Of a DNA stretch of 64,000 nt, positions 1 through 64,000 are shown piece by piece. Under the pieces are notes generated by a model. That model did not search any database. It worked only from the letters and a program-made list of their open reading frames with translations, and had not been told where the DNA came from. The first letter of the stretch is position 1. The number at the start of each line of letters is the position of its first letter. Location of the stretch: positions 1-64,000 of IMG/VR virus record IMGVR_UViG_3300049483_000112, one strand, 5' to 3'. This DNA is from a virus. The position numbers were made by a program, and so were the translations under genes.

Positions 1-2393
1 GTGGGGGCCGATCCTGACGGCAGCAGCCCGCGTGCCGTGATCGCGGCCGGCAGCGCAGCCGCGGGTGTCACAAAGGCCGGCGTCCCTGTCTTTGGCGTCA
101 TGCCGTTGAGCCCCGAGCCGTCGTACTTGGTGCCGACCGCGAGCCCACCACCGCCGCTCGACGCCGCGGTGTTCACCCACTCGCTCATCCAGTTGGCCTG
201 ATAGTCCGCCTTGCCCTGCCAATAGAACAGCGCCCACGGCGAGTTCGTGCCGCCTGCGGTTCGTGGCTTGCCATCGAAGATGTTGTTCAGCGCGTGGAAG
301 GTCGTCGGGCTGCGCTCATTGAGGTCCGCGAAGATCGGGACGTTGATGTTGTAGTACTGGCGATAGTCGTTGCGGCTGACCACCGTGTTCGAATAGAAGT
401 ACAGGTCGCCTTCACGCACCATCGCGCCTGTGCCGTAGGCGACTCCGTCTCCGTACCCGATGATGATCGAGCCCTCGCCGTACACCGTATCGGTGAGCGC
501 CTTGAATGTGTTGCCGTAGACGAACGACTTCTGCACCAATCGGCCACCGAACGCGTCAGGCAGTTGCGACTCGTACTGCCAATCGCCCTCCGGGTCGCGC
601 ATCGCGATCAGGTTGACGCCGCCCTCGAAGTAGTTGTTGCGGATGATCAGGCCCGAGCTCCGCTCCTTGATGTTGTCGCCGGCAGTCCCGCTGATCGGCG
701 GGCCGAAGTAATTGCCCTCATAGATCGTGCCCATCGCCTCGGTGTAGGCGTTATGCAGCCCGGCGTCGTTCGTGATGCCATTGCCGTGGAAGTAGTTGCG
801 CGCCACCGTCAGCCAGCGCGACATGTTGTAGTCCGCGCTGTGAGAGTTCACGAATAGGCCGATGCTGTTGTTGTCGAATTCGTTGTCAGTCACCGCGAGG
901 TTCTCTACCGGGATGGCGAAGATGCCGGCAACGAACCGGTCCCAGTTCGCCTGCCCACCGCTTGAGTTCGTGTACTTCTGCGGCGGCTTGATGTTCTGGA
1001 ACTTGAGCCCGGTGATGTGCAAGTAGCCCGGCTTGAATGTCTGGTTAGCAACGCGGGCGATGATGATCATCCCTGTGCCTTCCGTGTACTGATTCAGGCC
1101 TGCCCCCGTCGGCATCGTCGCGTTCGTGCCGTCGAAGATCGGGCGCTCGCCGTTCGGCCCAGGCACCCCCTTGATCGTGATCCACTTATTCGAGGCCCCG
1201 CGCATCGGAAGGAAGATCGCGTCGGTGTAGGGCTGCGCGCGGTAATTGATGAGCACCTGATCGCAGGCCTTCACGCTACCCCATGGGACGGCACGTGGCG
1301 TCGCGTAAGTCTTGCCGGTGCCGACCTCATAGGTTGCGCCCTCGGTGGCGGCGCAAGCGCTGCGCGATGGGGCTTCGTTCTGCCAATTCCACCCCGTCCC
1401 TGTCGGGGGCGGCGGCGGGGCGGCGACGCAGTTGCCAGAGGCATCGACGATCATGCCCGCTGGCACGCTTGTCTGCACGCCGTCGATATTCGGGCATACG
1501 TCAACTGGTGGAGGTGGCGTGACGCAGTTGCCGGCGGCATCCTTGATCATCCCGGCCGGGATCGTCGCCTGATCACCTGCAATGTTCGGGCAAACGTCAA
1601 CCGGTGGCGGGGGTGGCTGGCCATCGAACAGCGGCACGGGCGGGCTCACGCTTGGCGCATAGCCGGCCGAGTTCTGCGCTCCGATGATCAGCCAAGCTCC
1701 AGTCTGCTTGAGCACCTTGAACTTCGTGGTGCCAGGAGGCAGCGCGCCAATCAGCGTGCGCTGCGTCCAGTCGTATCCAGGCGTCGGGTCGGGCTGGCTC
1801 ATGACGTTGATGCGCCACTGCGTCTGTCCGGACACCGTTGCGATCCACGTGGTCGCGTCGAGCGATGCCAACGACACCGTGCCAGGACTTGTTGGGGCAG
1901 CCGTCGCAGTCGGTGGCGCCACAGCATCCCATGCAAGCGGGAATCCTGGCTCAGTCGGCGGGGGCGCAGCAGTAGCGCAAATCGGGCTTGAGAGCGACGC
2001 AGTTCCGTTCAGGCATGTCACGGTGGCAGTGCCGGTGTCCGGGCCCGTAGCGTCGGTTAGGGACGCGCTGGTGCCGCTGGCGCCGCCGGCGTACTGCGCC
2101 GTGCAGTTCGCTGTCCCAACCGTCCAATTCTTGGCGCCAGCAGAGCACGCCGCGGCGGGCGGATCAACGGTGACGGTGACCACGACACCCGTTTTTGTCC
2201 GGCACGTGTAGCCGGCCGTCTTGGCGATCGCCTTCGCCGCCTCGATGCAAGCCTGCTCGTCGGCGAGCGCAGACTTGACGATGTACAACCCCTTGTAGAG
2301 ATCCCATGGCCCGCGAGCAACCGTCGCGGTGACTGCGGCAACGGATAGGCCGGCGGCGCCCAGCAACAGGGCGAAAGACAAAGTGCGTTTCAT
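1..2393 (-). CDS. Secreted right-handed beta-helix protein, C-terminus beyond window
   Basis: An unbroken minus-strand frame of about 797 codons runs from the ATG at 2393 off the window edge, so the C-terminus is missing. AGGGGA sits 6 bases before the ATG. The N-terminus looks like a Sec signal peptide (KR followed by a long Leu/Ala stretch to about residue 26). A Cys-rich region follows, then two tandem copies of a CPNI-x-G-x-Q unit ending GNCV, joined by proline linkers. From about residue 390 to the edge there are strings of short strands such as WITIKGV, YLHITGLKFQNI and LIIRNNYFEGG, the pattern of pectate-lyase-like parallel beta-helices. It lies just downstream of the endolysin. A tail spike or an exported polysaccharide-binding or -degrading protein are both possible; a signal peptide is unusual for a virion protein. 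Confidence 0.8.
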   Translation of the reverse strand, partial: MKRTLSFALLLGAAGLSVAAVTATVARGPWDLYKGLYIVKSALADEQACIEAAKAIAKTAGYTCRTKTGVVVTVTVDPPAAACSAGAKNWTVGTANCTAQYAGGASGTSASLTDATGPDTGTATVTCLNGTASLSSPICATAAPPPTEPGFPLAWDAVAPPTATAAPTSPGTVSLASLDATTWIATVSGQTQWRINVMSQPDPTPGYDWTQRTLIGALPPGTTKFKVLKQTGAWLIIGAQNSAGYAPSVSPPVPLFDGQPPPPPVDVCPNIAGDQATIPAGMIKDAAGNCVTPPPPVDVCPNIDGVQTSVPAGMIVDASGNCVAAPPPPPTGTGWNWQNEAPSRSACAATEGATYEVGTGKTYATPRAVPWGSVKACDQVLINYRAQPYTDAIFLPMRGASNKWITIKGVPGPNGERPIFDGTNATMPTGAGLNQYTEGTGMIIIARVANQTFKPGYLHITGLKFQNIKPPQKYTNSSGGQANWDRFVAGIFAIPVENLAVTDNEFDNNSIGLFVNSHSADYNMSRWLTVARNYFHGNGITNDAGLHNAYTEAMGTIYEGNYFGPPISGTAGDNIKERSSGLIIRNNYFEGGVNLIAMRDPEGDWQYESQLPDAFGGRLVQKSFVYGNTFKALTDTVYGEGSIIIGYGDGVAYGTGAMVREGDLYFYSNTVVSRNDYRQYYNINVPIFADLNERSPTTFHALNNIFDGKPRTAGGTNSPWALFYWQGKADYQANWMSEWVNTAASSGGGGLAVGTKYDGSGLNGMTPKTGTPAFVTPAAALPAAITARGLLPSGSAP

Positions 2394-2404
2394 GCTATCC
2401 CCTA

Positions 2405-2791
2405 CTAGGTGTAAGTGTTGTCTGCGAGCTCGAAGTGCGGCCCGTCTTTGAACGACCAGTCCCCGCCCCAGACGATGTTGACGCCAAGCATCCTGGCCAT
2501 GTCCTTCATCGCCAGCGCGACCCGATCGTGCAGCGGCCAGTCGAAGTGAACCTGTCCATTGAGCACCGGCACGATGTCAATGGCGCGCCCCAGCAAGTGC
2601 TTGGACTCCATGGTGCGCGTCGCCCCCGCTTTGAACAGTTGCGCCTGACGCTCCCGCGTGCGCAGTCCTTCGGTGACGATAAAGGAAAGACCGCCGCCGT
2701 TGCACTCAAGTTCGCGCAACGCGACGGCGGCCAGTGCAACGAGCGCCGGGTGAACCCCGGCAAGGTTCCGCTCGCTGCGACTGTCGATCAC
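2405..2791 (-). CDS. Endolysin, M15 family L-alanyl-D-glutamate peptidase-like
   Basis: A 128-residue protein, the usual size of a single-domain M15 endolysin, with the family's zinc ligands in order: H65 and D72 in SKHLLGRAIDIVP and H119 in GPHFEL. It should cleave the peptide stem of peptidoglycan at the end of infection. There is no signal peptide, so it would depend on a holin to reach the wall; a holin-like gene lies about 1.3 kb upstream in the same operon. The start overlaps the stop of the preceding small gene by four bases, indicating coupled translation. Confidence 0.9.
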   Translation of the reverse strand: MIDSRSERNLAGVHPALVALAAVALRELECNGGGLSFIVTEGLRTRERQAQLFKAGATRTMESKHLLGRAIDIVPVLNGQVHFDWPLHDRVALAMKDMARMLGVNIVWGGDWSFKDGPHFELADNTYT

Positions 2792-2991
2792 GGCGTTGGT
2801 ACGGTCACGATTGCCGCGGCCAGCGCAGCGCCTTTGGCCGTCACCTCATCGGCGAGCGCGATCGCAGCGGCCTTGTCGCCAGCAACGCCAGCGATCATCG
2901 GGCCCAGCGCAGCGAAAGCCGCGATGGCCGAATCTTCCACGTCTTCGTTGGCGCGGACGGCAGTGATCAGATTGTCCATTTCGATGGTCAT
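2788..2991 (-). CDS. Small Ala-rich helical protein of the lysis block
   Basis: A 67-residue acidic, Ala-rich protein with no family I can name. AAGGAG lies 8 bases before the ATG and the stop overlaps the endolysin start. Position in the lysis cassette is the only clue to function. Confidence 0.7.
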   Translation of the reverse strand: MTIEMDNLITAVRANEDVEDSAIAAFAALGPMIAGVAGDKAAAIALADEVTAKGAALAAAIVTVPTP

Positions 2992-3016
2992 GATGTATCT
3001 CCTTCAAAGTTGCAAA

Positions 3017-3253
3017 TTACGCCGGGGGATGAACCACCGCCGCACTGAGTTCCTCGGTCTTGTGAGCGACCTCGGCAGCCAGTTCTCTCATTTTCGCTTG
3101 ATCGGTGTTCTGCGCGACCAAGTGACGCACCAAGCGCTCGATATTTTCGAGCTTGCGCTCAACGAGCTCACGGTGCTTGTATGTCGACTCTTTCATTTCA
3201 AGATCCTCCACGTAGACGCGATCGCACCCAAGCATGCGGTGCAGCCATCCCAT
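3017..3253 (-). CDS. Hypothetical protein of the lysis block
   Basis: A 78-residue charged, probably helical protein (heptad-like LVERKLENIERLVRHLV in the middle). It follows a 44-residue membrane protein by 6 bases. No domain recognised. Confidence 0.65.
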   Translation of the reverse strand: MGWLHRMLGCDRVYVEDLEMKESTYKHRELVERKLENIERLVRHLVAQNTDQAKMRELAAEVAHKTEELSAAVVHPPA

Positions 3254-3259
3254 GTTGGA

Positions 3260-3394
3260 TCACTTCAGCAGCGTCGACAACGAAAGGAAAAACAGGCCAG
3301 CCCCTACTGGGTTGACGCGGCCGAGGCCAACGCCTACGGCAGCGAGGGCGAAAAACACCGCAGCGACGATCAGCGAGATCAGTTGAAACCCCAT
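3260..3394 (-). CDS. 44-residue two-segment membrane protein
   Basis: A short gene starting at ATG 3394 with GGAG 7 bases upstream. The product begins MGFQLISLIVAAVFFALAA and is hydrophobic almost throughout, with a Gly/Asn/Pro turn in the middle, so two short transmembrane segments are likely. Being inside the lysis cassette it could be a second holin or an antiholin; there is no direct proof. Confidence 0.6.
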   Translation of the reverse strand: MGFQLISLIVAAVFFALAAVGVGLGRVNPVGAGLFFLSLSTLLK

Positions 3395-3456
3395 GGCAGT
3401 TCTCCGTTTGTAACGGCCGAAGGGTACACCGATTCGATGTGCTTTTGGGGCCCCCC

Positions 3457-3672
3457 TTACGGCTTCGGCCTGACCGCGGTTGCTCCCCCAGACGAGGCAT
3501 TGATCGCGTCAACCAGGCGCTGGCGCGCGACAAGGTCTTGCGCAAGCAACATGTCGAGCTCGGCCTGCGTCACGTCGCGGTTCTGTGCTTTGGCCAGTTG
3601 GATGATGGACGAGATCTGCGCGGCGCGGTCGATCACGCCGAGCAGCAGGGTCACCAGTGCTGCTGAATTCAT
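3457..3672 (-). CDS. Hypothetical protein of the lysis block
   Basis: A 71-residue protein beginning MNSAALVTLLLGVIDRAAQ. The start at 3672 is preferred over upstream codons because AAGGAG lies 7 bases before it and it overlaps the stop of the lipoprotein gene as ATGA. The first 20 residues are hydrophobic and the rest is a charged helix. No family recognised. Confidence 0.7.
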   Translation of the reverse strand: MNSAALVTLLLGVIDRAAQISSIIQLAKAQNRDVTQAELDMLLAQDLVARQRLVDAINASSGGATAVRPKP

Positions 3673-4088
3673 TTTTTCGCTCCTTGTTTCGTTGCGAGGT
3701 ATGTCTGCAGCGCGGTCAGCACCGCAACGGTAGACGACAGTCTTGCGTTTGCGGCGCTCGCTTGACATGTCGGGTCAGGCGATCCGGTGCCAGGAACTAC
3801 AGGGCACTCCCTCGAGTACATCTGACCGGCCAGGACGATTCCCTCGCGCGCTGCGTCGGTCTGCATCAGCACGTTGCGCGCATCTTCGTTGCTGATGACG
3901 CCGCCCATGAGCAGATCCGCCGCGCTGTTGCGCACCTGTGCAACGGTGCCGATGGCCGCCGCCGCTCGCTTGTTGAACGTGTCGAAGTCCGAGGTTGTGG
4001 ACAGGCCAAGCCATGCGCAGCCTTGCAGCAGCACTGCAATCGCGAACAGCAGCGGTGCGAAGTGGTTTCTGTGGATCGGTAATTTCAT
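3669..4088 (-). CDS. Lipoprotein of the lysis block
   Basis: A 139-residue protein with a lipoprotein signal: a basic start MKLPIHRNHF, a hydrophobic core and the lipobox LLQGC at about residues 20-24. The ATG at 4088 is chosen because AGGAG stands 7 bases upstream and gives a normal-length signal. The mature part is Ala-rich and soluble. In this position an outer-membrane spanin-like role is possible, but it is longer than typical Rz1 proteins and no coiled-coil inner-membrane partner is evident next to it. Confidence 0.75.
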   Translation of the reverse strand: MKLPIHRNHFAPLLFAIAVLLQGCAWLGLSTTSDFDTFNKRAAAAIGTVAQVRNSAADLLMGGVISNEDARNVLMQTDAAREGIVLAGQMYSRECPVVPGTGSPDPTCQASAANARLSSTVAVLTALQTYLATKQGAKK

Positions 4089-4098
4089 CTGGGCTCTC

Positions 4099-4578
4099 CT
4101 ACGGTCGTGTGATGTCAATCACGGGTGATGCCGGCTGCGCCGGCGGGGATGCCATAGCCGCTCCTGGCTTCAGCGCGTCAACAGCCTGCCGCACCGCCGC
4201 AAGCCGCTCATTGAACCTCGCGTCAATCAGGTCGATGAGTTGATCGCGTCTGATTGTCGATGCGATCGTTGGCGGCGGTACCGTCACCACTCTCGCCGTA
4301 ACGTCAGGTTGCCCAGCGGCTATCGGTTGCGCCGCCGCTGCATTGATGAGCTCAACCTTTTGCTCAGTGGTCGCGGTGATTTCCTGCTTGATCAACTTGG
4401 CCGGGACGATCAGGAAACCGAGCACCGCATTGACCGCAAGCACCTGCGTTGGGGATAGAAGGTGGATGTCGCTGAAGGTGTTCATCATCAGCATGAGCGC
4501 GTCGAAACTGCCGATGAACACTCCGAGCAGCATGGTGTAGGTCTTGAAGTGGCGGCCTGGGGCTGGTACGAGTTGCAC
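4099..4578 (-). CDS. Holin-like membrane protein
   Basis: A 159-residue protein. The first 65 residues match the look of small phage holins that begin MQLVP, with two hydrophobic segments (about 15-32 and 43-60) separated by a short loop and followed by a basic end KLIKQE. The remaining 95 residues are a soluble extension rich in Ala/Pro with a helical stretch; such a long tail is unusual for this group. Its place upstream of the lipoprotein and endolysin supports a role in timing lysis. Assignment rests on pattern, not on an alignment. Confidence 0.65.
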   Translation of the reverse strand: MQLVPAPGRHFKTYTMLLGVFIGSFDALMLMMNTFSDIHLLSPTQVLAVNAVLGFLIVPAKLIKQEITATTEQKVELINAAAAQPIAAGQPDVTARVVTVPPPTIASTIRRDQLIDLIDARFNERLAAVRQAVDALKPGAAMASPPAQPASPVIDITRP

Positions 4579-4587
4579 GGTTCACTC

Positions 4588-4845
4588 CTACTGGTTTGGG
4601 TCAAATGATGACAGGAAAGCTTCCACAAGTGCGGTCTCGTGCGGCGTCATATCGCGCCACGCACACGCCTTTTCGCGAACCATCGCCACAAGCACCTCGG
4701 GAGCGTAGTCGATGCCGTCCAAGTGCAACGCCTCCATGCCCTTGATTGCCGGCGGGCTGGTCAAGTCTTTGCACGCTCCATCCAACATCACCCCGCCCTT
4801 ATTCGTGTCCCAAAAGACGCGCTTGAGGTAGAGGTAGATGCTCAT
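4588..4845 (-). CDS. Hypothetical protein
   Basis: An 85-residue soluble protein with no recognised domain. Its start overlaps the stop of the preceding membrane protein gene by four bases (ATGA), and it precedes the holin-like gene by 9 bases. Confidence 0.65.
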   Translation of the reverse strand: MSIYLYLKRVFWDTNKGGVMLDGACKDLTSPPAIKGMEALHLDGIDYAPEVLVAMVREKACAWRDMTPHETALVEAFLSSFDPNQ

Positions 4846-5261
4846 CGACGATCCGTCGTCATGTGCGCCGTCACGAGCCGCCGCACTTCGGACACCTCTT
4901 GCCGAAGATCTCTGATGCTCTGTTTGATCTCAACATCCGCGTCCTGTCGCTCGCTCGTGCGCATGTTCTGCTTGTCTTCCAACGACTTCACGCGCTCGCG
5001 CAGCAGAGCAATTTCGGTGTTCACGCTGGCCCCGATCAATTCAAGAGCGGCTCGGCTTTGCTGCTGATTAGCGTCAACCGTGTGAGCGAGCGACTGGAAC
5101 GCCCAGACGCCAGCAAGCACCGCGCCCGCTATCGAGATCAGGTGCGACAGATTGATTGTCCAGTCGACGCGCGGCCACCTCGCCCTCGCCCGATGATCAG
5201 CGAGCGGCGCGGTGTCGTCCGGCGTTTCGGTATCGGCCCACTCTTCGCGCTTTGTCTCCAT
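4842..5261 (-). CDS. Membrane-anchored coiled-coil protein
   Basis: 139 residues from the ATG at 5261, chosen for AGGTGG 4 bases upstream. One transmembrane segment near residues 38-55 (LISIAGAVLAGVWAFQSLA) is followed by a long charged coiled coil (ALLRERVKSLEDKQNMR onward). The topology resembles phage holin-associated or inner-membrane spanin-type proteins, but no specific family is evident. Confidence 0.7.
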   Translation of the reverse strand: METKREEWADTETPDDTAPLADHRARARWPRVDWTINLSHLISIAGAVLAGVWAFQSLAHTVDANQQQSRAALELIGASVNTEIALLRERVKSLEDKQNMRTSERQDADVEIKQSIRDLRQEVSEVRRLVTAHMTTDRR

Positions 5262-5337
5262 CGCCACCTCGCATTTGGCGCGCAGCATTGATGTGCAGCG
5301 CACGCATTGTCGCAATTTGAGGTGAAGAAAAGAGCGC

Positions 5338-5730
5338 CTACGGCAGCCTGAGTGAAACCCAACTCACCTTCCAACCGGACACCTTCGCGGTGGGGGCGAG
5401 TCCTGTCACTGCGGCCGATCCTGACGGCGGGGTGATGAAGCGCGTCCCACCACTTGACGGCACCGCGGTTGGCGCAAGTCCGTTCATCGATAGGCTGCCA
5501 ACGCCTGGCGAGAACACCGGGTTGTTGCGCAGCAGTGTCGGCGCCTTGCCGACTGCGGCCAGTGAACCCGTCGCCGGTGAGAAGATCGGGCTCGAGTCGT
5601 TGACCCAATACACCGGCAGCCCGGCATCATTCACCCATACGACGACCCCGCCGTTGTCGGCGACCCATTGCACGCCTTGCACCACGACCGGCGCCGCGAC
5701 ACCATAAACGCGAGCTTGGCGCTCTGGCAT
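5338..5730 (-). CDS. Short GLAPT-repeat virion protein
   Basis: A 130-residue protein with three copies of a repeat of the form G-S-x-x-x-x-G-x-APT (GSLAAVGKAPT, GSLSMNGLAPT, GSAAVTGLAPT). The same repeat occurs about 38 times in the protein at 28404-31970, and its C-terminal phrase GWKVSW resembles GWFVSW there. It follows the S74 tail-fibre gene, so it is probably a small fibre-associated structural protein. Confidence 0.7.
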   Translation of the reverse strand: MPERQARVYGVAAPVVVQGVQWVADNGGVVVWVNDAGLPVYWVNDSSPIFSPATGSLAAVGKAPTLLRNNPVFSPGVGSLSMNGLAPTAVPSSGGTRFITPPSGSAAVTGLAPTAKVSGWKVSWVSLRLP

Positions 5731-5751
5731 TGGAGTCTCACGCGGCGGCGC

Positions 5752-7446
5752 TCACTTGGCGCCGCGTGCCATAAGGTCTGACCACAGATACTGCACTGCC
5801 GCCACAAGCTCCGGAATGAGTTTCGACAGGTTCACGCTTTGCGGCAATACATTCACCTCGACGCATCGCTCAGACCCGTCTTGGTTGCGAACCTCTCTCC
5901 GCTCCATCGCGTCTTTCTCGCCATGGACGGCATCCGGTTTGACTGCTTGCAACTCGTGGGCAACGAAGCCGATGTCTTTCACGCCATCTGCGGCCCACTC
6001 AAACTTTCGCACTGGCCATGATAGGACCGCTTCAAGCGCCTTTTTGCCGTCTGCGTCCTTGATGTTTTTCTTCAGTCGATAGTCGGACACGTTGTTGAAT
6101 GCCCCTGTGGATCCGTTGGTGGTGATAGTCCACACCTGCCCGTTCCCGTTATACCCGGCGGCAGCGGTGGTCAAGCCAGTTCCGCTGTTGACGATGTCGA
6201 TGCGGCCGGTTGCTCCGCCTTCGATATTCACACCAGGGGTCGTCGTGTCGTTGGCAATCTTGTTGAAGAACACGCCGAGCGACAGGTTGTTGAAATAGGC
6301 CAATACGTCTCCGCTGATGGCCATTCTGGTCGCAAGCGCCGACCCATACGTCTTGACGCCGTACTCGCCCTGCGCCCCCACTTGCTTCGCGTATGCGCTC
6401 GCGCATTGGCGCAATCCTGTGTCGGCCCAATAGTTCAGCGCCGGCTGAGCGCCGGCAGCCTTGTTGACAAGATTCACCTCCAACCCGTCAGACAGGCGGG
6501 CGATACCGGCCTCGTATTGCATGAGGCAGTTTTGGCCAGGCATACCGCTGTTGTCGACCCAGACTGGTGATGTCGCATAGAACGCGCCGTAAAGGACGTT
6601 CCCAATCGTGCCGGCCTCAAGCACCCCCTGCCCAGCGCCGTTTGCTTCGATGTCCCCGCCAATAACCGTGACGCCCCTGGCCGCACCCATGATTCTGATG
6701 CCGTACCCGGTGGCGCTTTGGCATAGCGGGCCATCGATGGTCACCCACATGCACTGCTCTATGCGTAGATTGTCGCCGCCGTTGCGGAGTAGATCCGGCT
6801 TGACAATAAGCCCTGCGTTGGCATCTACCACACCGCTTCCGTCGTGCACGTGGATGCCGTGAGACTCGTTGTCGTATGCGCTAACGTGCTCAAGCACAAA
6901 CGCGTTCGTATTAGCGGCGCCGTCAGACCCAACCCTGAAGCCGCACTGACCTGAGTTCGTCGATGTCACATAGACGCAGGCCGTCCTTGAGCCGGTCATC
7001 TGGATGTTGTTGCCTGTTTTCCCTGCCGTACTGTCGACCTGAAGGTCAATGAGCCCGCTGTCGTCGTTTGATAGCAGCACGCCAACGCCATTGAAGTCCT
7101 TCAGCAGCACGCTGCGAGCTCGCGCGCCACTATCCGAACTTGACGTTTGCCCGACGCCGCGCAGTTTGACTGCGCGCGCGGGAGTGAATGGGCCGTTCCC
7201 AAGCCTGAACACCCCAATGCACAACGGCATGCGGCCAGCCGAGACGGCGGCCGAGACTGCAGCCTCGAATTCGGTCTGCGTGTTTGTCGCGCCTGTTGCG
7301 TCGACTCCTGGGTATGCAGCGATGGACAGCATCCCCTGATATTGCGCGTACAGGTTCAATCTCTGCACAGCCTCGAGCAGTTGGGCTCGCGCGGTGCGCG
7401 GGCTATCTGAGCCAGAGTCTAGGTTTGTTGTGACGATGTCTGCCAT
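5752..7446 (-). CDS. Tail fibre/spike with C-terminal S74 chaperone domain
   Basis: 564 residues from the ATG at 7446 (AGGGGG 4 bases upstream). The N-terminus has the SDSPRTARAQLLEAVQRLN pattern common in phage fibre attachment regions; the middle is a beta-helix-like set of short strands; the last 110 residues are a peptidase S74 intramolecular chaperone, seen in SDYRLKKNI and FVAHELQ. In this family the chaperone trimerises and folds the fibre and then cuts itself off at the Ser of the SD-x-R-x-K motif, which is intact here. It directly follows the tail-tip hub gene, so this is probably a receptor-binding fibre. Confidence 0.88.
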   Translation of the reverse strand: MADIVTTNLDSGSDSPRTARAQLLEAVQRLNLYAQYQGMLSIAAYPGVDATGATNTQTEFEAAVSAAVSAGRMPLCIGVFRLGNGPFTPARAVKLRGVGQTSSSDSGARARSVLLKDFNGVGVLLSNDDSGLIDLQVDSTAGKTGNNIQMTGSRTACVYVTSTNSGQCGFRVGSDGAANTNAFVLEHVSAYDNESHGIHVHDGSGVVDANAGLIVKPDLLRNGGDNLRIEQCMWVTIDGPLCQSATGYGIRIMGAARGVTVIGGDIEANGAGQGVLEAGTIGNVLYGAFYATSPVWVDNSGMPGQNCLMQYEAGIARLSDGLEVNLVNKAAGAQPALNYWADTGLRQCASAYAKQVGAQGEYGVKTYGSALATRMAISGDVLAYFNNLSLGVFFNKIANDTTTPGVNIEGGATGRIDIVNSGTGLTTAAAGYNGNGQVWTITTNGSTGAFNNVSDYRLKKNIKDADGKKALEAVLSWPVRKFEWAADGVKDIGFVAHELQAVKPDAVHGEKDAMERREVRNQDGSERCVEVNVLPQSVNLSKLIPELVAAVQYLWSDLMARGAK

Positions 7447-7454
7447 GTGTCCCC

Positions 7455-10400
7455 CTATGATCGCACCACAACCGATGCTGATGACAGCACCGGGAACGAG
7501 CCTGTCACGACCCATCTGAACTTGAAGAACCTACCTGTCACGTAGGTGATCGGAATCAGCGACCAGCCGGCCAGGAACACGCCGTCCGAGCTTGCCTTGT
7601 ACTGCGCCTGCACGGTTCCAGTAGCCGCGTGCTCCTCTGTGATTTTGACGGCTAGCACCGACCCAAGATCAATGGCCGGATGTTCATAAGAGATCTCGCC
7701 GTATGACGGGCCGTCCCAACTGTCCCACGCGTCCCATGTGTCCGGGATTGTGTCCCACGTCAAGGTGCCTATGTCTGCAATGACGCCCCCCACAATGACG
7801 CCGTTGACGATTGCCCCAGGCCAGCCCAGGGCGCCAATGTCGAACGCAGCCTCACCGGATAGAACGCGCTCCATCAGTGGGGTCAGGGCAGCCTGGAAGT
7901 CTTCTATCACGCACACCCCCTCAAGCGTCTGCGCGTAGATAGGCCACGTGTACGTTTCCCCGGCGGCAACTTCAATCGAGCGAGAGTAGCCTATTGGGGT
8001 GACCGTGTGGACTGATATCCCCGTCGTTGGGACGAAGGTGGTGTTTTGGATCGCATATTCGCCGGCGTCCACTACGCCGTCGGCATTCCAGTCGACAGCA
8101 ACGTTAACGACGGCCGCGTACTTGTCCGAGAAGACCGACGGCGACCCATCGAACACGGCCGTGCCAGAGATGACTAACACTCCTGTTGCATTGAATTGAG
8201 CCGTGAATCGAATCGTTCCGAGCAATGACCAGTGCAGCCCGCTATAGGTAGACGACGCCCCACTGTGCCGTAATGACACGCCGTCCGCGACAACGGGCTC
8301 AACGAATTGCACGCGCCCTTGCCGCTTACCCATGAACACGCCGGTCACGAGATATGAGTACGGCTGTACCTCATCAAGCGTCTGGCGCGCTCCACCATAG
8401 ACATTGAACGAGCACAACTTCACGAAGACGGTCTTGCCAAGCAAGCTCACATCTAGGGGGCCGGACTCGGCGATCGCGTCATCCATCCTGACGAATGGAG
8501 CGCCTACTTCGTGTTGCGTCACGTTGGTTTGATAAGCACCGCGCGCCAGCCCAGACAACGAATAGGATAGGTTCCCGGTCAGCGTCGCTGTCGTGTAGGC
8601 GATGAACTCCTGATCGACGCCGCCGATGTAGCACAGCGTGCCGAGCACACCGCCGGTCCCGCTCACGCTTGATAGTTGCCCAGAGTGGATTCGAACCGGC
8701 AGCGTCCCGACATCGATAGGCCCAGTGGTCACGCCGTAGCGGCTGCCGCCGAAGATTTCGCCGAGCTTCACATAACTGTCGCCGTCGTACGAGGCCCAGA
8801 CCTCGCACCCGCCCCATGCGGGCGTGAGCCCGCCGGTCGCTATGGCGATCGCCAGGCTCGTTGTGATGAGCTCGCCAGGCAACTCGAAGATGACTGGCGC
8901 GCGCGCATTGCCGGGACTTTCGTTGTAATTGGCAGCGAATCCAATGCCGGCCTGTCGCGGGTAGGCCGTTGCCGATGCAACCCCCAATGGGAAGTCTTCT
9001 GCGACGACGCTTAATTCGCCGTCCTCGGACTCCTCAGTCTTGATGATGCGCACCGGCAATCGTGAGTAAAGAACCGGGTCGGTCAATGTGACGAGGTCCA
9101 TTGGCTCGAGCATCACCTTCGTCCACGGTAACTTGAACGAGTACTCGTTTCGGATGTACATACTGCGCTGCAACAGCAGTTGCGCGACCGCGGCCGCAAC
9201 AGCAGCCTTGCAGATCCAGTGGCATCGAATCACCGGCATGGTCCTGAGGCTATAGGCGTCAATGCTCGCCTGATCCTTCACATCGCAGATCTCGATGTTG
9301 TACAGGTTGTCGCGGTTCAGATATTCGAGTTGAATGTGGTTGTAGCAATCGCTTTGCTGCTTGCGAGTCACCTTGATCGGGTCGGCCAGATCGATGAAGT
9401 CGTCATCAGTGAGGTCGTATTCCGGCGTCGTGTTGGCGACGAACGTCGCACCATTCGCTGATAGGTTCGCGTCACCGTAGGAGATCATCTTGAGGCGACC
9501 GCTGGACCACACGGGCCCGACGTTGGTAACCCTGCTGATGGTCGACACAAAGTCAGCCGCGGTCATCTGCTCGGTCAGGGCGGGCGAAAGCAAGATGCCT
9601 GAGGCAAGGCAATAGTTGCTCCACTCGGTCATATCGCCCAGCATGGCCGACGGCAGCGCCGCCCCGAAGCGATCATTCGTCAAGATGTCCTGCGTCAGCG
9701 TCGCAGGGTTGGCATCAGGTGTGGATGTGGAGATGCTGTACGCGAGTGGGCCCTGAACCTCGAATGTGTGGTTATCGACTGCGGCGCCGCTGCCAAGGTC
9801 GTAGTTTTGCCCCGCAACATAGGCGATGCCGGAGTAGCCGACGGCCTGGTCTGGGAAGTCGGTAGACAAGACGGTCCACGGCGACTGCCCGATCTGCCCG
9901 TCAAAAAACGTCAGCCCCAGGTTGTCTAGTCCCGTGTTGCCGCTTGTGCCGGCAACCCACTGATAGGTGATCTGTACGTCAGTCCCCGCCGCGCGAGAAT
10001 TGGCCGGGAACGTATAGGTGCCGCCGTCTCGCGTGTAGTCGAACCCGTCTGTCATCCATTGCCAACTTGAGCCGCCATGCTCCGGGTTCGCCAGCCACGC
10101 ATGGACACTCGCTGCAGCGGCGATGGTTGCGGCGTGGGCCACAACAACATCCCCGCCGCCGCCTGGCACTGAGAACGTCTCCGTTGCTGTGTTTGTGTCA
10201 CCAGGGACGAATCCGCCGTCGTACAACTTCTTGCCGCGCCATGTCCTCGGCACACCACGAATTTGCCCTTCACAAAGCGCCATCGCAACGCTCGCGGTGT
10301 ACGTGTAGGTCGTGCTCTGCGTCTTGACGGAACCACCCTTTCCGGCACTCGACTCGGTTGTGTGCGGTATGGCCTGAAACCCACCGTACCAAATCAGGTT

Positions 10401-10532
10401 GCCAGGAATTCGGTTGACGCCGTAGACGATCGGGATCGTCACCCCGTAGGCGCTCGACTGCAATTTCAGCGCTTCGATCTTCGTTTCCGAAGTGCTGATG
10501 GTCTTGCCGCCGCCACCGATGAGCCCGCTCAT
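7455..10532 (-). CDS. Tail-tip hub protein, J-like (Phage-tail_3)
   Basis: 1,025 residues from the ATG at 10532, which overlaps the NlpC gene stop as ATGA and has GGAG 9 bases upstream. The N-terminus MSGLIGGGGKTISTSETKIE is typical of this tail-tip group; the central part (about 370-520) resembles the Phage-tail_3 region of baseplate hub proteins, and the rest is a series of beta-rich, probably FNIII-like, domains ending in a receptor-proximal part. It should form the tip of the tail and connect the tube to the fibres encoded next. The gene order tape measure, DUF2460, BR0599, NlpC, hub agrees. Confidence 0.82.
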   Translation of the reverse strand: MSGLIGGGGKTISTSETKIEALKLQSSAYGVTIPIVYGVNRIPGNLIWYGGFQAIPHTTESSAGKGGSVKTQSTTYTYTASVAMALCEGQIRGVPRTWRGKKLYDGGFVPGDTNTATETFSVPGGGGDVVVAHAATIAAAASVHAWLANPEHGGSSWQWMTDGFDYTRDGGTYTFPANSRAAGTDVQITYQWVAGTSGNTGLDNLGLTFFDGQIGQSPWTVLSTDFPDQAVGYSGIAYVAGQNYDLGSGAAVDNHTFEVQGPLAYSISTSTPDANPATLTQDILTNDRFGAALPSAMLGDMTEWSNYCLASGILLSPALTEQMTAADFVSTISRVTNVGPVWSSGRLKMISYGDANLSANGATFVANTTPEYDLTDDDFIDLADPIKVTRKQQSDCYNHIQLEYLNRDNLYNIEICDVKDQASIDAYSLRTMPVIRCHWICKAAVAAAVAQLLLQRSMYIRNEYSFKLPWTKVMLEPMDLVTLTDPVLYSRLPVRIIKTEESEDGELSVVAEDFPLGVASATAYPRQAGIGFAANYNESPGNARAPVIFELPGELITTSLAIAIATGGLTPAWGGCEVWASYDGDSYVKLGEIFGGSRYGVTTGPIDVGTLPVRIHSGQLSSVSGTGGVLGTLCYIGGVDQEFIAYTTATLTGNLSYSLSGLARGAYQTNVTQHEVGAPFVRMDDAIAESGPLDVSLLGKTVFVKLCSFNVYGGARQTLDEVQPYSYLVTGVFMGKRQGRVQFVEPVVADGVSLRHSGASSTYSGLHWSLLGTIRFTAQFNATGVLVISGTAVFDGSPSVFSDKYAAVVNVAVDWNADGVVDAGEYAIQNTTFVPTTGISVHTVTPIGYSRSIEVAAGETYTWPIYAQTLEGVCVIEDFQAALTPLMERVLSGEAAFDIGALGWPGAIVNGVIVGGVIADIGTLTWDTIPDTWDAWDSWDGPSYGEISYEHPAIDLGSVLAVKITEEHAATGTVQAQYKASSDGVFLAGWSLIPITYVTGRFFKFRWVVTGSFPVLSSASVVVRS

Positions 10533-10975
10533 GGCCACAAACTCCAAAATTGCACAGCGCGGCGCCCGAGCGGTTCGTCGCGGTCTCGCGAGATGATGAC
10601 GCCGCGGCCGACATATGCATGCAGCAGCAGCAGCCCGGCGTGATCATCTGCCGCGATGATGATGGCGCCATGGGAGAAGCAGCGGCCGAACCGGTAGAGC
10701 GCCATGTCGCCAAGGCGGCCTTGATCGACTTTGTGAGCGTACTTCTGGACCCACCCGAGAAAGCGCTCCTCCTCACGGTGCATGTGCCAGTCTGGCGGAT
10801 AGGGCCCGGTATCGATCGGCGGGATCAATCCGCACCCTGAATACACCCCAATGAGCAGTTGTGCGCAGTCAACGCCAGCGCCTTTGATGCGCGCGCCGTG
10901 ATGAAAGGGGGTCTTCAGCCACGAGAGCGCCTCACTCTGCACCGCCAGCCGCTGTGCCGTCTCCTCGGTCATCAT
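10529..10975 (-). CDS. NlpC/P60-type tail assembly peptidase
   Basis: 148 residues. The start at 10975 overlaps the stop of the BR0599-like gene; the second codon is also ATG, so 10972 is possible. GVDCAQLLIGVY carries the catalytic Cys and CFSHGAIII the His of the NlpC/P60 fold. In siphophages this K-like protein takes part in tail-tip assembly and may open peptidoglycan locally during DNA entry. Neighbouring genes fit exactly. Confidence 0.85.
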   Translation of the reverse strand: MMTEETAQRLAVQSEALSWLKTPFHHGARIKGAGVDCAQLLIGVYSGCGLIPPIDTGPYPPDWHMHREEERFLGWVQKYAHKVDQGRLGDMALYRFGRCFSHGAIIIAADDHAGLLLLHAYVGRGVIISRDRDEPLGRRAVQFWSLWP

Positions 10976-11853
10976 GTGACCGTCTCCGGCACCGGGATGA
11001 ACGGGAAGCCCCTGAAACGAGCCAGGTTGTTGAACTTGGCGGCGCACTGATCCTTCGTCTTGTTGCAGCCAGGGAATGCATTGAACGTATCCCCCGCTGC
11101 GACCGCGAATGGCCATGGGGAGATCACCGTCAACCGATAGGCGGCATGCGACTTCACTGTGCGTGAATGGCCAGCATTGGCGCCGGAGGTCATTGTCACG
11201 ACCCCGAGATCAAAATACCCGTCTACACCCTGTAAAGCGGCGGCCAAGAACGAAGTCCTTGCTGCGTCCGTTGGGCCAGTCGCCGCCCCGCTCACACCGC
11301 GTCCGGCCCTGCTGATTCCGCACGCGCCGTCGTACAGCGTATTTCCACACCCGGCTTGGTAGATGTTGCGCGGCACTCTGCTCGTCAGCAGATCAAGCAT
11401 CGAGCGCACCGAAAACGTGGCTTCGTACCGATTGCAGTCAATGTCGCCTGGGCGGCCCGAGAAGAGCTCAACGGCGCCGACCCATGCCGAGGCCCTACTC
11501 GCCGCGAAAACGCGCTCCAGCGTGATCCTGGCATTGTCTAGCCCCCCTGCCGCGATGAACGACATCATCGGCACCCCGTTGACCGTCACCGTCGAATCGG
11601 CGGCCACCGTCATGCTCATCGTGTCAACGTCGACGCCGACCGTCAGTTTCGTCTTGCCGCGAGAGATCAGGGGGCCGATCGCCCAGGTGTTGCCGTTGGC
11701 TGTGATGTCCCGGTCAGCGCTCGTGTATCGCAGCGTCGTCCCGCTCGTCAGGGTGATGGTGAACAGATCCTCCATGACCAGTTGGCCAGGGGACACGGAA
11801 TTGAGCAGCGCGATGAGCGCGCCCGGCGATGTCTCCCACGACGGCTCGCGCAT
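10972..11853 (-). CDS. Tail-tip protein, DUF2163 / phage BR0599 family
   Basis: 293 residues. The ATG at 11853 has AAGGAG 5 bases upstream. The C-terminal signature FPGCNKTKDQCAAKFNN with FRGFPFIP is characteristic of the BR0599 part of this family; two Cys occur in that motif and two more near DGACGI. The family works in the tail tip of gene-transfer-agent-like siphophages between the DUF2460 protein and the NlpC peptidase, as here. Confidence 0.88.
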   Translation of the reverse strand: MREPSWETSPGALIALLNSVSPGQLVMEDLFTITLTSGTTLRYTSADRDITANGNTWAIGPLISRGKTKLTVGVDVDTMSMTVAADSTVTVNGVPMMSFIAAGGLDNARITLERVFAASRASAWVGAVELFSGRPGDIDCNRYEATFSVRSMLDLLTSRVPRNIYQAGCGNTLYDGACGISRAGRGVSGAATGPTDAARTSFLAAALQGVDGYFDLGVVTMTSGANAGHSRTVKSHAAYRLTVISPWPFAVAAGDTFNAFPGCNKTKDQCAAKFNNLARFRGFPFIPVPETVT

Positions 11854-11855
11854 GG

Positions 11856-12455
11856 TCACTCCTTCACCGTGATCATGCCCAGGTCCGCAAGCTCCCACAA
11901 GCCGACCATGAACTTGCTGAACTCTGCGCCGTCTTTGAGAAACCGGCACCGCCAATAGAACGAACCGGTCCACGCGACGACCTTGCCGGCCGTCGGAGCG
12001 GTGACGAAGGTCACCAGCCCCGCGCTGTCGATGGTGTAGTGAGTCGTCAACGTCTGCAGCGAGCCGTCGACATAGATGGAAGGCGCGCCGTTGACGTCCC
12101 ATACCGGCTCGAGGTAGCCGCCGAAGCTTCTGATCAGTTGGAAGGCTTGTGTCGAACCGTTTCCGACGCCGATCTGCTGCAGCGCCACGGTTGAGTCGTC
12201 TGCGTCCGTGTACAGAAAACTGTCGAACGATCCACCGCGGGAGTTGACGAACCCGAGCATCTGCGCGAGCTCGGTGTAGGCGCCGGCCTGGCGCAGCACC
12301 TCATAGCCGAACTTGTACTCGTAGCGCGGATAGCTCCAATTCTGCCGTCGGTACTCGCGCCCGCTGACCGAGGTCTTGATGGTCGTGCTGTGCACCGGCG
12401 CGCGGCTGAATGGCCAGCGCCGGCCAGGCAGGTCGGGTAGAACTTGGTTGCTCAC
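11856..12455 (-). CDS. Tail-tip protein, DUF2460 family
   Basis: 199 residues with the family features LPGRRWPFSRAP near the N-terminus, FVNSRGGSFDSFLYTD in the middle and FYWRCRF near the end. Known members form the distal tail ring below the tape measure. It is placed directly after the tape measure gene, with one base between them. Confidence 0.88.
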   Translation of the reverse strand: MSNQVLPDLPGRRWPFSRAPVHSTTIKTSVSGREYRRQNWSYPRYEYKFGYEVLRQAGAYTELAQMLGFVNSRGGSFDSFLYTDADDSTVALQQIGVGNGSTQAFQLIRSFGGYLEPVWDVNGAPSIYVDGSLQTLTTHYTIDSAGLVTFVTAPTAGKVVAWTGSFYWRCRFLKDGAEFSKFMVGLWELADLGMITVKE

Positions 12456-12456
12456 A

Positions 12457-15400
12457 TCACCCCTTCACAAAGACGAAGTCGCGGTTCATCTGCTTGAGCA
12501 TTTTCGCAAGATCGTTCTTGTGGATGAAGTCTCCGCCCGCCGTGTGGATGTGCACCGTGCCGCCGGCGCCGCCACCACCGCCGCCAAGCATGGTCCGCAA
12601 GGCGTGCGCCTCGGCAGCCGGAAGCACCATCTCGTTCTTGTGCACCGCCGCGATCTGGTTGTGCGGGATCTGCCACCACCCTCCCTCTGCTGAGTTGAGC
12701 ATGCTCATCGCCATGCCCAGGGCGCCGGCGGACACGCCAAGAGCGGCAACCGGGGCGAATGGGCCAAGGAAGCCGAAGAACTCGACGAGCTCGGCGAACG
12801 CGGCAGCAATCGCGATCCCGATGCGCTTGATGGCGTCACCGGTCATCGTCAGCAGCGACGCGGCACTACCTGCTTTCTCGATGCCCGCTCGCTCGGCAGT
12901 TCCTGTGGCCACAGCGGCCGTCTGCGCCGTCTGCGCCGTGGTCGTGATAGCCACACCAGCCTCGGCCGCAGCCACCTGCGCGCCGACGGCGATCCCTTGC
13001 GTCGCGATCATCTCCGCTACGCCAACCTGATCGAGCGTGGCCCGCTGCGCCATTCCGGCCGCCTTCACTGCCGTCTGCGCGGCCTCGCCGCCGATGAACT
13101 TGGCCACGATCGTGTCCACCATATTGGTGACCACGTTGATGCTGCGATCAACCATCTTGCCCAGCGCTGTGTCGCCGCTGAACAACCGCTCGGTGAACTT
13201 CTTGGCTATCAAATCTTCGAACGTCTTCGCGATCGTGACGGCGAATTGCCTGATCGCATCCTGCAGCGTCACCACCCCAGACAGCAGGCTGCTGATCATC
13301 GAGGTGAAGCCCCCCTCGATGCTCATGCGAGCCTCGCGCTCAAACTTCGTGCGCTCAAGCACGGCTCGGTTGCTGATGTCTGTCAGTTTGGCCTGATGTT
13401 CAGCGAACGCGCTTGTCCTGGCCTTATCGATTTCGTCGAGCTTTTCCTGATTCCCGCGCGCCAGTAGCATCTGCGATCTGAAGTTGGCCATGCGCAATTC
13501 CCACAGCCGTTCCTCAAGATCGCGCTCAATGCCAAACATCTCGTCGGCAGTGATTTTGCCCATCGCAAGGCGCTGCTGAGCGGCCGCGCGCTCAGCGTCG
13601 AGCTTCCTTGAGCCGAGATCCAGGGCTGCATCGGCTTCCCTTCGCGCGTACCCTTCCGCCATCGCCAGTTGAGCGAGTTGGGCCCGGTTCGCGATGTCGG
13701 TCAACTTCGCCTGATGTTCAGCGAATGAGACTGCCCGCTTTTTCTCGATCTCGTCGAGCTTCTCTGCATTGCCGCGGGCCAGCACGAACTCGGAGTTGAG
13801 CTCTGCCATGCGCAGATCCCACAGCCTGCCCTCAAGGTCGTCCTCGATGGCGAACATCTCATTGGCTGTGATCTGGCCAAGAGCCAGTCGCTGTTGTGCA
13901 GAGGCGCGATCGGCCTCAACAATCTTCGCCCCGAGATCGAACGCGGCGTTCGCCTTGCGCATGGCATAGCCGTCCGCCTCTGCGCGTAGCGCGTTTTCCT
14001 TCTCGATGTTGATCTGCTGCGCTATCCCGAGCGTCTTGGCCTCTGCAATGGCGATCTGCCCTTCAAGGGCTGCGATCTGAGCCATGAACTGCAGGCGCTG
14101 AGGCTCTTTGACACCCTCGGCACCCATGCGCGTGCGTATGCCGGCAATCTCGGCCTTGCGCGCTGAAATTTCGCGCGCGTTCTCTTCCTGCTGCAGTCGC
14201 TCCTTGTCTCTGAAGTAGTCCTCGATGCTGATCAGTTTTCGCGCGTATGCGTCATCCTGAATGCGCTGCTCCTCGGCGTCGTACTCTTTCAGCAGTGCGA
14301 TGCGCGCGTCGCGGTCCGCCTTCTCTAGCGCCAACTGCGCTGTCGCGATGGCGGCCGCCGTGCTGTCGACAATAGGGATCTTCTTCTTGCCCGTCTCCGT
14401 CGTCGTGCCAGGCCTAGATCCCCAAGCGTTTTCGGCCTTGATGCGCTCCCGCTCTTCAGAGCTCATCACGGCTGAGGCAATATCGGCGTTCCCTTTCGCG
14501 GCGATCGCGACGAGCTTCTCGCCCCCCTCTTTGACGATGCGCACGCGTTCATCGATGCCGCGCTGCCACTCTGCCTTCGTACCCTCCCAATCGAGGTGCA
14601 GCGCTCGCTCAGCGACAGCCAAGAAGGACGAGAAGGCGCTCGAAAGCACATCCATTTGCGTCTTGACGGCGGACACCATCAACTCGACGCTGACCCTGAA
14701 CCCGATGAGCAGCGCGTGGACCGTCCTGAATACCGTCTTGAAAAACTCGAGCGCCGTCATCGGTTTTTCGTTGAAGACGACGCCGATCGCCTCAGACAGT
14801 GCGGCGAACACTTCGCTGATGAACCCCCAGACGGTTTCGATGACGACCTTGACCTCCTGCCACATCCCAACAAAGGCCTCTGCCGCCGCTTGTGCGCCAC
14901 CTACTAGCGCCGGGCCAGCATCGGCTAGCATCTTCGATGCCTCAGCGAATGCCGGCATCATCGTCTCGCCGATCGTCTTCGAAACCCCCTTCATCACGTC
15001 GTTGACATCGTTCAGGGCCATGCGGTACTTCTCAGTCGCCGCAAAGCTCTCTGCCGTCACAACAAGGTTCAGTTCCCTGTTTTTCTTGGCGGCTTCGGCT
15101 ATCGCCTCATCGTTCAATCGCAGCAGTTTCGTAACGTCGCCGACTCTGGTGCCGAACAACTTCATCGATGCCTGCCCCTGGTCAACACCTGGGGCGTACT
15201 GCGACAGCAACTTGATCGACTCCATGAACACTTGGTTGGAGTCCTTGGTTCCGTTCTTGAGCGAAACCGTATCCACACCCATCTGCCGCATCTCTTCCGA
15301 GTTGTTGCGCAGCATGCGGTTGAACTTCGTGAACGCCCCCGTGTAAACGTCGGCGCTTGAGCCGATGTCATCGAGCGCGGTCATCATGGTGCTGGCCGTC

Positions 15401-15630
15401 TCGGTCGATATGCCGAGTTGCCGCGACATCTTCTCGGCCTCTCGGTTGATGCTTGAGGCCTCGTCGATGAAGTGCTTAAACGCAGTGCCGCCGGCCAACA
15501 CCGCCGCCAGGCCCTGGAAACGACTCATGAGAGTGGACAGCGAGCCGCTGACTTGCCCGATCTTCGACTGAAATTCGTCGATGACCGCGCCGAATCGTAC
15601 TGTTACGTCTTCTTCGCCTCGCGTAGCCAT
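12457..15630 (-). CDS. Tape measure protein
   Basis: 1,057 residues, helical and Ala/Glu/Lys rich, with hydrophobic stretches (near 40-50 and in the C-terminal third) as in phage tape measures that set tail length and enter the host membrane. The start lies inside the end of the chaperone T extension (28-base overlap), the classical arrangement. A unit of about 105 residues occurs twice in tandem between roughly residues 550 and 765; the two copies start YAMRKANAAFDLG and YARREADAALDLG. This internal duplication would lengthen the tail. The C-terminus is Gly-rich (GGGGGGAGGTV) before a HIHTAGGDF motif. Confidence 0.92.
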   Translation of the reverse strand: MATRGEEDVTVRFGAVIDEFQSKIGQVSGSLSTLMSRFQGLAAVLAGGTAFKHFIDEASSINREAEKMSRQLGISTETASTMMTALDDIGSSADVYTGAFTKFNRMLRNNSEEMRQMGVDTVSLKNGTKDSNQVFMESIKLLSQYAPGVDQGQASMKLFGTRVGDVTKLLRLNDEAIAEAAKKNRELNLVVTAESFAATEKYRMALNDVNDVMKGVSKTIGETMMPAFAEASKMLADAGPALVGGAQAAAEAFVGMWQEVKVVIETVWGFISEVFAALSEAIGVVFNEKPMTALEFFKTVFRTVHALLIGFRVSVELMVSAVKTQMDVLSSAFSSFLAVAERALHLDWEGTKAEWQRGIDERVRIVKEGGEKLVAIAAKGNADIASAVMSSEERERIKAENAWGSRPGTTTETGKKKIPIVDSTAAAIATAQLALEKADRDARIALLKEYDAEEQRIQDDAYARKLISIEDYFRDKERLQQEENAREISARKAEIAGIRTRMGAEGVKEPQRLQFMAQIAALEGQIAIAEAKTLGIAQQINIEKENALRAEADGYAMRKANAAFDLGAKIVEADRASAQQRLALGQITANEMFAIEDDLEGRLWDLRMAELNSEFVLARGNAEKLDEIEKKRAVSFAEHQAKLTDIANRAQLAQLAMAEGYARREADAALDLGSRKLDAERAAAQQRLAMGKITADEMFGIERDLEERLWELRMANFRSQMLLARGNQEKLDEIDKARTSAFAEHQAKLTDISNRAVLERTKFEREARMSIEGGFTSMISSLLSGVVTLQDAIRQFAVTIAKTFEDLIAKKFTERLFSGDTALGKMVDRSINVVTNMVDTIVAKFIGGEAAQTAVKAAGMAQRATLDQVGVAEMIATQGIAVGAQVAAAEAGVAITTTAQTAQTAAVATGTAERAGIEKAGSAASLLTMTGDAIKRIGIAIAAAFAELVEFFGFLGPFAPVAALGVSAGALGMAMSMLNSAEGGWWQIPHNQIAAVHKNEMVLPAAEAHALRTMLGGGGGGAGGTVHIHTAGGDFIHKNDLAKMLKQMNRDFVFVKG
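13345..13975 (-). repeat. Tandem duplication inside tape measure gene (about 315 bp unit)
   Basis: Two adjacent units of about 315 bases encode nearly parallel 105-residue segments (ITANEMFAIEDDLEGRLWDL against ITADEMFGIERDLEERLWEL; LTDIANRA against LTDISNRA). The divergence shows it is not recent. Confidence 0.75.
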
Positions 15631-15902
15631 TCAGGTTTCTCCGTCTTCACGACGCCTGGCATGTCGCCAAGCATGTCGAACAGGGCCTGAGCATTTTGCG
15701 CTTTCGGAGCCGCTCTTTGGCGGGTAACGCCGAGCGCAGCGCCGATCGCTGCCACGCTGGCGGACAGTGGCGGCACTGTCTCCCAATGCTTGGCAATGGC
15801 CTCGAGCCGCGGAATGGTCATCTCCGCGTCGATGTATTCCCACGTCCAGCCGAACGCGTCGATCAGGGCGACGTAGATCCCATCCCAGTCGACGCGCTCG
15901 CT
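15603..15902 (-). CDS. Tail assembly chaperone T extension (made by -1 frameshift)
   Basis: A 99-residue extension in the -1 frame relative to the G-like gene, entered at the slippery site at 15902-15908. Its own first ATG is at 15821, but the conserved part begins upstream of it: DWDGIYVALIDAFGWTWEYI then MTIPRL. This is the pattern of the T part of G-GT chaperones, which recruit tube subunits to the tape measure. The fusion product would be about 212 residues. The stop lies 28 bases inside the tape measure gene. Confidence 0.8.
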   Translation of the reverse strand, partial: SERVDWDGIYVALIDAFGWTWEYIDAEMTIPRLEAIAKHWETVPPLSASVAAIGAALGVTRQRAAPKAQNAQALFDMLGDMPGVVKTEKPEWLREAKKT

Positions 15903-16240
15903 TCCCCCGATGGTGCCGCCGCCTTGGTGAAGCCGGAGATCGCCAGCACCGCGTCAAGCACCTCGGCGTAGTTTTCCAGATCGAGCATGTCGGCAACTGA
16001 CTCGACGGTGATGTCTGGGTAGTTGCGCTTCATCGCCGCATGCACGATCGTCGCCACCGTGTCCATCTGCTCGACGGTCGGTCGCGCGCCCATGCTTGCG
16101 AGCGCCTCGACTCGCTCTTGCAGGTCGATGATCGATCGAAAGCCAAGCGCAGGGATGCGGTACTGCTCCGCACCCATCGTGACCCAGCGACCCCCTCGGT
16201 TGAGCACGGGCTCAATCTTCTTCGCGTCGGGGTCGTTCAT
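15863..16240 (-). CDS. Tail assembly chaperone G
   Basis: 125 residues from the ATG at 16240, which overlaps the tube gene stop by one base (TGATG); a GTG one codon earlier is possible. Acidic helical protein starting MNDPDAKKIEPVLNRGG. Ribosomes that do not shift at 15902-15908 stop at 15863 after a 13-residue tail; those that do make the longer GT form. The place between tube and tape measure is diagnostic. Confidence 0.85.
   Translation of the reverse strand: MNDPDAKKIEPVLNRGGRWVTMGAEQYRIPALGFRSIIDLQERVEALASMGARPTVEQMDTVATIVHAAMKRNYPDITVESVADMLDLENYAEVLDAVLAISGFTKAAAPSGEASASTGMGSTSP
15902..15908 (-). promoter_or_regulatory. Programmed -1 frameshift slippery site
   Basis: On the minus strand the heptamer reads GGGGGAA, with G-frame codons GGG and GAA. 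Slipping back one base keeps GGG pairing in the P site and gives a GAA-tRNA on GGA in the A site, with a tolerable middle wobble. It falls exactly where the G frame and the conserved T frame overlap. Confidence 0.7.
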
Positions 16241-16971
16241 CACTCGTCGGTGCTGATCGTCATCACGTTGTTCGACGCATCGGCGAACGAGCTCCAGTCA
16301 AACGATGGGATGCCGAAGTCCTCAAGCTTCGTCGCGAGCGAAAGCTTGTTGGACATGCAGCGGTTAAGAACGAAGGTCATCTTCTTCGATTGGAAAACCT
16401 CGGTGAAGACGACGCTGAACTCTGGCGCCTGGCCGAGCAGTTGGTTGGTGACGGTGATTTTCTTGCCGTTCGATGCATCGGCCCAGGTGTAGCTCACCAG
16501 CACCGCAGCGTTGGCCTGAGACGAGTTGAAGGTGTAGACGCCCGTCGACTCGTTGCACGAGTACTGCTGGCCAACTGGCGCGTTGGCGACCTTGACGAAC
16601 AGCGAGCCGTCCGACGCGAGCACCACGCCCATGTCCTGCAGGAAGGTCGTGTTGTGCGATGCCGTCACGATGTTGGCCGTCACCGTCGCCGCCTCTGCAA
16701 CAGCGGTCACCGTCGAGCCCGTTGCCGGGTTCGTGTTGCCGAAAAACAGATCGTTCCATGCCGCGGCGTTGATCTGCGCCCAGTCGGCCTTGCCGGTGAC
16801 TTTCCCGGTGCCGCGGCCCAGCGCGATCGGGAACTGGTACTGCCCGTACAGTTCCTTCAGGTTGAACGACATGTCCAGCGTGACCCCCTGCAGCCCGCCG
16901 AAGCGCACCGGAGTGGAATTCGCCGTCGTGTTGCGCCCGTACAGGACGCCGCTGCCGAATTGGTATTGCAT
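16240..16971 (-). CDS. Major tail tube protein
   Basis: 243 residues starting MQYQFGSGVLYGRNTTAN, beta-rich, with the tube-like segments GVTLDMSFNLKELYGQYQFP and KVTGKADWAQI. It should form the hexameric rings of the non-contractile tail. It sits between the tail terminator and the chaperones. Confidence 0.85.
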   Translation of the reverse strand: MQYQFGSGVLYGRNTTANSTPVRFGGLQGVTLDMSFNLKELYGQYQFPIALGRGTGKVTGKADWAQINAAAWNDLFFGNTNPATGSTVTAVAEAATVTANIVTASHNTTFLQDMGVVLASDGSLFVKVANAPVGQQYSCNESTGVYTFNSSQANAAVLVSYTWADASNGKKITVTNQLLGQAPEFSVVFTEVFQSKKMTFVLNRCMSNKLSLATKLEDFGIPSFDWSSFADASNNVMTISTDE

Positions 16972-16984
16972 CTCGGATCTCCTT

Positions 16985-17434
16985 CTAAGGGACTAGAACC
17001 GTGATCGGGATGAGCGCCACCGCTTCGTCGCCTAGATCACCCTGGAAAATTTCGATGTTGCCCTCGATCGCACAGTGCGACACGCTGAGCCCTAACGTGC
17101 TCGCGTAGTTTGACAGATCGTCGCGGTGAATTGCGGCCTCTACCGCATCCAAAAGCGGGTTCAAGATCTTGGTGGCGACCACGTCCTTGTCAGCGCTGCC
17201 GCCCGTGTGCGCGTAGAGGTAGAGCTCGATCTGCAGCCGCCACAGCGGGGGCAACCCCTTGCGGTATTGGTTCGTCTCTGCGCGCTGCTGCATGAGCAGC
17301 GACGGCGTGTCCTCTGGCAACACTGCGTCCCACGTCTTGACCGTGCGGGTCGCGGTCTTGAACAGTGGCGCGCCGCCGACCGTCAGCGCCTCAAAGAAGG
17401 CGAAGACGGTCGAGTAGATCTGCTCTCTGTTCAT
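16985..17434 (-). CDS. Tail terminator protein
   Basis: 149 residues with MNREQIYSTVFAFFEAL at the start and a beta-strand end VALIPITVLVP. Size, fold pattern and position between the gp10-like completion protein and the tube protein match the U-like terminator that caps the tube and joins the head. The start overlaps the previous stop by four bases. Confidence 0.78.
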   Translation of the reverse strand: MNREQIYSTVFAFFEALTVGGAPLFKTATRTVKTWDAVLPEDTPSLLMQQRAETNQYRKGLPPLWRLQIELYLYAHTGGSADKDVVATKILNPLLDAVEAAIHRDDLSNYASTLGLSVSHCAIEGNIEIFQGDLGDEAVALIPITVLVP

Positions 17435-18012
17435 TTGGTGACAAGCGCCTCTGCCGCAGCGGCCCGGATCTCTGATCGAATGCGCGGGGCCATCTCACTC
17501 AGCGTCGAGCGGAGAAACGAGCGCTCAGGCAAGTGCACGTTCCTGATATGCGCCCTCACCGTCCCCCAGACGGCATTCGCCTCCTGGGTCTTCCGCAGCC
17601 TGCGCAAGATCACCGCATCTGAGTTCTTTCGCGGCGTCCCGTCCTTCTTCAGTCCAGCGCGATAGGCGGCACTGTAGTCGGCGCTGGTCAGGTGTGTGTA
17701 CTTGCGCAGATGCTCTCGCACGTGCACCGGGCCATCGAACCCGAACTCGTGGACGGCTGCGTAGCGGACGTTCGTGCCAACCGTCGCGATGATGTTCTCG
17801 CCCATCACGTCAACGCGCTGGTTGATCGATCGGCGCAGCGTGCCGGTGCGTACATGCAGAGCCTGGCCGCTTAGTTTGGTTTCCTTCACCGCGCCCTGCA
17901 CTTCGATGGCGAGGCGGCGAATGACGCGCACAAGGTTCGCCTGCAACTTCGGCGCTACGCCGCTCAGCCTGGCCAACAGCCTTTCCGCTTCCATGCTGAT
18001 GAATAGTTGCAT
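17431..18012 (-). CDS. HK97 gp10-like head-tail completion protein
   Basis: 193 residues from the ATG at 18012; no strong ribosome site is visible, and upstream in-frame codons would extend it into the connector gene. The segment ALHVRTGTLRRSI followed by YAAVHEFG is the HK97-gp10 signature. It completes the tail end that docks to the head. Confidence 0.83.
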   Translation of the reverse strand: MQLFISMEAERLLARLSGVAPKLQANLVRVIRRLAIEVQGAVKETKLSGQALHVRTGTLRRSINQRVDVMGENIIATVGTNVRYAAVHEFGFDGPVHVREHLRKYTHLTSADYSAAYRAGLKKDGTPRKNSDAVILRRLRKTQEANAVWGTVRAHIRNVHLPERSFLRSTLSEMAPRIRSEIRAAAAEALVTK

Positions 18013-18016
18013 GGCG

Positions 18017-18787
18017 TCACACCGGAGCTTTCTTGCGGAAGGGGCCGAGCGCCTCTTTGATACTCGGCGTGAACCCCTTGTCTTCGTAGGTGATGCTCTC
18101 GTTGGCAAGAGTCTTCGAACGAACCCCGATGTTGTCGGCCTGCTTCAAGTCGAGCGCCACCATCTCGATGCACGCCTGCTCGACAGGCCCCGGAATGAAC
18201 CGGTACTCCATCTCGACGTGCATGCCGCTGTTGGCCGAATTGAATGTGTAGGTGCCGGCCGAGAATGAGTACTGCCCAGGCGCTGGCGCGTTTCCCACCT
18301 GCACCAGGGCGGCCGCGTTCGCCGTGTCCATCACCGTGACGTTGGTGATCGCGGTGCCGCCCTCGCGCGGCGTGATGGTCGGCACGTTGCCGGCTGGGAT
18401 GTAGCCGAGCTCGCTGGTTTGATAGCCGGACTCCCATGAGCACAGCACATTGCGCCGACCCATGGGGAACTTGTCGGTCGTGAGAAAGACGGCCACGTCG
18501 CTGAACTGAAAGCCGGGCTGCTGATCGCTCGGCGCCGGTACCACGACCCTGCCGTTGATCGACAGCGACGAGACATCGATCACCGGCGCGTCAGGCAACA
18601 TCAGGATGCGCGAACCGGTCCCGTCGAGGTGTCGATTCACGTTCTGCACGTAGGGAAACGTGCGGCCCGTGTACTGCTCGATCAACCTTGACTCGCGCGG
18701 GATCAGTTCGGCGATTCTGGCGTCGGCGCCTGTAGTGGCAAGCGTCATGTAGCGCTTGACTGCAGCGACCGTGGTCAGGTCTGCCAT
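18017..18787 (-). CDS. Head-tail connector protein
   Basis: 256 residues. The N-terminal helical part MADLTTVAAVKRYM with RLIEQYTGRTFPY is typical of gp6-like connectors that bind below the portal; a beta-rich insertion fills the middle and helices return at EQACIEMVALDLKQA near the end. Located between capsid and tail completion genes. Confidence 0.78.
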   Translation of the reverse strand: MADLTTVAAVKRYMTLATTGADARIAELIPRESRLIEQYTGRTFPYVQNVNRHLDGTGSRILMLPDAPVIDVSSLSINGRVVVPAPSDQQPGFQFSDVAVFLTTDKFPMGRRNVLCSWESGYQTSELGYIPAGNVPTITPREGGTAITNVTVMDTANAAALVQVGNAPAPGQYSFSAGTYTFNSANSGMHVEMEYRFIPGPVEQACIEMVALDLKQADNIGVRSKTLANESITYEDKGFTPSIKEALGPFRKKAPV

Positions 18788-18789
18788 GG

Positions 18790-19002
18790 CTACTTCTTCG
18801 CCGGCGCGGACTGGGATTGCCCCTCGACCACCTTCGTCAGCCCGTGCGCCTCAAGCCCGGCCGCCAGATGCACAGGGACTTCGACCGTGCGGTCTGGTTC
18901 GGCCTCGATCTCGAACCCGCCGACAGAGATCGACGTGCTCATGTTGTCGGGGATGCGCATGCGGACCATGCTGAGCTTGAACGGGTTCTTGTGTGAGGAC
19001 AT
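18790..19002 (-). CDS. Small protein between capsid and connector
   Basis: 70 residues from the ATG at 19002 (AGGAG 6 bases upstream). Reads like short head-tail region proteins: MVRMRIPDNMSTSISVGGFE, then a charged helix and a disordered Lys tail. No named family. Confidence 0.7.
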   Translation of the reverse strand: MSSHKNPFKLSMVRMRIPDNMSTSISVGGFEIEAEPDRTVEVPVHLAAGLEAHGLTKVVEGQSQSAPAKK

Positions 19003-19018
19003 CAAACGCTCCTAGAGT

Positions 19019-19055
19019 GGAAAAACGCCCCGGCACCTTTCGATACCGGGGCTTT
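19019..19055 (-). terminator. Rho-independent terminator after the major capsid gene
   Basis: On the minus strand a 7-bp stem GCCCCGG / CCGGGGC with a 12-base loop is followed by GTTTTT. It lies 45 bases after the capsid stop and before the connector block, so it probably thins transcription into the tail genes and keeps capsid mRNA in excess. Confidence 0.82.
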
Positions 19056-19101
19056 GAAGGTCACTTACGCGACCAGGGAGGAAACAACACGAGATCAGCG
19101 A

Positions 19102-20619
19102 TTAGCCGTTGGCGATGTTGCGGATCACCGCCAGGGCGAACGTGGCATACACCTGCAGCACGCCGTCTTGGTAGACGCCGTACTCGTATTTGCGGGTGCG
19201 CAGCGGCCATTCGATCTGGTAGTAGTCCCGGCGCATCCGCATCTGCATCACGTTCGTGACGTTGCTCAGCGGGTAGGGCAGTCGCTGCGTGGTGAACAGG
19301 ATCGTGCCAGGCGGCATGTTCGGATGTAGGCGCACCCTCAACTCTTGCGCGCTGTCCATCGAGAACTTGTTCAGGTACGACTTCACCATGATGCCGCCGC
19401 CGACCATGCCCTGATCAGCATTGAAGACGAAGCGCTGTGCCGCGGACTGGCCACCCTGCAAGATCTTCGCGCCGATGCTGTTCATCTCCTGGCTCGAAAC
19501 CCACATCGTGTCGGGGCTCAGCCGGTAGTTGTCCCACATCGACTTCAGCACTGCATCGATCTGCACGACGCCGCCGGAGCCGTCAGCCGTCAGCGCGGTG
19601 CCGGTGCCCGCCGTGCCGTTGGCCATCGTCACCTGCGTTGCGCCCAGGCTTGACTGCATCGCCATCGTCAGGATGCCGTCGAACGCCAGCGAGTTCCGCG
19701 ACTTTTCGGCCGCAGTGAGCGCATTGAAGTTCGATTGCCCAGGCGACACCGTCGTCCCGGCAGCCGCGTCGGTGATCAACACCGAGTTGATGGTTGTGAT
19801 AGCGCCCAGCGTCAGGTTGCCGGCCGCCGCACCCCAGAACCACGCGTATGCGACCGCACCGTCCACCGCCGCCACCGTGGCAGAGATGACCGACGTGTTG
19901 GAGCTCGCGGCAGTCGTCACGTTGGCTTGCGGGCTCGGGTACGCGCTGCCGCCGTTGATGGTGTCGGTCGACGAGTCGGCGTTCGTGCGCACGTAGGATT
20001 GCACGATGCCGCCGGTCAGCGACGCCAGCATGTACCCTTCGAACGTGAGAGCGACGCAGCCGACACCGTAGGACGCGTTGCCAGTCAGGGTCCCGCCGGC
20101 ATTGGCAGACGACAGGGTCGGCGTTGGCGTGTTGGCCAGCGCGTACTGCGTGTTGCCGCCGAGGATGACCTTCTCTTCGTTGATCATCATCGCGCGCAGC
20201 AGCCCCTCGACGGCCAGCGCCTTGACATCCTCGAAACCTTCGCCGGCGTAGTCGGCCTCGAAGGTCACGTTGTCTTCAAGGCCCATGCCCTTGTAGGCAG
20301 CCGTGTAGTCTTGGGTCGAGGTCGTGATCACCGCGCCACGATTGCCTTGGCTCACGAAGCCGTTGACTTTCGTGGTGTTCACGCCGGTGACGGCGCGCCA
20401 GTTCGCCTGGATGCCACCCTTGCCGCTGACACGAGGGATCTCGTTGCGCAGCGGCGTGATGACCGGGTAGAGCTTCTTGGACGGGGCCTCGAGGTCGTAG
20501 GCGGTGATGCCGCTGACCGCTGAGCCGCTTTGCGTCCACGACTTTGCCAGTTCCGAGTCCGGCATGCCCTGCGCCGCCTTGACGAGCGCGAGGGTTTCCG
20601 CAGTGGTTTGTGCGTTCAT
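19102..20619 (-). CDS. Major capsid protein
   Basis: 505 residues, larger than a bare HK97-fold subunit. The first 200 and last 180 residues look like an HK97-type capsid protein of the group that follows an XkdF protease (KKLYPVITPLRNEIPRVSG near the start; RVRLHPNMPPGTILF and LSNVTNVMQMRMRRDYYQIE near the end). Between about 205 and 300 there is a Ser/Thr/Ala-rich beta segment containing ATVAAVDGAVAYAWFWGA, like an Ig/FNIII insertion. It follows the protease/scaffold gene and precedes a terminator. Confidence 0.88.
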   Translation of the reverse strand: MNAQTTAETLALVKAAQGMPDSELAKSWTQSGSAVSGITAYDLEAPSKKLYPVITPLRNEIPRVSGKGGIQANWRAVTGVNTTKVNGFVSQGNRGAVITTSTQDYTAAYKGMGLEDNVTFEADYAGEGFEDVKALAVEGLLRAMMINEEKVILGGNTQYALANTPTPTLSSANAGGTLTGNASYGVGCVALTFEGYMLASLTGGIVQSYVRTNADSSTDTINGGSAYPSPQANVTTAASSNTSVISATVAAVDGAVAYAWFWGAAAGNLTLGAITTINSVLITDAAAGTTVSPGQSNFNALTAAEKSRNSLAFDGILTMAMQSSLGATQVTMANGTAGTGTALTADGSGGVVQIDAVLKSMWDNYRLSPDTMWVSSQEMNSIGAKILQGGQSAAQRFVFNADQGMVGGGIMVKSYLNKFSMDSAQELRVRLHPNMPPGTILFTTQRLPYPLSNVTNVMQMRMRRDYYQIEWPLRTRKYEYGVYQDGVLQVYATFALAVIRNIANG

Positions 20620-20656
20620 GTCTTTGCTCCTGATCGATGTGGTTGTCAGGTGGAGG

Positions 20657-21784
20657 TCACTTGCGGAGCGGCTGAGTTACTGTCAGCGGCGCACCGCCAT
20701 ATCGGTGGAGGTTCTTGATGAGCCCTGCGGCCTCGTGCGGATCACCACGGTCGTCGATGATCGGCTCGGCTTTGTTGAGTTTCGACGCTTCGGTGTCACC
20801 ACCACCCAAATCGTCGGCCTTTGAAATTGCGCGGAGCATCACGCGCGGCGTCGCCGGCTGTGCTTCGAGTTTGATGATCTTCGCTGTCGCGTCCTCGAGC
20901 GCCTTTTGCAATGGCGCGAGCGCGTCGGCGACGATCTTCTGAAGGGCGGCCTCGTCGAGCTTGGCAACCGGAGCGTCGACCTTTTCGACCTTCTCGGCTT
21001 TCTTGGCCTCATCGGCGCACTCGTCGCCATCTGGCTCGGCCTCTTTGTCCTCTTCATCGGCAGCCTTGGCATCAGCGGCAGCCTTGGCATCTTCAGCCGC
21101 TTTTGCGTCCTTCTTGGACGGCGGCCACGCCTTGATCATCTCGATCACTGCGCCGATGTTCAGGCCGGCGTCGTTCATCGTCTTGCCCAACAGGGCGACC
21201 TCGTCTGCCGTGCCCTCGACCGTCACATCGTCGGGGTCCACATCCTCGACCTTCTCTGCATCAGCCTCGGGCTGATTCTTGAAGTCGACCTTCTCGACAG
21301 CGCCGTCGGCCTTTTGCACTTCGAAGAACTTCGCGCTCGGGATGCACGGCCGATCGACCAGCGAGATCTCGGTTGGCTTCGCCGTGTAGCGCGTCACGTC
21401 TTTGCCATCGGACTTCTCGACAGTCTTCGGGCCGACGTACGACCCGCCGATGGAAAAGCCGGTGTAGCAGCCCTCGTTGACCTTCTTCCACTCCTGATCG
21501 TCCACGATCTTGGCGACCACATCGATCGCCTTGTCGGCGTCATTGAAGTCGATCTGCGTCAGTTTGCCGGCGGACACCTTGCCGTGCATGGCGCGCACAT
21601 TGCCCATGCTCTTGCCGCCGGTGTCCTTCGCGATCTCTGCCGACCAGGCCTCGAAGTGTGGCTTGCTCGACAGATAGTCCATCACCTCGTCCGACTTGTC
21701 GACCATCTCTTGCGCCGCCCGACCGAAGACGAGCCGCTTCTCTTCATCGACCTTGGTGATCTGCGCGAAGATGTTCATCGACAT
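20657..21784 (-). CDS. Prohead protease fused to scaffold, XkdF-like
   Basis: 375 residues. The N-terminal 155 residues match the XkdF / S78-type head protease pattern (NEGCYTGFSIGGSY and KPTEISLVDRPCIPSAKF). The C-terminal half is an acidic Lys/Ala/Glu/Asp coiled coil ending in a short basic stretch, as in scaffolds. One polypeptide would thus template prohead assembly and then process head proteins. AGGAG precedes the ATG by 7 bases. Position before the capsid gene supports the call. Confidence 0.85.
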   Translation of the reverse strand: MSMNIFAQITKVDEEKRLVFGRAAQEMVDKSDEVMDYLSSKPHFEAWSAEIAKDTGGKSMGNVRAMHGKVSAGKLTQIDFNDADKAIDVVAKIVDDQEWKKVNEGCYTGFSIGGSYVGPKTVEKSDGKDVTRYTAKPTEISLVDRPCIPSAKFFEVQKADGAVEKVDFKNQPEADAEKVEDVDPDDVTVEGTADEVALLGKTMNDAGLNIGAVIEMIKAWPPSKKDAKAAEDAKAAADAKAADEEDKEAEPDGDECADEAKKAEKVEKVDAPVAKLDEAALQKIVADALAPLQKALEDATAKIIKLEAQPATPRVMLRAISKADDLGGGDTEASKLNKAEPIIDDRGDPHEAAGLIKNLHRYGGAPLTVTQPLRK

Positions 21785-21860
21785 GGTTGACTCCTGTGCC
21801 GGCGCGGTGTATCGCCTAGTTGGCGCGATAGTAGCGGAAACGTTGATGCTTTTGGGGGCA

Positions 21861-24800
21861 CTACAGGCGCAGCGCCAGGCGCCGCTTCAGGCTCGTCTCG
21901 CGCCGCTTTTTCTTCTTCTTGCCCGTGTTGCCGTAAGCCGTGAGCCCGCTGGTCGCGCTTGCCGATTGCACGAATTCCTTGCGCAGCCCGACGCCGCCTG
22001 TGAGCTCAGCGACGGTGCGGCTGACGATCGCTGCCACCTCGTCTGGCGTCAACTCCCCTGCTTCGCCGACTTGTTGATCCCCTTTACCAAGCCTTGTGCG
22101 GCCTGGCGCATGAACGCTTCCATTGAGCCCCCGCCCGTCCACGGAAGCATTTTTCGCTGGGGCGTCCCCTTTGAATCCGCGGTAGATGGAGTCGGAGATT
22201 TTTCCTGCTTCGTGCTGCTGTTCGAGTGCGTCATAGAGCTTCCTTTCCATGTCCTGTTGCGATGTGATAGTCCACTTGTCGAGCGACGCTTCTTTCGCGT
22301 TCCCGCGCCCGAGGCTATTGTCGACTGCGCGGACCCAGACGTTGCCCGAGCCGTTGTACTTTGCATAGAGCGCGCGCACGGTTGGCAGTGCGCCGGCGTG
22401 CGTCTTGGCGTGCTCTGTGATCGGGACCGTGCGCCCAGTGCCGAACTCTCTTTCCTGCCCTGCCGCCCGCGGCAGCGCCCCGTTCACGAGGGCGTCGACA
22501 GGATCTCGGTGGACATAGAGGATGCCGACCTGGCGGCCCGAGTCCAGCGCCTGCATCACCTTCTTCTCTGCGCTGCCGAGCGTGTTCATGTTGGTGTCGT
22601 AGATGATGTTGGCCCTGGACACCATGTCAGCAAACTCGGGCAACTTCATGCCGGACGACTTACCCGCGCCGGTGCCGCCAGCGGTGAAGAGCACGACCGG
22701 GTGCATGCCGCCGGGCACCGGCTCAGCCAGCATGCGCGCGTACAACTCCTTGATGAATAGGCTGGCCGGCTCATGGACGGCAGCGCTTTGCGTGCGGTCG
22801 GCGAGATAGTCTGGCGACAACTCGCGCGCGATGTCGGTGTTCAGCACTCGTCCGCCGAGCCCTGGCGAGTCCTTCTCGGCGAGCGCGTGGTACTCGGCAA
22901 TCGCCGCCGTGAACGCCTTCTCGTTCGTCACCTTGAACTCGTGCTCCCCCTTGCTGTTGGTGCCGGTCATCGTCATTCCGAGCTTCTGCGCCAACGCAAA
23001 CTCGATGGCCGACTGCTTGGCCGTGAGCGTAGATTGCCCTTCAGCCCTGGCAACCACAGCGGCGCGCGTGCCTTCAGAAGCGCTGGCGCCACCGCCGGCG
23101 TCCGTCCACATGCCATGTGCGTCGCGCGGCTGATCAGGATCGAACCCCTTCAACAGCGCGGACAGATTCGTTTTCATGACGCCTCCCTTGTCATCGATGC
23201 CGAGGCGCATGCGAATCACCGAGCCGAGCATGCGCAATGACTCGACCTCGTCGTTCGTCGGCTCGCGCGGCGGGCCAATATCGAAGCCGAGCAGTTCGTT
23301 GATGTTGATGAACTTTCCGACCTTGCCTTCCACCCAATCTGCGAAGCGTCGCGCGCCGTCGCTCGAACTCTTTGGCGTCGACTTCGCGCCAAGGTGCGTG
23401 TACAGGTTCTGCTCGTGAAACCACAGGCCCGCCTGAACTTGTGACGCCTTCAGGCCGGTCCTCGATGCCACCTCGTTGATCAGCGCCTTTGATGCGCGCC
23501 GCATAGGAGCGGTCGGGCCGCTGATGGCGACCATCTTCCCGTTCTTGTCCTTCACCGAGGCCTGCTTGAAGTACCTCGCGAACGTGCGCGTCATCCACTT
23601 GTCGACAACCGGGTCTTCAATCCCGTGCATGTTGCTGATGAAGGGCCCGATCTTTGGCCCGAAGATGCTCAGCCCGAGTTGTTTCTGGTTCTGCGTCTTC
23701 AAGACGAGCTTGCCCTTGCTGCCGAGCAAATCCTTTTCTGCTTCGTGCAACTCTTTGTTCGTGTGATCGGAGTAAAGCCAGGCCACCGCGCCCGCCTCGC
23801 CGAATCTCTCGACAAGCGTGTTCAGCGCGCCCATCCCCTTGGCGACGTATTCGCCGCGGATGGTCCACAGGCCAACCTTGCCAGTAAAGCCTGGCTCTCC
23901 TTGCGGGTTGTACGGTGGCAGCCGCCCAGTGCGTTCGTACTCTCGAAATATCTTCGCGCCCGTGTTCCAACTGATCATCGGGTCGGTCCCGTTCGCCGTG
24001 ATGCCGGCCACGACACCGAACAACTGTTGCTTCACCGGTTCCGACAGCGACGGGATGTATTTTTGCGTGATCTCCATCGCGGTCTTGATGTCGTCGGTGT
24101 ACCAACGCTTGAAGTCGCCCTTGCCAGTTACCTCTTCGCGCAGCAATTGGTACTTGATCTCCTCTGTGGCGGTCTGCACTGCATGCTCGAAATTCTTGGC
24201 GACTTGTTCCTTCACCTGAAGCGGATCTTTGGGGCTCGCCTCATACGCGACCGGCCCGCCTTCGCTGAACATGGCAGCGATCTGGTCAACAGACATGCGC
24301 TTGCCCTCGTGCGCCGCGCTGTTGCGAATGTTGATCGCGCTGAACTTGCCGGCCATGCCGCTCGGACCGCCCTCATCTGTCCATCGGCCGAGCTCGTCCC
24401 GCTGCTGATCCTCGCGAAACTTTTCGAGCTTCTCGGCGCGCGCACGCCGCAGCCGTGGTGTGCACGCTAGCGCTCCGAAGTCGTCGGCCTCTTCGTCGAT
24501 CTTGCCCAGGCCGGCGCGCACCTTGCGGTAGTCCTTCTCCATGATGGTCAACTCGTTTCTCATCGTCTTGCGCTGCGTCGGATCAGGCACGTAGCCGTGG
24601 CGTCGATAGAACTCCTCGGCCTTGGGCATCGCAGACAGAAAGACACCCACGCCCTTTGAGGCGGCCACTTGCTCGACCTCTTTCAACAGGCGCGACCCTT
24701 CGCCTTCTTTCAGCGAAAAGAGGTAGTCAACCTCGATGTCGTGTTCGCGCCCAGGCTGCGCTGGCGTGTACTGCACGCCGCTGACGATCCGTCCGTTCTC

Positions 24801-26474
24801 GACGACGAGCTTGTGCTGCGTACCTGCGTCGATGTCCTTTTGCCTATACAGCAGGATCGATTCCATCAGCCAGTAGGCCGCCTTCTCTTTCGGTGACGCG
24901 CCGCGCTCAAGCGCCTCTGCCTGCTGCGCAGAGTACATGTCAATCAGCACATTGCGGTTGCGCGATGTGACCGGCGTGTCGCCACTCGGTAGCGGCTCGC
25001 CATGATGTTCAGTTGAGCCGAGCAGCGTCTCGACAATCGCGTTGCCGCCTTCGTTTGTCCAGCGCCCATGATCATCGCGGGGCTGTGCGTCGTCGTACTT
25101 CGCGACCTGGCCGACCCATAGGTCGTCAGCGATCAACCCCGCCTTGACGGCGTGACGGTACACGGGCAGCGTCTTGAAGTGTGCAAGGTTGCGCACCAGA
25201 CGCATGAACTCTGGCGACTTGTATGGCGGCAGATCCCACGCGGTCTTTGTCCAGTCTGCATCCGCCTGGTCGGCATCAACGTCGATCGTTTGGTCTGTCT
25301 TGCTGAGCGCCTTGCCCATGGCCTCGTCTCTCAACTTGACCTCTGCCTGCGCGTACACGGGCCACGGCCTGTCCCATCGGCCGCCAACCGCGTTTGGCGA
25401 CAGCATGATCGCGTCAGTCTTTCCGCCAAGCACGACGAACTCGGACTCGCTCAGGCACCCGAACCCTGTCCTCGGTGTCGACAGGATTCTCGATGCGGGC
25501 ATCTTCACCAAAAGCACGTTCCCGTAGCCGCCTGCAAAGTCTGCCGCCATGTCCGCGTGCGCCGAAAACGACGACATCGGGTTCATGGTCACTTTGTAGT
25601 AGCCAGGCGGCGCTGGGGATCCTCTTGTTGCAACGATCCCGCGCATCAGCGTCACCTCTTTGAGCCCGGCTTTCGCAAGATCTGCCTGCGTCTGGCTGTA
25701 CATCTCGCGCAGGAATGCGCGCGTGCCGGCAATTGCGATCTCCGGTGACGCCGTGATGCGCATGTGATCCATCGCCTCTTGAGCCAGCCCGGTTGGGGAT
25801 ATGGGCAACTCTGGGTTCGCCACAGCCGCCGTGTCGCGCACACCCCGCAGGCCGAACTCCTGCTTCACCATCTCTTGCAGGAAAAGCGACCGCGGGTCGT
25901 GATCTGCCGATGTCACAGCCCATGACGACACAAATTGTCGAATGGCATCCTCGCTACGGAGGTGCAGTTGCTGCTGATCCGCCGGCCCAAGAAACAGGCC
26001 CGGCGCAGACTGCATCGGCATTGCAGCCATCAGCGCGCGCCAGTCTGCGTTCTTGACGAGCTCGTCCTTCAGTCGCAACTGAGATAGCTCTTTTGCTTCT
26101 TCGCCCGTCCTGACTCCAGGCCAAGCCGTATAGGCCTCTGCGTCGGCCATGCTCTGCTCTACAGGACTCCACCCGCCCAGTGCCTCGCTCGGCTTGAAGT
26201 CGCTTTGCTCGAATCGAATCGATGCTGCATGCGGCGTGCCGGCGGCCGGATCCGCAGCGCCAGTCATCTGCTCATCTGACCATCGACCGCGCTCGTCGCG
26301 CGCTTGGTTCGGGTCGTACTTGAGCAGTGCGCCGAGATCGATCTTGCCCGTGTAGCCCGAGGCGTAGATCGCCGTCGCCTGCCGCTCAGCCTGCGCGCGC
26401 GTCGGGTAGCACTTCTGATTGCCCCATTGCCAGCCTTGCTCGCCGTTGGGGAGGGTGCAACGTTGGATCGGCAT
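21861..26474 (-). CDS. Giant polyvalent head protein: ADP-ribosyltransferase, GNAT, unknown, zeta-like kinase
   Basis: 1,537 residues. A short N-terminal module (MPIQRCTLPNGEQGW, residues 1-45) is followed by four units, each opened by a tag of the form (F/Y)-D/E-x-x-Q-x-RD-x-x-G-x-W-(S/T): near residues 53, 460, 686 and 1111. Unit 1 ends in an ADP-ribosyltransferase with R278 (LMRG), SSFSAH at 301-306 and the ExE pair E343/E345 in LSESEF. Unit 2 holds a GNAT fold (EGEGSRLLKEVEQVAASKG then EEFYRRHGYVPD, 589-631). Unit 3 (705-1098) is a helical domain I cannot name, with FGPKIGPFISNMHG. Unit 4 has a Walker A GGTGAGKSS at 1266-1274 and DTNMNTLG after it, like zeta-toxin kinases. The C-terminus is a Lys/Arg tail. 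It lies between the MuF gene and the protease, so it is probably packaged and injected. Confidence 0.85.
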   Translation of the reverse strand: MPIQRCTLPNGEQGWQWGNQKCYPTRAQAERQATAIYASGYTGKIDLGALLKYDPNQARDERGRWSDEQMTGAADPAAGTPHAASIRFEQSDFKPSEALGGWSPVEQSMADAEAYTAWPGVRTGEEAKELSQLRLKDELVKNADWRALMAAMPMQSAPGLFLGPADQQQLHLRSEDAIRQFVSSWAVTSADHDPRSLFLQEMVKQEFGLRGVRDTAAVANPELPISPTGLAQEAMDHMRITASPEIAIAGTRAFLREMYSQTQADLAKAGLKEVTLMRGIVATRGSPAPPGYYKVTMNPMSSFSAHADMAADFAGGYGNVLLVKMPASRILSTPRTGFGCLSESEFVVLGGKTDAIMLSPNAVGGRWDRPWPVYAQAEVKLRDEAMGKALSKTDQTIDVDADQADADWTKTAWDLPPYKSPEFMRLVRNLAHFKTLPVYRHAVKAGLIADDLWVGQVAKYDDAQPRDDHGRWTNEGGNAIVETLLGSTEHHGEPLPSGDTPVTSRNRNVLIDMYSAQQAEALERGASPKEKAAYWLMESILLYRQKDIDAGTQHKLVVENGRIVSGVQYTPAQPGREHDIEVDYLFSLKEGEGSRLLKEVEQVAASKGVGVFLSAMPKAEEFYRRHGYVPDPTQRKTMRNELTIMEKDYRKVRAGLGKIDEEADDFGALACTPRLRRARAEKLEKFREDQQRDELGRWTDEGGPSGMAGKFSAINIRNSAAHEGKRMSVDQIAAMFSEGGPVAYEASPKDPLQVKEQVAKNFEHAVQTATEEIKYQLLREEVTGKGDFKRWYTDDIKTAMEITQKYIPSLSEPVKQQLFGVVAGITANGTDPMISWNTGAKIFREYERTGRLPPYNPQGEPGFTGKVGLWTIRGEYVAKGMGALNTLVERFGEAGAVAWLYSDHTNKELHEAEKDLLGSKGKLVLKTQNQKQLGLSIFGPKIGPFISNMHGIEDPVVDKWMTRTFARYFKQASVKDKNGKMVAISGPTAPMRRASKALINEVASRTGLKASQVQAGLWFHEQNLYTHLGAKSTPKSSSDGARRFADWVEGKVGKFININELLGFDIGPPREPTNDEVESLRMLGSVIRMRLGIDDKGGVMKTNLSALLKGFDPDQPRDAHGMWTDAGGGASASEGTRAAVVARAEGQSTLTAKQSAIEFALAQKLGMTMTGTNSKGEHEFKVTNEKAFTAAIAEYHALAEKDSPGLGGRVLNTDIARELSPDYLADRTQSAAVHEPASLFIKELYARMLAEPVPGGMHPVVLFTAGGTGAGKSSGMKLPEFADMVSRANIIYDTNMNTLGSAEKKVMQALDSGRQVGILYVHRDPVDALVNGALPRAAGQEREFGTGRTVPITEHAKTHAGALPTVRALYAKYNGSGNVWVRAVDNSLGRGNAKEASLDKWTITSQQDMERKLYDALEQQHEAGKISDSIYRGFKGDAPAKNASVDGRGLNGSVHAPGRTRLGKGDQQVGEAGELTPDEVAAIVSRTVAELTGGVGLRKEFVQSASATSGLTAYGNTGKKKKKRRETSLKRRLALRL

Positions 26475-26477
26475 CGG

Positions 26478-28253
26478 TCACTCCTCGGTGTCCGCATTGT
26501 CCGCGCCCCAGTCCTCCTTGCGGAGCACCGGCAAAACGTCGCAGTTGTGCGCAATAATGCCGCTAGCGCAATACCACCCGTCAACAGTCTGGAAGTTGTA
26601 GACATGACCCTCAAAAAATCTCCGCCCAATGCTGACCACCTTGTCGCTGAATATCGCAGCGGGAAGAGTCTTTTGCAGATCATCCGTCAAACCGGCTGGC
26701 CTAGAAACCGCACCTACATGCTTGCGCGCACCTTGGGCATCATTGATCCGCAAAGAAGGATTGAACGGTGCCGAAGTCCTGAAGTGCGAGCTTTGCATAG
26801 CGAACAAACGAGCGGATGGTGGCGTAACGCAATCCCAAGCCAGCGCGCGGCGCAGGTCAAGGCTGCGCATGCAGCCCCCAACAAGCGCGCCAAGGATTGG
26901 TGGCAAGGAAAGAACGCCACACAGCGCGTCAAGCACCTTGCCAAGACGTGGGCGGGGTTTGCGCATGAGCGTGAGTTCGTGCGCTTTTGCTCCGATGCCG
27001 GAGTGTTGGTGAAGCGGTGCTTCCGCATTGGAAAGTACAGGCCTGATTTTCGCATTGATGACACACGCCTTCTTGTCGAGGTCTGCGGTAACTATGCCCC
27101 CGGCGATAGATACAGAACCGTCCGCCGCGAGCGCATTGAATATCTCCTCCGCTCTGGATGGTCGATCCTGTTTGTCCTTATAAGGCCAGGGGATCGCGTC
27201 GGCCTCGCTGCTGCTGATCACACTATCACCTTGATGGAGTCGATCCGCGGCGACGAACCCGTTGTCGGTCAGTATTGGGTGATCAGGGGTAACGGTGAGT
27301 TCGTTTCCGCTGGCGGTCCTGATGACGACGACTTCCCCTTCGTATAGGCTCCTTGTCGCTGCTCGCACCTCTGGCCCCCAGACAATAGTGCTAGGCGCCA
27401 GACAAAGACAGTTCGGGTGCGCTGGCGGGAAGTCGATCCCCGTGTCGCCGAAGTCGTCCTCAAGGTCCACAACGCCAGCCTCTGCGGCGTCGTCGCACTC
27501 ATCAGGCTCTGGATGCGTGTCGGCAAGGATCCATCGCTTGCCCTCGACCTCGCCTGTTGCGCGCCAACCCTCGACGTTGCCCTGCACGTGCGCGAACGCG
27601 AGCTCTGTGCGCGCGATCATGTCAGCGCGCGCGGGCCCGAATGCGCCCAACTCTTCGATTGCGCTCGACAGGTCATCGGCGCTCATGCCTTCTTCGACGG
27701 CGCGACTCAACAGGCCACGCACCGCCTCGTCTGTCGTGTCGGCGTAGTCCTTCATGAGCTCGCCGCCGCGGTTGGCCGCGTAGAAGACGGCCTCGGCGTC
27801 GACTTGATGCACCATCGCTTCAGTAGCGGCGAAGCCTACTTGCTCGAGCCCGGCGCGGCCGGCCGTCTGATATGCGTCGAGGATCTCGGGGCGCAGGATG
27901 CGAATGATCTCCTCGGCCAGGTCGTCGTAGTTGGCGCGAAGGATCTTCATCACTGCGGCGACGACATCATCGTCACTTGCCTTGGCGAGCTTTTGCGCGC
28001 GCGATCCGTAGGCGGCCGCAGCCTTCGCCGCGATGGCCACGCGGTGCCGACGCAGCGCCTTGCCGATCCGGCTCGCCACCCTGCCTTCCCGGCGCGCGAC
28101 GAATCTGCCCACAGCGGTTGTGTGCGGCCGCAGGCGCCCCTTGGCGAGTTGATAGGCCGACTCCTCCTCTGCCTTCGCCAATTCGAGCGCGCGCGCGATG
28201 CCAGGCATGCTGCAGCCGCATGGTGTCCTGACGAAGACAGACCGATTCCCCAC
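26478..28253 (-). CDS. MuF-like minor head protein interrupted by an intein
   Basis: Continuous frame of about 590 residues. The extein is an SPP1 gp7/Mu F-type head morphogenesis protein: a helical N-terminal half, RADMIARTELAFAHVQGN, KRWILADT-P-DEC and the conserved HPNC motif. Residues 290-576 (counted from the TTG at 28271) are an intein; joining the exteins gives PPAHPNCL-CDVLPVL, the expected family end. The start is uncertain: GTG at 28253 has AAAGGA 9 bases upstream; TTG 28271 and ATG 28208 are alternatives. The extein product sits inside the head near the portal and aids DNA packaging or ejection. Confidence 0.88.
   Translation of the reverse strand: MGNRSVFVRTPCGCSMPGIARALELAKAEEESAYQLAKGRLRPHTTAVGRFVARREGRVASRIGKALRRHRVAIAAKAAAAYGSRAQKLAKASDDDVVAAVMKILRANYDDLAEEIIRILRPEILDAYQTAGRAGLEQVGFAATEAMVHQVDAEAVFYAANRGGELMKDYADTTDEAVRGLLSRAVEEGMSADDLSSAIEELGAFGPARADMIARTELAFAHVQGNVEGWRATGEVEGKRWILADTHPEPDECDDAAEAGVVDLEDDFGDTGIDFPPAHPNCLCLAPSTIVWGPEVRAATRSLYEGEVVVIRTASGNELTVTPDHPILTDNGFVAADRLHQGDSVISSSEADAIPWPYKDKQDRPSRAEEIFNALAADGSVSIAGGIVTADLDKKACVINAKIRPVLSNAEAPLHQHSGIGAKAHELTLMRKPRPRLGKVLDALCGVLSLPPILGALVGGCMRSLDLRRALAWDCVTPPSARLFAMQSSHFRTSAPFNPSLRINDAQGARKHVGAVSRPAGLTDDLQKTLPAAIFSDKVVSIGRRFFEGHVYNFQTVDGWYCASGIIAHNCDVLPVLRKEDWGADNADTEE
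26544..27404 (-). other. Intein (287 residues) in the minor head protein
   Basis: The N-terminal splice block starts at Cys (CLAPSTIVWGP); block B is GNELTVTPDHPILTDNGF with the TxxH motif; block F is FEGHVYNFQTVDGWYCASG; it ends GIIAHN followed by Cys of the C-extein. All catalytic residues of a class 1 intein (Cys1, TxxH, His-Asn, Cys+1) are present, so it should be active. No endonuclease motif is visible in its own sense translation between blocks B and F; that interval is instead antisense to the gene at 26604-27347. Confidence 0.9.
26604..27347 (+). CDS. Vsr-fold homing endonuclease encoded antisense inside the intein
   Basis: 247 residues from the ATG at 26604 (GGAAG about 9 bases upstream, weak). 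Residues 10-47 look like a resolvase-type HTH (AEYRSGKSLLQIIRQTGWPR). Two copies of a Trp-Trp repeat follow (GWWRNAIPSQRAAQVKAA; DWWQGKNATQRVKHLAKTW), similar in style to DNA-binding repeats of homing enzymes. Residues 140-195 hold a Vsr/PD-(D/E)xK core: KYRPDF, LLVEVCGNY, RRERIEYLLRSGW, then a strand SILFVLI. The gene lies wholly within the intein and its codons are exact reverse complements of the intein codons. It contains no TTA, CTA or TCA codon, as required for the intein frame to stay open. It should cut intein-less alleles to drive homing. Confidence 0.82.
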   Translation: MTLKKSPPNADHLVAEYRSGKSLLQIIRQTGWPRNRTYMLARTLGIIDPQRRIERCRSPEVRALHSEQTSGWWRNAIPSQRAAQVKAAHAAPNKRAKDWWQGKNATQRVKHLAKTWAGFAHEREFVRFCSDAGVLVKRCFRIGKYRPDFRIDDTRLLVEVCGNYAPGDRYRTVRRERIEYLLRSGWSILFVLIRPGDRVGLAAADHTITLMESIRGDEPVVGQYWVIRGNGEFVSAGGPDDDDFPFV

Positions 28254-28254
28254 C

Positions 28255-28400
28255 GTGCAACATCCTTTCAAAACAAGAGAGCACTTTTGGCAGAAAATTT
28301 CACCACTTCAAACCGCAGCATTTATGCGCCAGGCGGCGATAGTGACCACTACCGAAAGGTGCAATTTCCTTTCAAAACGAAAGAGCGTTTTTGAAATTTC
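28255..28400 (-). repeat. Duplicated ~42-base segment upstream of the minor head gene
   Basis: Copies at 28255-28300 and 28359-28400 share, on the minus strand, GAAATTT, CTCT, GTTTTGAAAGGA and TTGCAC in the same order. The downstream copy contains the probable ribosome site of the minor head gene. The region between the repeat protein stop and this gene has no other coding content, so it is a leader or promoter duplication. The upstream copy also carries a 6-bp inverted repeat AAAACG/CGTTTT. Confidence 0.55.
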
Positions 28401-28403
28401 CTG

Positions 28404-31400
28404 TCACGCGTACATCGCCACCATCTCGATGAAGTCCGCCAGGTCAGGATCGTATAGGGTTGTGTTGGCCGCAGGCGCCAGCCCGAGCGCCGTCATCGAC
28501 CCCGTAGGCACGCTGATGACGATCGGCTGCTGCCGCACTGGCGGCCTGATCGGCAGCCTGACGCGGTGCGCAATCAGCCGAGGGACGATCTGCTCTTCCG
28601 CTGGGCGAATGTCGCTGACGATGATGCTCGGGGCGAACCCGGCGAATGCACCATGGCCAGTTTCAACGCCGATCGGAACGTCGACAGGCTTGGGCCGATA
28701 GGTGCGATCGACGATGAAGTCTGGGCGTCGGTTGCCGCGGCCCCAGCCCACGCCGTCCAGGGTTGGCGGCAATGCCGGCGCAGGCGCTTCTGCAACTTCT
28801 TCTTCGCCAGGGACCAGCCCAACAATCGTCATCGACCCCGTGGGCACCTCGATGACGTGATGCTCGGTGCGCGCGACCGTCGGCGCAAAGCCCGTGAACT
28901 GCCCGGTGCCGGTGCCAGGCGTCGCGGTGATGAACTCGCTGATCAGGATCGACGGCGCTAGGCCTGCGAATGCGCCCGTGCCGGTGTCCGGTTTCACCCC
29001 CTGCCCGAGCAGCACCGATGGAGGAAGACCGACGAACGCACCAGACCCAGTCGCAACGCCGGCGATGACGTGCTCGGTACGCGAGATCGTCGGCTCGAGG
29101 CCCGTGAATACGCCAGACCCGAACCCAGGCTGCGCCGTCTTGCCTAGCGCACTGTTGAGCACCCCAGGGGCGAACCCGCCGAATGCGCCGGCCCCAGTCG
29201 GTACCGCAATAATCTGGCCGATCAGGATAGACGGGGCGAGCCCAATGAATGCGCCCGTGCCCGCGGGCGGAGTGGCCGAGATCAGGTCGCTGACCAGCGC
29301 CGTCGGCGCCAAGCCGCTGAACGCGCCAGTGCCAACCGGGACCGGCAAGTTGGTGTTCGTCGCACTGCTGACCGAGATCGTTGGCGCCAGGCCTTCGAAC
29401 GCGCCGCTGCCTACGCCAGGCGCTGCGCTGCGCAGATCCGAAACCGCAATCGATGGAACAAGCCCGGTGAACGCCCCGGTGCCAAGGCCCGGCCGCGCCA
29501 ACAGGCCGACAGTGATGATCGGGGCGAACCCAACGAAGGCACCCGAGCCGGCGCCAGGCTGCGCGATGACATTGAGCAGGGTGCTTGGGGCAATCCCAAC
29601 GAATGCCCCGCTGCCGGTGGCTGGCTGATAAGTTGACCCGCGCAGAGCAATCGGCAGCAGCCCGGTGAACGCCCCCGCCCCGACGCCTGGCGTCGCCACC
29701 ACCCCAGTGAGCAGCGTTGGCGCAAGCCCCGCCGCGGTCAACGAACCAACCCCTGGCCGGAATACATAGCCGGTGATCGCAGCGGGCGCAAAGCCCGACG
29801 CAGACAGCGTGCCGGGCCCAGGCTGCGCGATCTTGAGGTCGCTGATGGTTGCGGTAGGGGCAAGCCCTGCAAACGCTCCTGTGCCCGTTCCTGGCTGCGC
29901 GAATGCGCCAACTACGAACGTCGGCGCTAGGCCAGCGAATGCGCCGCTGCCGGCCGGCGGCTGCGCGATCGCGTTTGTCAGGATCGAAGGCGCAAGTCCG
30001 GCGAATGCGCCGGTCCCAGCCCCCGGCTGAGCGACAGTCCCGCGCAGGATGGCCGGCGCGAGTCCAGCGAATAGGCCGGTCCCGGCGCCAGGCTGCGCAA
30101 CAGTGCCAACGACCAGAGTCGGAGTAAGACCGGCGAACACCCCTGTGCCGGCACCGGGCTGGATGATCGAGTTGATCAGCAGCGACGGGGCGAACCCTGC
30201 GAACACGCCAGCGCCGGCAGGCACGGCATAGATCGCACTCGTCAGCAGCGTCGGTGCCAGCCCTGCGAACACTCCGTTGCCTGTGCCGGGCTGCACGTAG
30301 GACTGGATCAGGAGCGACGGCGCGAGCCCGACGAAAGCCCCGTTGCCTGTGCCGGGCTGCTTGATCTCTCCGCGCAGCGCCGTCGGAGCAAGGCCTGCGA
30401 AAACGCCCGTGCCAGCGCCGGGCTGCGCATACATCTGCACGAACAGCGCTGGCGCAAGCCCGGCAAATACCCCTGTCCCTGCGCCAGGCTGCGTGATCGT
30501 CCCGGCGACAACCGTCGGCGCTGCGCCAGCGAATACCCCGTTGCCCGTGCCGGGCTGTGTGATGGTGCCGCGGAGCGCTACCGGTGTTGAGCCAGCGAAT
30601 ACCCCGTTGCCGGTGCCGGGCTGCGCGACTGTTCCGATGATCAGCGTGGGCGCCAACCCAGCGAACACGCCATTGCCAAGACCGGGCTGCTCTACCTCGC
30701 CGCGCACCAATGTCGGCGCAAGGCCCGCGAACACACCGTTACCGGCTCCCGGCTGTTCGACCTCACCCCTTACCAAAGTCGGCGCGAGCCCCGCGAATAC
30801 GCCATTGCCCGTACCGGGTTGATCGACTTCGCCGCGCACAAGCGTCGGCGCGATACCGCTGAATACGCCATTGCCGGTGCCAGGCTGCTCGACCTCGCCG
30901 CGCAGCAGCGTCGGAGCGAGCCCAGCGAAGACGCCGTTGCCCGTGCCTGGCTGTTCGACCTCACCACGAAGCAGCGTCGGTGCGAAGCCGCCGAAGACGC
31001 CGTTGCCGGCGCCAGGCTGAGTGATGGTGCCGCGCAGCACCGTTGGGGCAAGGCCAGCAAACACGCCATTGCCTGTTCCCGGTTGCTCGTACATCTGCTG
31101 GAATGCGATCGGCGCCAGTCCAGTGAATGCGCCGGTGCCGTAGCTCGGGCTTGCTGTGACGTTTGCAGTGACGCCAGCCACCGGGATGGCGAACTGCGTC
31201 CACGAGACAAACCAGCCCGTCGACTTCGTCGCCGTCGGAGCGAGCCCGGTTGCGACCGCCGACCCAACTGGTACCGCAATCGTCTTGTCTTGCGCGAACG
31301 AAACCCACATCTCGCAGCCGTCGCGGCTGCCGCTGAATGTCGGGTTGTAAATCTGCGTCGCAGTTGCGCTCACCACCTTGCGCTGGGTGATGATCTGCAT

Positions 31401-31970
31401 GCCGGAGGTGGTCACGCCAACGCCGGCCTTCAGCCCCGCTGACCATGAGCCGTTGGACGTGTCCGAGTCGTCGGTCGCGGTGTCGTTGCCCTCCCGGCCC
31501 ATCGCGCCGATCACCATCGTCCCGTTTGTTAGGGACGAGGTTGTGATCGACGGGACGTTCGATGTGGCCGTTTCTTGCGCGCCAGTGACGTAGACGACCG
31601 AGTAGCCGGCCTCTGGCGTTACTTCATGCAGCGCCCACGCCTTCGCGACTGCGTTGGCGCTGATCGTCATGGTGATCGTGTTCGCCGTCGTCAGCGTGCC
31701 GACCGCCATGTTGCAGGTGAACGCGCGCATCGCCGCGCCGGCGTTCGCTGCGCCAGGGTCGATCAACGAGTTGACGCGCGAAACCCAGGTGTTCCCTACC
31801 GAGTCAGTGATCGACGAGTAGGGGTCGGCCCCGTTCGTGCCGCTGTTGTCGTATGCGCAGAACAGAACAGCCAGCGAGCCTGCGCTGAAGTTGGACCCAG
31901 GCGTGACGACGAGCGTCGTGCTCGACGAGTTGTGTGTGCCTGAACCTCGATCTGCGCCGCTGATTGCCAC
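28404..31970 (-). CDS. Giant GLAPT-repeat virion protein
   Basis: 1,188 residues from a GTG at 31970 (GGAG 6 bases upstream). Residues 1-230 form a beta-sandwich-like domain related in style to the protein encoded just upstream (32005-33030). From about residue 236 to the end there are some 38 copies of a repeat, most of exactly 22 residues, with consensus QPGTGNGVFAGLAPTLLRG. Variation is greatest toward the C-terminus, where longer proline-rich linkers appear. The regular Gly/Ala/Pro turn pattern suggests a fibrous beta-solenoid-like shaft. It is placed between head genes and probable receptor-binding proteins, so a head or tail fibre is likely. A three-repeat relative lies at 5338-5730. 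Confidence 0.8.
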   Translation of the reverse strand: MAISGADRGSGTHNSSSTTLVVTPGSNFSAGSLAVLFCAYDNSGTNGADPYSSITDSVGNTWVSRVNSLIDPGAANAGAAMRAFTCNMAVGTLTTANTITMTISANAVAKAWALHEVTPEAGYSVVYVTGAQETATSNVPSITTSSLTNGTMVIGAMGREGNDTATDDSDTSNGSWSAGLKAGVGVTTSGMQIITQRKVVSATATQIYNPTFSGSRDGCEMWVSFAQDKTIAVPVGSAVATGLAPTATKSTGWFVSWTQFAIPVAGVTANVTASPSYGTGAFTGLAPIAFQQMYEQPGTGNGVFAGLAPTVLRGTITQPGAGNGVFGGFAPTLLRGEVEQPGTGNGVFAGLAPTLLRGEVEQPGTGNGVFSGIAPTLVRGEVDQPGTGNGVFAGLAPTLVRGEVEQPGAGNGVFAGLAPTLVRGEVEQPGLGNGVFAGLAPTLIIGTVAQPGTGNGVFAGSTPVALRGTITQPGTGNGVFAGAAPTVVAGTITQPGAGTGVFAGLAPALFVQMYAQPGAGTGVFAGLAPTALRGEIKQPGTGNGAFVGLAPSLLIQSYVQPGTGNGVFAGLAPTLLTSAIYAVPAGAGVFAGFAPSLLINSIIQPGAGTGVFAGLTPTLVVGTVAQPGAGTGLFAGLAPAILRGTVAQPGAGTGAFAGLAPSILTNAIAQPPAGSGAFAGLAPTFVVGAFAQPGTGTGAFAGLAPTATISDLKIAQPGPGTLSASGFAPAAITGYVFRPGVGSLTAAGLAPTLLTGVVATPGVGAGAFTGLLPIALRGSTYQPATGSGAFVGIAPSTLLNVIAQPGAGSGAFVGFAPIITVGLLARPGLGTGAFTGLVPSIAVSDLRSAAPGVGSGAFEGLAPTISVSSATNTNLPVPVGTGAFSGLAPTALVSDLISATPPAGTGAFIGLAPSILIGQIIAVPTGAGAFGGFAPGVLNSALGKTAQPGFGSGVFTGLEPTISRTEHVIAGVATGSGAFVGLPPSVLLGQGVKPDTGTGAFAGLAPSILISEFITATPGTGTGQFTGFAPTVARTEHHVIEVPTGSMTIVGLVPGEEEVAEAPAPALPPTLDGVGWGRGNRRPDFIVDRTYRPKPVDVPIGVETGHGAFAGFAPSIIVSDIRPAEEQIVPRLIAHRVRLPIRPPVRQQPIVISVPTGSMTALGLAPAANTTLYDPDLADFIEMVAMYA
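28860..31095. repeat. 66-bp tandem coding repeats
   Basis: DNA of the repeat protein: units of mostly 66 bases, about 34 copies, many sharing runs such as CCGTTGCC and GGCTG at the same phase. The middle copies (30,300-31,050) are the most alike, the outer ones the most diverged, as expected for expansion and contraction from the centre. Confidence 0.8.
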
Positions 31971-32004
31971 GCTGTTCTCCTGCGTGGAGCGCCACGCTAC
32001 GCCG

Positions 32005-33030
32005 TCATGTCACCGCCGTGAATTCGACTGACAGGTTGCCATAGTTCGTGATCGAGTCGGCCTGCGACGCGTTCAGCGTGCGCTCAACAAGAGTGAAGGT
32101 CGCACCGACCGCTTCGTTCCACGACGCTATTGTCGTATTCGCATCCTGCACCAGCCGCACCGTGTGATTGCCCTGCAGGACGTAGCTCAACACATGGTTG
32201 CTCGAGGACAGCGGGTCATTGCCAGACGACAGGGCGACCTTGAATGTGCTCGGCGTCGTGCCGGGCAACTTCGCATAGTCCGAGTCGTCGCGCGTCGTCT
32301 CGTCGAGCATCGCGTAGATCGAGTTTCCAGTGCTCGCTGTCCAATTCCCAGCGCTAAGGTCACTCGCCGGGCGCAGCGTCTGCCCCGCCGCCCCCTGCTT
32401 GAGCAGGACAATGCTCGCTGAGATGTAGTAGTTGCCGCTCGTCCCGTTTGCGTTGTAGTTCCCCGTCGAGGTGAACTCGCGACGCATCACGAAGAGGTCT
32501 TCGCCAGCAAGCGTGTTCCCGTGATGCCCCGCCGTGATGTTGGCGCCCGTTAGCGCCGACCACCCGGCTGCCGGCACGAAGGCGCCGTTCGCGTTTGACG
32601 TTTCAACTGCGATGCCGAACCCGACTGTGTTCGCCTGACTCGTCGTTGGTGCATTGCCAGAGTCCCAAGATGTTGTCGGCCCAGAGGGCCCTGGCGCCGC
32701 ATACTTGTCAACGCAACTTGACGTAACGACGCCGCTCTCTTCGATGCCGAAAATGCACGTGTCCTGTGCCGTACTGATGTTCGCCGTGATCCATGTGACG
32801 CCGGCCTGGCTGTTGGGGCACACCCACATTGCAGATGCCTCGACTGCATCGTTTGGTGTGAATGCGCTGACGTAGCTTTGCCCCGCGCTGTCAGAGACGC
32901 CTGTGACATATCTGCCGTTGCGGCCGACGATCGCGATCAGACACGACCCCTGCGCAGACGCAGAGATGTTCACCGAAACAGTGTTTGCGCCGTACCCGTT
33001 ATCGTTGGCAACCGCTTGAACGAGGGACAT
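32005..33030 (-). CDS. Beta-sandwich virion protein
   Basis: 341 residues, almost all beta, with MSLVQAVANDNGYGANTVSV at the start and a second module from about 225 (TLRPASDLSAGNW). The first 200 residues parallel the N-terminal domain of the repeat protein downstream (SVGNTWVSRVNS against SAGQSYVSAFTP). Probably a decoration or fibre component; no catalytic motif seen. Confidence 0.65.
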   Translation of the reverse strand: MSLVQAVANDNGYGANTVSVNISASAQGSCLIAIVGRNGRYVTGVSDSAGQSYVSAFTPNDAVEASAMWVCPNSQAGVTWITANISTAQDTCIFGIEESGVVTSSCVDKYAAPGPSGPTTSWDSGNAPTTSQANTVGFGIAVETSNANGAFVPAAGWSALTGANITAGHHGNTLAGEDLFVMRREFTSTGNYNANGTSGNYYISASIVLLKQGAAGQTLRPASDLSAGNWTASTGNSIYAMLDETTRDDSDYAKLPGTTPSTFKVALSSGNDPLSSSNHVLSYVLQGNHTVRLVQDANTTIASWNEAVGATFTLVERTLNASQADSITNYGNLSVEFTAVT

Positions 33031-33034
33031 TTGG

Positions 33035-35344
33035 CTATCCGTTCGCGGCCAAGAAAGCCGTCATATCGCTGACGGTGTATTGCAGCGCATCATCGCGGAT
33101 CACGTGCGCTTGGGTGAAGTAGTGCGCGTACCCGCCAGACGGGATTGGGTTCGCCGCAGAGTTGTAGCACGCGATCTTCATGTAGACGCCTCCGCCAGAG
33201 CATGTGACCCCAGAGATGCGCCCGCCGGGGATCATTGCGCCATTGACCCATAGCTCCGTCCACCCGCTGCCGTCTGTCGCAACGTACTCTCGCCCGATCA
33301 TGTAGACGAAAGAGTTCCGATAGGTCGTCATGCCAGCGATGTTGACCTCGGTGTACGGGTTGTTTCCGTGATTGCATTCAAACATCAGTTTGTTGTCGCT
33401 GGTCCAACTCCGCATCCCAACCTGCATCCCGGCCGTCGGGTTGCTGTTCGTGTGCAAGTCCCATAGCAGCATATATTGGCCGCTCGCCCGATCCCACATG
33501 AAGTCAGGGATGTAGGTCTCTTCCAAGTACCACACCACAGCGCCGACTGGGAACGATGCAAACCCGGACAGGTCGGCTCGTCGCGCGCCGGGCTCTGATG
33601 TCTCGGTGTCGTTGCTGTCAATGGCCAGGCGCAAGCACGTGCGCCCGCCCTTTGTCACCTTCCCGAATCTAAGGTTGGACCCGTCAATCAGCGACGACTG
33701 CCCGGCTGTGTAGCCAGATTCTGTGAGCGAGCTCAGGGTGGTCCAGTCCTGCCCATACTGCACCGCGCCAGGCATTGAACTAATGGGCTGCGACGCGCGA
33801 AAGCTCGCAACCGGCACGATGCTCTGCGCGCTCGCAATTGTGATGATCACGCTGCCGTATGCGCCGGCGGCGTTGGAGTCAATCGCGCTGATGTTGTACG
33901 TCGCCGAGCCGACTGTCCCAGCAACGCCGGACAACGCAGCATTGCCCGAGCTTATCGTCAGGCCAGGCACTTGAGGGTTGATCTGCGCCGTGTATGGCGG
34001 CGCCCCATTGATGAACCGCACAGGGACAATCGGGCTGACCACTTGCCCAGTCGTGAAGGTCAGCGTCGGCATGTCGACAATTGCTTGGAATGCAGCGTTG
34101 GCGGCAGCCGCGGTGACTGTGTACTGTGTGGCCCCTGTGAGGCCAGACGAGACCTCAATCCCTCCAATGACGGCGCGCTCGACGATCTGCACAATGTCCG
34201 GCGGGTTGACGTTGCCGTCAACGTTATATGCGGCATTGGTGCTCGAGTAGCCGGCGATGTTGTGCGCGCCGTTCACATAGAAGTCCCACGTCCTGCTCGT
34301 TGGGGTCACAGGCGTGTTGAATTCGTTCACCCACGTTGCCGCCGTTATCGCGTACGACTGCCCCTTGTAGATCAACCCGCCCGACACTCCCTGCAGCGTT
34401 GGCAGCGATGTGGCATGCGTGCCCACCGTACCGGATATCGTGACCGAGTTCGATGCCGCTCGAGGAGCAGAGGGAACTCCCAAAGGTGAAATTGCGATCA
34501 CATCGCCAGTGATCACCTTCCCGTTGTTTGTTGACCCAGGCAAGAACGTGTTTACGGTTGTCGATCGAGTGCTTTGCGCGGTGCCGTTCGCATAGAACAA
34601 GTACGAGAATGTGCAGCCTCCGATGTTTGCTGTCCCACTGTTGAGCGTCAGCACCTGAGTTGACGGCTGCGTGCCTGAAGGCGATATGCTCGGGTCGACG
34701 GTAAAGCCGGGCACGTTCCCGGTGACCGGCCCGACAAGCGCGCTCGTCGATGGGCTACCGAGTGCCCCCGTGACGCTGTCGCGCGGAGTCTGCGTGACAG
34801 ACAAGTAGAAGGTTATGTCCGCCGCCGATTGATTGTGGGTCGTCGTGATTTCGTTTGGGATCGGCGCGCGCGGGTTCGATGCGTTTTCGCGATTCCACGT
34901 CCACGAGTTTGTGTAGTTGTGTCCTCCGCTCGTGGTCACGTTGCCGGCCACCGCCGTGAGCACAAGGCCGACTCCGAGGTTCCCAGTGATGGTCGGTGGG
35001 GAAGTTACTACCGGAGCGTTCCCGCCCCCCTGCATGAACGCCGACACGTTGGCGGCGAACTGCGCCAGCGTCTGCCCGCCCGGCAGCCCCGACACCTTGC
35101 CGGCGTCGAGCACGTTCTTCGCTTTCGTCAGGTCGTTGATGTCCGCGGCGGGTGGCAGCCCCGCCACCGCTGCTTGTGCCGCCGCTACCGATCCAGCAAG
35201 CGAACGAATGCCATATCCGATCGTCCCGGCCCCGTACTGAACAGCCTCACTGTATTGCCCTTGCGCTGTCTCGCGCAGCGCTCTATCGAGCCAACTCAGA
35301 GAAAGTGGCGTGCCCTTCGGGCCAAAGGTGTCTGTATATGCCAT
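33035..35344 (-). CDS. Ig-domain protein with C-terminal polysaccharide-lyase-like domain
   Basis: 769 residues (GGAGG before the ATG). The N-terminal 100 residues are helical (a possible virion anchor); several Ig-like beta domains follow; residues from about 520 form a jelly-roll pattern like heparin-lyase-I-type polysaccharide lyases (RRADLSGFASFPVGAVVWY, ASGQYMLLWDLHTNSNP, YRNSFVYMIG, WTELWVNGAMIPGG). This suggests a capsule- or exopolysaccharide-degrading virion enzyme. Catalytic residues cannot be fixed from sequence alone. Confidence 0.7.
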   Translation of the reverse strand: MAYTDTFGPKGTPLSLSWLDRALRETAQGQYSEAVQYGAGTIGYGIRSLAGSVAAAQAAVAGLPPAADINDLTKAKNVLDAGKVSGLPGGQTLAQFAANVSAFMQGGGNAPVVTSPPTITGNLGVGLVLTAVAGNVTTSGGHNYTNSWTWNRENASNPRAPIPNEITTTHNQSAADITFYLSVTQTPRDSVTGALGSPSTSALVGPVTGNVPGFTVDPSISPSGTQPSTQVLTLNSGTANIGGCTFSYLFYANGTAQSTRSTTVNTFLPGSTNNGKVITGDVIAISPLGVPSAPRAASNSVTISGTVGTHATSLPTLQGVSGGLIYKGQSYAITAATWVNEFNTPVTPTSRTWDFYVNGAHNIAGYSSTNAAYNVDGNVNPPDIVQIVERAVIGGIEVSSGLTGATQYTVTAAAANAAFQAIVDMPTLTFTTGQVVSPIVPVRFINGAPPYTAQINPQVPGLTISSGNAALSGVAGTVGSATYNISAIDSNAAGAYGSVIITIASAQSIVPVASFRASQPISSMPGAVQYGQDWTTLSSLTESGYTAGQSSLIDGSNLRFGKVTKGGRTCLRLAIDSNDTETSEPGARRADLSGFASFPVGAVVWYLEETYIPDFMWDRASGQYMLLWDLHTNSNPTAGMQVGMRSWTSDNKLMFECNHGNNPYTEVNIAGMTTYRNSFVYMIGREYVATDGSGWTELWVNGAMIPGGRISGVTCSGGGVYMKIACYNSAANPIPSGGYAHYFTQAHVIRDDALQYTVSDMTAFLAANG

Positions 35345-35372
35345 CGCTTACCTCCGGCAAGCGTGGCCGCCA

Positions 35373-35891
35373 CTAGCGCTTGAAGCACGTGCACGACGCG
35401 CAGTGAGCGCGCTCAGTGAGCCTTGCTCCGTGCGGATGGGCCTTGGCCCATAGCTCAAGATTCTCTGGCCGGTTGTCGCTCTTGATGCCGTTCTTGTGGT
35501 GCACATGCTCGTCTGCCTCAAGATACCTGCCGATCATCTTCTCCATCACAAGGCGGTGCTGCAGGACGTAGCGCCGCTTCGTGCCTTCGATGCTAGGGTG
35601 GCCGTGGGCTATTTCAAGCACGTATCCTCGTCGCATGGTCGTTCCGCCCTTCCAGCGGCTTGACTTCTCCATTGCGGCCCGGCCTGGATCGACCGCATGG
35701 CTCGCCTTTGCTGCGCACGCGTGTCCGCAAAAGATTGCGCGCTGCGTCTTCCCTCTGTACGGAGGCAGATATTCCTCTTTGCACCATTCGCACACAGCAA
35801 CGTAGACGCGCGTCCTGCATTGCCTTGCCCCGTACGTGTACCACCATTGTCCGGATTCGTCCTTCGAAAACTGATCGCTCGTTGGCTTCAT
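35373..35891 (-). CDS. HNH homing endonuclease, free-standing
   Basis: 172 residues. An N-terminal zinc finger (CEWCKEEY with FCGHAC) precedes an HNH core HRLVMEKMIGRYLEADEHVHH-KNGIKSDNRPENLEL. Such genes sit between phage genes and spread by cutting relatives that lack them. It interrupts the spacing between the lyase-like gene and a small structural gene. Confidence 0.85.
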   Translation of the reverse strand: MKPTSDQFSKDESGQWWYTYGARQCRTRVYVAVCEWCKEEYLPPYRGKTQRAIFCGHACAAKASHAVDPGRAAMEKSSRWKGGTTMRRGYVLEIAHGHPSIEGTKRRYVLQHRLVMEKMIGRYLEADEHVHHKNGIKSDNRPENLELWAKAHPHGARLTERAHCASCTCFKR

Positions 35892-35938
35892 TGCGGCCCC
35901 TTGTTCAACAAGGTCGCAATCTTACCATTCAAATGTAC

Positions 35939-36385
35939 TCAATGTAGCTCGAACACGCCCCCCGCGTTAATTTGCACTGTAAGCGTGTTCGGCGAGGTGA
36001 CGTTGAACTGCGCCGTCGTCAGTTTCGACCAGCACACCGGCCTACCGCCAGATACGCCGATCACCGCGTACTTGCAGTTGACGAGCGTCGAGCCCGAGGC
36101 GGTGAACACAAGGTCGGTCGCCGTGAGCTTGTACGACTTCGCGCTCGCACCTACCGTCCATCCCAGGCCTGCCACCGCTCTGCCGCCGGCGGCATACCCG
36201 CCGCGCGCTGAGATCTCGCCGGTGATGCTCGCGAAGGTGGAGATCGTCAGCGTCTCAGCGTTCGACGCCGAGTTCGTGAGTTTCATCTTCATGGCGGTCG
36301 TGCCCAGATTGATCTGGGTGCCGCCGTTGTTGGAGCAGATGTTTTTCTTGACCTTGTTATACAAAACCCAAGCAGTAGCGGCCAT
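35939..36385 (-). CDS. Probable small structural protein
   Basis: 148 residues from the ATG at 36385 (AAGGAG 7 bases upstream). Beta-rich and Ser/Thr/Gly-rich, soluble, no signal. Looks like a head decoration or fibre-associated protein; no family recognised. Confidence 0.65.
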   Translation of the reverse strand: MAATAWVLYNKVKKNICSNNGGTQINLGTTAMKMKLTNSASNAETLTISTFASITGEISARGGYAAGGRAVAGLGWTVGASAKSYKLTATDLVFTASGSTLVNCKYAVIGVSGGRPVCWSKLTTAQFNVTSPNTLTVQINAGGVFELH

Positions 36386-36421
36386 GGTCAAACTCCTTTA
36401 GCGCGGTGGGTGCAAGGATAG

Positions 36422-37882
36422 CTAATTTGTTGCCTCTGATGTGGCCACTTCCCCGAGCAGTTCGGAGATCTCTGCACCGGCGCCGACCTCGATGATCTTG
36501 GCAATCAGCCCGTCGCCGTAGACGCAAAGGTCGACCTCGTCACCTAGCAAGCGGATCATGTCGACCATCTCTGTGGCCTGTTTGACCATCCACGGGTGGC
36601 ACTGGAAAACCTTCCCGCCGCAGGTGACGGGCACCACGATCTGTCCATCGTTTTCGGGCTGACAGTAGGCGTGATGGTCCTGATCCGTCAGGCACGAGTC
36701 CAGGCCGAACACATGCATCTGCCTGAATCCGAGCATGCGCAGCAGCGGAATGGCGCGCAGCACCACCGTCGTACCGCCTGGCGTCGGGTAGTAGCACCCC
36801 TTCTTGTCGATCACGAACTGGGCGAGCTCGTCGCTCAGGCCGCAATGCCACAGGTACGTGCGCTCCCGCGGCAGCGGCTCGAGCGTGCTCGGGTGAGCCT
36901 GTGATGCGATCAGGTACTGGCACGTATCGACGATCGGCAGGACGAATCGTTGATTGAACGGCCGTGCATCGAGCACGACTTGCGCGCTGGGCACCATGCC
37001 GCGCTCGATGGCCCACGCATACGCTCCGTTGACCGTCACCAGGGCTGCGCCATCGGCTCGCAGTTTCTTGATCTCGTCGACATGGTCGTTCAGCGACGGC
37101 CCGCCGCCAAGCAAGATGAGCTCGCGCTGCTGCAGGTTGTATGGACGCACATGCTGCCAACCTGCTGAGATGTTCTCGCGCGCCTGCGCCTCTGCCACCT
37201 GCTCGGGCACGTTCAGCGCGCCAAGCACGACATCACTCGCCTCTTTCCATGCTGTGCAGTAGACCGTGTACTCAAGGTCGGTCCTGCTTTCCCAATGAAT
37301 GACTGCGCCGGCGTCAGTGAGCCGCTTGCGCCACATCGACGCCGGCTGCACGGTGAGGTGCAGCACCTCGCCAATCATGTTGCCGTAGCCCTCTTCGTGC
37401 AGCGCGATCTTGAAGAACACGTGCTGCGCGCTTGCCAGGATGTTGTGCAGCACCCGATCGACATCGTCTGTCGGGATGTGCTCCATCACGTCAGTGCAGA
37501 ACCCGTAGGCTGCGGTCACCTGTGGCGTCTGCGTCAGGTCGTGCTCGACGAACTTGATGCGGTCCGGCTGCGTCTTGCAGTACTCTGCAACCTCCTCGTC
37601 GAGGCAGTTCGGTGCGATGTCAAGCATCGTGACCCGCATCTTGCCAAGGGCAGCGAGCAGCCATGCGCCACGCCCAGTGCCCGCACCGAAGTCGATGCAC
37701 TCGGCGTGCGCAGGGATCTTGGCGACGCTGAGAAACTCTAGCGCTGACTGCTCGCCTGGAGCGTTCTCCCTGTACTCGGGACGCGCCCACATGCGCACGT
37801 ACTTGTCGCGCTCCGGGTTGGGATGCCCGGCCAAGTGCGCGGCCGACTTTTGAATGAAGGTGTCGACCGCCTCTTGATTCAC
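36422..37882 (-). CDS. SAM methyltransferase fused to DUF115/MptE-like domain
   Basis: 486 residues from a GTG at 37882 that overlaps the previous stop (GTGA). Residues 55-200 are a class I methyltransferase (AECIDFGAGTGRGAWLL, then TMLDIAPN and FCTDVMEHIP). Residues 255-420 resemble DUF115/MptE-like (LILLGGGPSLNDHVDEIKKL, ALVTVNGAYAWAIERGMVP, VFGLDSC). DUF115 occurs in Maf proteins that glycosylate flagellin, so glycan addition and methylation of a virion or cell-surface target is plausible. Another part of a glycan cluster lies at 58.7-64 kb. Confidence 0.82.
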   Translation of the reverse strand: MNQEAVDTFIQKSAAHLAGHPNPERDKYVRMWARPEYRENAPGEQSALEFLSVAKIPAHAECIDFGAGTGRGAWLLAALGKMRVTMLDIAPNCLDEEVAEYCKTQPDRIKFVEHDLTQTPQVTAAYGFCTDVMEHIPTDDVDRVLHNILASAQHVFFKIALHEEGYGNMIGEVLHLTVQPASMWRKRLTDAGAVIHWESRTDLEYTVYCTAWKEASDVVLGALNVPEQVAEAQARENISAGWQHVRPYNLQQRELILLGGGPSLNDHVDEIKKLRADGAALVTVNGAYAWAIERGMVPSAQVVLDARPFNQRFVLPIVDTCQYLIASQAHPSTLEPLPRERTYLWHCGLSDELAQFVIDKKGCYYPTPGGTTVVLRAIPLLRMLGFRQMHVFGLDSCLTDQDHHAYCQPENDGQIVVPVTCGGKVFQCHPWMVKQATEMVDMIRLLGDEVDLCVYGDGLIAKIIEVGAGAEISELLGEVATSEATN

Positions 37883-38082
37883 TTGAGCAGCCCCTTGCGG
37901 TAGCACTTCGCGACGATGAACGATGCGCGGCTGATCAACTCAGGGCTCGGCTCTTGCCGCTTCGACCATGCCTGCATCAACTCGTTGATGATCGCTGCGC
38001 ACTCCTCCTCGAAGGTGGGCGCAGGCTCGACCTTGATGGTCGGCACCATGCCAACCAGGCCAGCAGATCCAACGTCGCTCAT
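37879..38082 (-). CDS. Small hypothetical protein
   Basis: 67 residues, acidic helix EEECAAIINELMQAWSK in the middle. Overlaps both neighbours by four bases. No family recognised. Confidence 0.6.
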   Translation of the reverse strand: MSDVGSAGLVGMVPTIKVEPAPTFEEECAAIINELMQAWSKRQEPSPELISRASFIVAKCYRKGLLK

Positions 38083-38480
38083 GTTTCACCTCTTCGTAAC
38101 TTGCGGCGCAGCGCGTTTATGTGGTCCTTGTTCTTGGCCCGATACGCGCGCTGATATTCCCTGAAGCAGTCGCGATGCCAAAACCCAGTCCCCACTTGCT
38201 TCATTTCGTGCATGTTGCTGTGGTTCTTGCACCAGACACACGGCCGGCCATCATAGTCGCCGATCGCCTGCATCCCGCGCATTCGAGCATGCAGCAGCAT
38301 GTGGTATGCCTGATCTGGGCAGATGACCAGATTCGTCGGCACATTGTTGAACCTGTTTTCATCTACGTGATGAACGACTGCGCCACGCGGCAAAGGGCCG
38401 CCCAACGCCTTTTCAGCAACGTGGATGTGCGTCTCACGACGCCTGCCGTTCACCGTCGATCTCGGATAAATCTGGGGCAT
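38079..38480 (-). CDS. HNH endonuclease overlapping the portal gene end
   Basis: 133 residues from the ATG at 38480 (GGAAGGAG 6 bases upstream, within the portal gene). HNH core: ALGGPLPRGAVVHHVDENRF with NNVPTNLVICPDQAYHMLLH; a CxxC pair follows (CVWCKNH). The start lies 47 bases inside the portal coding end, the typical scar of a mobile HNH gene that landed at a gene junction and took over the portal C-terminus. Confidence 0.8.
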   Translation of the reverse strand: MPQIYPRSTVNGRRRETHIHVAEKALGGPLPRGAVVHHVDENRFNNVPTNLVICPDQAYHMLLHARMRGMQAIGDYDGRPCVWCKNHSNMHEMKQVGTGFWHRDCFREYQRAYRAKNKDHINALRRKLRRGET

Positions 38481-40158
38481 CTCTCTCCTTCCAAAAGGCC
38501 TGCATCGACCCGTCCGGCATTCTCCGCCCAACCAATACTTTACCCATTCGTTCGTCGGGTGGATTGCGCGGCTTGAATGCGTTGACCGTCGTGTCGCCCA
38601 CCTCTACATTGATCTCTGGCCGATGCTCGACGATGGTGGGGGGCTGCGCGGCAGCGACCTTGGCAACCACGGCGGCAATCCTGTCCGGGTCGAGCATAGC
38701 CAAAGCAGACGCCAACATCTTCTCTGCTGCTGTCTCTTTGGCCGGCGCTTTCTGCGCGCCAGGCGCTTCATCGTTGGTGTCCGCATTTGGATCTGGCGCC
38801 TTTGGCACTGGCACTTGCTGCCCTGTTTCGTCGACCATCATGCCGGGTGGCGGTGGCTCTGGGAATGCTTCCTTGCGCTGATCTGGAGTCATCGCCATCA
38901 TCCCGAGCTCTTCGCGCGCCTCATCGGGCGTGATCACCTTTGCCGCGATGTAGGTCGAGTGGATCGTCGCCTTGACATCAGGCGCGACTTCCTGATTCTT
39001 TTTCCACGTGAACTTGACGCCGAGGTACTCTCCGCCGAGGTGAGTCTTCAGCAGAAAGTTGATCTTCGTGTCGAGCCACTTCATCAGCGGGAGCAAGCCC
39101 TCCTCTTTCGCTGACTCTGCGCCCTGCTGTGCTGTTGCCCTGTTTACCTGCATGATGAACGGCGTCGGAGGGATGCTGAACGCAAAGCAGATCACGCGCG
39201 CGAGCCACTCGTCGTACTGATCCTTGAGCACCGCCTCTTTCGGGAAGAGGATGTTGTCCAGGCTTGGGATGAAGCGCATCTTGCGTTTCTGCGCTGCGTT
39301 GCCCTCCATTAGCGAGTCCCACCACAGTTGAAAGTCTTGGATCTGTTTCGCGGTCCAACCCTCTGGCACCTGTGCGATCGCCTCTGGAATGTTGCCCTCG
39401 CTGTAGTACGCCAACTGCGACAACTGCCGGCGCATCGCGATGTTGACGGTCATCATCACTTGCTCGACAGGCGATAGGCCATAGATCCGACTCGAGCGCG
39501 GATTGCGCATCATGTACGTCAGGTCGTCTGTCGTGTAGTCGGCGGCCGGGATGCCTTTCAGGATCTGCTGATATGCGGGGTCAGGGGGCAATGGCGTGCG
39601 CCCTGAGATATCGAGCACGCGCTTGATCGTCGCTCCGTCCACCAGTTCAAGCCCGTACAGTTTCCCGCCCTTCGTCTTGCGCGGGTAGACGCACACAGCA
39701 TCGATTACCAACATGTCCTCGACGACCATGCTAATCCAGTCATCGAAGTCATGCTCTTTGTCTGGGCGCTCCATGAAATCGGACACGACCTTGATCTGGT
39801 CGGCGAATATCGTCGGGTCTGCCTTCTCGTCGACAGGCATCACCTCCCATTCGTAGGCCTTCACCTGATCCTTGCGCGTCTCGATCACCAGGCGCATCAG
39901 GTCGTACGAGTCCGCGATCCCGCGCAGTTGGCTGAACGAAAACTGCTCTTCTGAACGCGGTTGAAAGCGCAGGTTGAGCGCGACTGGATAGTCGAATGCC
40001 CGACCTTCTGTCTTGTCCTGCGCAACAGGCGCAAGCGGCTGTCCAGGGCCGAACCATGATTCAGGCGTAACACCGCTGAGCACGTAGCGCATGCCCTGCT
40101 TGACCCGTTCGATCACGCCTGGCGCGATCTGGGTGCCAATGTCTTCGCGTGCTGCCAC
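38434..40158 (-). CDS. Portal protein
   Basis: 574 residues from a GTG at 40158. DUF935/phage-portal style: DYPVALNLRFQPRSEEQFSF, LVIETRKDQVKAYEW, SRIYGLSPVEQVMMTVNIAM, and QVNRATAQQGAESAKEEGL in the stem. The C-terminal 130 residues are Pro/Ala/Asp-rich and end in GERQAS inside the HNH gene. It forms the ring through which DNA is packaged; TerL lies just upstream. Confidence 0.92.
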   Translation of the reverse strand: MAAREDIGTQIAPGVIERVKQGMRYVLSGVTPESWFGPGQPLAPVAQDKTEGRAFDYPVALNLRFQPRSEEQFSFSQLRGIADSYDLMRLVIETRKDQVKAYEWEVMPVDEKADPTIFADQIKVVSDFMERPDKEHDFDDWISMVVEDMLVIDAVCVYPRKTKGGKLYGLELVDGATIKRVLDISGRTPLPPDPAYQQILKGIPAADYTTDDLTYMMRNPRSSRIYGLSPVEQVMMTVNIAMRRQLSQLAYYSEGNIPEAIAQVPEGWTAKQIQDFQLWWDSLMEGNAAQKRKMRFIPSLDNILFPKEAVLKDQYDEWLARVICFAFSIPPTPFIMQVNRATAQQGAESAKEEGLLPLMKWLDTKINFLLKTHLGGEYLGVKFTWKKNQEVAPDVKATIHSTYIAAKVITPDEAREELGMMAMTPDQRKEAFPEPPPPGMMVDETGQQVPVPKAPDPNADTNDEAPGAQKAPAKETAAEKMLASALAMLDPDRIAAVVAKVAAAQPPTIVEHRPEINVEVGDTTVNAFKPRNPPDERMGKVLVGRRMPDGSMQAFWKERDAPDLSEIDGERQAS

Positions 40159-40160
40159 TG

Positions 40161-40517
40161 TCAGACTTTCGACGTGAACTTGAACCCACGCTTCTTAGCT
40201 TCTGCCTCAACGTGCAGCCGTTCGCTATGGTAGAAGATGCCGGACTTGCCGTTTAGCGCATCAAGTACGTCTTTGTTCGACCATCGCGGCAGGCCCTGAA
40301 GATGTCGTGGCAGGCTTTCATTGAAGGGCACGTCACGCCTTTTGACATGCTGCACCCATGCGTCTGTGCCTACTTCGGGCTCGGCGCCACCGCCAGATGT
40401 CCACCGCCCGCGCTCATCGCGGGGTTGGTCCTCACTGTATTTTTCGAACATCCCCGACGGGGTGACGGCCAACGGCTTACCGTATGCAGCCTTGATCAGG
40501 TCTGTGACTTCGGACAT
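40161..40517 (-). CDS. 118-residue protein with QPRD tag
   Basis: Starts at ATG 40517 (AAGGGGG upstream). Residues 24-42 carry the same tag as the four units of the giant head protein: KYSEDQPRDERGRWTSGG. The following 75 residues, with FNESLPRHLQGLPRWSNKDV, match no family I know. By analogy it is a separate head cargo protein. Lies between TerL and portal. Confidence 0.7.
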   Translation of the reverse strand: MSEVTDLIKAAYGKPLAVTPSGMFEKYSEDQPRDERGRWTSGGGAEPEVGTDAWVQHVKRRDVPFNESLPRHLQGLPRWSNKDVLDALNGKSGIFYHSERLHVEAEAKKRGFKFTSKV

Positions 40518-40540
40518 GGCGACCCCCTTGCAATGCCCGC

Positions 40541-40762
40541 CTATTGTGCCGTTTCGCCTTGTCGTTGTGGGGCTGCCTGCAGCGACGGGTTTTCGTGCGT
40601 CCCTCGGCGCAACTTGTGCCGATGCATTCGGAATCTCTGCTTCACGTGTGTGCTTGATCCGATGTAGCGTTTTCCGTTGCGCTCATTAACGATTGCATAG
40701 AGCGCCGGGACTGCTCGGCTTCCGTCTGCTGCTCTTTTGCCAATGCCTGCTGTTGCATCCAT
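40541..40762 (-). pseudogene. GIY-YIG endonuclease remnant
   Basis: The segment LYAIVNERNGKRYIGSSTHV, then RFRMHRHKLRRGTHENPSLQ, is the N-terminal half of a GIY-YIG nuclease, including the second YIG and the catalytic Arg region. The frame ends soon after QGETAQ, so the conserved Glu-containing part is missing. It overlaps the TerL 3' end by about 120 bases. Probably a decayed homing endonuclease, though a minimal active form is not excluded. Confidence 0.7.
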
Positions 40763-42207
40763 TGCTGAAGCCCTGTTGTTGCGTCGCGCTGCTTGCGCCA
40801 AGTGAAAAACTGTGTCATCGCGTCGATCTCATCATCGTCCCCGCCCTCTGCCCCGGTGAAGCGCGCTGCGGATGAGAGAAACGTCTCGATGCCGGGGTCA
40901 AGGCTCGGGTCTGGCAAGAATATATTCCCTGCCTCAAGCTCGGGCGTCATTGCATAGGCGCGCGAGGCTTTCCCACCCTCTGGGTTGATGCCAATGAGTG
41001 CGCCGAACGATGCGCTGAGACTGTCAATGACTGCGTCGCCATTTGCTTTTGCCTCAACGAGACACGCGACATAGTCGCCCCAACGAAACATGACAGAGCG
41101 CAACGCCTCAACCGTGGCGGTAAAGCTCAAGCGCTCCTTGATGCGGTGAATCAAGTACTTGTTCGCCCCTTTGTTCCCCCAAACATGGATGGCAACGAAG
41201 TCGCTCGTCTGCAGATTCTTGAACGTGCAGTCCACGCTGATCACGACCTCGTCGAATTCGGGCAGCGCCTTGTAGAACTTCCACTTGCTGCGATCGAAGA
41301 TGTAGCCGCCCCGAGGGTCTGGCCGCTGCTGCAATTGCGCGTTGGTGTGATACGTGCCAAGCGCGTGCTCCATGTCGCTGACTGCGACCTCGCCAAGTCG
41401 ATCGGGGAACAAGAGCTCGCCCTCGACTGTGCGCGGGTCCTTGAACCCGAGGATCGTCGTCTTGGTGTACTTCGCTTCGTAGCGCATGGGTAGGACAAGG
41501 TGTTCCCAGCCGCGCTCCTCGGCGAGCACGTAGCCGGTCGTGTCGCGCTCATTGAGGCGCTGATGCACAAGCACGATCGCGTCGCGCTCCGGGTCGTTTG
41601 CGCGCGTGCTCACCACACCCTTCCACCACTCGACGCCGGCTGCGACCTCGACAGGGCTGTCTGCCTGCCGCGGGTTGATCGGGTCATCGATGATGCGTCG
41701 ATTGCCGCCGAAACCTGTGCCGGCCGAGTCTGTCGACGTTGCAACGCGCGAGCCGCCTTTGTTGTTTTCGTATCGGGTCTTGACGTTCTGGTCACTCGAC
41801 ATCGCGAACAGGTGCCCGTAGGCAGCCTGGTATCGCGACGATTCGATGATCTTGCGCGATGCAACAGCGTCACGCGTGGACAAGTCCTTGGCGTAGGACG
41901 CTGTCAGGTACTGCAATTGCGGCATGTGGATCCACTCCCACGCCGGCCATGCCTGGCTCACCAGCGTCGACTTCAACTGCCGGAACGGCATGTTGATCAC
42001 GAGCTTTTTGATCTCGCCGCGGGTGATTGCCTCGAGGTGCTCGCAGATGGCGTGCACGTGCCAGTTGTCGCGATATTCGACGTTCGGCTGCAGCGCCGGC
42101 CAGGCGAACAGGATGAAGAATTCGTGAAAGCTTCTGCGCGCAGCCTCGCCGTCGAGCGCTATTGCCGTCGGGACTTTTGCGTTGAGCTCTGCAAAGTCAA
42201 GATCCAT
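40642..42207 (-). CDS. Terminase large subunit
   Basis: 521 residues from the ATG at 42207. ATPase part: NMPFRQLKSTL is an atypical Walker A, RRIIDDPI the Walker B. Nuclease part: VISVDCTFK supplies the first Asp and DDDEIDAMTQFF the last. It packages DNA through the portal. The C-terminal 25 residues lie over a GIY-YIG remnant and may have been altered by its insertion. Confidence 0.93.
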   Translation of the reverse strand: MDLDFAELNAKVPTAIALDGEAARRSFHEFFILFAWPALQPNVEYRDNWHVHAICEHLEAITRGEIKKLVINMPFRQLKSTLVSQAWPAWEWIHMPQLQYLTASYAKDLSTRDAVASRKIIESSRYQAAYGHLFAMSSDQNVKTRYENNKGGSRVATSTDSAGTGFGGNRRIIDDPINPRQADSPVEVAAGVEWWKGVVSTRANDPERDAIVLVHQRLNERDTTGYVLAEERGWEHLVLPMRYEAKYTKTTILGFKDPRTVEGELLFPDRLGEVAVSDMEHALGTYHTNAQLQQRPDPRGGYIFDRSKWKFYKALPEFDEVVISVDCTFKNLQTSDFVAIHVWGNKGANKYLIHRIKERLSFTATVEALRSVMFRWGDYVACLVEAKANGDAVIDSLSASFGALIGINPEGGKASRAYAMTPELEAGNIFLPDPSLDPGIETFLSSAARFTGAEGGDDDEIDAMTQFFTWRKQRDATTGLQQWMQQQALAKEQQTEAEQSRRSMQSLMSATENATSDQAHT

Positions 42208-42412
42208 GCTGCGCACGATACTCGCGCACGGCAACGACGAGGTCGCCCCACTCTTGGGGCGGCGGGGTTAGGTTGCCACTATCCACCAGCCGGCACGCGG
42301 CGCGCACTACGGCGTCCATCTTGAGCGCCGTTTCCCGAGCAGCGTTGGCGATGCGGATCTGACCTTGTAGCGCTTGCGCGGCCTGGTGCGCTGCTTCGTC
42401 GGCTCGATTCAT
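42197..42412 (-). CDS. Small hypothetical protein upstream of TerL
   Basis: 71 residues from the ATG at 42412 (AGGGGG 6 bases upstream; ATGA overlap with the preceding gene). Helical, Ala-rich. The stop overlaps the TerL start by 11 bases. Unknown. Confidence 0.65.
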   Translation of the reverse strand: MNRADEAAHQAAQALQGQIRIANAARETALKMDAVVRAACRLVDSGNLTPPPQEWGDLVVAVREYRAQHGS

Positions 42413-42603
42413 GGCTTGCCCCCTACGCATTGCCAATACCACGTCCTCTTTGTGTCGGCCGCTGAAGGCACCATTGCGCCGCCGCGCATGTTGCACTGCT
42501 CAAGCGCGGCCTTTGGCGGCCTGATCGGGTCGCTCTTGAACGCCAGCAAGATCAGCCCGATGCAGATCATCGCAAACGCTGCGTAGATGAGGTAGCGGAT
42601 CAC
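42409..42603 (-). CDS. Small membrane protein
   Basis: 64 residues from a GTG at 42603 overlapping the previous stop (GTGA). One transmembrane helix at residues 3-21 (RYLIYAAFAMICIGLILLA), then a soluble part with two Cys (EQCNMRGGAM and WYWQCVGG) that could form a disulphide outside the membrane. Unknown role. Confidence 0.65.
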   Translation of the reverse strand: MIRYLIYAAFAMICIGLILLAFKSDPIRPPKAALEQCNMRGGAMVPSAADTKRTWYWQCVGGKP

Positions 42604-43064
42604 GCCTTGGGCCTCAAGATGTCCATCACCTGCTCGGGCAGGGAGCGCTCGCCGCCCCCGTGGCGGGCCAGAATTTCGCCGCACAGCCGCCTGGCCGCCT
42701 CATTCCCGCGGCCCTTGCCACCCTTCATGGCAATGACCACCTTGTCGCCATCGACCCGTACCCCCCTCATCGCCATCTTCTGCTGCGTAGTGAATTCGTC
42801 ATCGCGAAGGCGCTGGGCAGCCGAATAACTCACTGCGTTTGCGCGCTCGGACTGGATTTTCTGCTGCTCCTCAAGCATTTGCTCGCGCAACATTGCGACG
42901 ACGACGATCTCCACCAGTTCGCCCACGCCATAGAACGATAGGCTTTCCAACTGGAAAAGAGCGTCTGCAGCGGCTTTCTTCATTGCCGGCGTAGGGTAGG
43001 CAGGGTCCGCCCCTTTTGGCCCAACCTGGGCCCGCCTGGCAATGCTGGCGGCCTTTTCAGTCAT
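42600..43064 (-). CDS. Hypothetical protein next to TerS
   Basis: 154 residues, helical with a basic Gly segment GGKGRGNEAARRL that could bind nucleic acid. Starts with MTEKAASIARRAQ. Overlaps the small membrane protein gene upstream by 8 bases. No family recognised. Confidence 0.65.
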   Translation of the reverse strand: MTEKAASIARRAQVGPKGADPAYPTPAMKKAAADALFQLESLSFYGVGELVEIVVVAMLREQMLEEQQKIQSERANAVSYSAAQRLRDDEFTTQQKMAMRGVRVDGDKVVIAMKGGKGRGNEAARRLCGEILARHGGGERSLPEQVMDILRPKA

Positions 43065-43173
43065 GGTCGCCCCTGCGCCTCTTGTCCTGCTTGCGCCAGT
43101 CGAGGATGGCGACCACCACGACGATCAGCAGGCCGACCAGACCGGCGCCCGCCAACACTTCCAGTGCTTGCAT
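43057..43173 (-). CDS. 38-residue single-pass membrane protein
   Basis: Short gene with ACGGAG 6 bases before ATG 43173. The product has a single hydrophobic helix (LAGAGLVGLLIVVVVAIL) followed by a basic tail DWRKQDKRRRGD. Fills the gap between TerS and the next gene with overlap at its end. Confidence 0.6.
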   Translation of the reverse strand: MQALEVLAGAGLVGLLIVVVVAILDWRKQDKRRRGDHD

Positions 43174-43184
43174 GTCGATCTCCG

Positions 43185-43670
43185 TCAAGCTTCGTCCTTC
43201 GTGCCGGATGCGATCCGGTCGAGGATCTGGCGCACCCCGCGCAGCCGGGCGATCTCCTCGTCGTCGAGGCGCTGCAGGTCAGGCGCCTGCGACTGCACGT
43301 AGAGGTTCTGGTTGATCACTGCCGGCGTGCCCTGGACGTGTCCAGAGACAACGCCAACCTGTTTCTCTGCTGCGACCGCTGCCCCGTACTGGCCATCTTG
43401 CGTGGCCAGGTTGCGCAAGTGTTCGAGGTTTGCGATGTGCTCTTGCAGGGTCAGGGCGCCGCGTTCTTGCACGACCTTCCCCAGTTCCCAGATCCTTGCC
43501 GCCACATTGGGAATTTTCAGGATCCGGCACCCCTGTTCGTTAATCGACTTCGGGGTCATGTCCAGCGAGTACCCCGCCGCTCGGTAGGCGTCGCTCGCAT
43601 TGCGGCACTTCGCATAGGCGACTGCGAATGCCTCTTGCCTTGCTGTCAGATGATGTCTTGGTGCGCCCAT
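43185..43670 (-). CDS. Terminase small subunit
   Basis: 161 residues. N-terminal HTH of the Terminase_2 type: LTARQEAFAVAYAKCRNASD then AYRAAGYS and NEQGCRILKIPNVAARI; then a helical oligomerisation part and a C-terminal IARLRGVRQILDRI. It recognises phage DNA and hands it to TerL. A promoter-like sequence lies about 125 bases upstream. Confidence 0.9.
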   Translation of the reverse strand: MGAPRHHLTARQEAFAVAYAKCRNASDAYRAAGYSLDMTPKSINEQGCRILKIPNVAARIWELGKVVQERGALTLQEHIANLEHLRNLATQDGQYGAAVAAEKQVGVVSGHVQGTPAVINQNLYVQSQAPDLQRLDDEEIARLRGVRQILDRIASGTKDEA

Positions 43671-43793
43671 GATCAGAAACGGGGCGACGGCGCAAGCGAG
43701 TGCAGCATCTCTGCTTCAGCCAGAGCTACCTTGCGCAGCGCCCTGGCCCTTTGACTCCGTCCCGTGCTGAGTATCACGGTTAGCCCCTGGGGG

Positions 43794-43822
43794 TGTATGG
43801 GGTGCAGTATGCCACCTGTCAA
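43794..43822 (-). promoter_or_regulatory. Putative sigma-70 promoter for the packaging/structural operon
   Basis: On the minus strand TTGACA (43817-43822), 17-base spacer, CATACA (43794-43799), followed by a 125-base leader to TerS. The spacer contains GGTGGCATACTGCACC, similar to one half of the palindrome at 48044-48061, so the HTH protein might bind here. Confidence 0.5.
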
Positions 43823-44166
43823 GGCGCCTTCGGCGGTGGTGCTACCGATTCCCGATCATTGCCCGTCGGCTGATATCCGGGGCCGCACGCGGCGAGGTAA
43901 GGCCCAGCGGAACACGGTCGAAGCTCGGCTTTGAGCAATGCGTTCTCGTCTTCTAGTTCTTTCAATCTCTTGCGATGGCCGTTGCCCTGAATGAATGCGT
44001 CGTCGCAAACTTCTTGGTAGCGTTGCTTGAACTTCTGAACATCTACTCGCATCGCCTCGACCTCAGCGTCACGGGCTTGCCAAGCATCCCACGCCGCGGT
44101 GTCTGGGAAGTCCTCATAGACTCGCCCCCGACGTTCCCACCATTCATCGAATGCTTCTCTGCTCAT
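43819..44166 (-). CDS. Hypothetical protein
   Basis: 115 residues from ATG 44166 (GAAAGG 6 bases upstream). Begins MSREAFDEWWERRG, a phrase common in phage proteins of unknown role near replication genes; a coiled coil (KFKQRYQEVCDDAF and LKELEDENALLKAEL) follows. Confidence 0.7.
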   Translation of the reverse strand: MSREAFDEWWERRGRVYEDFPDTAAWDAWQARDAEVEAMRVDVQKFKQRYQEVCDDAFIQGNGHRKRLKELEDENALLKAELRPCSAGPYLAACGPGYQPTGNDRESVAPPPKAP

Positions 44167-44282
44167 GGTCATCCTTTCGCTGCTGCTAGGACTGCGTATC
44201 GTGGCACCTAACGGGTGCCGGTCGGCGTGCTGACTTGGGCCGTGCCCACCCTGCACACGCTTCGGGAGCAGCAATTATGCGC

Positions 44283-44465
44283 CTACCCCTTAGTCTGGGT
44301 CAACCCGTTTTTTCGCGCGCGCCGCTCCTGCTTCCACCGATCCTCGATTGCCGCCCCTGACCGCTGATCGAACCCTGCCACTCGCATCGCGCGCTTGGCC
44401 TGCTCCCTTGTCTGTGCCGCGCGCACGATCTCGAGCTCTTCCTTCGACCACGGTTGTCGCTGCAT
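44283..44465 (-). CDS. Small hypothetical protein, nested over a longer frame
   Basis: 60 residues with GAGGGG 5 bases before the ATG. WSKEELEIVRAAQTREQAKR looks like a SANT/HTH-like helical segment and composition is that of a real protein. It overlaps the last 176 bases of the longer frame 44290-44664; the two cannot both be equally constrained. Confidence 0.6.
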   Translation of the reverse strand: MQRQPWSKEELEIVRAAQTREQAKRAMRVAGFDQRSGAAIEDRWKQERRARKNGLTQTKG

Positions 44466-44664
44466 CGCATCCCCTCGGCAATGGAACTTCCAACAGGTCG
44501 CCGCCCGCCTGCAGGTAGTCGTAGCGCAGATGGAACAGCCGAATGCGCAACAGGCACCGAGCGATCGGGCTGGCCGTCATGCTGAAGGCTTGTGCAACGT
44601 CGGCGTACTCGGCGCGCACGCGACCCTTGGCCCGCTTCGCTGCTGTGCCTGGCGTCATGATCAT
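44290..44664 (-). CDS. Hypothetical protein, possible HTH
   Basis: 124 residues from ATG 44664, overlapping the RuvC-like stop (ATGA). The first 65 residues look genuine (YADVAQAFSMTASPIARCLL, an HTH-like pattern). The last 55 are Arg/Gly/Ala-rich, as a shadow of the 60-residue gene would be, so a shorter ancestral product is likely. Confidence 0.5.
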   Translation of the reverse strand: MIMTPGTAAKRAKGRVRAEYADVAQAFSMTASPIARCLLRIRLFHLRYDYLQAGGDLLEVPLPRGCDAATTVVEGRARDRARGTDKGAGQARDASGRVRSAVRGGNRGSVEAGAARAKKRVDPD

Positions 44665-45173
44665 GCGAACTCCGCGAGCGCGTAATTCGCGATCAGCAAC
44701 GCCTCGGCTCGGTTGTGGTGCTTGGCGAGCTTGAGACTTTCGAGCGCGCCTGGGAACAGGCGCCTTGCGCACACCAGCCCGGCGTGCTTGTCGCTCGTGA
44801 GCCCGTAGCGCTTTTTCCATCGCTGAGCGTCGACCCACTCGCACCGATAGCCGCAAGCAGTGATGACACCCTCGATCACGCCGCGGCTGTGCGCCAACGA
44901 TGCGATCGCGCTTCCGCCCGCAAGGCCCGGCGCAAGGAATCGAACGTCCTCGACGGCGAAGGTGATCGGCTCACCCAGCCCCCACCGCTGACGAATGTCG
45001 CTCAGCATGAGCATCAGAGCCCGGCCGTCGACTTTTCGGTGCTTGCGCTTGGTGTTGCCCTTGACTGCCATCGTCGGCAGATCCTGCACCTCGACTCGCC
45101 TGCTGTCGTCGATGTTGTGGTCGATCACTGCGAGCGCGCCTGTCGTGCCTGGGTCAATGCCGATGATGATCAC
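44661..45173 (-). CDS. RuvC-like Holliday junction resolvase
   Basis: 170 residues. RNase H-like fold with IGIDPGTTGALAVID (first Asp), FAVEDV (Glu) and KHHNRAEALLIANYAL at the end, where the usual final Asp position reads Asn or Glu. It would resolve branched replication intermediates before packaging. Overlaps the helicase stop by four bases. Confidence 0.83.
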   Translation of the reverse strand: MIIIGIDPGTTGALAVIDHNIDDSRRVEVQDLPTMAVKGNTKRKHRKVDGRALMLMLSDIRQRWGLGEPITFAVEDVRFLAPGLAGGSAIASLAHSRGVIEGVITACGYRCEWVDAQRWKKRYGLTSDKHAGLVCARRLFPGALESLKLAKHHNRAEALLIANYALAEFA

Positions 45174-46936
45174 AACACGACCCTTGCTTGGCTTGAATAC
45201 TCAACGAAGGCTGTTGGCTTACGCGCCGACGACCTACAAAACTGTTGCGATGCGACGTTGAAGTACAGCCAGAATTTTCTGTGCTGCACGTCACCATTTC
45301 TCTGCTTGTGAAGCTCGAGCAGCGCGTCGGGTTTTTCGTCGTCGGCCTCGTCCTCTTTGCGGGCCGACCACACGCTGAACACATTGTCTGCTGCGTCTGT
45401 GATCTTCCCGCTGCCTGCCACGTCCATTTTTCCAGGTGCCGCCCCCTCATCGCGAGGCTTTCTTGGGTGTGCCACCAAGTGCACGTGAGCGTTGTGTGTC
45501 TTTGCGAAGTCGGTCAGTTGCTGCATCGCTTTCTTCTGTTGCGTCAACGCGCCTGGCCCATCCTCTGGGACGTCCGTCATCATCAGCGAGTCAATCACGA
45601 ACTGCGTTACCCCGTATCGTTTCGCTGCGTATGAGAACACCTCACTCAACCTCGCGATCGTCGATGTGCCAGTGATTTTGATCAGCCAGTACTTGTCATG
45701 CACCCACTCCCCAATGGCGTCGATGTATGCCGGGGTCGGCATGTCTGTTCCGGACGCCTGCTTGACAAGTCGCTTGGCCTGCGTGCCTGGGGACATCTCG
45801 CCCGAGAACACGCACACAAGCTCGCCTTGACTCATCAGGCCAAGTTGCACTTGGTTGAGCATGAGGCTTTTCCCGTGGCCATTGATGCCGGTCCAGATGC
45901 TCACCTCGCCAGGCCTGAACTCCACGCATGCTTCGTATCGCTCACCAAGCAGCAGCATCGGCAGTCGCTTTGACTCCGGGGCCGGGTAAAGCATGCTCTT
46001 CACTTCGCCAAAAAATGTGGCGATGCTCACCAACTCGTCTGGGTCTTTTGTCTTCGCCGCCTTCAGTGCCGCGTGAAAGTCTTCACCGCTCGCCCCGTCC
46101 TGCAGCCATTGGTTCGCGTCCTTCGCTCCGAATTGCACAACCTTGCAGCGCTCGATGCCGAGTCTGTTTGCTACTTCGCCAGCCCCCTTTCGACCAGCCT
46201 CGTCATCATCGAAGCACAGCCAGATTTCGCTGAAGCGCTCAAGCCGTTCCCAATCGTTTTCAACCCACTGATGATTCCCGGCGCCGGCATTCACCGACAG
46301 CGCTGGGATCTTGAACTGGTGCAGCGTCATCGCATCGATCTCGCCTTCGCAGATTGCGATGCTGCGCACGTTCGGTCCGATGAGGTGCCAGCCGAATAAG
46401 CATGGCTCAGCGCCTGCCTCTTGCCGCATGTCGCGCTTGGTTTTGGTGTCGCGATACTTGACGTTGATGAGCTTGCCATCACGGAAGTACGGAAAGGCCG
46501 CTTTCCCTGCAACCTCTCGCACCTTGAAGTCCGCGATGGTCTGCTCGTTCAACCCGCGCGACATCAGCCACGCCTTCACCGATTCACCGCTTGAGGTTTG
46601 CTTCGGCACCTCTGGTCGCTTGTACTCGCGGTGCTGCTCGCGGCGCGGCATCTCACTGATGCCCAGGTAGGACCGAGCTTCTGTCAGCGCTTCTGCAATG
46701 CTGATCGAATGAACGCTAGCCCAAAGATCGAGAAGGTCGCCACCCTCGTCGGCCGCGAAGTCGCGCCACAACCCCTTCTTCGCCCCGCTGAGTCTCACCG
46801 ACAGCGATGCGCCCTCTTCGCCGGCAACGCTGCCAGCCTTCCATTCCCCGCTCATGCGCTTGCCGTTCGGCAGTAGGTGCTGCGCCACATCTGCGGCGCG
46901 ATCAGCAAGCCGCTGGGCGACATCGTGGGCATTCAT
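45170..46936 (-). CDS. Primase-helicase, T7 gp4/Twinkle-like
   Basis: 588 residues. N-terminal primase-related part (GLWRDFAADEGGDLLDLW), Toprim-like IAICEGEIDAMTLHQ with IWLCFDDDEAGRKGA, then a RecA-type helicase with Walker A TGINGHGKS, Walker B QFVIDSLMM and a motif AHVHLVAHPRKP. No clear zinc-binding Cys cluster is seen at the N-terminus, so priming ability is uncertain. It should unwind DNA at the fork. Overlaps the replication protein gene by four bases. Confidence 0.9.
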   Translation of the reverse strand: MNAHDVAQRLADRAADVAQHLLPNGKRMSGEWKAGSVAGEEGASLSVRLSGAKKGLWRDFAADEGGDLLDLWASVHSISIAEALTEARSYLGISEMPRREQHREYKRPEVPKQTSSGESVKAWLMSRGLNEQTIADFKVREVAGKAAFPYFRDGKLINVKYRDTKTKRDMRQEAGAEPCLFGWHLIGPNVRSIAICEGEIDAMTLHQFKIPALSVNAGAGNHQWVENDWERLERFSEIWLCFDDDEAGRKGAGEVANRLGIERCKVVQFGAKDANQWLQDGASGEDFHAALKAAKTKDPDELVSIATFFGEVKSMLYPAPESKRLPMLLLGERYEACVEFRPGEVSIWTGINGHGKSLMLNQVQLGLMSQGELVCVFSGEMSPGTQAKRLVKQASGTDMPTPAYIDAIGEWVHDKYWLIKITGTSTIARLSEVFSYAAKRYGVTQFVIDSLMMTDVPEDGPGALTQQKKAMQQLTDFAKTHNAHVHLVAHPRKPRDEGAAPGKMDVAGSGKITDAADNVFSVWSARKEDEADDEKPDALLELHKQRNGDVQHRKFWLYFNVASQQFCRSSARKPTAFVEYSSQARVVL

Positions 46937-47823
46937 GCCGTGACCTTTTTCCCATTGGCGAACGACTTGAAATTCTTGGCGCTACAGCCTTCGTTCTCGG
47001 CCTCAAACCGCGTCTTGAATCCTGCCTCGATTGCCCACGCCGGCTTTGCGTCATCCAACAGGCTGCCCTGCGCCGGCTTTTGCGACGGGGATCTTTCTGC
47101 TGCCTGCAAGACCCAGTTCACCCAAGTCCGATTCCAATCGAGCTTGACGGCATCTTTCCCCGCCTTGGCCGCCCAGAAGTTGGAAAACTTCTCAAGCTCG
47201 ACACCTGCTCGGTCACCGAGCAACGCTTTCGCCCTAGCAAGTCCGGCCTCATTCGGATTCCAGGGTGAAGGCAAACGAGTTCCGCGTTTTGTTGGACCCG
47301 GCGCAGCCTGCGTCGGGCTACTACTCTCAACTCTAGTTCTTTCTCTTAATTCAGGTTCAGGTTCAGGTTCAGGCGGTTGGCCAACAGTTGAAAACCGTGA
47401 CTCACCGTTTGATTTGATGTTATGTCGTTGATTATTCGGGCTTTTTTCTTTTGTTGACAATCTCAGAAGTTCGTCAACCTTCAGAAGCGCATCTGGGTCG
47501 TCCGCAAGCAAGGATCGCTCGGGAAGTGGGTGCTTGGCGCGCTTTATTTGGAGCCGCTGGCCGAATTTAGGGATAAACCCCAGTTGCCTCCGCCCGACTT
47601 GGTATGTACGGATCAGGTCCACATCGATCAGTTGCTGAACGAGTTTTTCTGCGTGCTCGCGCTTCAGGTCGGCGATCCGAGCAAGCCTGAATGGCGTTGC
47701 CTCAAAGAGGCCTAGATCGTCTGCAGACAGGATAATGGTGACGTACAGCCACCGTGCCTCAACCGTCACGGAAAGGACGGCTTCTGAGTCGAGCAGCCCG
47801 TCCCTAATCAGTCGTTGCGGCAT
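46933..47823 (-). CDS. Replication initiation protein, O-like
   Basis: 296 residues from ATG 47823. Residues 1-105 read as a winged-helix domain of the phage replication protein type (MPQRLIRDGLLDSEAVLSV, ARWLYVTIILSADDLGLF, IPKFGQRLQIKRAKHPLP). A PEPEPEPE linker from a hexanucleotide repeat follows, then a C-terminal part (AKLDWNRTWVNWVL-like). It probably binds the origin and loads the adjacent helicase. The noncoding stretch before it carries a strong stem-loop and a palindrome. Confidence 0.8.
   Translation of the reverse strand: MPQRLIRDGLLDSEAVLSVTVEARWLYVTIILSADDLGLFEATPFRLARIADLKREHAEKLVQQLIDVDLIRTYQVGRRQLGFIPKFGQRLQIKRAKHPLPERSLLADDPDALLKVDELLRLSTKEKSPNNQRHNIKSNGESRFSTVGQPPEPEPEPELRERTRVESSSPTQAAPGPTKRGTRLPSPWNPNEAGLARAKALLGDRAGVELEKFSNFWAAKAGKDAVKLDWNRTWVNWVLQAAERSPSQKPAQGSLLDDAKPAWAIEAGFKTRFEAENEGCSAKNFKSFANGKKVTA
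47350..47373. repeat. Four tandem TTCAGG hexamers
   Basis: In-frame hexanucleotide repeats coding the Pro-Glu linker of the replication protein; copy number can change by slippage without breaking the frame. Confidence 0.9.
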
Positions 47824-47940
47824 GCGCGCCCCCGCTCTTCTTTTTCGTACTCCATCACCCAGCGCGCGCGGGAGACTGATCTCAACCGCAGTGCAAGCCA
47901 ACACAGGCGCAGCAACCGCATCGCTCGACTCCAAAAGCAG

Positions 47941-48010
47941 ACGCCCAGTCGGCTGCGCACGCGAGTGTCGGCTCGCCCGGTTGCCCGGTGATGCGCATGC
48001 GACTGGGCGT
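47941..48010. other. Long stem-loop upstream of replication gene (origin candidate)
   Basis: Arms 47941-47959 and 47992-48010 pair at 17 of 19 positions (11 bp ACGCCCAGTCG, two mismatches, 6 bp TGCGCA), with a 32-base loop holding direct repeats of GCCCGGT. It sits in the 248-base noncoding gap 47824-48071. An origin, a regulatory RNA structure or a protein-binding site are all possible; it has no U-tract, so it is not a simple terminator. Confidence 0.6.
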
Positions 48011-48043
48011 CGATGCAATGACGGTGCTGCCGACACAGCCCGA

Positions 48044-48061
48044 AGTGGCGATTATGCCACT
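48044..48061. promoter_or_regulatory. Operator-like palindrome
   Basis: AGTGGC-GATTAT-GCCACT, perfect 6-bp arms around a 6-base centre, 11 bases after the HTH gene and upstream of the replication operon. A related half-site GTGGCATA occurs in the TerS promoter spacer. Size and place fit a dimeric Cro/CI-type site. Confidence 0.55.
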
Positions 48062-48071
48062 GGGAAAGCAA

Positions 48072-48278
48072 CTATAGGCTTTTCAGGTGTCGTTTTGGCA
48101 GCAAGAATTCTGCGAGCCGCTGCACCTTGTCGTACGCGATGTCGTGCCCGCTGTCGCCGTTGCGCAGCCTGCGCAGCGTGTCGTAGGAGACGCCGCAGGC
48201 CTTCTCGATCGCCGACAGGCTGCGGTCAGGCCGGAGCAGTTCGGCGCGCACCTGCTCTTTGAGGTTCGGGACTTTCAT
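48072..48278 (-). CDS. Cro/CI-type HTH regulator
   Basis: 68 residues from ATG 48278. KEQVRAELLRPDRSLSAIEK then ACGVSYDTLRRLRNGDSGHD is a complete lambda-repressor-like HTH; no dimerisation domain of a full CI. It probably switches the replication operon. The ATG falls at the predicted transcription start of the promoter just upstream, so the message may be leaderless. Confidence 0.8.
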   Translation of the reverse strand: MKVPNLKEQVRAELLRPDRSLSAIEKACGVSYDTLRRLRNGDSGHDIAYDKVQRLAEFLLPKRHLKSL

Positions 48279-48285
48279 GGCCGGC

Positions 48286-48315
48286 ACGATACACGCAAAA
48301 GTGCATGCGCGTCAA
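48286..48315 (-). promoter_or_regulatory. Putative promoter of the HTH gene
   Basis: Minus strand TTGACG (48310-48315), 18-base spacer, TATCGT (48286-48291). Transcription would begin at about 48279, essentially at the HTH start codon. Confidence 0.45.
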
Positions 48316-48324
48316 ACCCCCCCC

Positions 48325-48606
48325 TTACTCGTCGCGCTCTTCGCGCACGCGATCAGCCCGCTCGTCTGCGCGGATCTCCTGTTCCTTCTCGGCGTCGAAG
48401 AAACCCGACAACGCAGCCTCGCGGTGCGCATCGAACTCGTTGCCGTCCGGCACGCGCGGCCAGCCGTTGTAGCCGCGTTCGTACTCAAGCGCCGCGGTCG
48501 CCGACTTGTACTCGCGACGGCGGCCGACGCGCGCGCGGTACACGGTCGCGCTCTCGATGATCGTCGCGCTGTTGGCGATCGTGTGCAGCAGTTGGTCTAG
48601 GTTCAT
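48325..48606 (-). CDS. Hypothetical early protein
   Basis: 93 residues, charged, starting MNLDQLLHTIANSATI and ending in an acidic helix (AEKEQEIRADERADRV). Starts 2 bases after the preceding stop with GGGGA as ribosome site. Unknown. Confidence 0.7.
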   Translation of the reverse strand: MNLDQLLHTIANSATIIESATVYRARVGRRREYKSATAALEYERGYNGWPRVPDGNEFDAHREAALSGFFDAEKEQEIRADERADRVREERDE

Positions 48607-48607
48607 T

Positions 48608-48862
48608 TCATTCCCCTTTCTTGGATGTGCAGCGGAAGGCCAGCGCGCACGCTTGCGCGACCGGCAACTTCACGAACTTCTCTCGGTTCACGTCGTTCAG
48701 CGCGTCCCACACCTGGCTGACCACGCTTGCAGACCACAAGTCCACGAAGCACTCGTTCACCTTCGCGCCCTGCTTCTCGTCAACGATGCGCTTGATGCGC
48801 TCGATGCCCGCCTGACCGATCGGGCTGGTTCGCACAGCCCACCTCATTTCACGCTTGGTCAT
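48608..48862 (-). CDS. Hypothetical early protein, first of leftward operon
   Basis: 84 residues, ATG preceded by AAGGAGG at 4 bases. SQVWDALNDVNREKFVKLP and two Cys later; no family recognised. First gene after the divergent promoter region. Confidence 0.7.
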   Translation of the reverse strand: MTKREMRWAVRTSPIGQAGIERIKRIVDEKQGAKVNECFVDLWSASVVSQVWDALNDVNREKFVKLPVAQACALAFRCTSKKGE

Positions 48863-48883
48863 AAACCCTCCTTGTCAAGCCGA

Positions 48884-48901
48884 TTGTCTCACATCTGCGC
48901 C
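48884..48901 (-). promoter_or_regulatory. Leftward early promoter motif
   Basis: On the minus strand GCGCAGATGTGAGACAAT, nearly the same as the elements at 48931-48950 and 49811-49828. GACAAT is at the -10 position; no good -35 box is visible. Confidence 0.5.
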
Positions 48902-48930
48902 GCCAATTGTTGATCCCCGTCAGCACTTCT

Positions 48931-48950
48931 GCGCACATCTGTGGCACAAT
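48931..48950 (+). promoter_or_regulatory. Rightward early promoter motif
   Basis: GCGCACATCTGTGGCACAAT, sharing GCGCA-x-AT-x-TG-x-G and a -10-like CACAAT with two other sites. It lies 31 bases before the first rightward gene, back to back with the leftward copy. Confidence 0.5.
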
Positions 48951-48980
48951 GGAGGTGTTGAAAATGAACAGGAGGACGGA

Positions 48981-49271
48981 ATGAGTGCTGTAGTCAAACT
49001 GAGCGACCGGGCCCTGGCCGCACAAGTCGACCGCTTGGGCGAACTGAACGGGCAAATCGCTGCGCTGAAGAAGCGCGCGGATGAGTGCAAGGATCGCTTG
49101 ATCGAGTCCGGCTATGCAGAGATCGAAGGCAAGAAGTACCGTGCCTCGATCGTGCTGCGCGAGTCGGTCAGGCTCGACCAGAAGATCGTGCGCGGGTTCC
49201 TGAGCCCGGCCGAGATTGCTGCTGCCTCGCGGGTCGTCGAGTCGGTCAGCGTCTGCTTATACGACCTGTAG
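48981..49271 (+). CDS. Hypothetical early protein
   Basis: 96 residues from ATG 48981, preceded by AGGAGG at 5 bases. Coiled coil (VDRLGELNGQIAALKKRADE) followed by a beta segment KKYRASIVLRESVRLD. The pattern resembles small phage proteins found with siphovirus recombination genes; no function named. Confidence 0.75.
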   Translation: MSAVVKLSDRALAAQVDRLGELNGQIAALKKRADECKDRLIESGYAEIEGKKYRASIVLRESVRLDQKIVRGFLSPAEIAAASRVVESVSVCLYDL

Positions 49272-49279
49272 AGGAAAGC

Positions 49280-49429
49280 ATGTTCAACGGTTATTTCATC
49301 AACGCGGCCCGCCGGGCGTTCGTGGCGCTGCACCCGCACTGGGGGTGCCGCATGCTGGCCTACACGGCAGCCGAGCGCGCCGAGGAGCATGACTTCATGG
49401 CCGCCTACATGGCAGGGGGTGAACTGTGA
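49280..49429 (+). CDS. Small hypothetical protein
   Basis: 49 residues from ATG 49280 (GAGGAAA 2-5 bases upstream). FINAARRAFVALHPHWGC then TAAERAEEHDFMAAYM. The stop overlaps the next GTG start. Confidence 0.65.
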   Translation: MFNGYFINAARRAFVALHPHWGCRMLAYTAAERAEEHDFMAAYMAGGEL

Positions 49430-49809
49430 ACAGCAAGCAAGCAATCGCGAAACTGCGCAAAGCGCTCGGCCCCAAGTTCGCCTACCGCATTGACCAGTTC
49501 GCGCTCGGCGCAGAAGAGCGCGCAGAGAAGCGCGAGCAGTGGCAACTGCTGAAGCGCATCGCCGACGAGGCCGTTGCCGCCCGCAAGGCGCGGTATGCCG
49601 AGATCCTCAAGGATCCGGTCTACCTCGACCTGCACGCGAAGGCGCTGATGGCCACCGAGGCGGCCGAGATTGCGGCCCGCGGGCTCAACGCCAAGCGGGT
49701 AACCGTTGGGCGCGACATCGGGTGGGCATTCTCGGTCGTGGCCGACGGCAACAACTGGTCCGAAGTCGTCGAGAAAGTCTGTAGCCCGCAGATTTGCGTT
49801 GACACGTAA
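49426..49809 (+). CDS. Hypothetical protein
   Basis: 127 residues from a GTG overlapping the previous stop (GTGA). Helical and basic in the first two-thirds. The 3' end carries the promoter of the next unit. Unknown. Confidence 0.7.
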   Translation: MNSKQAIAKLRKALGPKFAYRIDQFALGAEERAEKREQWQLLKRIADEAVAARKARYAEILKDPVYLDLHAKALMATEAAEIAARGLNAKRVTVGRDIGWAFSVVADGNNWSEVVEKVCSPQICVDT

Positions 49810-49828
49810 TGCGCAGATATGAGAAAAT
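49799..49828 (+). promoter_or_regulatory. Rightward promoter inside a gene end
   Basis: TTGACA (49799-49804), 18-base spacer, GAAAAT (49823-49828). The spacer and -10 include GCGCAGATATGAGAAAAT, the element shared with the divergent early promoters. Confidence 0.6.
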
Positions 49829-49864
49829 CTACTTGAAGACAGAGCAACAACTAGGAGGTTCCAA

Positions 49865-50086
49865 ATGATCCGTTCCCAAGCCCATCTCAGCCAATCGGCC
49901 GGGCAGTTATTGCCGGCCCAACATGCAGCCCAAGCGTGGCACGACCTGGCCGACGAGCAAGACGACTGGCTCGACGTAGCCCCCTGCGAAGCGTGCGCTG
50001 GCGACGCGCAACCGATCGGTTCCCTCGGCTCGCTGCAGCACTACCGCTGCGTGTGCTGCGGCTGGACCTTCGCTCAGCGCAAGTAG
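49865..50086 (+). CDS. Small zinc-ribbon-like protein
   Basis: 73 residues with AGGAGG before the ATG. Two CxxC pairs (CEACAG and CVCCGW) spaced by 25 residues indicate a zinc ribbon. First gene after its own promoter; probably a DNA- or protein-binding accessory factor. Confidence 0.75.
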   Translation: MIRSQAHLSQSAGQLLPAQHAAQAWHDLADEQDDWLDVAPCEACAGDAQPIGSLGSLQHYRCVCCGWTFAQRK

Positions 50087-50167
50087 GAGCGCAGCGGCAA
50101 GGGCAACCAGCCTTTGCCGGTGCATTTCGCGCCCCCGCAGCAGCGGGTCAACCACTAGGAGATTTTC

Positions 50168-51265
50168 ATGTCCACGAACCTGATGCAAGCTTCCAACCAG
50201 TGGCGCTCGCGCCCGGCCGACGAGAGATTTCTGAACCTTGTCGACATGCAGGAGCACTTCAAGCACATCCGCGACAACAGCCGCGCCGCTGTGATCTCAA
50301 GCCGCGGGCTCGCAGTAGCGCCGGTCGAGGGATCGCACGAAGGCCTGCAAGCCGTCATTCGAGGCGATGACAGGCCGCTCGAACTGACGCACTGGTCATT
50401 CGGGCAGATTTGCCAGCGTGCCGGCGCGCCAGCAGGATACCTGCGCGAGATCCCGAGCGAACTCGCCGCTGACTGCGTCAACTATGGGCTGCATGTCAAC
50501 CGCGATATGGCTGACGTTGGTGTGCTGTCCTATCGCAACGGCGGCGATCCGATGCTGCGTGCGGTGACCGGTCCTGCATACGGTCGGGTCTGGAACGAAA
50601 CGCTGACCAACGCTCTGGTGCGCCGCTTCGGCGACGGCATCAGCGGCAACTTCAAAGTGCCCGGCGAGTTCGGCCGCGATGTCGTTGTCACCAAGGACAA
50701 CACGACCTTGTACGCCAGCGACCGCGACATGTTCGTGTTCTTGGCAGACGAGAAGAACCGCATCGAGATCCCGAATCGGCGCAACGGCGAGAGCGGCTCC
50801 CTGGCCCGCGGGTTCTTCATGTGGAACAGCGAGGTCGGCGACAAGACTTTCGGCGTGGCCACGTTCTACTTCGACTACGCGTGCTCAAACCGCATCGTGT
50901 GGGGTGCGGAGGGATATAGCGAGATCACGGTGCGCCACACCGCGAGCGCGCCAGACAAGTGGATCGAGCAGGTTGCGCCGGCAATCGAGCAGTACGCGAA
51001 CGCGCCGACGACCAACATCGTCGCTGCGGTCGAGCGCGCGCAGAAGGCCAAGGTCGAGAAGCTTGACGACTTCCTGGCCAGCCGCTTCACGAAGAAGGTG
51101 GCCACTGCTGTCAAGGCGGCGCACATGGCTGACGAGCAGCGCCCGATCGAATCGCTCTGGGATGTGGCCACGGGCATCACTGCCTTTGCCCGCTCAGTCC
51201 AGCAACAAGACGAGCGCGTCGGCCTTGAGCGCGAGGCCGGCAGGATTCTGAGCCTCGCGAAGTAA
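50168..51265 (+). CDS. DUF932 (LGT/YfjQ-like) protein
   Basis: 365 residues. DUF932 features include HWSFGQICQRAGAPAGYLRE, LSYRNGGDPMLRAVTGPAYG, TLYASDRDMFVFLADE and GFFMWNSEVGDKTFGVATFY. The family is widespread in phages and plasmids and its biochemical role is not established. Preceded by AGGAG and followed by a hairpin terminator, so it ends a transcription unit. Confidence 0.85.
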   Translation: MSTNLMQASNQWRSRPADERFLNLVDMQEHFKHIRDNSRAAVISSRGLAVAPVEGSHEGLQAVIRGDDRPLELTHWSFGQICQRAGAPAGYLREIPSELAADCVNYGLHVNRDMADVGVLSYRNGGDPMLRAVTGPAYGRVWNETLTNALVRRFGDGISGNFKVPGEFGRDVVVTKDNTTLYASDRDMFVFLADEKNRIEIPNRRNGESGSLARGFFMWNSEVGDKTFGVATFYFDYACSNRIVWGAEGYSEITVRHTASAPDKWIEQVAPAIEQYANAPTTNIVAAVERAQKAKVEKLDDFLASRFTKKVATAVKAAHMADEQRPIESLWDVATGITAFARSVQQQDERVGLEREAGRILSLAK

Positions 51266-51286
51266 CGACCCGTCATCAACCAGAGG

Positions 51287-51307
51287 GCGGCCCACTCGGG
51301 CCGCTTT
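51287..51307 (+). terminator. Hairpin terminator after DUF932 gene
   Basis: Perfect 7-bp stem GCGGCCC / GGGCCGC with a 4-base loop and a short TTT tail, 22 bases after the stop. The short U-tract suggests partial termination. Confidence 0.6.
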
Positions 51308-51328
51308 CATCACGGAGACACCAACACC

Positions 51329-51646
51329 ATGTTTTTCGATCCCAAATCCCTCACACCCGGCAGCACGCACAGCATGCGCGTTTTCATCCAGGGCACCCCG
51401 CTGGACGGCTACTTGGTCTGCTCGATGTCGCCAGGCTCAATGCCCGACGGTTGGGTGAACGTCTGCGAGATGATCGTCGCGTTCACCATCCCGGCTGACT
51501 TCAACCCGATTGCCGCCGCCATTGCCGTGATCGACAAGCAGAAGGCAGCGGCGCTCGAGGCGTACCAAAAGCGCGTCGCCGAGCTCAACACGCAATTGGA
51601 GCAGTACCTAGCGCTCGAAAACGCGCCGGACTGGAGCGCGGCGTGA
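51329..51646 (+). CDS. Hypothetical protein
   Basis: 105 residues: a beta-rich front (FIQGTPLDGYLVCSMSPGSM) and a C-terminal coiled coil (KQKAAALEAYQKRVAELNTQ). Overlaps the next gene by four bases. Unknown. Confidence 0.7.
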   Translation: MFFDPKSLTPGSTHSMRVFIQGTPLDGYLVCSMSPGSMPDGWVNVCEMIVAFTIPADFNPIAAAIAVIDKQKAAALEAYQKRVAELNTQLEQYLALENAPDWSAA

Positions 51647-51993
51647 GCGCGGCGTACTACTTCCATCATTGGCGCGTCCGAGCCGACATGGTCGAGGCGC
51701 TTGAGCTCTACCTCAAAGAGGGCGTGCCGCTCGGCGACTTCCTCGCCGCGATCGTGGCCAACGACTTCGTCGAGGCCACCGGGCGCGCCGACATGGACAA
51801 CCTGGGCAATTTGCCGGCGTTCGGCGCCTGGCTGTACAACGAGTGCCCGCGCCAGTCCTGGGGGTCGCGTGAAGCATACGAGGCCTGGCTTGAGATGCAC
51901 GCCAAGCGCCGAGCCGCGGCAGCAACGGCCGCCAGGGACGCGATCGGGCCGGCTAATACCACCGCACCACCGGAGGCCGGAAATGAGCGCTGA
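51643..51993 (+). CDS. Hypothetical protein
   Basis: 116 residues (GTG start). Contains EALELYLKEGVPLGDFLAAI then FVEATGRADMDNLGNLP, a form found in many phage proteins near recombination genes. Function unknown. Overlaps the lipoprotein gene start. Confidence 0.7.
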   Translation: MSAAYYFHHWRVRADMVEALELYLKEGVPLGDFLAAIVANDFVEATGRADMDNLGNLPAFGAWLYNECPRQSWGSREAYEAWLEMHAKRRAAAATAARDAIGPANTTAPPEAGNER

Positions 51994-52129
51994 GCGGCGC
52001 CTGCGCATCCTGGCGGGCATTCTGGTCGCCGTTCTGCTGTGCGGCTGCGGTGGATCGGATGATGGTCGGTACAGGCCAGACAAGACGGTAGACCCCCCGG
52101 ACTGTTCTGCATCCGGGGCTTGCCGATGA
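51983..52129 (+). CDS. Small lipoprotein
   Basis: 48 residues from ATG 51983 (GGAGG 7 bases upstream). Basic start, hydrophobic core and lipobox VLLCGC, then a short soluble tail. Far from the lysis genes; could be a superinfection-exclusion type surface lipoprotein, which is inference only. The stop abuts the first NNGGC array. Confidence 0.65.
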   Translation: MSAERRLRILAGILVAVLLCGCGGSDDGRYRPDKTVDPPDCSASGACR

Positions 52130-52130
52130 T

Positions 52131-52250
52131 GTGGCGAGGCGAGGCGAGGCCTCGCCGGGCAAGGCGTGGCAAGGCAAGGCAAGGCAGGCAAGGCAAGGCG
52201 GGGCGTGGCACGGCAGGGCTAGGCGGGGCGTGGCGTGGCACGGCAGGTCA
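52131..52250. repeat. NNGGC degenerate pentanucleotide array 1
   Basis: About 24 successive 5-base units ending GGC with two variable bases in front (gtggc, gaggc, aaggc, taggc, acggc and so on), with one 4-base unit (aggc) and one disturbed unit (ctcgc). Begins right after the lipoprotein stop and ends 90 bases before the next gene. Five is not a multiple of three, so it is not a coding repeat. Confidence 0.9.
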
Positions 52251-52339
52251 GGTTACGGGTTTTGAGGGCGGCGGCCCATTCCGCCGAACAGGTTTGTCGG
52301 GCGCCTGCGGCGAAGCCCCGGCTTTATCAGGAGTAGACC

Positions 52340-53146
52340 ATGGCTACCAAATCGACGAAACAACCGACAGACCACGAGGAAATTCAAATCCTTGAGGTCG
52401 AAAGGGGCGTCATCGACTTTTTCATTCTCGGCACGACCCCGCTGTTGTGCAATCGAATGAGCGAAAAAGTTTGGCACGAACTTCTCGCGCCCAAGGGACG
52501 CAAGACGGAGTCCGAAAAGCAGGCAACGATGAAACACGATCCCATTCAAGAGTTTCGGGACTCGCCCTACATCATCGACGCCCCTCAGGCGCCAACGCTG
52601 TTGGGCATCATGCCGGTCGCGTTCAAGCGCGCGATGGGCACGGCTGCGCTCGATATGCCGGGCGCGAAAAAGGCGCAAGTTCTTCGGCTGGTGACTGTGC
52701 AGTCGGAGATGTTCCCGGTGTTCGGCATCCCGAGGCTGCACATGTCAATCACGCGCAGCGCCGACGTGAAGAAGACGCCTGACGTGCGCACACGTGCCGT
52801 GTTGCCCGAGTGGGCCGCGCGAGTGCGCATCACCTACACGAAGCCGATCTTGCGCGCGCAGTCGATCACCAATCTGATTGCGGCTGCGGGGTTTCAGTCG
52901 GGCGTCGGCGACTGGCGCCAGGAAAAGGGGTCCGGCTCATTCGGGTGCTTCAAGGTCGTCGGGGAAAACGACCCCGACTGGAATCGCATTGCCGCCACTG
53001 GCGGTCGTGCGGCGCAGATCGAAGCGATGGAAAACCCCGTGGCCTACGATACCGAGGCAGAGGAAATGCTGGCGTGGTTTGTCGGGGAGAAGCAGACCCG
53101 CGGTTTCAACAAAAAGGGTGCCGTTGAACTCAGGAAGGCAGCATGA
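52340..53146 (+). CDS. Unknown protein between NNGGC arrays
   Basis: 268 residues with AGGAG before the ATG. GVIDFFILGTTPLLCNRMSE at the start of the core, MPVAFKRAMGTAAL in the middle and FQSGVGDWRQEKGSGSFGCF near the end. The last is a Gly-rich loop of the kind seen in RAMP/Cas7-like folds, but this is a weak resemblance. Coupled to the next gene by a four-base overlap. Upstream of the recombination set, so a DNA-handling role is possible. Confidence 0.75.
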   Translation: MATKSTKQPTDHEEIQILEVERGVIDFFILGTTPLLCNRMSEKVWHELLAPKGRKTESEKQATMKHDPIQEFRDSPYIIDAPQAPTLLGIMPVAFKRAMGTAALDMPGAKKAQVLRLVTVQSEMFPVFGIPRLHMSITRSADVKKTPDVRTRAVLPEWAARVRITYTKPILRAQSITNLIAAAGFQSGVGDWRQEKGSGSFGCFKVVGENDPDWNRIAATGGRAAQIEAMENPVAYDTEAEEMLAWFVGEKQTRGFNKKGAVELRKAA

Positions 53147-53640
53147 ACATCATCACTGGCGAAGATCGCGAGATCATCGAGGGGCGCTTGAAGTCGCTCC
53201 TCGCAGACGGCGGGGGCCGACTCACGCCCGAGCGCGTTGTCGCGGATGCGCGCGCCGTGGATAGTCCGCTGCACCGGCTGTTCGATTGGAATGACTCGTC
53301 TGCGGCGCACAAGCATCGGCTCGACACGGCGCGAGCGGTTATCGGCTCGATTCAACTCATCGTGAAAACCGAGCATGTCGTCTTGCGGGTGCCAGGTTAC
53401 GTCCGCGATCCAAGTTGCGCCGGGCGCGAGCAAGGCTACGTCGAAACGGCGTCACTCCGCAACGAAGAGGATGCCGCGAGGCAAGTTCTGCTGACCGAGT
53501 TTCAGCGCGCTGGCGCGTGCCTCGCGCGGGCACGGGCCTTGGCTGTGGTACTTAACCTTGAGCCGGAAATTGACGCGCTGTGCGCTGGAATTTCGGCACT
53601 GCGCGAGCGCATGGCGCAAGCGCCGGCGGCTGTACAGTGA
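53143..53640 (+). CDS. Unknown protein between NNGGC arrays
   Basis: 165 residues, starting MNIITGEDREIIEGRLKSLL, with SPLHRLFDWNDSSAAHKHRL, a phrase conserved in phage and plasmid proteins near recombination genes. C-terminal helices. No biochemical role known to me. Array 2 begins at its stop codon. Confidence 0.7.
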   Translation: MNIITGEDREIIEGRLKSLLADGGGRLTPERVVADARAVDSPLHRLFDWNDSSAAHKHRLDTARAVIGSIQLIVKTEHVVLRVPGYVRDPSCAGREQGYVETASLRNEEDAARQVLLTEFQRAGACLARARALAVVLNLEPEIDALCAGISALRERMAQAPAAVQ

Positions 53641-54045
53641 AAGGCCCGGCGAGGCAAGGCAGGCGAGGCTGGGCGAGGCGAGGCATGGCAGGGCCGGGCG
53701 GGGCTAGGCAGGCGCGGAACGGCTGGGCGAGGCAGGGCTGGGCTCGGCATGGCAAGGCAGGCGAGGCATGGCTAGGCCAGGCGTGGCAAGGCTAGGCCCG
53801 GCGTGGCAAGGCCTGGCCAGGCAGGCAGGGCGTGGCGGGGCCAGGCTAGGCGTGGCAAGGCAGGCATGGCGGGGCGAGGCGGGGCGGGGCGCGGCGTGGC
53901 TGGGCATGGCAAGGCGAGGCAGGCAGGGCGAGGCTGGGCGCGGCCAGGCTAGGCGAGGCGAGGCAAAGCAAGGCAGGCAAGGCAGGCACGGCGAGGCAGG
54001 GCGTGGCCAGGCAAGGCAGGGCAGGCATGGCTGGCACGGTGTGGC
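53641..54045. repeat. NNGGC degenerate pentanucleotide array 2
   Basis: About 80 units over 405 bases following the rule NNGGC, with nearly all dinucleotides used in the NN positions (TT not seen) and scattered 4-base units (aggc). The plus strand is strongly G-rich, with a GG every 5 bases. Starts at the stop of the preceding gene and ends at a small hairpin. Open frames through it are by-products of its composition. Confidence 0.93.
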
Positions 54046-54060
54046 CCAAACTTTTTTGGG
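54045..54060. other. Small hairpin at the end of array 2
   Basis: CCCAAA-CTTT-TTTGGG, a 6-bp stem with a 4-base loop, immediately after the last NNGGC unit and 6 bases before the next ATG. Could affect translation or mark the array boundary. Confidence 0.4.
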
Positions 54061-54066
54061 TGTGCG

Positions 54067-54258
54067 ATGGCAAACGAAAATGACGCGGCGGGCCGATCAT
54101 GCCCGCCATGCACGCAAGACTGTCGGCAGGGGCGAGACTGCCCGCTGCGTCAGGCGCGCGGCTCGTGGAACGATATTTCGTGGCAGGCGGCAGAGTTGGT
54201 GATCCTTGCGGTCGCCGCCTTTCTGCTCATCTCGTTTTGGGCGGGGTGGATCCAATGA
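54067..54258 (+). CDS. Small Cys-rich membrane protein
   Basis: 63 residues. Four Cys near the N-terminus (CPPCTQDCRQGRDC) may bind zinc; a transmembrane helix ends the protein (LVILAVAAFLLISFWAGW). ATGA overlap with the next gene. Unknown. Confidence 0.6.
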   Translation: MANENDAAGRSCPPCTQDCRQGRDCPLRQARGSWNDISWQAAELVILAVAAFLLISFWAGWIQ

Positions 54259-54434
54259 GTCGGCCGATACGAACGAAGTCCGGGCTGTTGATCGGTGGAG
54301 CTTATATTCAGCCGCCACCCAAGCAGAGCGTTGACGACGAAACGCTGCAACGAGCACTTCTGGCGCCGCCACGAGTAACCAGTTGGGCGGCGAAGATGCT
54401 TGCTGTAGTTCGACGGATGATGCGCAAATGTTGA
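54255..54434 (+). CDS. Small hypothetical protein
   Basis: 59 residues from ATG 54255, basic at both ends. Overlaps its neighbours at both sides. No family. Confidence 0.55.
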   Translation: MSRPIRTKSGLLIGGAYIQPPPKQSVDDETLQRALLAPPRVTSWAAKMLAVVRRMMRKC

Positions 54435-54913
54435 CTCAACACCGGTTGCTCCTTTTGCTGCACTACGATGCCATCACGGGAGCATTCACTAGGCTGCAAT
54501 GCAGCAACAAACGATTCGTCGGCAAGGTTGTGAACGACTCGCATCACAGCGGCTACATCTTCATTCGTGTCGACGGGAAGCGCTATGCGGCACACCGTCT
54601 TGCCTGGCTGTATATGACGGGCGCATTCCCGCGCGCGCAGATCGATCATAGAAACACCATCAAAGCCGACAACCGATGGGACAATTTGCGCGAGGCGACG
54701 AATAGGCTGAATGCCGAAAACAAACGAACACCTCGAGTAGACAACGCGGTCGGCCGTCTTGGCGTCTGTTTTCACAAAGCGTCTCAGCGCTTCGTCGCTC
54801 AGATACAAGTAGACGGTGTGAAGCGACACCTTGGTCTTTTCGATACCGCTGAAGAGGGGCACGTCGTCTATCTCGCCGCCAAGAAAAACCTACACAGAGG
54901 AAATACGCTATGA
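54428..54913 (+). CDS. HNH-AP2 homing endonuclease
   Basis: 161 residues from ATG 54428. HNH core YAAHRLAWLYMTGAFPRAQI followed by DHRNTIKADNRWDNLREAT, then a C-terminal AP2 DNA-binding domain (RLGVCFHKASQRFVAQIQVD, HLGLFDTAEEG). A free-standing mobile nuclease sitting just before the RecT gene; its last codons overlap the RecT start. Confidence 0.88.
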   Translation: MLTQHRLLLLLHYDAITGAFTRLQCSNKRFVGKVVNDSHHSGYIFIRVDGKRYAAHRLAWLYMTGAFPRAQIDHRNTIKADNRWDNLREATNRLNAENKRTPRVDNAVGRLGVCFHKASQRFVAQIQVDGVKRHLGLFDTAEEGHVVYLAAKKNLHRGNTL

Positions 54914-55794
54914 CCAACGATCTCACGACTCAACCTCAATCCGAGGGCGAACTCATTCAGGTGCTGCAATCGAGCCTGTACCCAGGCGCGGCAATTGACA
55001 GCATTCGCATGGTGCTTGGCTACTGCAAGGCGGCCGGGCTCGACCCGATGCTCAAGCCAGTTCATATAGTTCCTATGTGGTCGCGCGAGCAGCAAGCGAT
55101 GGTCGATGTCATCATGCCTGGCGTCGGCCTGTATCGCACGCAGGCGTCGCGCAGCGGCCAGTTCGCAGGCATGACCGAGCCCGAGTTCGGTCCCGATGTG
55201 ACAGCGGACATCGGCGGCCAGATGATCACTTATCCCGAATGGTGCCGGGTGACTGTGAAGCGCGCGCTATCGAGAGGCGTCATCGCCGAGTTCACGGCGC
55301 GCGAGTACTGGCTCGAAAACTACGCGGTGAAAGGCGGCACGGACAAGAGCGTAGCGCCGAATGCGATGTGGAAGAAACGTCCCCGCGGCCAGTTGGCGAA
55401 GTGCGCGGCTGCGCAGGCCTTGCGCATCGCTTTTCCGGAGTTGGGCGCGCAGCCGACGGCAGAGGAGATGGAGGGCAAGACGATCGACCCTGCCGAGCCG
55501 TTCCCTTTGCTTGCGCCTGAACCACCGAAGGAGTTGCTCGCGGCAGCCCAGGCCGCCGCAAAGCTCGGCGAGAGAACTTATGCCGCCTTCTGGCACGACG
55601 CAGGCAAGGACAAGCGCAAACTGTTGGCGGGGCACCATGATGCCCTGAAGCTCGATGCTATTGCTGCCGACAAGGCGCGCACGGTCGAGATGACTGGCAA
55701 TGCACCGGCAGGCACGCAACCGCCGACTGATGATCCGTGGGTCGCAGAGCTTGAACGGGCAGAGCGAGGAAATGCGCCGGAGCGGCAAGCGTGA
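54910..55794 (+). CDS. RecT/Bet-family ssDNA annealing protein
   Basis: 294 residues. IDSIRMVLGYCKAAGLDPML, KPVHIVPMW and YRTQASRSGQFAGMTEPEFG are Bet-family features, as is WKKRPRGQLAKCAAAQALRI. It anneals single strands during phage recombination together with the exonuclease encoded next (four-base overlap). Confidence 0.9.
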   Translation: MTNDLTTQPQSEGELIQVLQSSLYPGAAIDSIRMVLGYCKAAGLDPMLKPVHIVPMWSREQQAMVDVIMPGVGLYRTQASRSGQFAGMTEPEFGPDVTADIGGQMITYPEWCRVTVKRALSRGVIAEFTAREYWLENYAVKGGTDKSVAPNAMWKKRPRGQLAKCAAAQALRIAFPELGAQPTAEEMEGKTIDPAEPFPLLAPEPPKELLAAAQAAAKLGERTYAAFWHDAGKDKRKLLAGHHDALKLDAIAADKARTVEMTGNAPAGTQPPTDDPWVAELERAERGNAPERQA

Positions 55795-56423
55795 TCCAAG
55801 GCTCGCCGGAATGGAAGCTTGCCAGGGCTGGCAAGGTGACGGCCAGCAGACTCGACGCAGTGATGGCCAAGGGTCGCGGCAACGCGCCCAGCGCGACGCG
55901 CGAAGACTACATGGCTGAGTTGATCGCTGAGCGGCTCACCGGCATGCCGTACGAAGATGGCTTCGTCTCATTCGACATGCGCCGCGGAATGGAAGTCGAG
56001 CCGGCCGCCGCGCTCGCGTATGAGGTTGCGACTGGCACGGTGCTCGAAACCTGCGGTGTCATCGACCACCCATCGATCCCATGGACCGCCGCAAGCCCCG
56101 ACAGGCTCGCCGGCGAAGGGCTCGTCGAGACCAAGTGCCCGAAGACGAAAACGCACCTCGCGTACCTTCAGGCGGGCCGCGTGCCGGCAGATTACATCGC
56201 GCAGATGACGTGGCAACTCGTGTGTACGAATCGGCCATGGTGTGACTTTGTTTCCTTCGATCCGCGGCTGCCCGACGATCTGCAACTCTTCATCGTCCGC
56301 TATGTTCCGACGCCAGAGTACATCGCGACGGTCGAGGATGCCGTGATCACCTTTCTTGCCGAGCTTGATGATCGGCTGGCTCAAATCAACAGGCTGCGTC
56401 GCGGCAATGCACAGCCAGAATAA
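55791..56423 (+). CDS. YqaJ/lambda-type 5'-3' exonuclease
   Basis: 210 residues. GSPEWKLARAGKVTASRLDA, RRGMEVEPAAALAYEVATG, SPDRL and VETKCPK supply the conserved Glu, Asp and ExK of the PD-(D/E)xK fold. It resects dsDNA ends for the annealing protein. GTG start overlapping the RecT stop. Confidence 0.92.
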   Translation: MIQGSPEWKLARAGKVTASRLDAVMAKGRGNAPSATREDYMAELIAERLTGMPYEDGFVSFDMRRGMEVEPAAALAYEVATGTVLETCGVIDHPSIPWTAASPDRLAGEGLVETKCPKTKTHLAYLQAGRVPADYIAQMTWQLVCTNRPWCDFVSFDPRLPDDLQLFIVRYVPTPEYIATVEDAVITFLAELDDRLAQINRLRRGNAQPE

Positions 56424-56691
56424 ACGCCCAATGGACGCGCTGGAGCGCGAGCATGTCACCGACGTGAAGCGGGTTGCGTGCGCGTGCTGCGACGCGCCTG
56501 GGCCGACTGAGGCGCACGAGATCGTCCAGGGGCTGTGGTTCCTGTCGGTGTCGGCGTGTCGCGAGTGCCACCGCGGGGCGCACGGCATTCATGGCGACAA
56601 GGTCTACATGACGATCCGCAAGCTCACCGAGTTGGACATGCTCAACATCACTCTGCGCCGCGTGGCACTTCTGCGGAAAACACTTGCATGA
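56407..56691 (+). CDS. HNH-like zinc protein, Ref/DUF968-like
   Basis: 94 residues from ATG 56407; ATG 56431 is also possible. CACCDAPGPTEAHEI, then CRECHRGAHGIHG, is the pattern of recombination-associated HNH proteins such as Ref and DUF968. It is inside the recombination operon, between exonuclease and NinB. Confidence 0.75.
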   Translation: MHSQNKRPMDALEREHVTDVKRVACACCDAPGPTEAHEIVQGLWFLSVSACRECHRGAHGIHGDKVYMTIRKLTELDMLNITLRRVALLRKTLA

Positions 56692-57125
56692 ACTCGGTCT
56701 TGCGATGGATACTTCGCACGCCTGCTGACGGCAGCAGGGTGTTCCAGTACATCAAGGAAAACGCCGGCCGGATGGCGAAGGCCGGCACGCCGCTGCAGGT
56801 GACGGTGGCAAAGTACAAGGCGACAAGATCGAATGAGCAAAACAAAAGGTGGTGGGGGGCGATCGTGACTCCCGTTGCCGAACAGGTCGTTGTTGGCGGC
56901 GTCCACGTCGAGCCTGAGGTCTGGGCACATTACTTGAAGGAGAAGTGTCTGCCGGACGTCTGCGCGAAGGGGATCGACAAGCATCGAATTATGCCGGACG
57001 GGTCGCGCGTGCTGTCGATGGGCTCAAGCGACTTGAACACGCACGAGTTCAGCGAATTTATGGACCGCTGCGAGGCTTTCGTCGTCACGGAGTTCGGTGT
57101 TTTCTTGCCGGCTGACGTGCAATGA
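56688..57125 (+). CDS. NinB-like recombination protein
   Basis: 145 residues from ATG 56688 (ATGA overlap). TVAKYKATRSNEQNKRWWGA and LKEKCLPDV, with SSDLNTHEFSEFMDRCEAF, match NinB/Orf, which binds ssDNA and helps RecBCD-independent recombination. Confidence 0.88.
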   Translation: MNSVLRWILRTPADGSRVFQYIKENAGRMAKAGTPLQVTVAKYKATRSNEQNKRWWGAIVTPVAEQVVVGGVHVEPEVWAHYLKEKCLPDVCAKGIDKHRIMPDGSRVLSMGSSDLNTHEFSEFMDRCEAFVVTEFGVFLPADVQ

Positions 57126-57607
57126 TTGACGCTGTTCGCCTGCGCCAGTTGCTGTCGTACAGCAAGACCACTGGCGAATTCCGGTGGCGTGTCACACGCC
57201 ACAAACGAGGCGGCATGACGCGGCCTGGAGATTTGGCCGGCTGCGTAGACCCGAACGGCTATATCCGAATCACCATTGATCGCGCGCAATACTCTGCTCA
57301 CCGCTTAGCAGTGTTGCATGTCACCGGCCATTGGCCGCCTATTGAGATCGATCACCGTGATCGCGATGGCACGAACAATCGATGGCTCAATTTGCGCGAT
57401 GCAACCCACAGCATTAACGCACAGAACAGGTCCGCCAAACGCGGGAAGGAATTGCCGCTTGGCGTCTATCGACAAGACGGACGGTTTAGGGCGCGCATTT
57501 CAGTCAATGGCCGGAACCTTAACCTTGGTTGCTTTGCCTCCCAAGAAAAGGCTCACGCTGCATATATCGCAGCCAAGCGTGAGCTTCATCAGGGCCGCAC
57601 GATCTAA
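57122..57607 (+). CDS. HNH-AP2 homing endonuclease
   Basis: 161 residues. SAHRLAVLHVTGHWPPIEID, then HRDRDGTNNRWLNLRDAT, is the HNH core; LPLGVYRQDGRFRARISVNG and NLGCFASQEKAHAAY form the AP2 domain. Same architecture and length as the gene at 54428 but diverged in sequence. Inserted after NinB with a four-base overlap. Confidence 0.88.
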   Translation: MIDAVRLRQLLSYSKTTGEFRWRVTRHKRGGMTRPGDLAGCVDPNGYIRITIDRAQYSAHRLAVLHVTGHWPPIEIDHRDRDGTNNRWLNLRDATHSINAQNRSAKRGKELPLGVYRQDGRFRARISVNGRNLNLGCFASQEKAHAAYIAAKRELHQGRTI

Positions 57608-57625
57608 ACCAATAGGAGGGAAACA

Positions 57626-57871
57626 GTGTCCAGCAACCGCACCGCGGCAGGCGCCGCCAAGCCAACCGTTACGCGCCCCTACATCGTCCGCAACGGGTCC
57701 GGGGAAGTCATCCGTATCGTTGTGGCGTCGCACCCGTCGACTGTGTACCGCCACGTCGCAGAGGCGCTGTTCAAGGTTCAGGCCGCGTCGTCAACCGAAG
57801 TGATGCTCGCGATGAAGGACGGCATCGTGCCCGAGTTGATCGGACGCGAACAACTCCATTTGCCGGAATGA
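57626..57871 (+). CDS. Hypothetical protein
   Basis: 81 residues from a GTG with AGGAGG upstream. YIVRNGSGEVIRIVVASHPS and YRHVAEALFKVQAASS; no family recognised. Confidence 0.7.
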   Translation: MSSNRTAAGAAKPTVTRPYIVRNGSGEVIRIVVASHPSTVYRHVAEALFKVQAASSTEVMLAMKDGIVPELIGREQLHLPE

Positions 57872-58083
57872 GCGCTGATGACGCCCCCGGCGGGGTCTAC
57901 GGCGACGCCTGCAAAGAAGCGATGGAGTCGACGCAAGCCGTTGGCGTGATCCTGATCGTCATCAACGGCTCGAGCGGCACGGGCTTTTCAGTCGCTGGGC
58001 CGATCGAGATGATCAACGATGTGCCTGAGATCCTTGAACAGATCGCGGGCGACATAAGAGCTTCCCGCAACACAATCAATTGA
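57868..58083 (+). CDS. Hypothetical protein
   Basis: 71 residues; a beta strand pair (VGVILIVINGSSGTGFSVAG) and an acidic helix (VPEILEQIAGDIR). This shape is common in small proteins next to phage recombination genes. Unknown. Confidence 0.65.
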   Translation: MSADDAPGGVYGDACKEAMESTQAVGVILIVINGSSGTGFSVAGPIEMINDVPEILEQIAGDIRASRNTIN

Positions 58084-58090
58084 GGACACC

Positions 58091-58699
58091 ATGAGCCAAT
58101 TCGAATTCGATAGCCCGACGCGCGTCACGATCAAGAACGTCAACGTGAGGTCTGAGATGCACGGCAGCGACCACGTGCCGGCGCTGGACATCTCGATGTC
58201 GTGCCGCCTCCCGAACGACGTGCTGAGCATGTTCAACGGCAACCTGAAGAGCATGTTCTATCAACGCGCGGGCGGGAAGGCGCAGCCAGAGCTTGAGGGC
58301 GTCACACCGATCTCCGACATGCCGTCGCTGCGCTGCCCGCTGCTTGAGCCTGTGCGCCTCAAGTCGGAGTTCGCCGGCTATGCCCTGTCGATCTCGCACG
58401 GCATCGGGTCGGCCGGCATTGAACTGGCCGGATGTGAGGTGCGCAAGTTCAAGGTGGACTGCCTCGACGGCGGGACGGTCGAGCTATCGTTCCAAGTGCA
58501 GGCCTCTGGTGTGCAACCGTCCGTCATTGGCCTGGTCGGCGCTCTGCTCGGGCAAGAGGTAGAGGTGCTGCTCACGGCGCCGACTGCAGAGCAGCAGGCC
58601 GAGTTTGCAAAGGCGCCGGCTCCGGAGAAGAAGCGCAAGGGCAAGGCCCTGACTGCGACGGACATTTTCGCAGGCGCAACGGCCGCCACCGCGCAATGA
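58091..58699 (+). CDS. Hypothetical protein, recombination operon end
   Basis: 202 residues. The start FEFDSPTRVTIKNVNVRSEM and LDISMSCRLPNDVLSMFNG resemble a beta-rich protein found with RecT/NinB systems in other phages; a Lys-rich C-terminal tail KKRKGKALTATDIF. No function known. Coupled to the acyltransferase by a four-base overlap. Confidence 0.7.
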   Translation: MSQFEFDSPTRVTIKNVNVRSEMHGSDHVPALDISMSCRLPNDVLSMFNGNLKSMFYQRAGGKAQPELEGVTPISDMPSLRCPLLEPVRLKSEFAGYALSISHGIGSAGIELAGCEVRKFKVDCLDGGTVELSFQVQASGVQPSVIGLVGALLGQEVEVLLTAPTAEQQAEFAKAPAPEKKRKGKALTATDIFAGATAATAQ

Positions 58700-59316
58700 G
58701 CCGGCTCGTTATTGCCGGCGCCGGAAACCTCGGGCGTGAGGTGGCGTCGTGGTGGCTCGCGGAAAATGCTGCGGACTTGCTTAGTACGGTGGCGTTTATC
58801 GATGACACACCGGGCATTCGGGGCGAGGTCGACGTTCCGGTCATCGGCGTCATCAGTCGGTCTGCTCTGCGCGATGATGATGCCGTGCTCGTCGCCATCG
58901 CTGATTGCATGGCCCGCTCGCGCGTTGCGGCCAGGGTGCTAGAGGCCGGTCGTCGCGCGGCGTATTTTTCACGCGATTCGTCGATCTCGCGTCATGTCCG
59001 TTTCGGGTATGGCGCCATCGTGATGCCGGGCGCCAGGATTAGCGTGGCGGCTCGCATCGGCGACGGGGTCGTGATCAACTGCAACTCAACAATCGGCCAC
59101 GACGTTGTGATTGGCGACTGGGTGACCATCAGCAGTCAGGTCGACATCTGCGGCCGCGTCACGATCGGCAACCGTGTGTTCATCGGCTCTGGCGCGCGCA
59201 TCATGCCTGGCCTGATGATCGGAGAGGACGCCCACATCGGCGCAGGGTCTGTGGTGCTGAAGGATGTTGCAGCCGGGGAGCATGTGTTCGGCGTGCCGGC
59301 GAGGAAAATCACATGA
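58696..59316 (+). CDS. NeuD/PglD-type sugar O- or N-acyltransferase
   Basis: 206 residues. An N-terminal Rossmann-like half (LVIAGAGNLGREVASWW) and a C-terminal left-handed beta-helix of hexapeptide repeats (VVINCNSTIGHDVVIGDWVT; AHIGAGSVVLKDVAAGE) with the catalytic His of the NeuD/PglD family in TIGHDV. It transfers an acyl group from CoA or ACP to an amino sugar. First gene of the metabolic cluster. Confidence 0.9.
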   Translation: MSRLVIAGAGNLGREVASWWLAENAADLLSTVAFIDDTPGIRGEVDVPVIGVISRSALRDDDAVLVAIADCMARSRVAARVLEAGRRAAYFSRDSSISRHVRFGYGAIVMPGARISVAARIGDGVVINCNSTIGHDVVIGDWVTISSQVDICGRVTIGNRVFIGSGARIMPGLMIGEDAHIGAGSVVLKDVAAGEHVFGVPARKIT

Positions 59317-60182
59317 ATCAGTGGCAGCCGATCGCGCACGTCTCGGAGCTACGCAATCACGGCGACTATGTCTGCCTGCCGTGGGGTGGTGATCACGAGG
59401 TTGCGGTGACGAACTTCCACGGCGCAATCGTCGCATGGAACAACCGCTGCCCGCACCGCGGCGCTCGCATCTACACCGACATGTTCGGCAATGCCGAGCC
59501 CAAGTGCGCCTACCACGCGCGAGTCGCAAAAGTCGATCAGGTGAAGAGATGCGCAAGCACCATCTTCAATGACTGGGTCTGGGTGTCTCATCAAGATGTG
59601 TGGTCCGACGCGCCGCGGATGTTGTTCGACGCTGGACGGTTCCCGTCGCTGAGCCTCTATCGGTCGGTGACGTTCATTCAGCAGGCGCATTGGACGGTGA
59701 GCGTCGAGAACGCGCTCGACTTCGAGCACGTCGGCGCGGTGCACGAAAGCTCACTGCACACACTGGGCCTGAATTCTATGGTCCTAAACCTTTTCCCCAA
59801 TGGCGGCTCGATGGAGCGCTTCAAGTCGAATGAGTCTCGCCGCTTGGCCGGGCTCGGCGCGATGTTCGCGCACGACCTGCCCGACTGGGACTACGCGCAT
59901 GTGCACTACTTCCCGTACACGTGCATGAGCAGCACCAAGGGTTTGACGGTGAGCCTGCAGCAATATTTCCCGCGCGCCGACGGCACGACAACGTTTGTGC
60001 ATCGGATGTACCAAGCGCAGACCAAGCAGGACGTGCGATCGTTCTTTGCGTCGGCCTGGGCCATGAACCTGAAGATCTTCGACGAAGACCGGAAGGTCGT
60101 CGAGCTCGTCAGGCCTTGGCACAACGGCCCGCTTGAAGAGCACGAGGCCCGCATCAAGCACTTTCGCGAGCACCTTGCGTGA
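59313..60182 (+). CDS. Rieske non-heme iron oxygenase
   Basis: 289 residues with both metal centres: Rieske [2Fe-2S] ligands C46/H48 (CPHRGA) and C65/H68 (CAYH), and the mononuclear iron motif N133-x2-D136-x2-H139-x4-H144 in VENALDFEHVGAVHESS. The family hydroxylates or otherwise oxidises small organic molecules using a separate reductase, which is not seen here. Shorter than classical alpha subunits, closer to single-component types such as those acting on sugars or quaternary amines. Overlaps neighbours by four bases. Confidence 0.9.
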   Translation: MNQWQPIAHVSELRNHGDYVCLPWGGDHEVAVTNFHGAIVAWNNRCPHRGARIYTDMFGNAEPKCAYHARVAKVDQVKRCASTIFNDWVWVSHQDVWSDAPRMLFDAGRFPSLSLYRSVTFIQQAHWTVSVENALDFEHVGAVHESSLHTLGLNSMVLNLFPNGGSMERFKSNESRRLAGLGAMFAHDLPDWDYAHVHYFPYTCMSSTKGLTVSLQQYFPRADGTTTFVHRMYQAQTKQDVRSFFASAWAMNLKIFDEDRKVVELVRPWHNGPLEEHEARIKHFREHLA

Positions 60183-60457
60183 CCGTCATTGGATTCGCCA
60201 GGGAGGTGCGCTGGCGCAAGAACACGATTCCGGCCGGTGCGGTGGTTGAGGCCGCGCATTCTCTGGCCGCCGAGTTCCGATCCGACTTCCCAGGTGTCGT
60301 GCTTGATCTTACGCCGCGTCCTGTGTTCACGATCTACGGCATCCACAGGCCGATCCGTTATGCGCTCTTTTGGGTTGATCGCTGCCCAGACTGCGTCGAC
60401 AAGAAGTTCACGGCATGCCACACATGCAACGACACAAGGAGAGTGATTTGGACGTGA
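60179..60457 (+). CDS. Small zinc-binding protein of the metabolic cluster
   Basis: 92 residues from a GTG overlapping the oxygenase stop. The C-terminal CPDCVDKKFTACHTC gives a four-Cys zinc site; the front reads as a beta sheet (VVLDLTPRPVFTIYGI). Could be a scaffold or partner of the oxygenase; unknown. Confidence 0.65.
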   Translation: MTVIGFAREVRWRKNTIPAGAVVEAAHSLAAEFRSDFPGVVLDLTPRPVFTIYGIHRPIRYALFWVDRCPDCVDKKFTACHTCNDTRRVIWT

Positions 60458-61488
60458 TCAAGTTGATGATCCCAGACATGCCGAGCACGAATGAATTGAT
60501 CCCCTACCTGCGGCGGATCGATCAGACGAGGCAGTACAGCAACAACGGACCTTTGGTACGACAACTCGAAGCAGAGTTGTCGGAGCGCCTCGACGGCGCC
60601 GGTGTGCTGGCCGTTTCCAACGGGACCGTGGCCATCGAGTTGATCCTGCGAGCGCTTGACATGCCGCGTGCGCGGGTCGTTGTCCCGTCTGTGACGTTTG
60701 TGGCCACAGGTCAAGCGGTATGGAATGCCGGCATGAGGGCGATACTGACCGACGTTGATCGCGAGTCGTGGCAGATGGATCGCTGGCCGACAGTCGATTG
60801 CGACATCTGCTTGCCCGTTGCTGCATTCGGGGTGCCGGTTCCAACCTCATCATTCGCCGCCGCCGCAACCGAGTCGCAGCCGGTCGTGATAGATGCCGCC
60901 GGCGCGCTGACATGCCAAGAGATCCCCAACAGCGAGCACGTGCACCTTGCCTACTCTCTGCACGCGACGAAGTTCGTCGGCTGCGGCGAGGGCGGCCTGG
61001 TCGTGAGCCGCAACGCAGACTTGCTCTCACGGGTCGAAGAGCTCCGCGCTTTCGGTCGCCACGGTACGAACGCGAAGATGAGCGAGTACCACGCGGCTGT
61101 TGCGCTGGCAGCGCTCGGCAGGATCGTCGGGAAGCGCCACCTGACCGTGGCGCTCGCGACAGAATACCTGCGCATCTTGCCGGCCGAGGTTGAGGTTCAG
61201 ACCGGCGTCATGGGTGATCGGACGATGTTCAATGTGCTGCTTCCTCCTCACCAAAGCGCCGCACACGTGATCGATGCGATGGGGCTGCGCGGGGTCGAAT
61301 GCAGGCAGTGGTACGCACCCTTTCTGCATGAGCGCGTCGAGTTTGCCGGCGCGGCTGCTGGCCGCGACTTCACGGTGTCAGAGATGATCGCGGCCAGAAT
61401 GATCAGCCTTCCGTTTCACACCCGCATGACGCTATCCGACGTGAACAGGGTGTGCATAGCTTTGTTCGAGGTGCTCGGTGGCAAGTGA
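60454..61488 (+). CDS. DegT/DnrJ/EryC1/StrS-type sugar aminotransferase
   Basis: 344 residues from a GTG at 60454 (GTGA overlap); a TTG at 60448, with AAGGAG 6 bases upstream, is an alternative. NGPLVRQLEAELSERL, AVSNGTVAIELILRAL, VVPSVTFVATGQAVWNAG and YSLHATKFVGCGEGG carry the PLP fold, with Lys in HATK as the PLP site. It makes amino sugars from nucleotide-linked keto sugars. Fits with NeuD-type acylation of the amine. Confidence 0.92.
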   Translation: MIKLMIPDMPSTNELIPYLRRIDQTRQYSNNGPLVRQLEAELSERLDGAGVLAVSNGTVAIELILRALDMPRARVVVPSVTFVATGQAVWNAGMRAILTDVDRESWQMDRWPTVDCDICLPVAAFGVPVPTSSFAAAATESQPVVIDAAGALTCQEIPNSEHVHLAYSLHATKFVGCGEGGLVVSRNADLLSRVEELRAFGRHGTNAKMSEYHAAVALAALGRIVGKRHLTVALATEYLRILPAEVEVQTGVMGDRTMFNVLLPPHQSAAHVIDAMGLRGVECRQWYAPFLHERVEFAGAAAGRDFTVSEMIAARMISLPFHTRMTLSDVNRVCIALFEVLGGK

Positions 61489-63346
61489 CAAGCTCCCGGC
61501 TGTTGTCGAGCCGGTCATCACGCAGATTGCGAACGTCAAGCTCGAGGACTGGGAGCGCGTCTGCTACCGGCGCGAGTACGAGCCCGCAGGGCAGGCCATG
61601 CTGACAAGCTTGCGCCGGCTGAAGGTCGGTGCCGAGTTCATTGGCTACGCTCCGAACACCGACATCAAGCCGATCCTCTACACGCGCTTCTGCGCGGCAG
61701 TCACTGCACTGCTGCTGGATCCCGGCTTTCAGATCAGCCAGGACGGGTTCGACCATTTGGCATCCGAGCACGCGATCATGGACTTGCTGTGGCGCGCAAG
61801 CGCGTTTCGCAACAGCGACTTCATGCTGGCTCAAGTGTCAAGCCAGACCGACCCAGAGAATCCGGCCTCGATCACGATCCTCGACGGCCCAGGCCTGGCC
61901 AAGTTCCTGCTGACCTACTCGCTTCGTAGCGGCTTCATGCTCAATTTCGAGCAGACATTCCGAAAGTCGCCGCAATCAACATTTTCGCTCTGGGCCGGAA
62001 TGATCAGTCCGCTGCTGACTGTTGCCAAGCAGGCGCATGAGCGTCGCGAGTTGCTGCTCGGGATGCACGAGATCTTCGCCGACGTGACGCTAACAGACGC
62101 CATTCTGCCGACGCTGAGCGATGCCTACATGTACACGAGCTACGGCTCGAGGCGCGACAAGCACGCCGCGAAGCGCACGGTGCACCTTCTGATGGCGTCC
62201 ATGCTCGCAAAGCGTGGCGTCGTCATCCCGCCGTTGTCAGCCGAGGTGTTGCGCGTCGTTGAGCGACCGACGATCGTGCTCTGCCTTGAGTGGTGGACAT
62301 CGTTGCATGCGATGTACCGGTGCTACGCGCCGATCGTCCAACAACTGCGATCGAAGTTCAGGCTCGTGGCGTTTTCGCAGGCGGCCGCAATCGACGAGGT
62401 CGGGAAGCAGTCCTTCGACGAGTGGCACGAGGTTCCGGCCGACAAGCTCGTCTTCGGCGACCTGATGAACCGCATCGCCGCGATCAAGCCAGACATCATC
62501 TACTACCCGTCGCTCGGAATGGCGATGTGGTGGGTGATGATGGCTTCGATCCGCCTGGCGCCGATTCAGATGATGACTCTCGGGCACCCGGCCAGCAGCC
62601 ACTCGCCCGTGATGGACTACCTCTTGTGCGACGAGGGCGCCATCGGCGACCACTCGCTCGTCACAGAGAAGGTGGTCGAGTACCCGAACGGCTCGGCACG
62701 CTTCATCGCGCGCCCGGATGCGCAGTGGCCACAGCCGCTGGTCGATGATGCTCCGAACACGGTGCACATTGCCATCCCTGCGATGCTCTGCAAGATCTCT
62801 GCGCCTTTTGTAGAGACGCTGCAGCGGATTGCGTCCGCGGCAAAAACGCCAGTGGTCTTTCACTTCTTCGTCAATATGCTCGGCGTGAATCTGTACGTCG
62901 CGGCAAGGGAGCTTCGCGAGTACCTGCCGACGGCGCTCATCTATCAACGAGACGCCTACAGCAGTTACCTAGCGAACCTGGCGAAGTGCCACGCGCACTT
63001 TTCACCGTGGCCGTTCGGCGGCACCAACAGCAACATCGATTCAATGCAACTTGGCCTGCCGATCTTGACGCTACTTGGCGACGAGCCACACGAGCGATTC
63101 GACGCCTTGATGGTGCGGCGTGCGCAGTTGCCCGAGTGGCTTGTCACCCATAGCGTGGATGAGTATGTGGCCGCAGGCGTGCGTCTGATAGACAATCACG
63201 CCGAGCGCAACCAGATACGCGACCACTTGCGCTCCTTCGATCTCGTCGGTGAGTTTTTCGGCGAACACCCGGAGCATCGAACAGCATTCGTCGATACGGT
63301 GTGGCGCGTGTACCTTGAGCACCCCAGGGCAGAGAATGAAATTTGA
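61478..63346 (+). CDS. HMW1C-like (GT41) glycosyltransferase
   Basis: 622 residues from a GTG. The C-terminal half has the HMW1C/OGT GT-B features: MTLGHPASSHSPVMDYLLCD, FSPWPFGGTNSNIDSMQLGL and LPILTLLGDEPHERFD. The N-terminal half is helical as in HMW1C. Such enzymes place glucose or related sugars on protein Asn or Ser/Thr in the cytoplasm, so a virion protein or host surface protein is a likely target. It contains no obvious TPR repeats. Confidence 0.85.
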   Translation: MASDKLPAVVEPVITQIANVKLEDWERVCYRREYEPAGQAMLTSLRRLKVGAEFIGYAPNTDIKPILYTRFCAAVTALLLDPGFQISQDGFDHLASEHAIMDLLWRASAFRNSDFMLAQVSSQTDPENPASITILDGPGLAKFLLTYSLRSGFMLNFEQTFRKSPQSTFSLWAGMISPLLTVAKQAHERRELLLGMHEIFADVTLTDAILPTLSDAYMYTSYGSRRDKHAAKRTVHLLMASMLAKRGVVIPPLSAEVLRVVERPTIVLCLEWWTSLHAMYRCYAPIVQQLRSKFRLVAFSQAAAIDEVGKQSFDEWHEVPADKLVFGDLMNRIAAIKPDIIYYPSLGMAMWWVMMASIRLAPIQMMTLGHPASSHSPVMDYLLCDEGAIGDHSLVTEKVVEYPNGSARFIARPDAQWPQPLVDDAPNTVHIAIPAMLCKISAPFVETLQRIASAAKTPVVFHFFVNMLGVNLYVAARELREYLPTALIYQRDAYSSYLANLAKCHAHFSPWPFGGTNSNIDSMQLGLPILTLLGDEPHERFDALMVRRAQLPEWLVTHSVDEYVAAGVRLIDNHAERNQIRDHLRSFDLVGEFFGEHPEHRTAFVDTVWRVYLEHPRAENEI

Positions 63347-63827
63347 AATTCAGATGCTTCAGCAGAAGATGCTGAACTGGCCGGTGGAGAGGCCGCCGAT
63401 AGCGGGCCGCGACTTGGCGCCGGAACGCAAGGCGATCAGGCTGGCCACCGATCACATGATCCACGATGCGCTACTGCGCAACGACTTGCCGGCCACCGTC
63501 GAGGCGGTGTGCAAGGTGATGATCGAGGCGGCCGATGTCTGCATCCAATGCGGCGATCCAGAAGTCGACGACTTCGTCACCGCATCACGTGAGTTGACGG
63601 TGTTTGCGCGCGACGTTGTTGACCGCGGCCTGCGCATGAAAGATATGGCCGACGTGAAGGCTGGCGTCGTCATGCTGGAGATCGTGTTGCGCGGTTTCGG
63701 GGTGCTTATCTCGATGCCGTACCTTGAGTGCTACACCGCAGCGCTCAACAATGAACCGATCGAGCCAATTCTTCGGGCAGCGGGCGTGATGAGGAGTGAC
63801 GATGCCAACGAACCAAAAACTGCTTGA
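63336..63827 (+). CDS. Hypothetical helical protein of the metabolic cluster
   Basis: 163 residues from ATG 63336, overlapping the glycosyltransferase end by 11 bases. All-helical, with MIHDALLRNDLPATVEAVCK and VKAGVVMLEIVLRGFGVL. Probably a partner of its neighbours; no family recognised. Confidence 0.65.
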   Translation: MKFEIQMLQQKMLNWPVERPPIAGRDLAPERKAIRLATDHMIHDALLRNDLPATVEAVCKVMIEAADVCIQCGDPEVDDFVTASRELTVFARDVVDRGLRMKDMADVKAGVVMLEIVLRGFGVLISMPYLECYTAALNNEPIEPILRAAGVMRSDDANEPKTA

Positions 63828-64000
63828 GTCGCTTGCCGAGATCTTGGAGCGGCCGACGCTGTCGCCCGACACAATCTTGGAATCCTGCGACAAGTGGGAC
63901 TCCGTCGCGGTGGTAATGACGGTCGCTGCGCTCGATGACCTATGCGGCGTGCGCGTCTCTGGCGAGCGGCTGACCGAGTGCATCACCGTCGCCGACATCC
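63802..64000 (+). CDS. Acyl carrier protein, C-terminus beyond window
   Basis: At least 66 residues from ATG 63802. The ACP pattern is clear: LLESLAEILERPTLSPDTIL, then WDSVAVVMTVAALDD with the phosphopantetheine Ser in DSV, then GVRVSGERLTEC. It would carry an acyl group for the acyltransferase at 58696 or for a gene past the edge. Overlaps the preceding gene by 26 bases. Confidence 0.85.
   Translation, partial: MPTNQKLLESLAEILERPTLSPDTILESCDKWDSVAVVMTVAALDDLCGVRVSGERLTECITVADI

Follow-up and report, generated by a model that had tools for sequence, protein, structure and literature searches.

The locus described here lies in a window of 64,000 nt, positions 1 to 64,000 of the viral record IMGVR_UViG_3300049483_000112, and all coordinates refer to that window. 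A single unbroken open reading frame (ORF) on the minus strand, which the nuclease gene described below does not split in two, encodes a MuF-like minor head protein together with the intein that interrupts it (Table 1). Phage_Mu_F from Pfam matches this ORF at 3.1e-7, exceeding the cut-off, PHROG head and packaging matches at 1.8e-30, and NCBIfam intein_Nterm also exceeds its cut-off; Intein_splicing from Pfam matches at 1e-7, slightly under its cut-off. The start codon of the MuF gene is uncertain, TTG being the first start downstream of a stop. Upstream of the gene, at 28404-31970 on the minus strand, lies an ORF of 1188 aa that consists largely of QPGTGNGVFAGLAPT-like repeats in some 25 copies. 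Directly downstream, at 21861-26474 on the same strand, an ORF of 1537 aa carries about five copies of a DxPRDExGRWTDEGG-like motif separated by dissimilar segments, and resembles a multi-domain polyprotein.

Table 1. Features of the intein-bearing MuF gene and of the gene encoded opposite its intein (window coordinates; HEG, homing endonuclease gene).
Feature	Position	Strand	Basis or remark
MuF-like minor head (head morphogenesis) gene, intein-interrupted	26478..28271	-	Pfam and PHROG matches
Intein, class 1, 287 aa, 861 nt	26544..27404	-	C1, block-B TxxH (TPDH), HN followed by C at the end
Intein N-terminal splicing blocks A and B	27210..27404	-	Window-free profile E=5.8e-25; pLDDT 85-98
Intein C-terminal splicing blocks F and G, GHVYNFQTVDGWYCASGIIAHN	26544..26663	-	Window-free profile E=3.5e-18; pLDDT mostly 94-97
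Sense linker, blocks B to F	26664..27209	-	Mostly predicted disorder; antisense-frame evolution in relatives
Antisense HEG, 247 aa	26604..27347	+	Window-free profile E=5.1e-42; mean pLDDT 80.9
Helix-turn-helix (HTH) domain, N-terminal, presumed DNA recognition	26631..26732, residues 10-43	+	Three helices, pLDDT 87-95
PD-(D/E)xK nuclease domain, Vsr / I-Bth0305I-like	26958..27251, residues 119-216 (to 228 in the model)	+	Structure matches
Predicted catalytic Asp148	27045..27047	+	Invariant in 47-row alignment
Predicted catalytic Glu159	27078..27080	+	Invariant in 47-row alignment
HEG start ATG	26604..26606	+	Reverse complement of the conserved His codon CAT, intein block F (GHVYN)
Shine-Dalgarno (SD)-like GGAAG	26591..26595	+	8 nt ahead of HEG start; family consensus TGGAGGTTGTAAACATG
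Candidate -10 AATAAT (putative)	26553..26558	+	Antisense of block G (GIIAHN); ends 45 nt before ATG

The intein begins CLAPSTIV and closes with IIAHN ahead of a Cys, so that it shows the signatures of a homing intein (a nucleophile at position 1, TxxH in block B and HN before C at the end), and both its intactness and its extent agree exactly with the first-pass annotation, which had been made from the letters alone. The insertion point given there, between HPNC and C, needs correction: the intein precedes the second Cys of the MuF HPNCxC motif, between HPNCL and CDVLP. Joining of the exteins regenerates HPNCLCDVLP, and the spliced product would end ...HPNCL-CDVLPVLRKEDWGADNADTEE. Unlike in the window, the intein precedes the first Cys of the motif (C.C after the junction) in 59 of 65 representatives. 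The two HINT halves of the modeled intein are well predicted, with the Mtu RecA intein as the closest solved structure (best Foldseek match), and the sense linker has a pLDDT of 32-51 over most of residues 100-230, with the exception of a short helix near residues 85-94. A linker predicted to be disordered is what one would expect of an intein filler that has to tolerate whatever the endonuclease sequence dictates, as had been proposed. The claim that the sense strand itself holds no endonuclease also stood, as nuclease families searched against the sense ORF gave zero matches and the nuclease profile used below was blank on the sense strand of the window. A scan of positions 26000-28300 against Rfam returned no match up to E = 1, so the insertion does not qualify as a group I intron.

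The plus-strand ORF opposite the intein starts with ATG and stops with TAG, and its codons are, one for one, reverse complements of intein codons, precisely the register first described; second codon positions coincide, and sense position 1 faces antisense position 3. Out of all the ORFs in the six frames of the window, a nuclease profile built from 46 relatives with the window excluded matches this one only, and intein-block profiles, likewise built without the window, match only the minus-strand ORF (E-values in Table 1). An open antisense frame alone is unremarkable in this GC-rich window (P about 0.19, conditional on the sense protein and on extein codon usage), and it is the homology found that sets the ORF apart from chance. 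A chance open frame can be rejected for the family, with the P of about 0.19 acknowledged for the window taken by itself. Used as a single-protein query against viral contigs, the window nuclease found zero close relatives.

We modeled the plus-strand protein with AlphaFold on a 47-row alignment and compared the model by Foldseek and VIA. It is predicted to consist of an HTH and an alpha-beta nuclease, with I-Bth0305I (PDB ID: 3r3p) at Foldseek rank 1 (E 2.7e-3, probability 1.0; VIA Z score of 9.7) and Vsr (PDB ID: 1cw0) at a VIA Z score of 10.1, matches that place the model in the Vsr-type PD-(D/E)xK fold. The Vsr/PD-(D/E)xK nuclease and HTH of the first-pass annotation are thereby upheld at the level of a predicted structure; the Trp-Trp repeats that it also listed are unconserved in the family and are dropped. 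Besides the two predicted catalytic residues, R177 is invariant across the 47 rows, and the window nuclease has E122, D148 and E159. Its matches to the Pfam nuclease families lie under the cut-offs (MTES_1575, 15.8 vs 38.2 bits; DUF559, 14.4 vs 20.6 bits), as do those of its HTH; MTES_1575 matches 36 of the 47 rows at E<0.01 (best 1.9e-10), and HTH families of Pfam match many relatives. The inteins fall into two size classes, about 263-287 and 295-363 aa, the window having the short form, and most nucleases of the longer ones carry a second HTH repeat at the N terminus. EDFHGDG, a conserved consensus in the sense linker of relatives, is the reverse complement of the catalytic strand VAVEV of the nuclease, so what looks like an intein motif mirrors the opposite strand.

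A protein search with the plus-strand ORF had been proposed as a check, and homologs were found in number. Against 50,697 phage records, tblastn with the plus ORF gave four matches, at 26-28% identity over at least 95% of the query, each of them antisense in a head gene. Three relatives used as queries returned 57, 127, and 91 phage records, and among the tblastn matches listed nearly all were antisense inside head genes. The family includes phages of Pseudomonas, Salmonella, Escherichia, Klebsiella, Vibrio, Pantoea, Aggregatibacter, Gordonia, Mycobacterium, and Rhodococcus, among others; matches in Vibrio PvVp04_M and a Helicobacter prophage are antisense in a gene at the MuF position. The records of the Salmonella phages PK2 and vB_StyS-sam already hold antisense "hypothetical proteins" in the head gene, unrecognized (our loci L092, 2405-3214, and L093, 2626-3027), and that of Escherichia phage Snoke annotates only the intein. 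Searching viral contigs with the nuclease profile yielded 176 matching stretches, of which 80 were kept. Opposite-strand intein N blocks were present in 80/80 of these loci and C blocks in 78/80, and an open sense frame spans the whole nuclease match in 77/80, the nuclease ORF of the other three reaching upstream of the intein.

Since the pattern of the nuclease scan overlaps the antisense of block B, a source of bias, we reversed the test and fetched loci by the sense-strand C block alone (pattern GHV[YF]NL[QE]T), dropping the block-B part from the nuclease profile. This gave 105 loci, 80 viral and 25 from bacterial genomes, many of the latter being metagenome-assembled genomes. An antisense nuclease core was detected in 104 of the 105 at E<1e-5 (103 at <1e-10), including 25/25 of the bacterial-genome loci; the sole exception has just 56 nt upstream of the match. 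The same profile matched the sense strand in 0/105. The record titles, from which the taxa were taken, name Actinobacteria, Chloroflexi, Proteobacteria, Chitinophaga, Firmicutes, Acidobacteria, Ignavibacteria, Rhabdochlamydiaceae, Peregrinibacteria, and Anaeromyxobacter. Inteins free of the nuclease, sought by the C-block scan as controls, were not found there, and a synonymous null, the codon usage of the exteins of the same gene, therefore served as control in the analyses of expression signals below.

Which strand is under selection was examined through differences at sense position 1 and sense position 3 between relatives in 27 pairs; the window copy has no close relative and stands outside these pairs. 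The ratio of position 1 to position 3 differences is 1.35 in the linker (1672:1234), as against 0.61 in the N-extein (1853:3061), 0.65 in blocks A-B (302:463), 0.62 in blocks F-G (196:314), and 0.56 in the C-extein (399:712), and the linker ratio lies above the extein ratio in 26 of 26 scored pairs. The comparison of TU03 with fPSFA gives 14/3/2 differences at sense positions 1/2/3 in the linker and 61/37/137 in the N-extein. Amino acid identity of the linker in the nuclease frame equals or exceeds that in the sense frame in every pair (for example, 0.94 vs 0.79 and 0.80 vs 0.56). From these ratios and identities we conclude that the splicing blocks are selected as protein and the linker as a nuclease gene, which gives the strand-wise test that the first-pass annotation had called for a clear outcome: the plus frame for the linker, the minus frame for exteins and splicing blocks. 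A linker that is coding in the sense frame was rejected, as the position test is reversed there.

In this register only the nuclease codons TTA, CTA, and TCA put stops in the sense strand, and all have synonyms. In 65 nested nuclease ORFs these codons were seen 10 times, vs 331 expected from host codon usage, and the most AT-rich nested members have none, vs 14-17 expected each. At the AT-rich loci this register is open and other antisense registers contain up to 35 stops. Two freestanding relatives, in Acinetobacter phages, contain 12 and 13 TTA/CTA/TCA codons, and one of them has 11 antisense stops. The exact register is probably favored because the nuclease pays nothing for it in amino acids. 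Freestanding nucleases occur at 455-1348 of locus L097 (Acinetobacter phage IME285), 2501-3394 of L104, and 3001-3891 of L102; in two annotated Acinetobacter phages they are convergent to an intein-less MuF gene and overlap its end, and beyond the Acinetobacter Obolenskvirus phages the search for freestanding copies gave one further, near-identical viral contig. This arrangement suggests a route in which a freestanding nuclease beside MuF later entered an intein, and may resemble the ancestral state.

Signals for expression of the nuclease appear on the antisense of the splicing blocks. Against the synonymous null, the block-F His whose complement supplies the start codon is encoded by CAT in 46 of 55 cases (21.5 expected, z 7.5), and the Leu whose CTC codon yields the GAG of the SD uses that codon in 40 of 50 (12.6 expected, z 9.5). 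Among 100 loci fetched by the C block, His is CAT in 79 (40.9 expected) and Leu is CTC in 76 (26.5 expected). A first SD test, by longest-match score, was weakly significant (Fisher P 0.003), the codon-level tests being clear. A -10-like hexamer is enriched upstream of the HEG (Wilcoxon P 5e-21), and 43 of 57 strong -10 matches end exactly 45 nt ahead of the start, on the antisense of block G; the AATAAT of the window has the same spacing as most relatives with a strong -10 match. The signal could partly reflect intein-specific codon usage. We infer a promoter on the antisense of block G. As the sequences are related, the P values for the expression signals are too small, but the bias is consistent in direction.

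Evidence for mobility comes from empty and full alleles. In Pseudomonas aeruginosa phages, an uninterrupted MuF is 98-99% identical in protein sequence to the intein-bearing version, with an exact junction; comparison of JBD44 and BR153a with BR313c delimits the 24-bp junction of empty vs full allele exactly. Records of the Guernseyvirinae are mostly empty and some are full. These empty alleles were found in relatives other than the window's own closest ones. Between TU03 and fPSFA, DNA identity is 93-99% in the intein and 56-72% in the N-extein, and other pairs show like contrasts. An intein more similar than its exteins, together with empty and full alleles, is as horizontal spread predicts and suggests that the element moves.

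Very probably, then, the element is a mobile intein that divides its coding between two strands, the splicing domain on one and a homing endonuclease on the other; the dual coding is confirmed and the original interpretation, an antisense homing nuclease within an intein, is supported. We considered whether the nuclease, having landed antisense, is a dead passenger now decaying, its ORF held open only by the needs of the intein. Inteins in general cycle through nuclease loss, and the window copy lacks the His that follows shortly after the catalytic Glu in 43 of 47 rows, and its SD, GGAAG, is weaker, which may mean that it is attenuated. We nevertheless consider decay very unlikely as an account of the family, given purifying selection on the nuclease frame, D148 and E159 invariant over 47 divergent rows, a start codon and SD preserved above synonymous expectation, empty/full polymorphism, and an intein whose similarity exceeds that of the exteins.

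Another hypothesis is that the nuclease is real and expressed and has a role other than homing, either in repair, in the manner of Vsr, or in attack on co-infecting phages that lack the intein. The match of the fold to the Vsr repair endonuclease is as good as that to I-Bth0305I, and phage-phage interference is a further role that homing nucleases can take. However, the tight linkage to the intein in phages and bacterial genomes, presence or absence at one site, and an intein more similar than its host gene are all predictions of homing, and interference would follow from the same cleavage, so that we judge a purely non-homing role very unlikely. That the sense linker is a real conserved intein domain, and the plus-strand similarity its mirror image produced by high GC and register, is extremely improbable: GC-rich genomes open the antisense register fairly often by chance, as calculated for the window, and an alignment of the sense intein between phages also runs over its full length, but the position test is reversed in the linker in every scored pair, identity is greater in the antisense frame, the antisense protein is predicted to fold and the sense linker to be disordered, a freestanding Acinetobacter phage relative has antisense stops, and AT-rich loci keep this register open when the other antisense registers contain up to 35 stops.

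For the mobile intein with nuclease and splicing domain on opposite strands we propose the following cycle. A phage late transcript would give the MuF-intein precursor, from which the intein, with its mostly disordered linker, would excise itself. An antisense transcript, probably initiated from the -10 on the block-G antisense, would be translated, by way of the SD and ATG opposite block F (HVYNLQ), into the HTH and Vsr-like nuclease. During co-infection this nuclease would cut a MuF gene without the intein in its unbroken HPNCxC region, and the intein, together with the antisense nuclease gene, would be copied in by repair. As the insertion breaks up the cut site, the carrier would be protected.

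Several known systems share parts of this arrangement. Classical homing inteins, whose LAGLIDADG or HNH nuclease is in frame (e.g., PI-SceI), likewise have blocks A, B, F, and G, are inserted in frame at a conserved motif, have empty alleles, and carry a nuclease between blocks B and F. They differ in that the in-frame B-F endonuclease domain is part of the precursor, whereas here the nuclease is antisense, outside the precursor and with its own start, stop, and SD, and the sense linker is predicted filler. The EDxHD or Vsr-like homing endonucleases (I-Bth0305I; fractured genes) share the nuclease fold, the phage setting, and the association with inteins. In the "fractured genes" reportedly described by Dassa et al. 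in 2009, the host gene and its intein are split into two ORFs with the nuclease between them. Here, by contrast, gene and intein form one uninterrupted ORF, which the nuclease overlaps in antisense. Some nuclear group I introns carry antisense HEGs, and in them, too, a self-splicing element houses a nuclease gene that runs against its host gene, but dual coding does not arise, since intron sequence is under no requirement to encode protein. The ShiLan insertion contains an out-of-frame HNH nuclease on the same strand, with no splicing domain or SD found there (PMC11855218). As here, the host frame runs open through the insertion and another reading frame conceals a homing nuclease; the present case differs in strand and has exact register, a Vsr fold, a full intein, and an SD. 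A preprint by Gosselin, Arsenault, and Gogarten from 2025, "Actinobacteriophage Inteins: ... Non-Canonical Architecture" (bioRxiv 2025.01.02.630785), is cited in PMC11855218 for overlapping reading frames. Going by title and citation it deals with actinophage inteins, with our Gordonia and Mycobacterium members within its scope, and part of the family may already be described in it. In the literature searched, an antisense nuclease within an intein was not described, and the ShiLan insertion came nearest.

On balance we lean toward regarding these elements as a previously undescribed and widespread class of mobile inteins, found in tailed phages and in bacterial genomes of some ten phyla by their titles, that encodes on both strands in exact register and has the -10, SD, and start of the nuclease on the antisense of splicing motifs. 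If this is true, the consensus of blocks F and G (GHVYNLQT...GIIAHN) is dictated in part by the expression signals of the opposite gene. A whole family of mobile elements would have had its nuclease overlooked, a DNA-cutting enzyme that probably spreads the insert, and a nuclease on the other strand would explain how some inteins without a visible nuclease still spread. The prediction that follows is that a phage head-gene intein whose linker is long and featureless will in many cases be an active homing element; for annotators, a class of overlooked genes is revealed. The near-isogenic empty and full P. aeruginosa phages make homing directly testable. The dozens to hundreds of diverged cases of full antisense dual coding amount to a natural experiment in the sharing of DNA, one that can inform on the register that is free of amino acid cost, on the codons to be avoided, and on which strand rules which segment.

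Follow-up and report, generated by a model that had tools for sequence, protein, structure and literature searches.

Organization of the locus

The window analyzed here is a stretch of 64,000 nucleotides (positions 1 to 64,000 of IMG/VR record IMGVR_UViG_3300049483_000112). The locus is phage-borne: the 67-kb virus record carries terminase, portal, tail and replication genes, its nearest capsid being that of a Brevundimonas phage (57%) and its nearest TerL lying at about 40%. On the plus strand, a two-gene operon is flanked on both sides by arrays of GGC triplets alternating with free dinucleotides (NN). The first gene, vipr (52340-53146, 268 aa), encodes a RAMP/Cas7-like protein of phrog_4652. 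The second is a vap-type accessory gene (53143-53640, 165 aa) of the phrog_15946 family, which overlaps the vipr stop. Array 1 (52133-52253), upstream of vipr, consists of GGC/NN units from 52133 to 52244 followed by GGT units up to 52253. This second, shorter array was overlooked in the first-pass annotation of the window. Array 2, in its strict extent, covers positions 53643-54031 and comprises 78 GGC triplets organized in modules, which are linked by GGC-A-GGC junctions.

Genes for an HNH endonuclease, a RecT-like annealing protein and a RecE-like exonuclease are found directly downstream of array 2 (54383-56423). Elsewhere in the window, 66-bp tandem repeats (about 70-80% alike) are present at 29979-31089 within the minus-strand ORF 28404-31970 (1188 aa), which is probably a repetitive structural protein, and ORF 61478-63346 (622 aa) is without a PHROG match.

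Structure of the arrays

Array 2 obeys the rule given in the first-pass annotation, two free bases and then GGC over about 80 units: of the spacings between successive GGC triplets 66 are exactly 5 bases, 9 are 4 bases and 2 are 10 bases. In the uninterrupted segments the triplet is G-G-C in 46 of 46 units. The entropy of the free positions reaches 1.88 bits (N1) and 1.80 bits (N2), and 15 of the 16 dinucleotides are present. It was thus correctly noted that almost all dinucleotides are used, and that the sequence is unlike common tandem repeats in leaving exactly two positions free. The randomness of these positions holds only in part: N1 and N2 are independent (chi2 9.0, 9 df) and of high entropy, but NN usage is not uniform (chi2 37.8, 15 df), being purine-rich with A frequent at the second place. 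The chain score of array 2 is 67; 200 first-order shuffles of the array never score above 6, and shuffles of the entire window reach at most 3. NN runs are not repeated above chance, the longest repeated run being 3. Stop codons occur in all six frames, so array 2 is non-coding on both strands. The nine four-base steps are the GGC-A-GGC junctions and not noise. Array 2 is a real and meaningful feature.

The modules delimited by these junctions differ in length and content. They include module 2 (53662-53710; NN = GA TG GA GA AT AG CG GG TA), module 3 (53711-53759; GC AC TG GA AG TG TC AT AA, with GGA replacing one GGC), module 4 (53760-53823; GA AT TA CA GT AA TA CC GT AA CT CA), module 5 (53824-53862; AG GT GG CA TA GT AA), module 6 (53863-53921; AT GG GA GG GG GC GT TG AT AA GA), module 7 (53922-53975; AG GA TG GC CA TA GA GA AA AA, with AGC replacing one GGC) and module 9 (53985-54023; AC GA AG GT CA AA AG), all on the plus strand. 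The end of array 2 is irregular and includes a hairpin, CCCAAAC-TTTTTTGGG (54024-54060), which may represent a 3' end or a terminator. A terminator-like match is located within this region (54029-54046), and the predicted fold of positions 54000-54066 is not more stable than that of shuffled sequences. Array 1 contains one GGC-A-GGC junction in its interior, at about 52182-52189, and closes with GGC-A-GGT; its main module (52187-52244) reads NN = AA AA GG GT AC AG TA GG GT GT AC. A perfect palindrome, GGCGAGGCCTCGCC, lies near the start of array 1 (window 52133-52162) and is possibly a hairpin at the vrRNA 5' end or a processing site.

The Vipr family and its association with the arrays

VIPR stands for Viral Interference Programmable Repeat, a system presented in a preprint of April 2026 (PMC13142463). 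According to this text, VIPR combines a phage RAMP with vrRNAs in which GGY alternates with NN; the NN pairs read DNA with one base skipped per pair, and the system is aimed at rival phages. For the SUSP1 and P. fulva members, vrRNA expression, RNA copurification, the one-base skip and silencing are established there.

Arrays were searched in IMG/VR with an exact eight-unit pattern, which gave at least 120 loci, and in bacterial genomes with a twelve-unit pattern, for which counts refer to the matches listed. Among the matches listed, heterogeneous arrays come from viral sequences and a few bacterial-genome contigs, most of the bacterial matches being plain microsatellites. Clustering of all ORFs in the vicinity gave vipr and vap as the main families beside the arrays: the vipr family adjoins 79 of the 109 heterogeneous GGCNN arrays among the matches listed, at a median distance of 30 bp. 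By HMM it is present at 80 of these 109 listed loci, and in 79 of the 80 it shares the strand of the GGC. At many of the array loci without the family, the array sits at a contig end. Neither a vipr-family gene nor a GGY array scoring 6 or more was found in 58 control viral loci. The reverse test gave the same picture, since seven loci detected only through the protein (SUSP1, ODay, LESphi2, UmaThurman, BobaPhett, Medea1 and L248) all have GGY/NN-type arrays, that of Medea1 being the weakest. A long array using all 16 dinucleotides, with 12-base interruptions and no vipr within reach, was also observed on a short bacterial-genome contig (L232, 158-583), which probably ends prematurely.

The vipr family has no match in Pfam. 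Compared to the PDB, the family profile identifies the solved structure 36pp (36pp_D), 'SUSP1 Vipr protein', with an E-value of 4.8e-34, Csm5 following far behind; the window protein as a single sequence has no phmmer match there. Alignment of the family profile to SUSP1 gp039 with hhalign gave 99.7%. A G-x-G...GxFG motif is conserved in the family alignment. The AlphaFold model of the window protein (pLDDT 85.6) matches Csm3/Cas7 chains with a Foldseek E-value of 1e-5 and a best Z of 11.0 over about 140-160 residues, in a structure library that is possibly older than 36pp. The window protein is thus predicted to adopt a RAMP fold of the CRISPR Cas7/Csm3 type, and its membership in Vipr rests on the family profile together with this modelled fold.

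The accessory gene, junctions and module turnover

Genes of the phrog_15946 type are present in 26-28 of the 109 array loci among the matches listed (28 by HMM). No relationship of the window accessory protein to SUSP1 Vap1 was detected by hhalign, and the Vap fold has no match better than E 0.2 in the PDB. The GGC-A-GGC layout is associated with this accessory family: it is found in 18 of 28 phrog_15946 loci compared to 11 of 81 others (Fisher p 8e-7, for loci that are not phylogenetically independent). Across loci, 165 of the 171 junctions have A as their single base. Most junctions are 5n+4 bases apart, with n typically 7-13. Guide modules contain about 7-12 units, and so do the main modules of the window.

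The comparison of arrays among close relatives, proposed in the first-pass annotation, proved informative. L248, whose Vipr is 64% identical to that of the window, has an array at the same place, with different NN pairs and with many GGA instead of GGC. Among the Cheoctovirus mycobacteriophages with identical vipr-vap DNA, ByChance is without one of the BobaPhett modules and Donkeykong has two modules more than Brocalys, the cuts lying exactly at junctions. Quico and Florinda (97% identity) carry other modules, and the same Vap with GGC-A-GGC junctions was found in Gordonia and Cheoctovirus phages. These comparisons therefore indicate a conserved frame, a variable content and a turnover by modules. 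Identical arrays in distant relatives, considered beforehand as an outcome that would speak against the feature, were not observed, the arrays of L248 and of the mycobacteriophages being different. The other outcome of this kind, an assembly artefact, is excluded because cultured phages with complete genomes show the same architecture.

The unit preceding the A junction is biased: it is usually AT in mycobacteriophages and usually ends in A in the window. From this bias, we infer that the last unit of a module may belong to the handle rather than to the guide. A bolder proposal, which we hold to be rather unlikely, is that in the phrog_15946-type VIPR branch GGC-A-GGC is the handle or boundary of exchangeable guide cassettes, whole guides being gained or lost exactly there. 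This would constitute a CRISPR-like modular memory without Cas1, into which Vap or the neighbouring RecT/RecE-type recombination might insert modules. Two neighbouring modules with a nearly identical NN string (AT GA AC AT TG CA) are visible in L248 (5700-6500), which suggests a module duplication.

A probable guide-RNA array of a VIPR system

From the linkage between vipr and the arrays, the profile match to SUSP1 Vipr and the RAMP fold, we conclude that the GGC/NN sequence very probably (probability of roughly 0.93) encodes the guide RNAs of a VIPR system carried by the phage. Protein and array anatomy make VIPR membership firm; expression in the window phage, processing at the A junctions and targeting are predicted, and the window modules are putative guides by homology. 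Both arrays would be transcribed as vrRNAs, along which Vipr, a single-RRM RAMP related to Cas7/Csm3, would oligomerise, holding every GGY and exposing every NN pair. Successive NN pairs would specify double-stranded DNA with one base skipped per pair (NNxNNx...); once bound there, the complex would repress genes of rival phages or prophages. One interchangeable guide module would extend from each GGC-A-GGC junction to the next, and the vap gene (53143-53640) would assist VIPR action. The protein-binding track envisaged in the first-pass annotation thus survives in spirit, the bound track being in all likelihood RNA (vrRNA) gripped by the RAMP encoded next to it and not half-turn DNA.

Three other explanations were considered. 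The RNA-binding protein TRAP binds (NAG)11 RNA, in which NAG triplets are separated by two-base spacers; its fold and purpose differ from those of Vipr, and the likeness is one of analogy only. On this model the array could act in cis, as RNA or DNA, with the neighbouring protein binding at regular intervals and thereby regulating the phage's own operon, and with NN as mere spacers. The fixed triplet with its two-base spacers and the placement of the arrays around the operon on the same strand would fit such an element. We nevertheless judge it improbable, as the protein belongs to the RAMPs, is related to a demonstrated Vipr and is not TRAP-like, and as near-identical relatives swap whole modules with distinct NN while vipr-vap stays constant, a swap that spacers do not need. 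Moreover, the homologues are proven guide systems (PMC13142463).

An element of DNA structure (G-quadruplex, R-loop, or recombination hot spot beside recT/recE) is still less probable. It would agree with the G-rich strand and with the RecT-like and RecE-like genes located about 0.9-1.8 kb downstream; however, GGG runs are few, and a relative of the window RecE-like gene occurs, within the fetched flanks, in only 7 of the 109 array loci compared to 79 for Vipr. The free positions also carry information, and homology marks the partner protein as one that binds RNA. The G-quadruplexes, R-loops and unusual synthesis process suggested earlier are without support.

Finally, a microsatellite that drifts by slippage and has persisted by chance, or a repeat within a coding sequence, is refuted by the tests that were run: plain GGCNN microsatellites are indeed frequent in bacterial genomes, but they use 1-5 dinucleotides compared to 15 here, where no run is repeated above chance, GGC is held constant and the link to one gene family is near-universal, and the stops in every frame contradict a coding repeat. 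Plain pentamer microsatellites (GGCTC, GGCAC, GGCTT) were observed in the genome loci L129-L247, and are easily mistaken for vrRNA arrays.

In other searches, Rfam gave nothing at the gathering score for 19 loci, hence no hammerhead in these, BLAST of the locus against phage records gave no match, and a literature search by repeat sequence returned a note on GGCAG in Xop411 and otherwise noise.

Search for targets

Target scans with the one-base skip were performed on viral contigs with six modules (modules 2, 3, 4, 6 and 7 and that of array 1) and, for two of these, on 369-385 genomes per pattern, sampled from the two proteobacterial classes to which a Sphingomonas and a Bordetella genome belong. 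No convincing complete natural target was found in these viral contigs or sampled genomes under one-base-skip decoding. For module 3, 8 of 9 units match, in codon register, the motif IDQLSQVA of a tail tape-measure family present on about 16 contigs, in which the ninth, terminal unit is never matched; this is a lead only, not better than chance for the size of the search. Module 2 also matches at 8 of 9 units, in unrelated proteins, and modules 4, 6 and 7 gave partial matches at chance level. Array 1 gave no target match; its genome pattern ended in a unit (AG) that belongs to the A junction, and with two mismatches allowed this pattern was perhaps slightly too strict. Within the window there is no self-target, the best match being 7 of 9. 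Skip rules of 0, 1, 2 and 3 nt, applied to 2 Mb of fetched loci, gave 2, 4, 1 and 6 matches outside arrays, numbers of too little power to choose between them.

Comparison with known systems

The type II VIPR of SUSP1 and of a P. fulva prophage resembles the window locus (PMC13142463) by its Vipr RAMP, its GGY/NN arrays up- and downstream of a two-gene operon and its location on a phage. The same source also mentions staggered arrays for other VIPR types. In SUSP1 the vrRNAs are separate, have 9-16 repeats and each end in a conserved 3' tail, whereas the window modules are packed in a continuous array. The window arrays fit the alternating GGY/NN anatomy, the shorter modules falling under the published length of about 9-16 units. 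Conserved 3' tails were not seen between window modules, the candidate hairpins being at the array ends only. The window further differs from SUSP1 by an almost exclusive use of GGC and by an accessory gene from another family. Relative to the available text, the locus adds one more VIPR of the published kind, the additions being the modular junction rule and the link to one accessory family.

With class 1 CRISPR-Cas systems (Csm3/Cas7), the window Vipr has in common the predicted RAMP fold of the RNA-binding subunit; the window differs by its 5-base GGC/NN units, its one small RAMP and the absence of CRISPR repeats and spacers. A CRISPR-Cas array proper (direct repeats of 20-40 bp with cas genes) was rejected, the period being 5 with no longer conserved repeat and the neighbours being vipr and vap. 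VIPR has been proposed both as the ancestor of the CRISPR effectors and as a minimal tool for programmable DNA recognition.

The architecture of the window locus is shared by cultured phages. The Cheoctovirus mycobacteriophages (BobaPhett, Brocalys, Donkeykong and others) and the Gordonia phages UmaThurman, Pipp, ODay and Ecliptus have the Vipr and Vap families and the GGC-A-GGC modules of the window. They differ from it by an array located upstream of vipr in the mycobacteriophages, and by more GGA/GTC-type variants in the Gordonia phages. Together with the window locus, the mycobacteriophages of this architecture provide an explicit rule for guide boundaries. The series with identical effector genes and different modules makes processing, target choice and guide acquisition testable in M. 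smegmatis phages, which are safe and well established in the laboratory. In the records seen for Cheoctovirus and Gordonia phages (L308, L310, L311 and L317-L327), Vipr and Vap are annotated as 'hypothetical proteins' and the intergenic arrays are unannotated.
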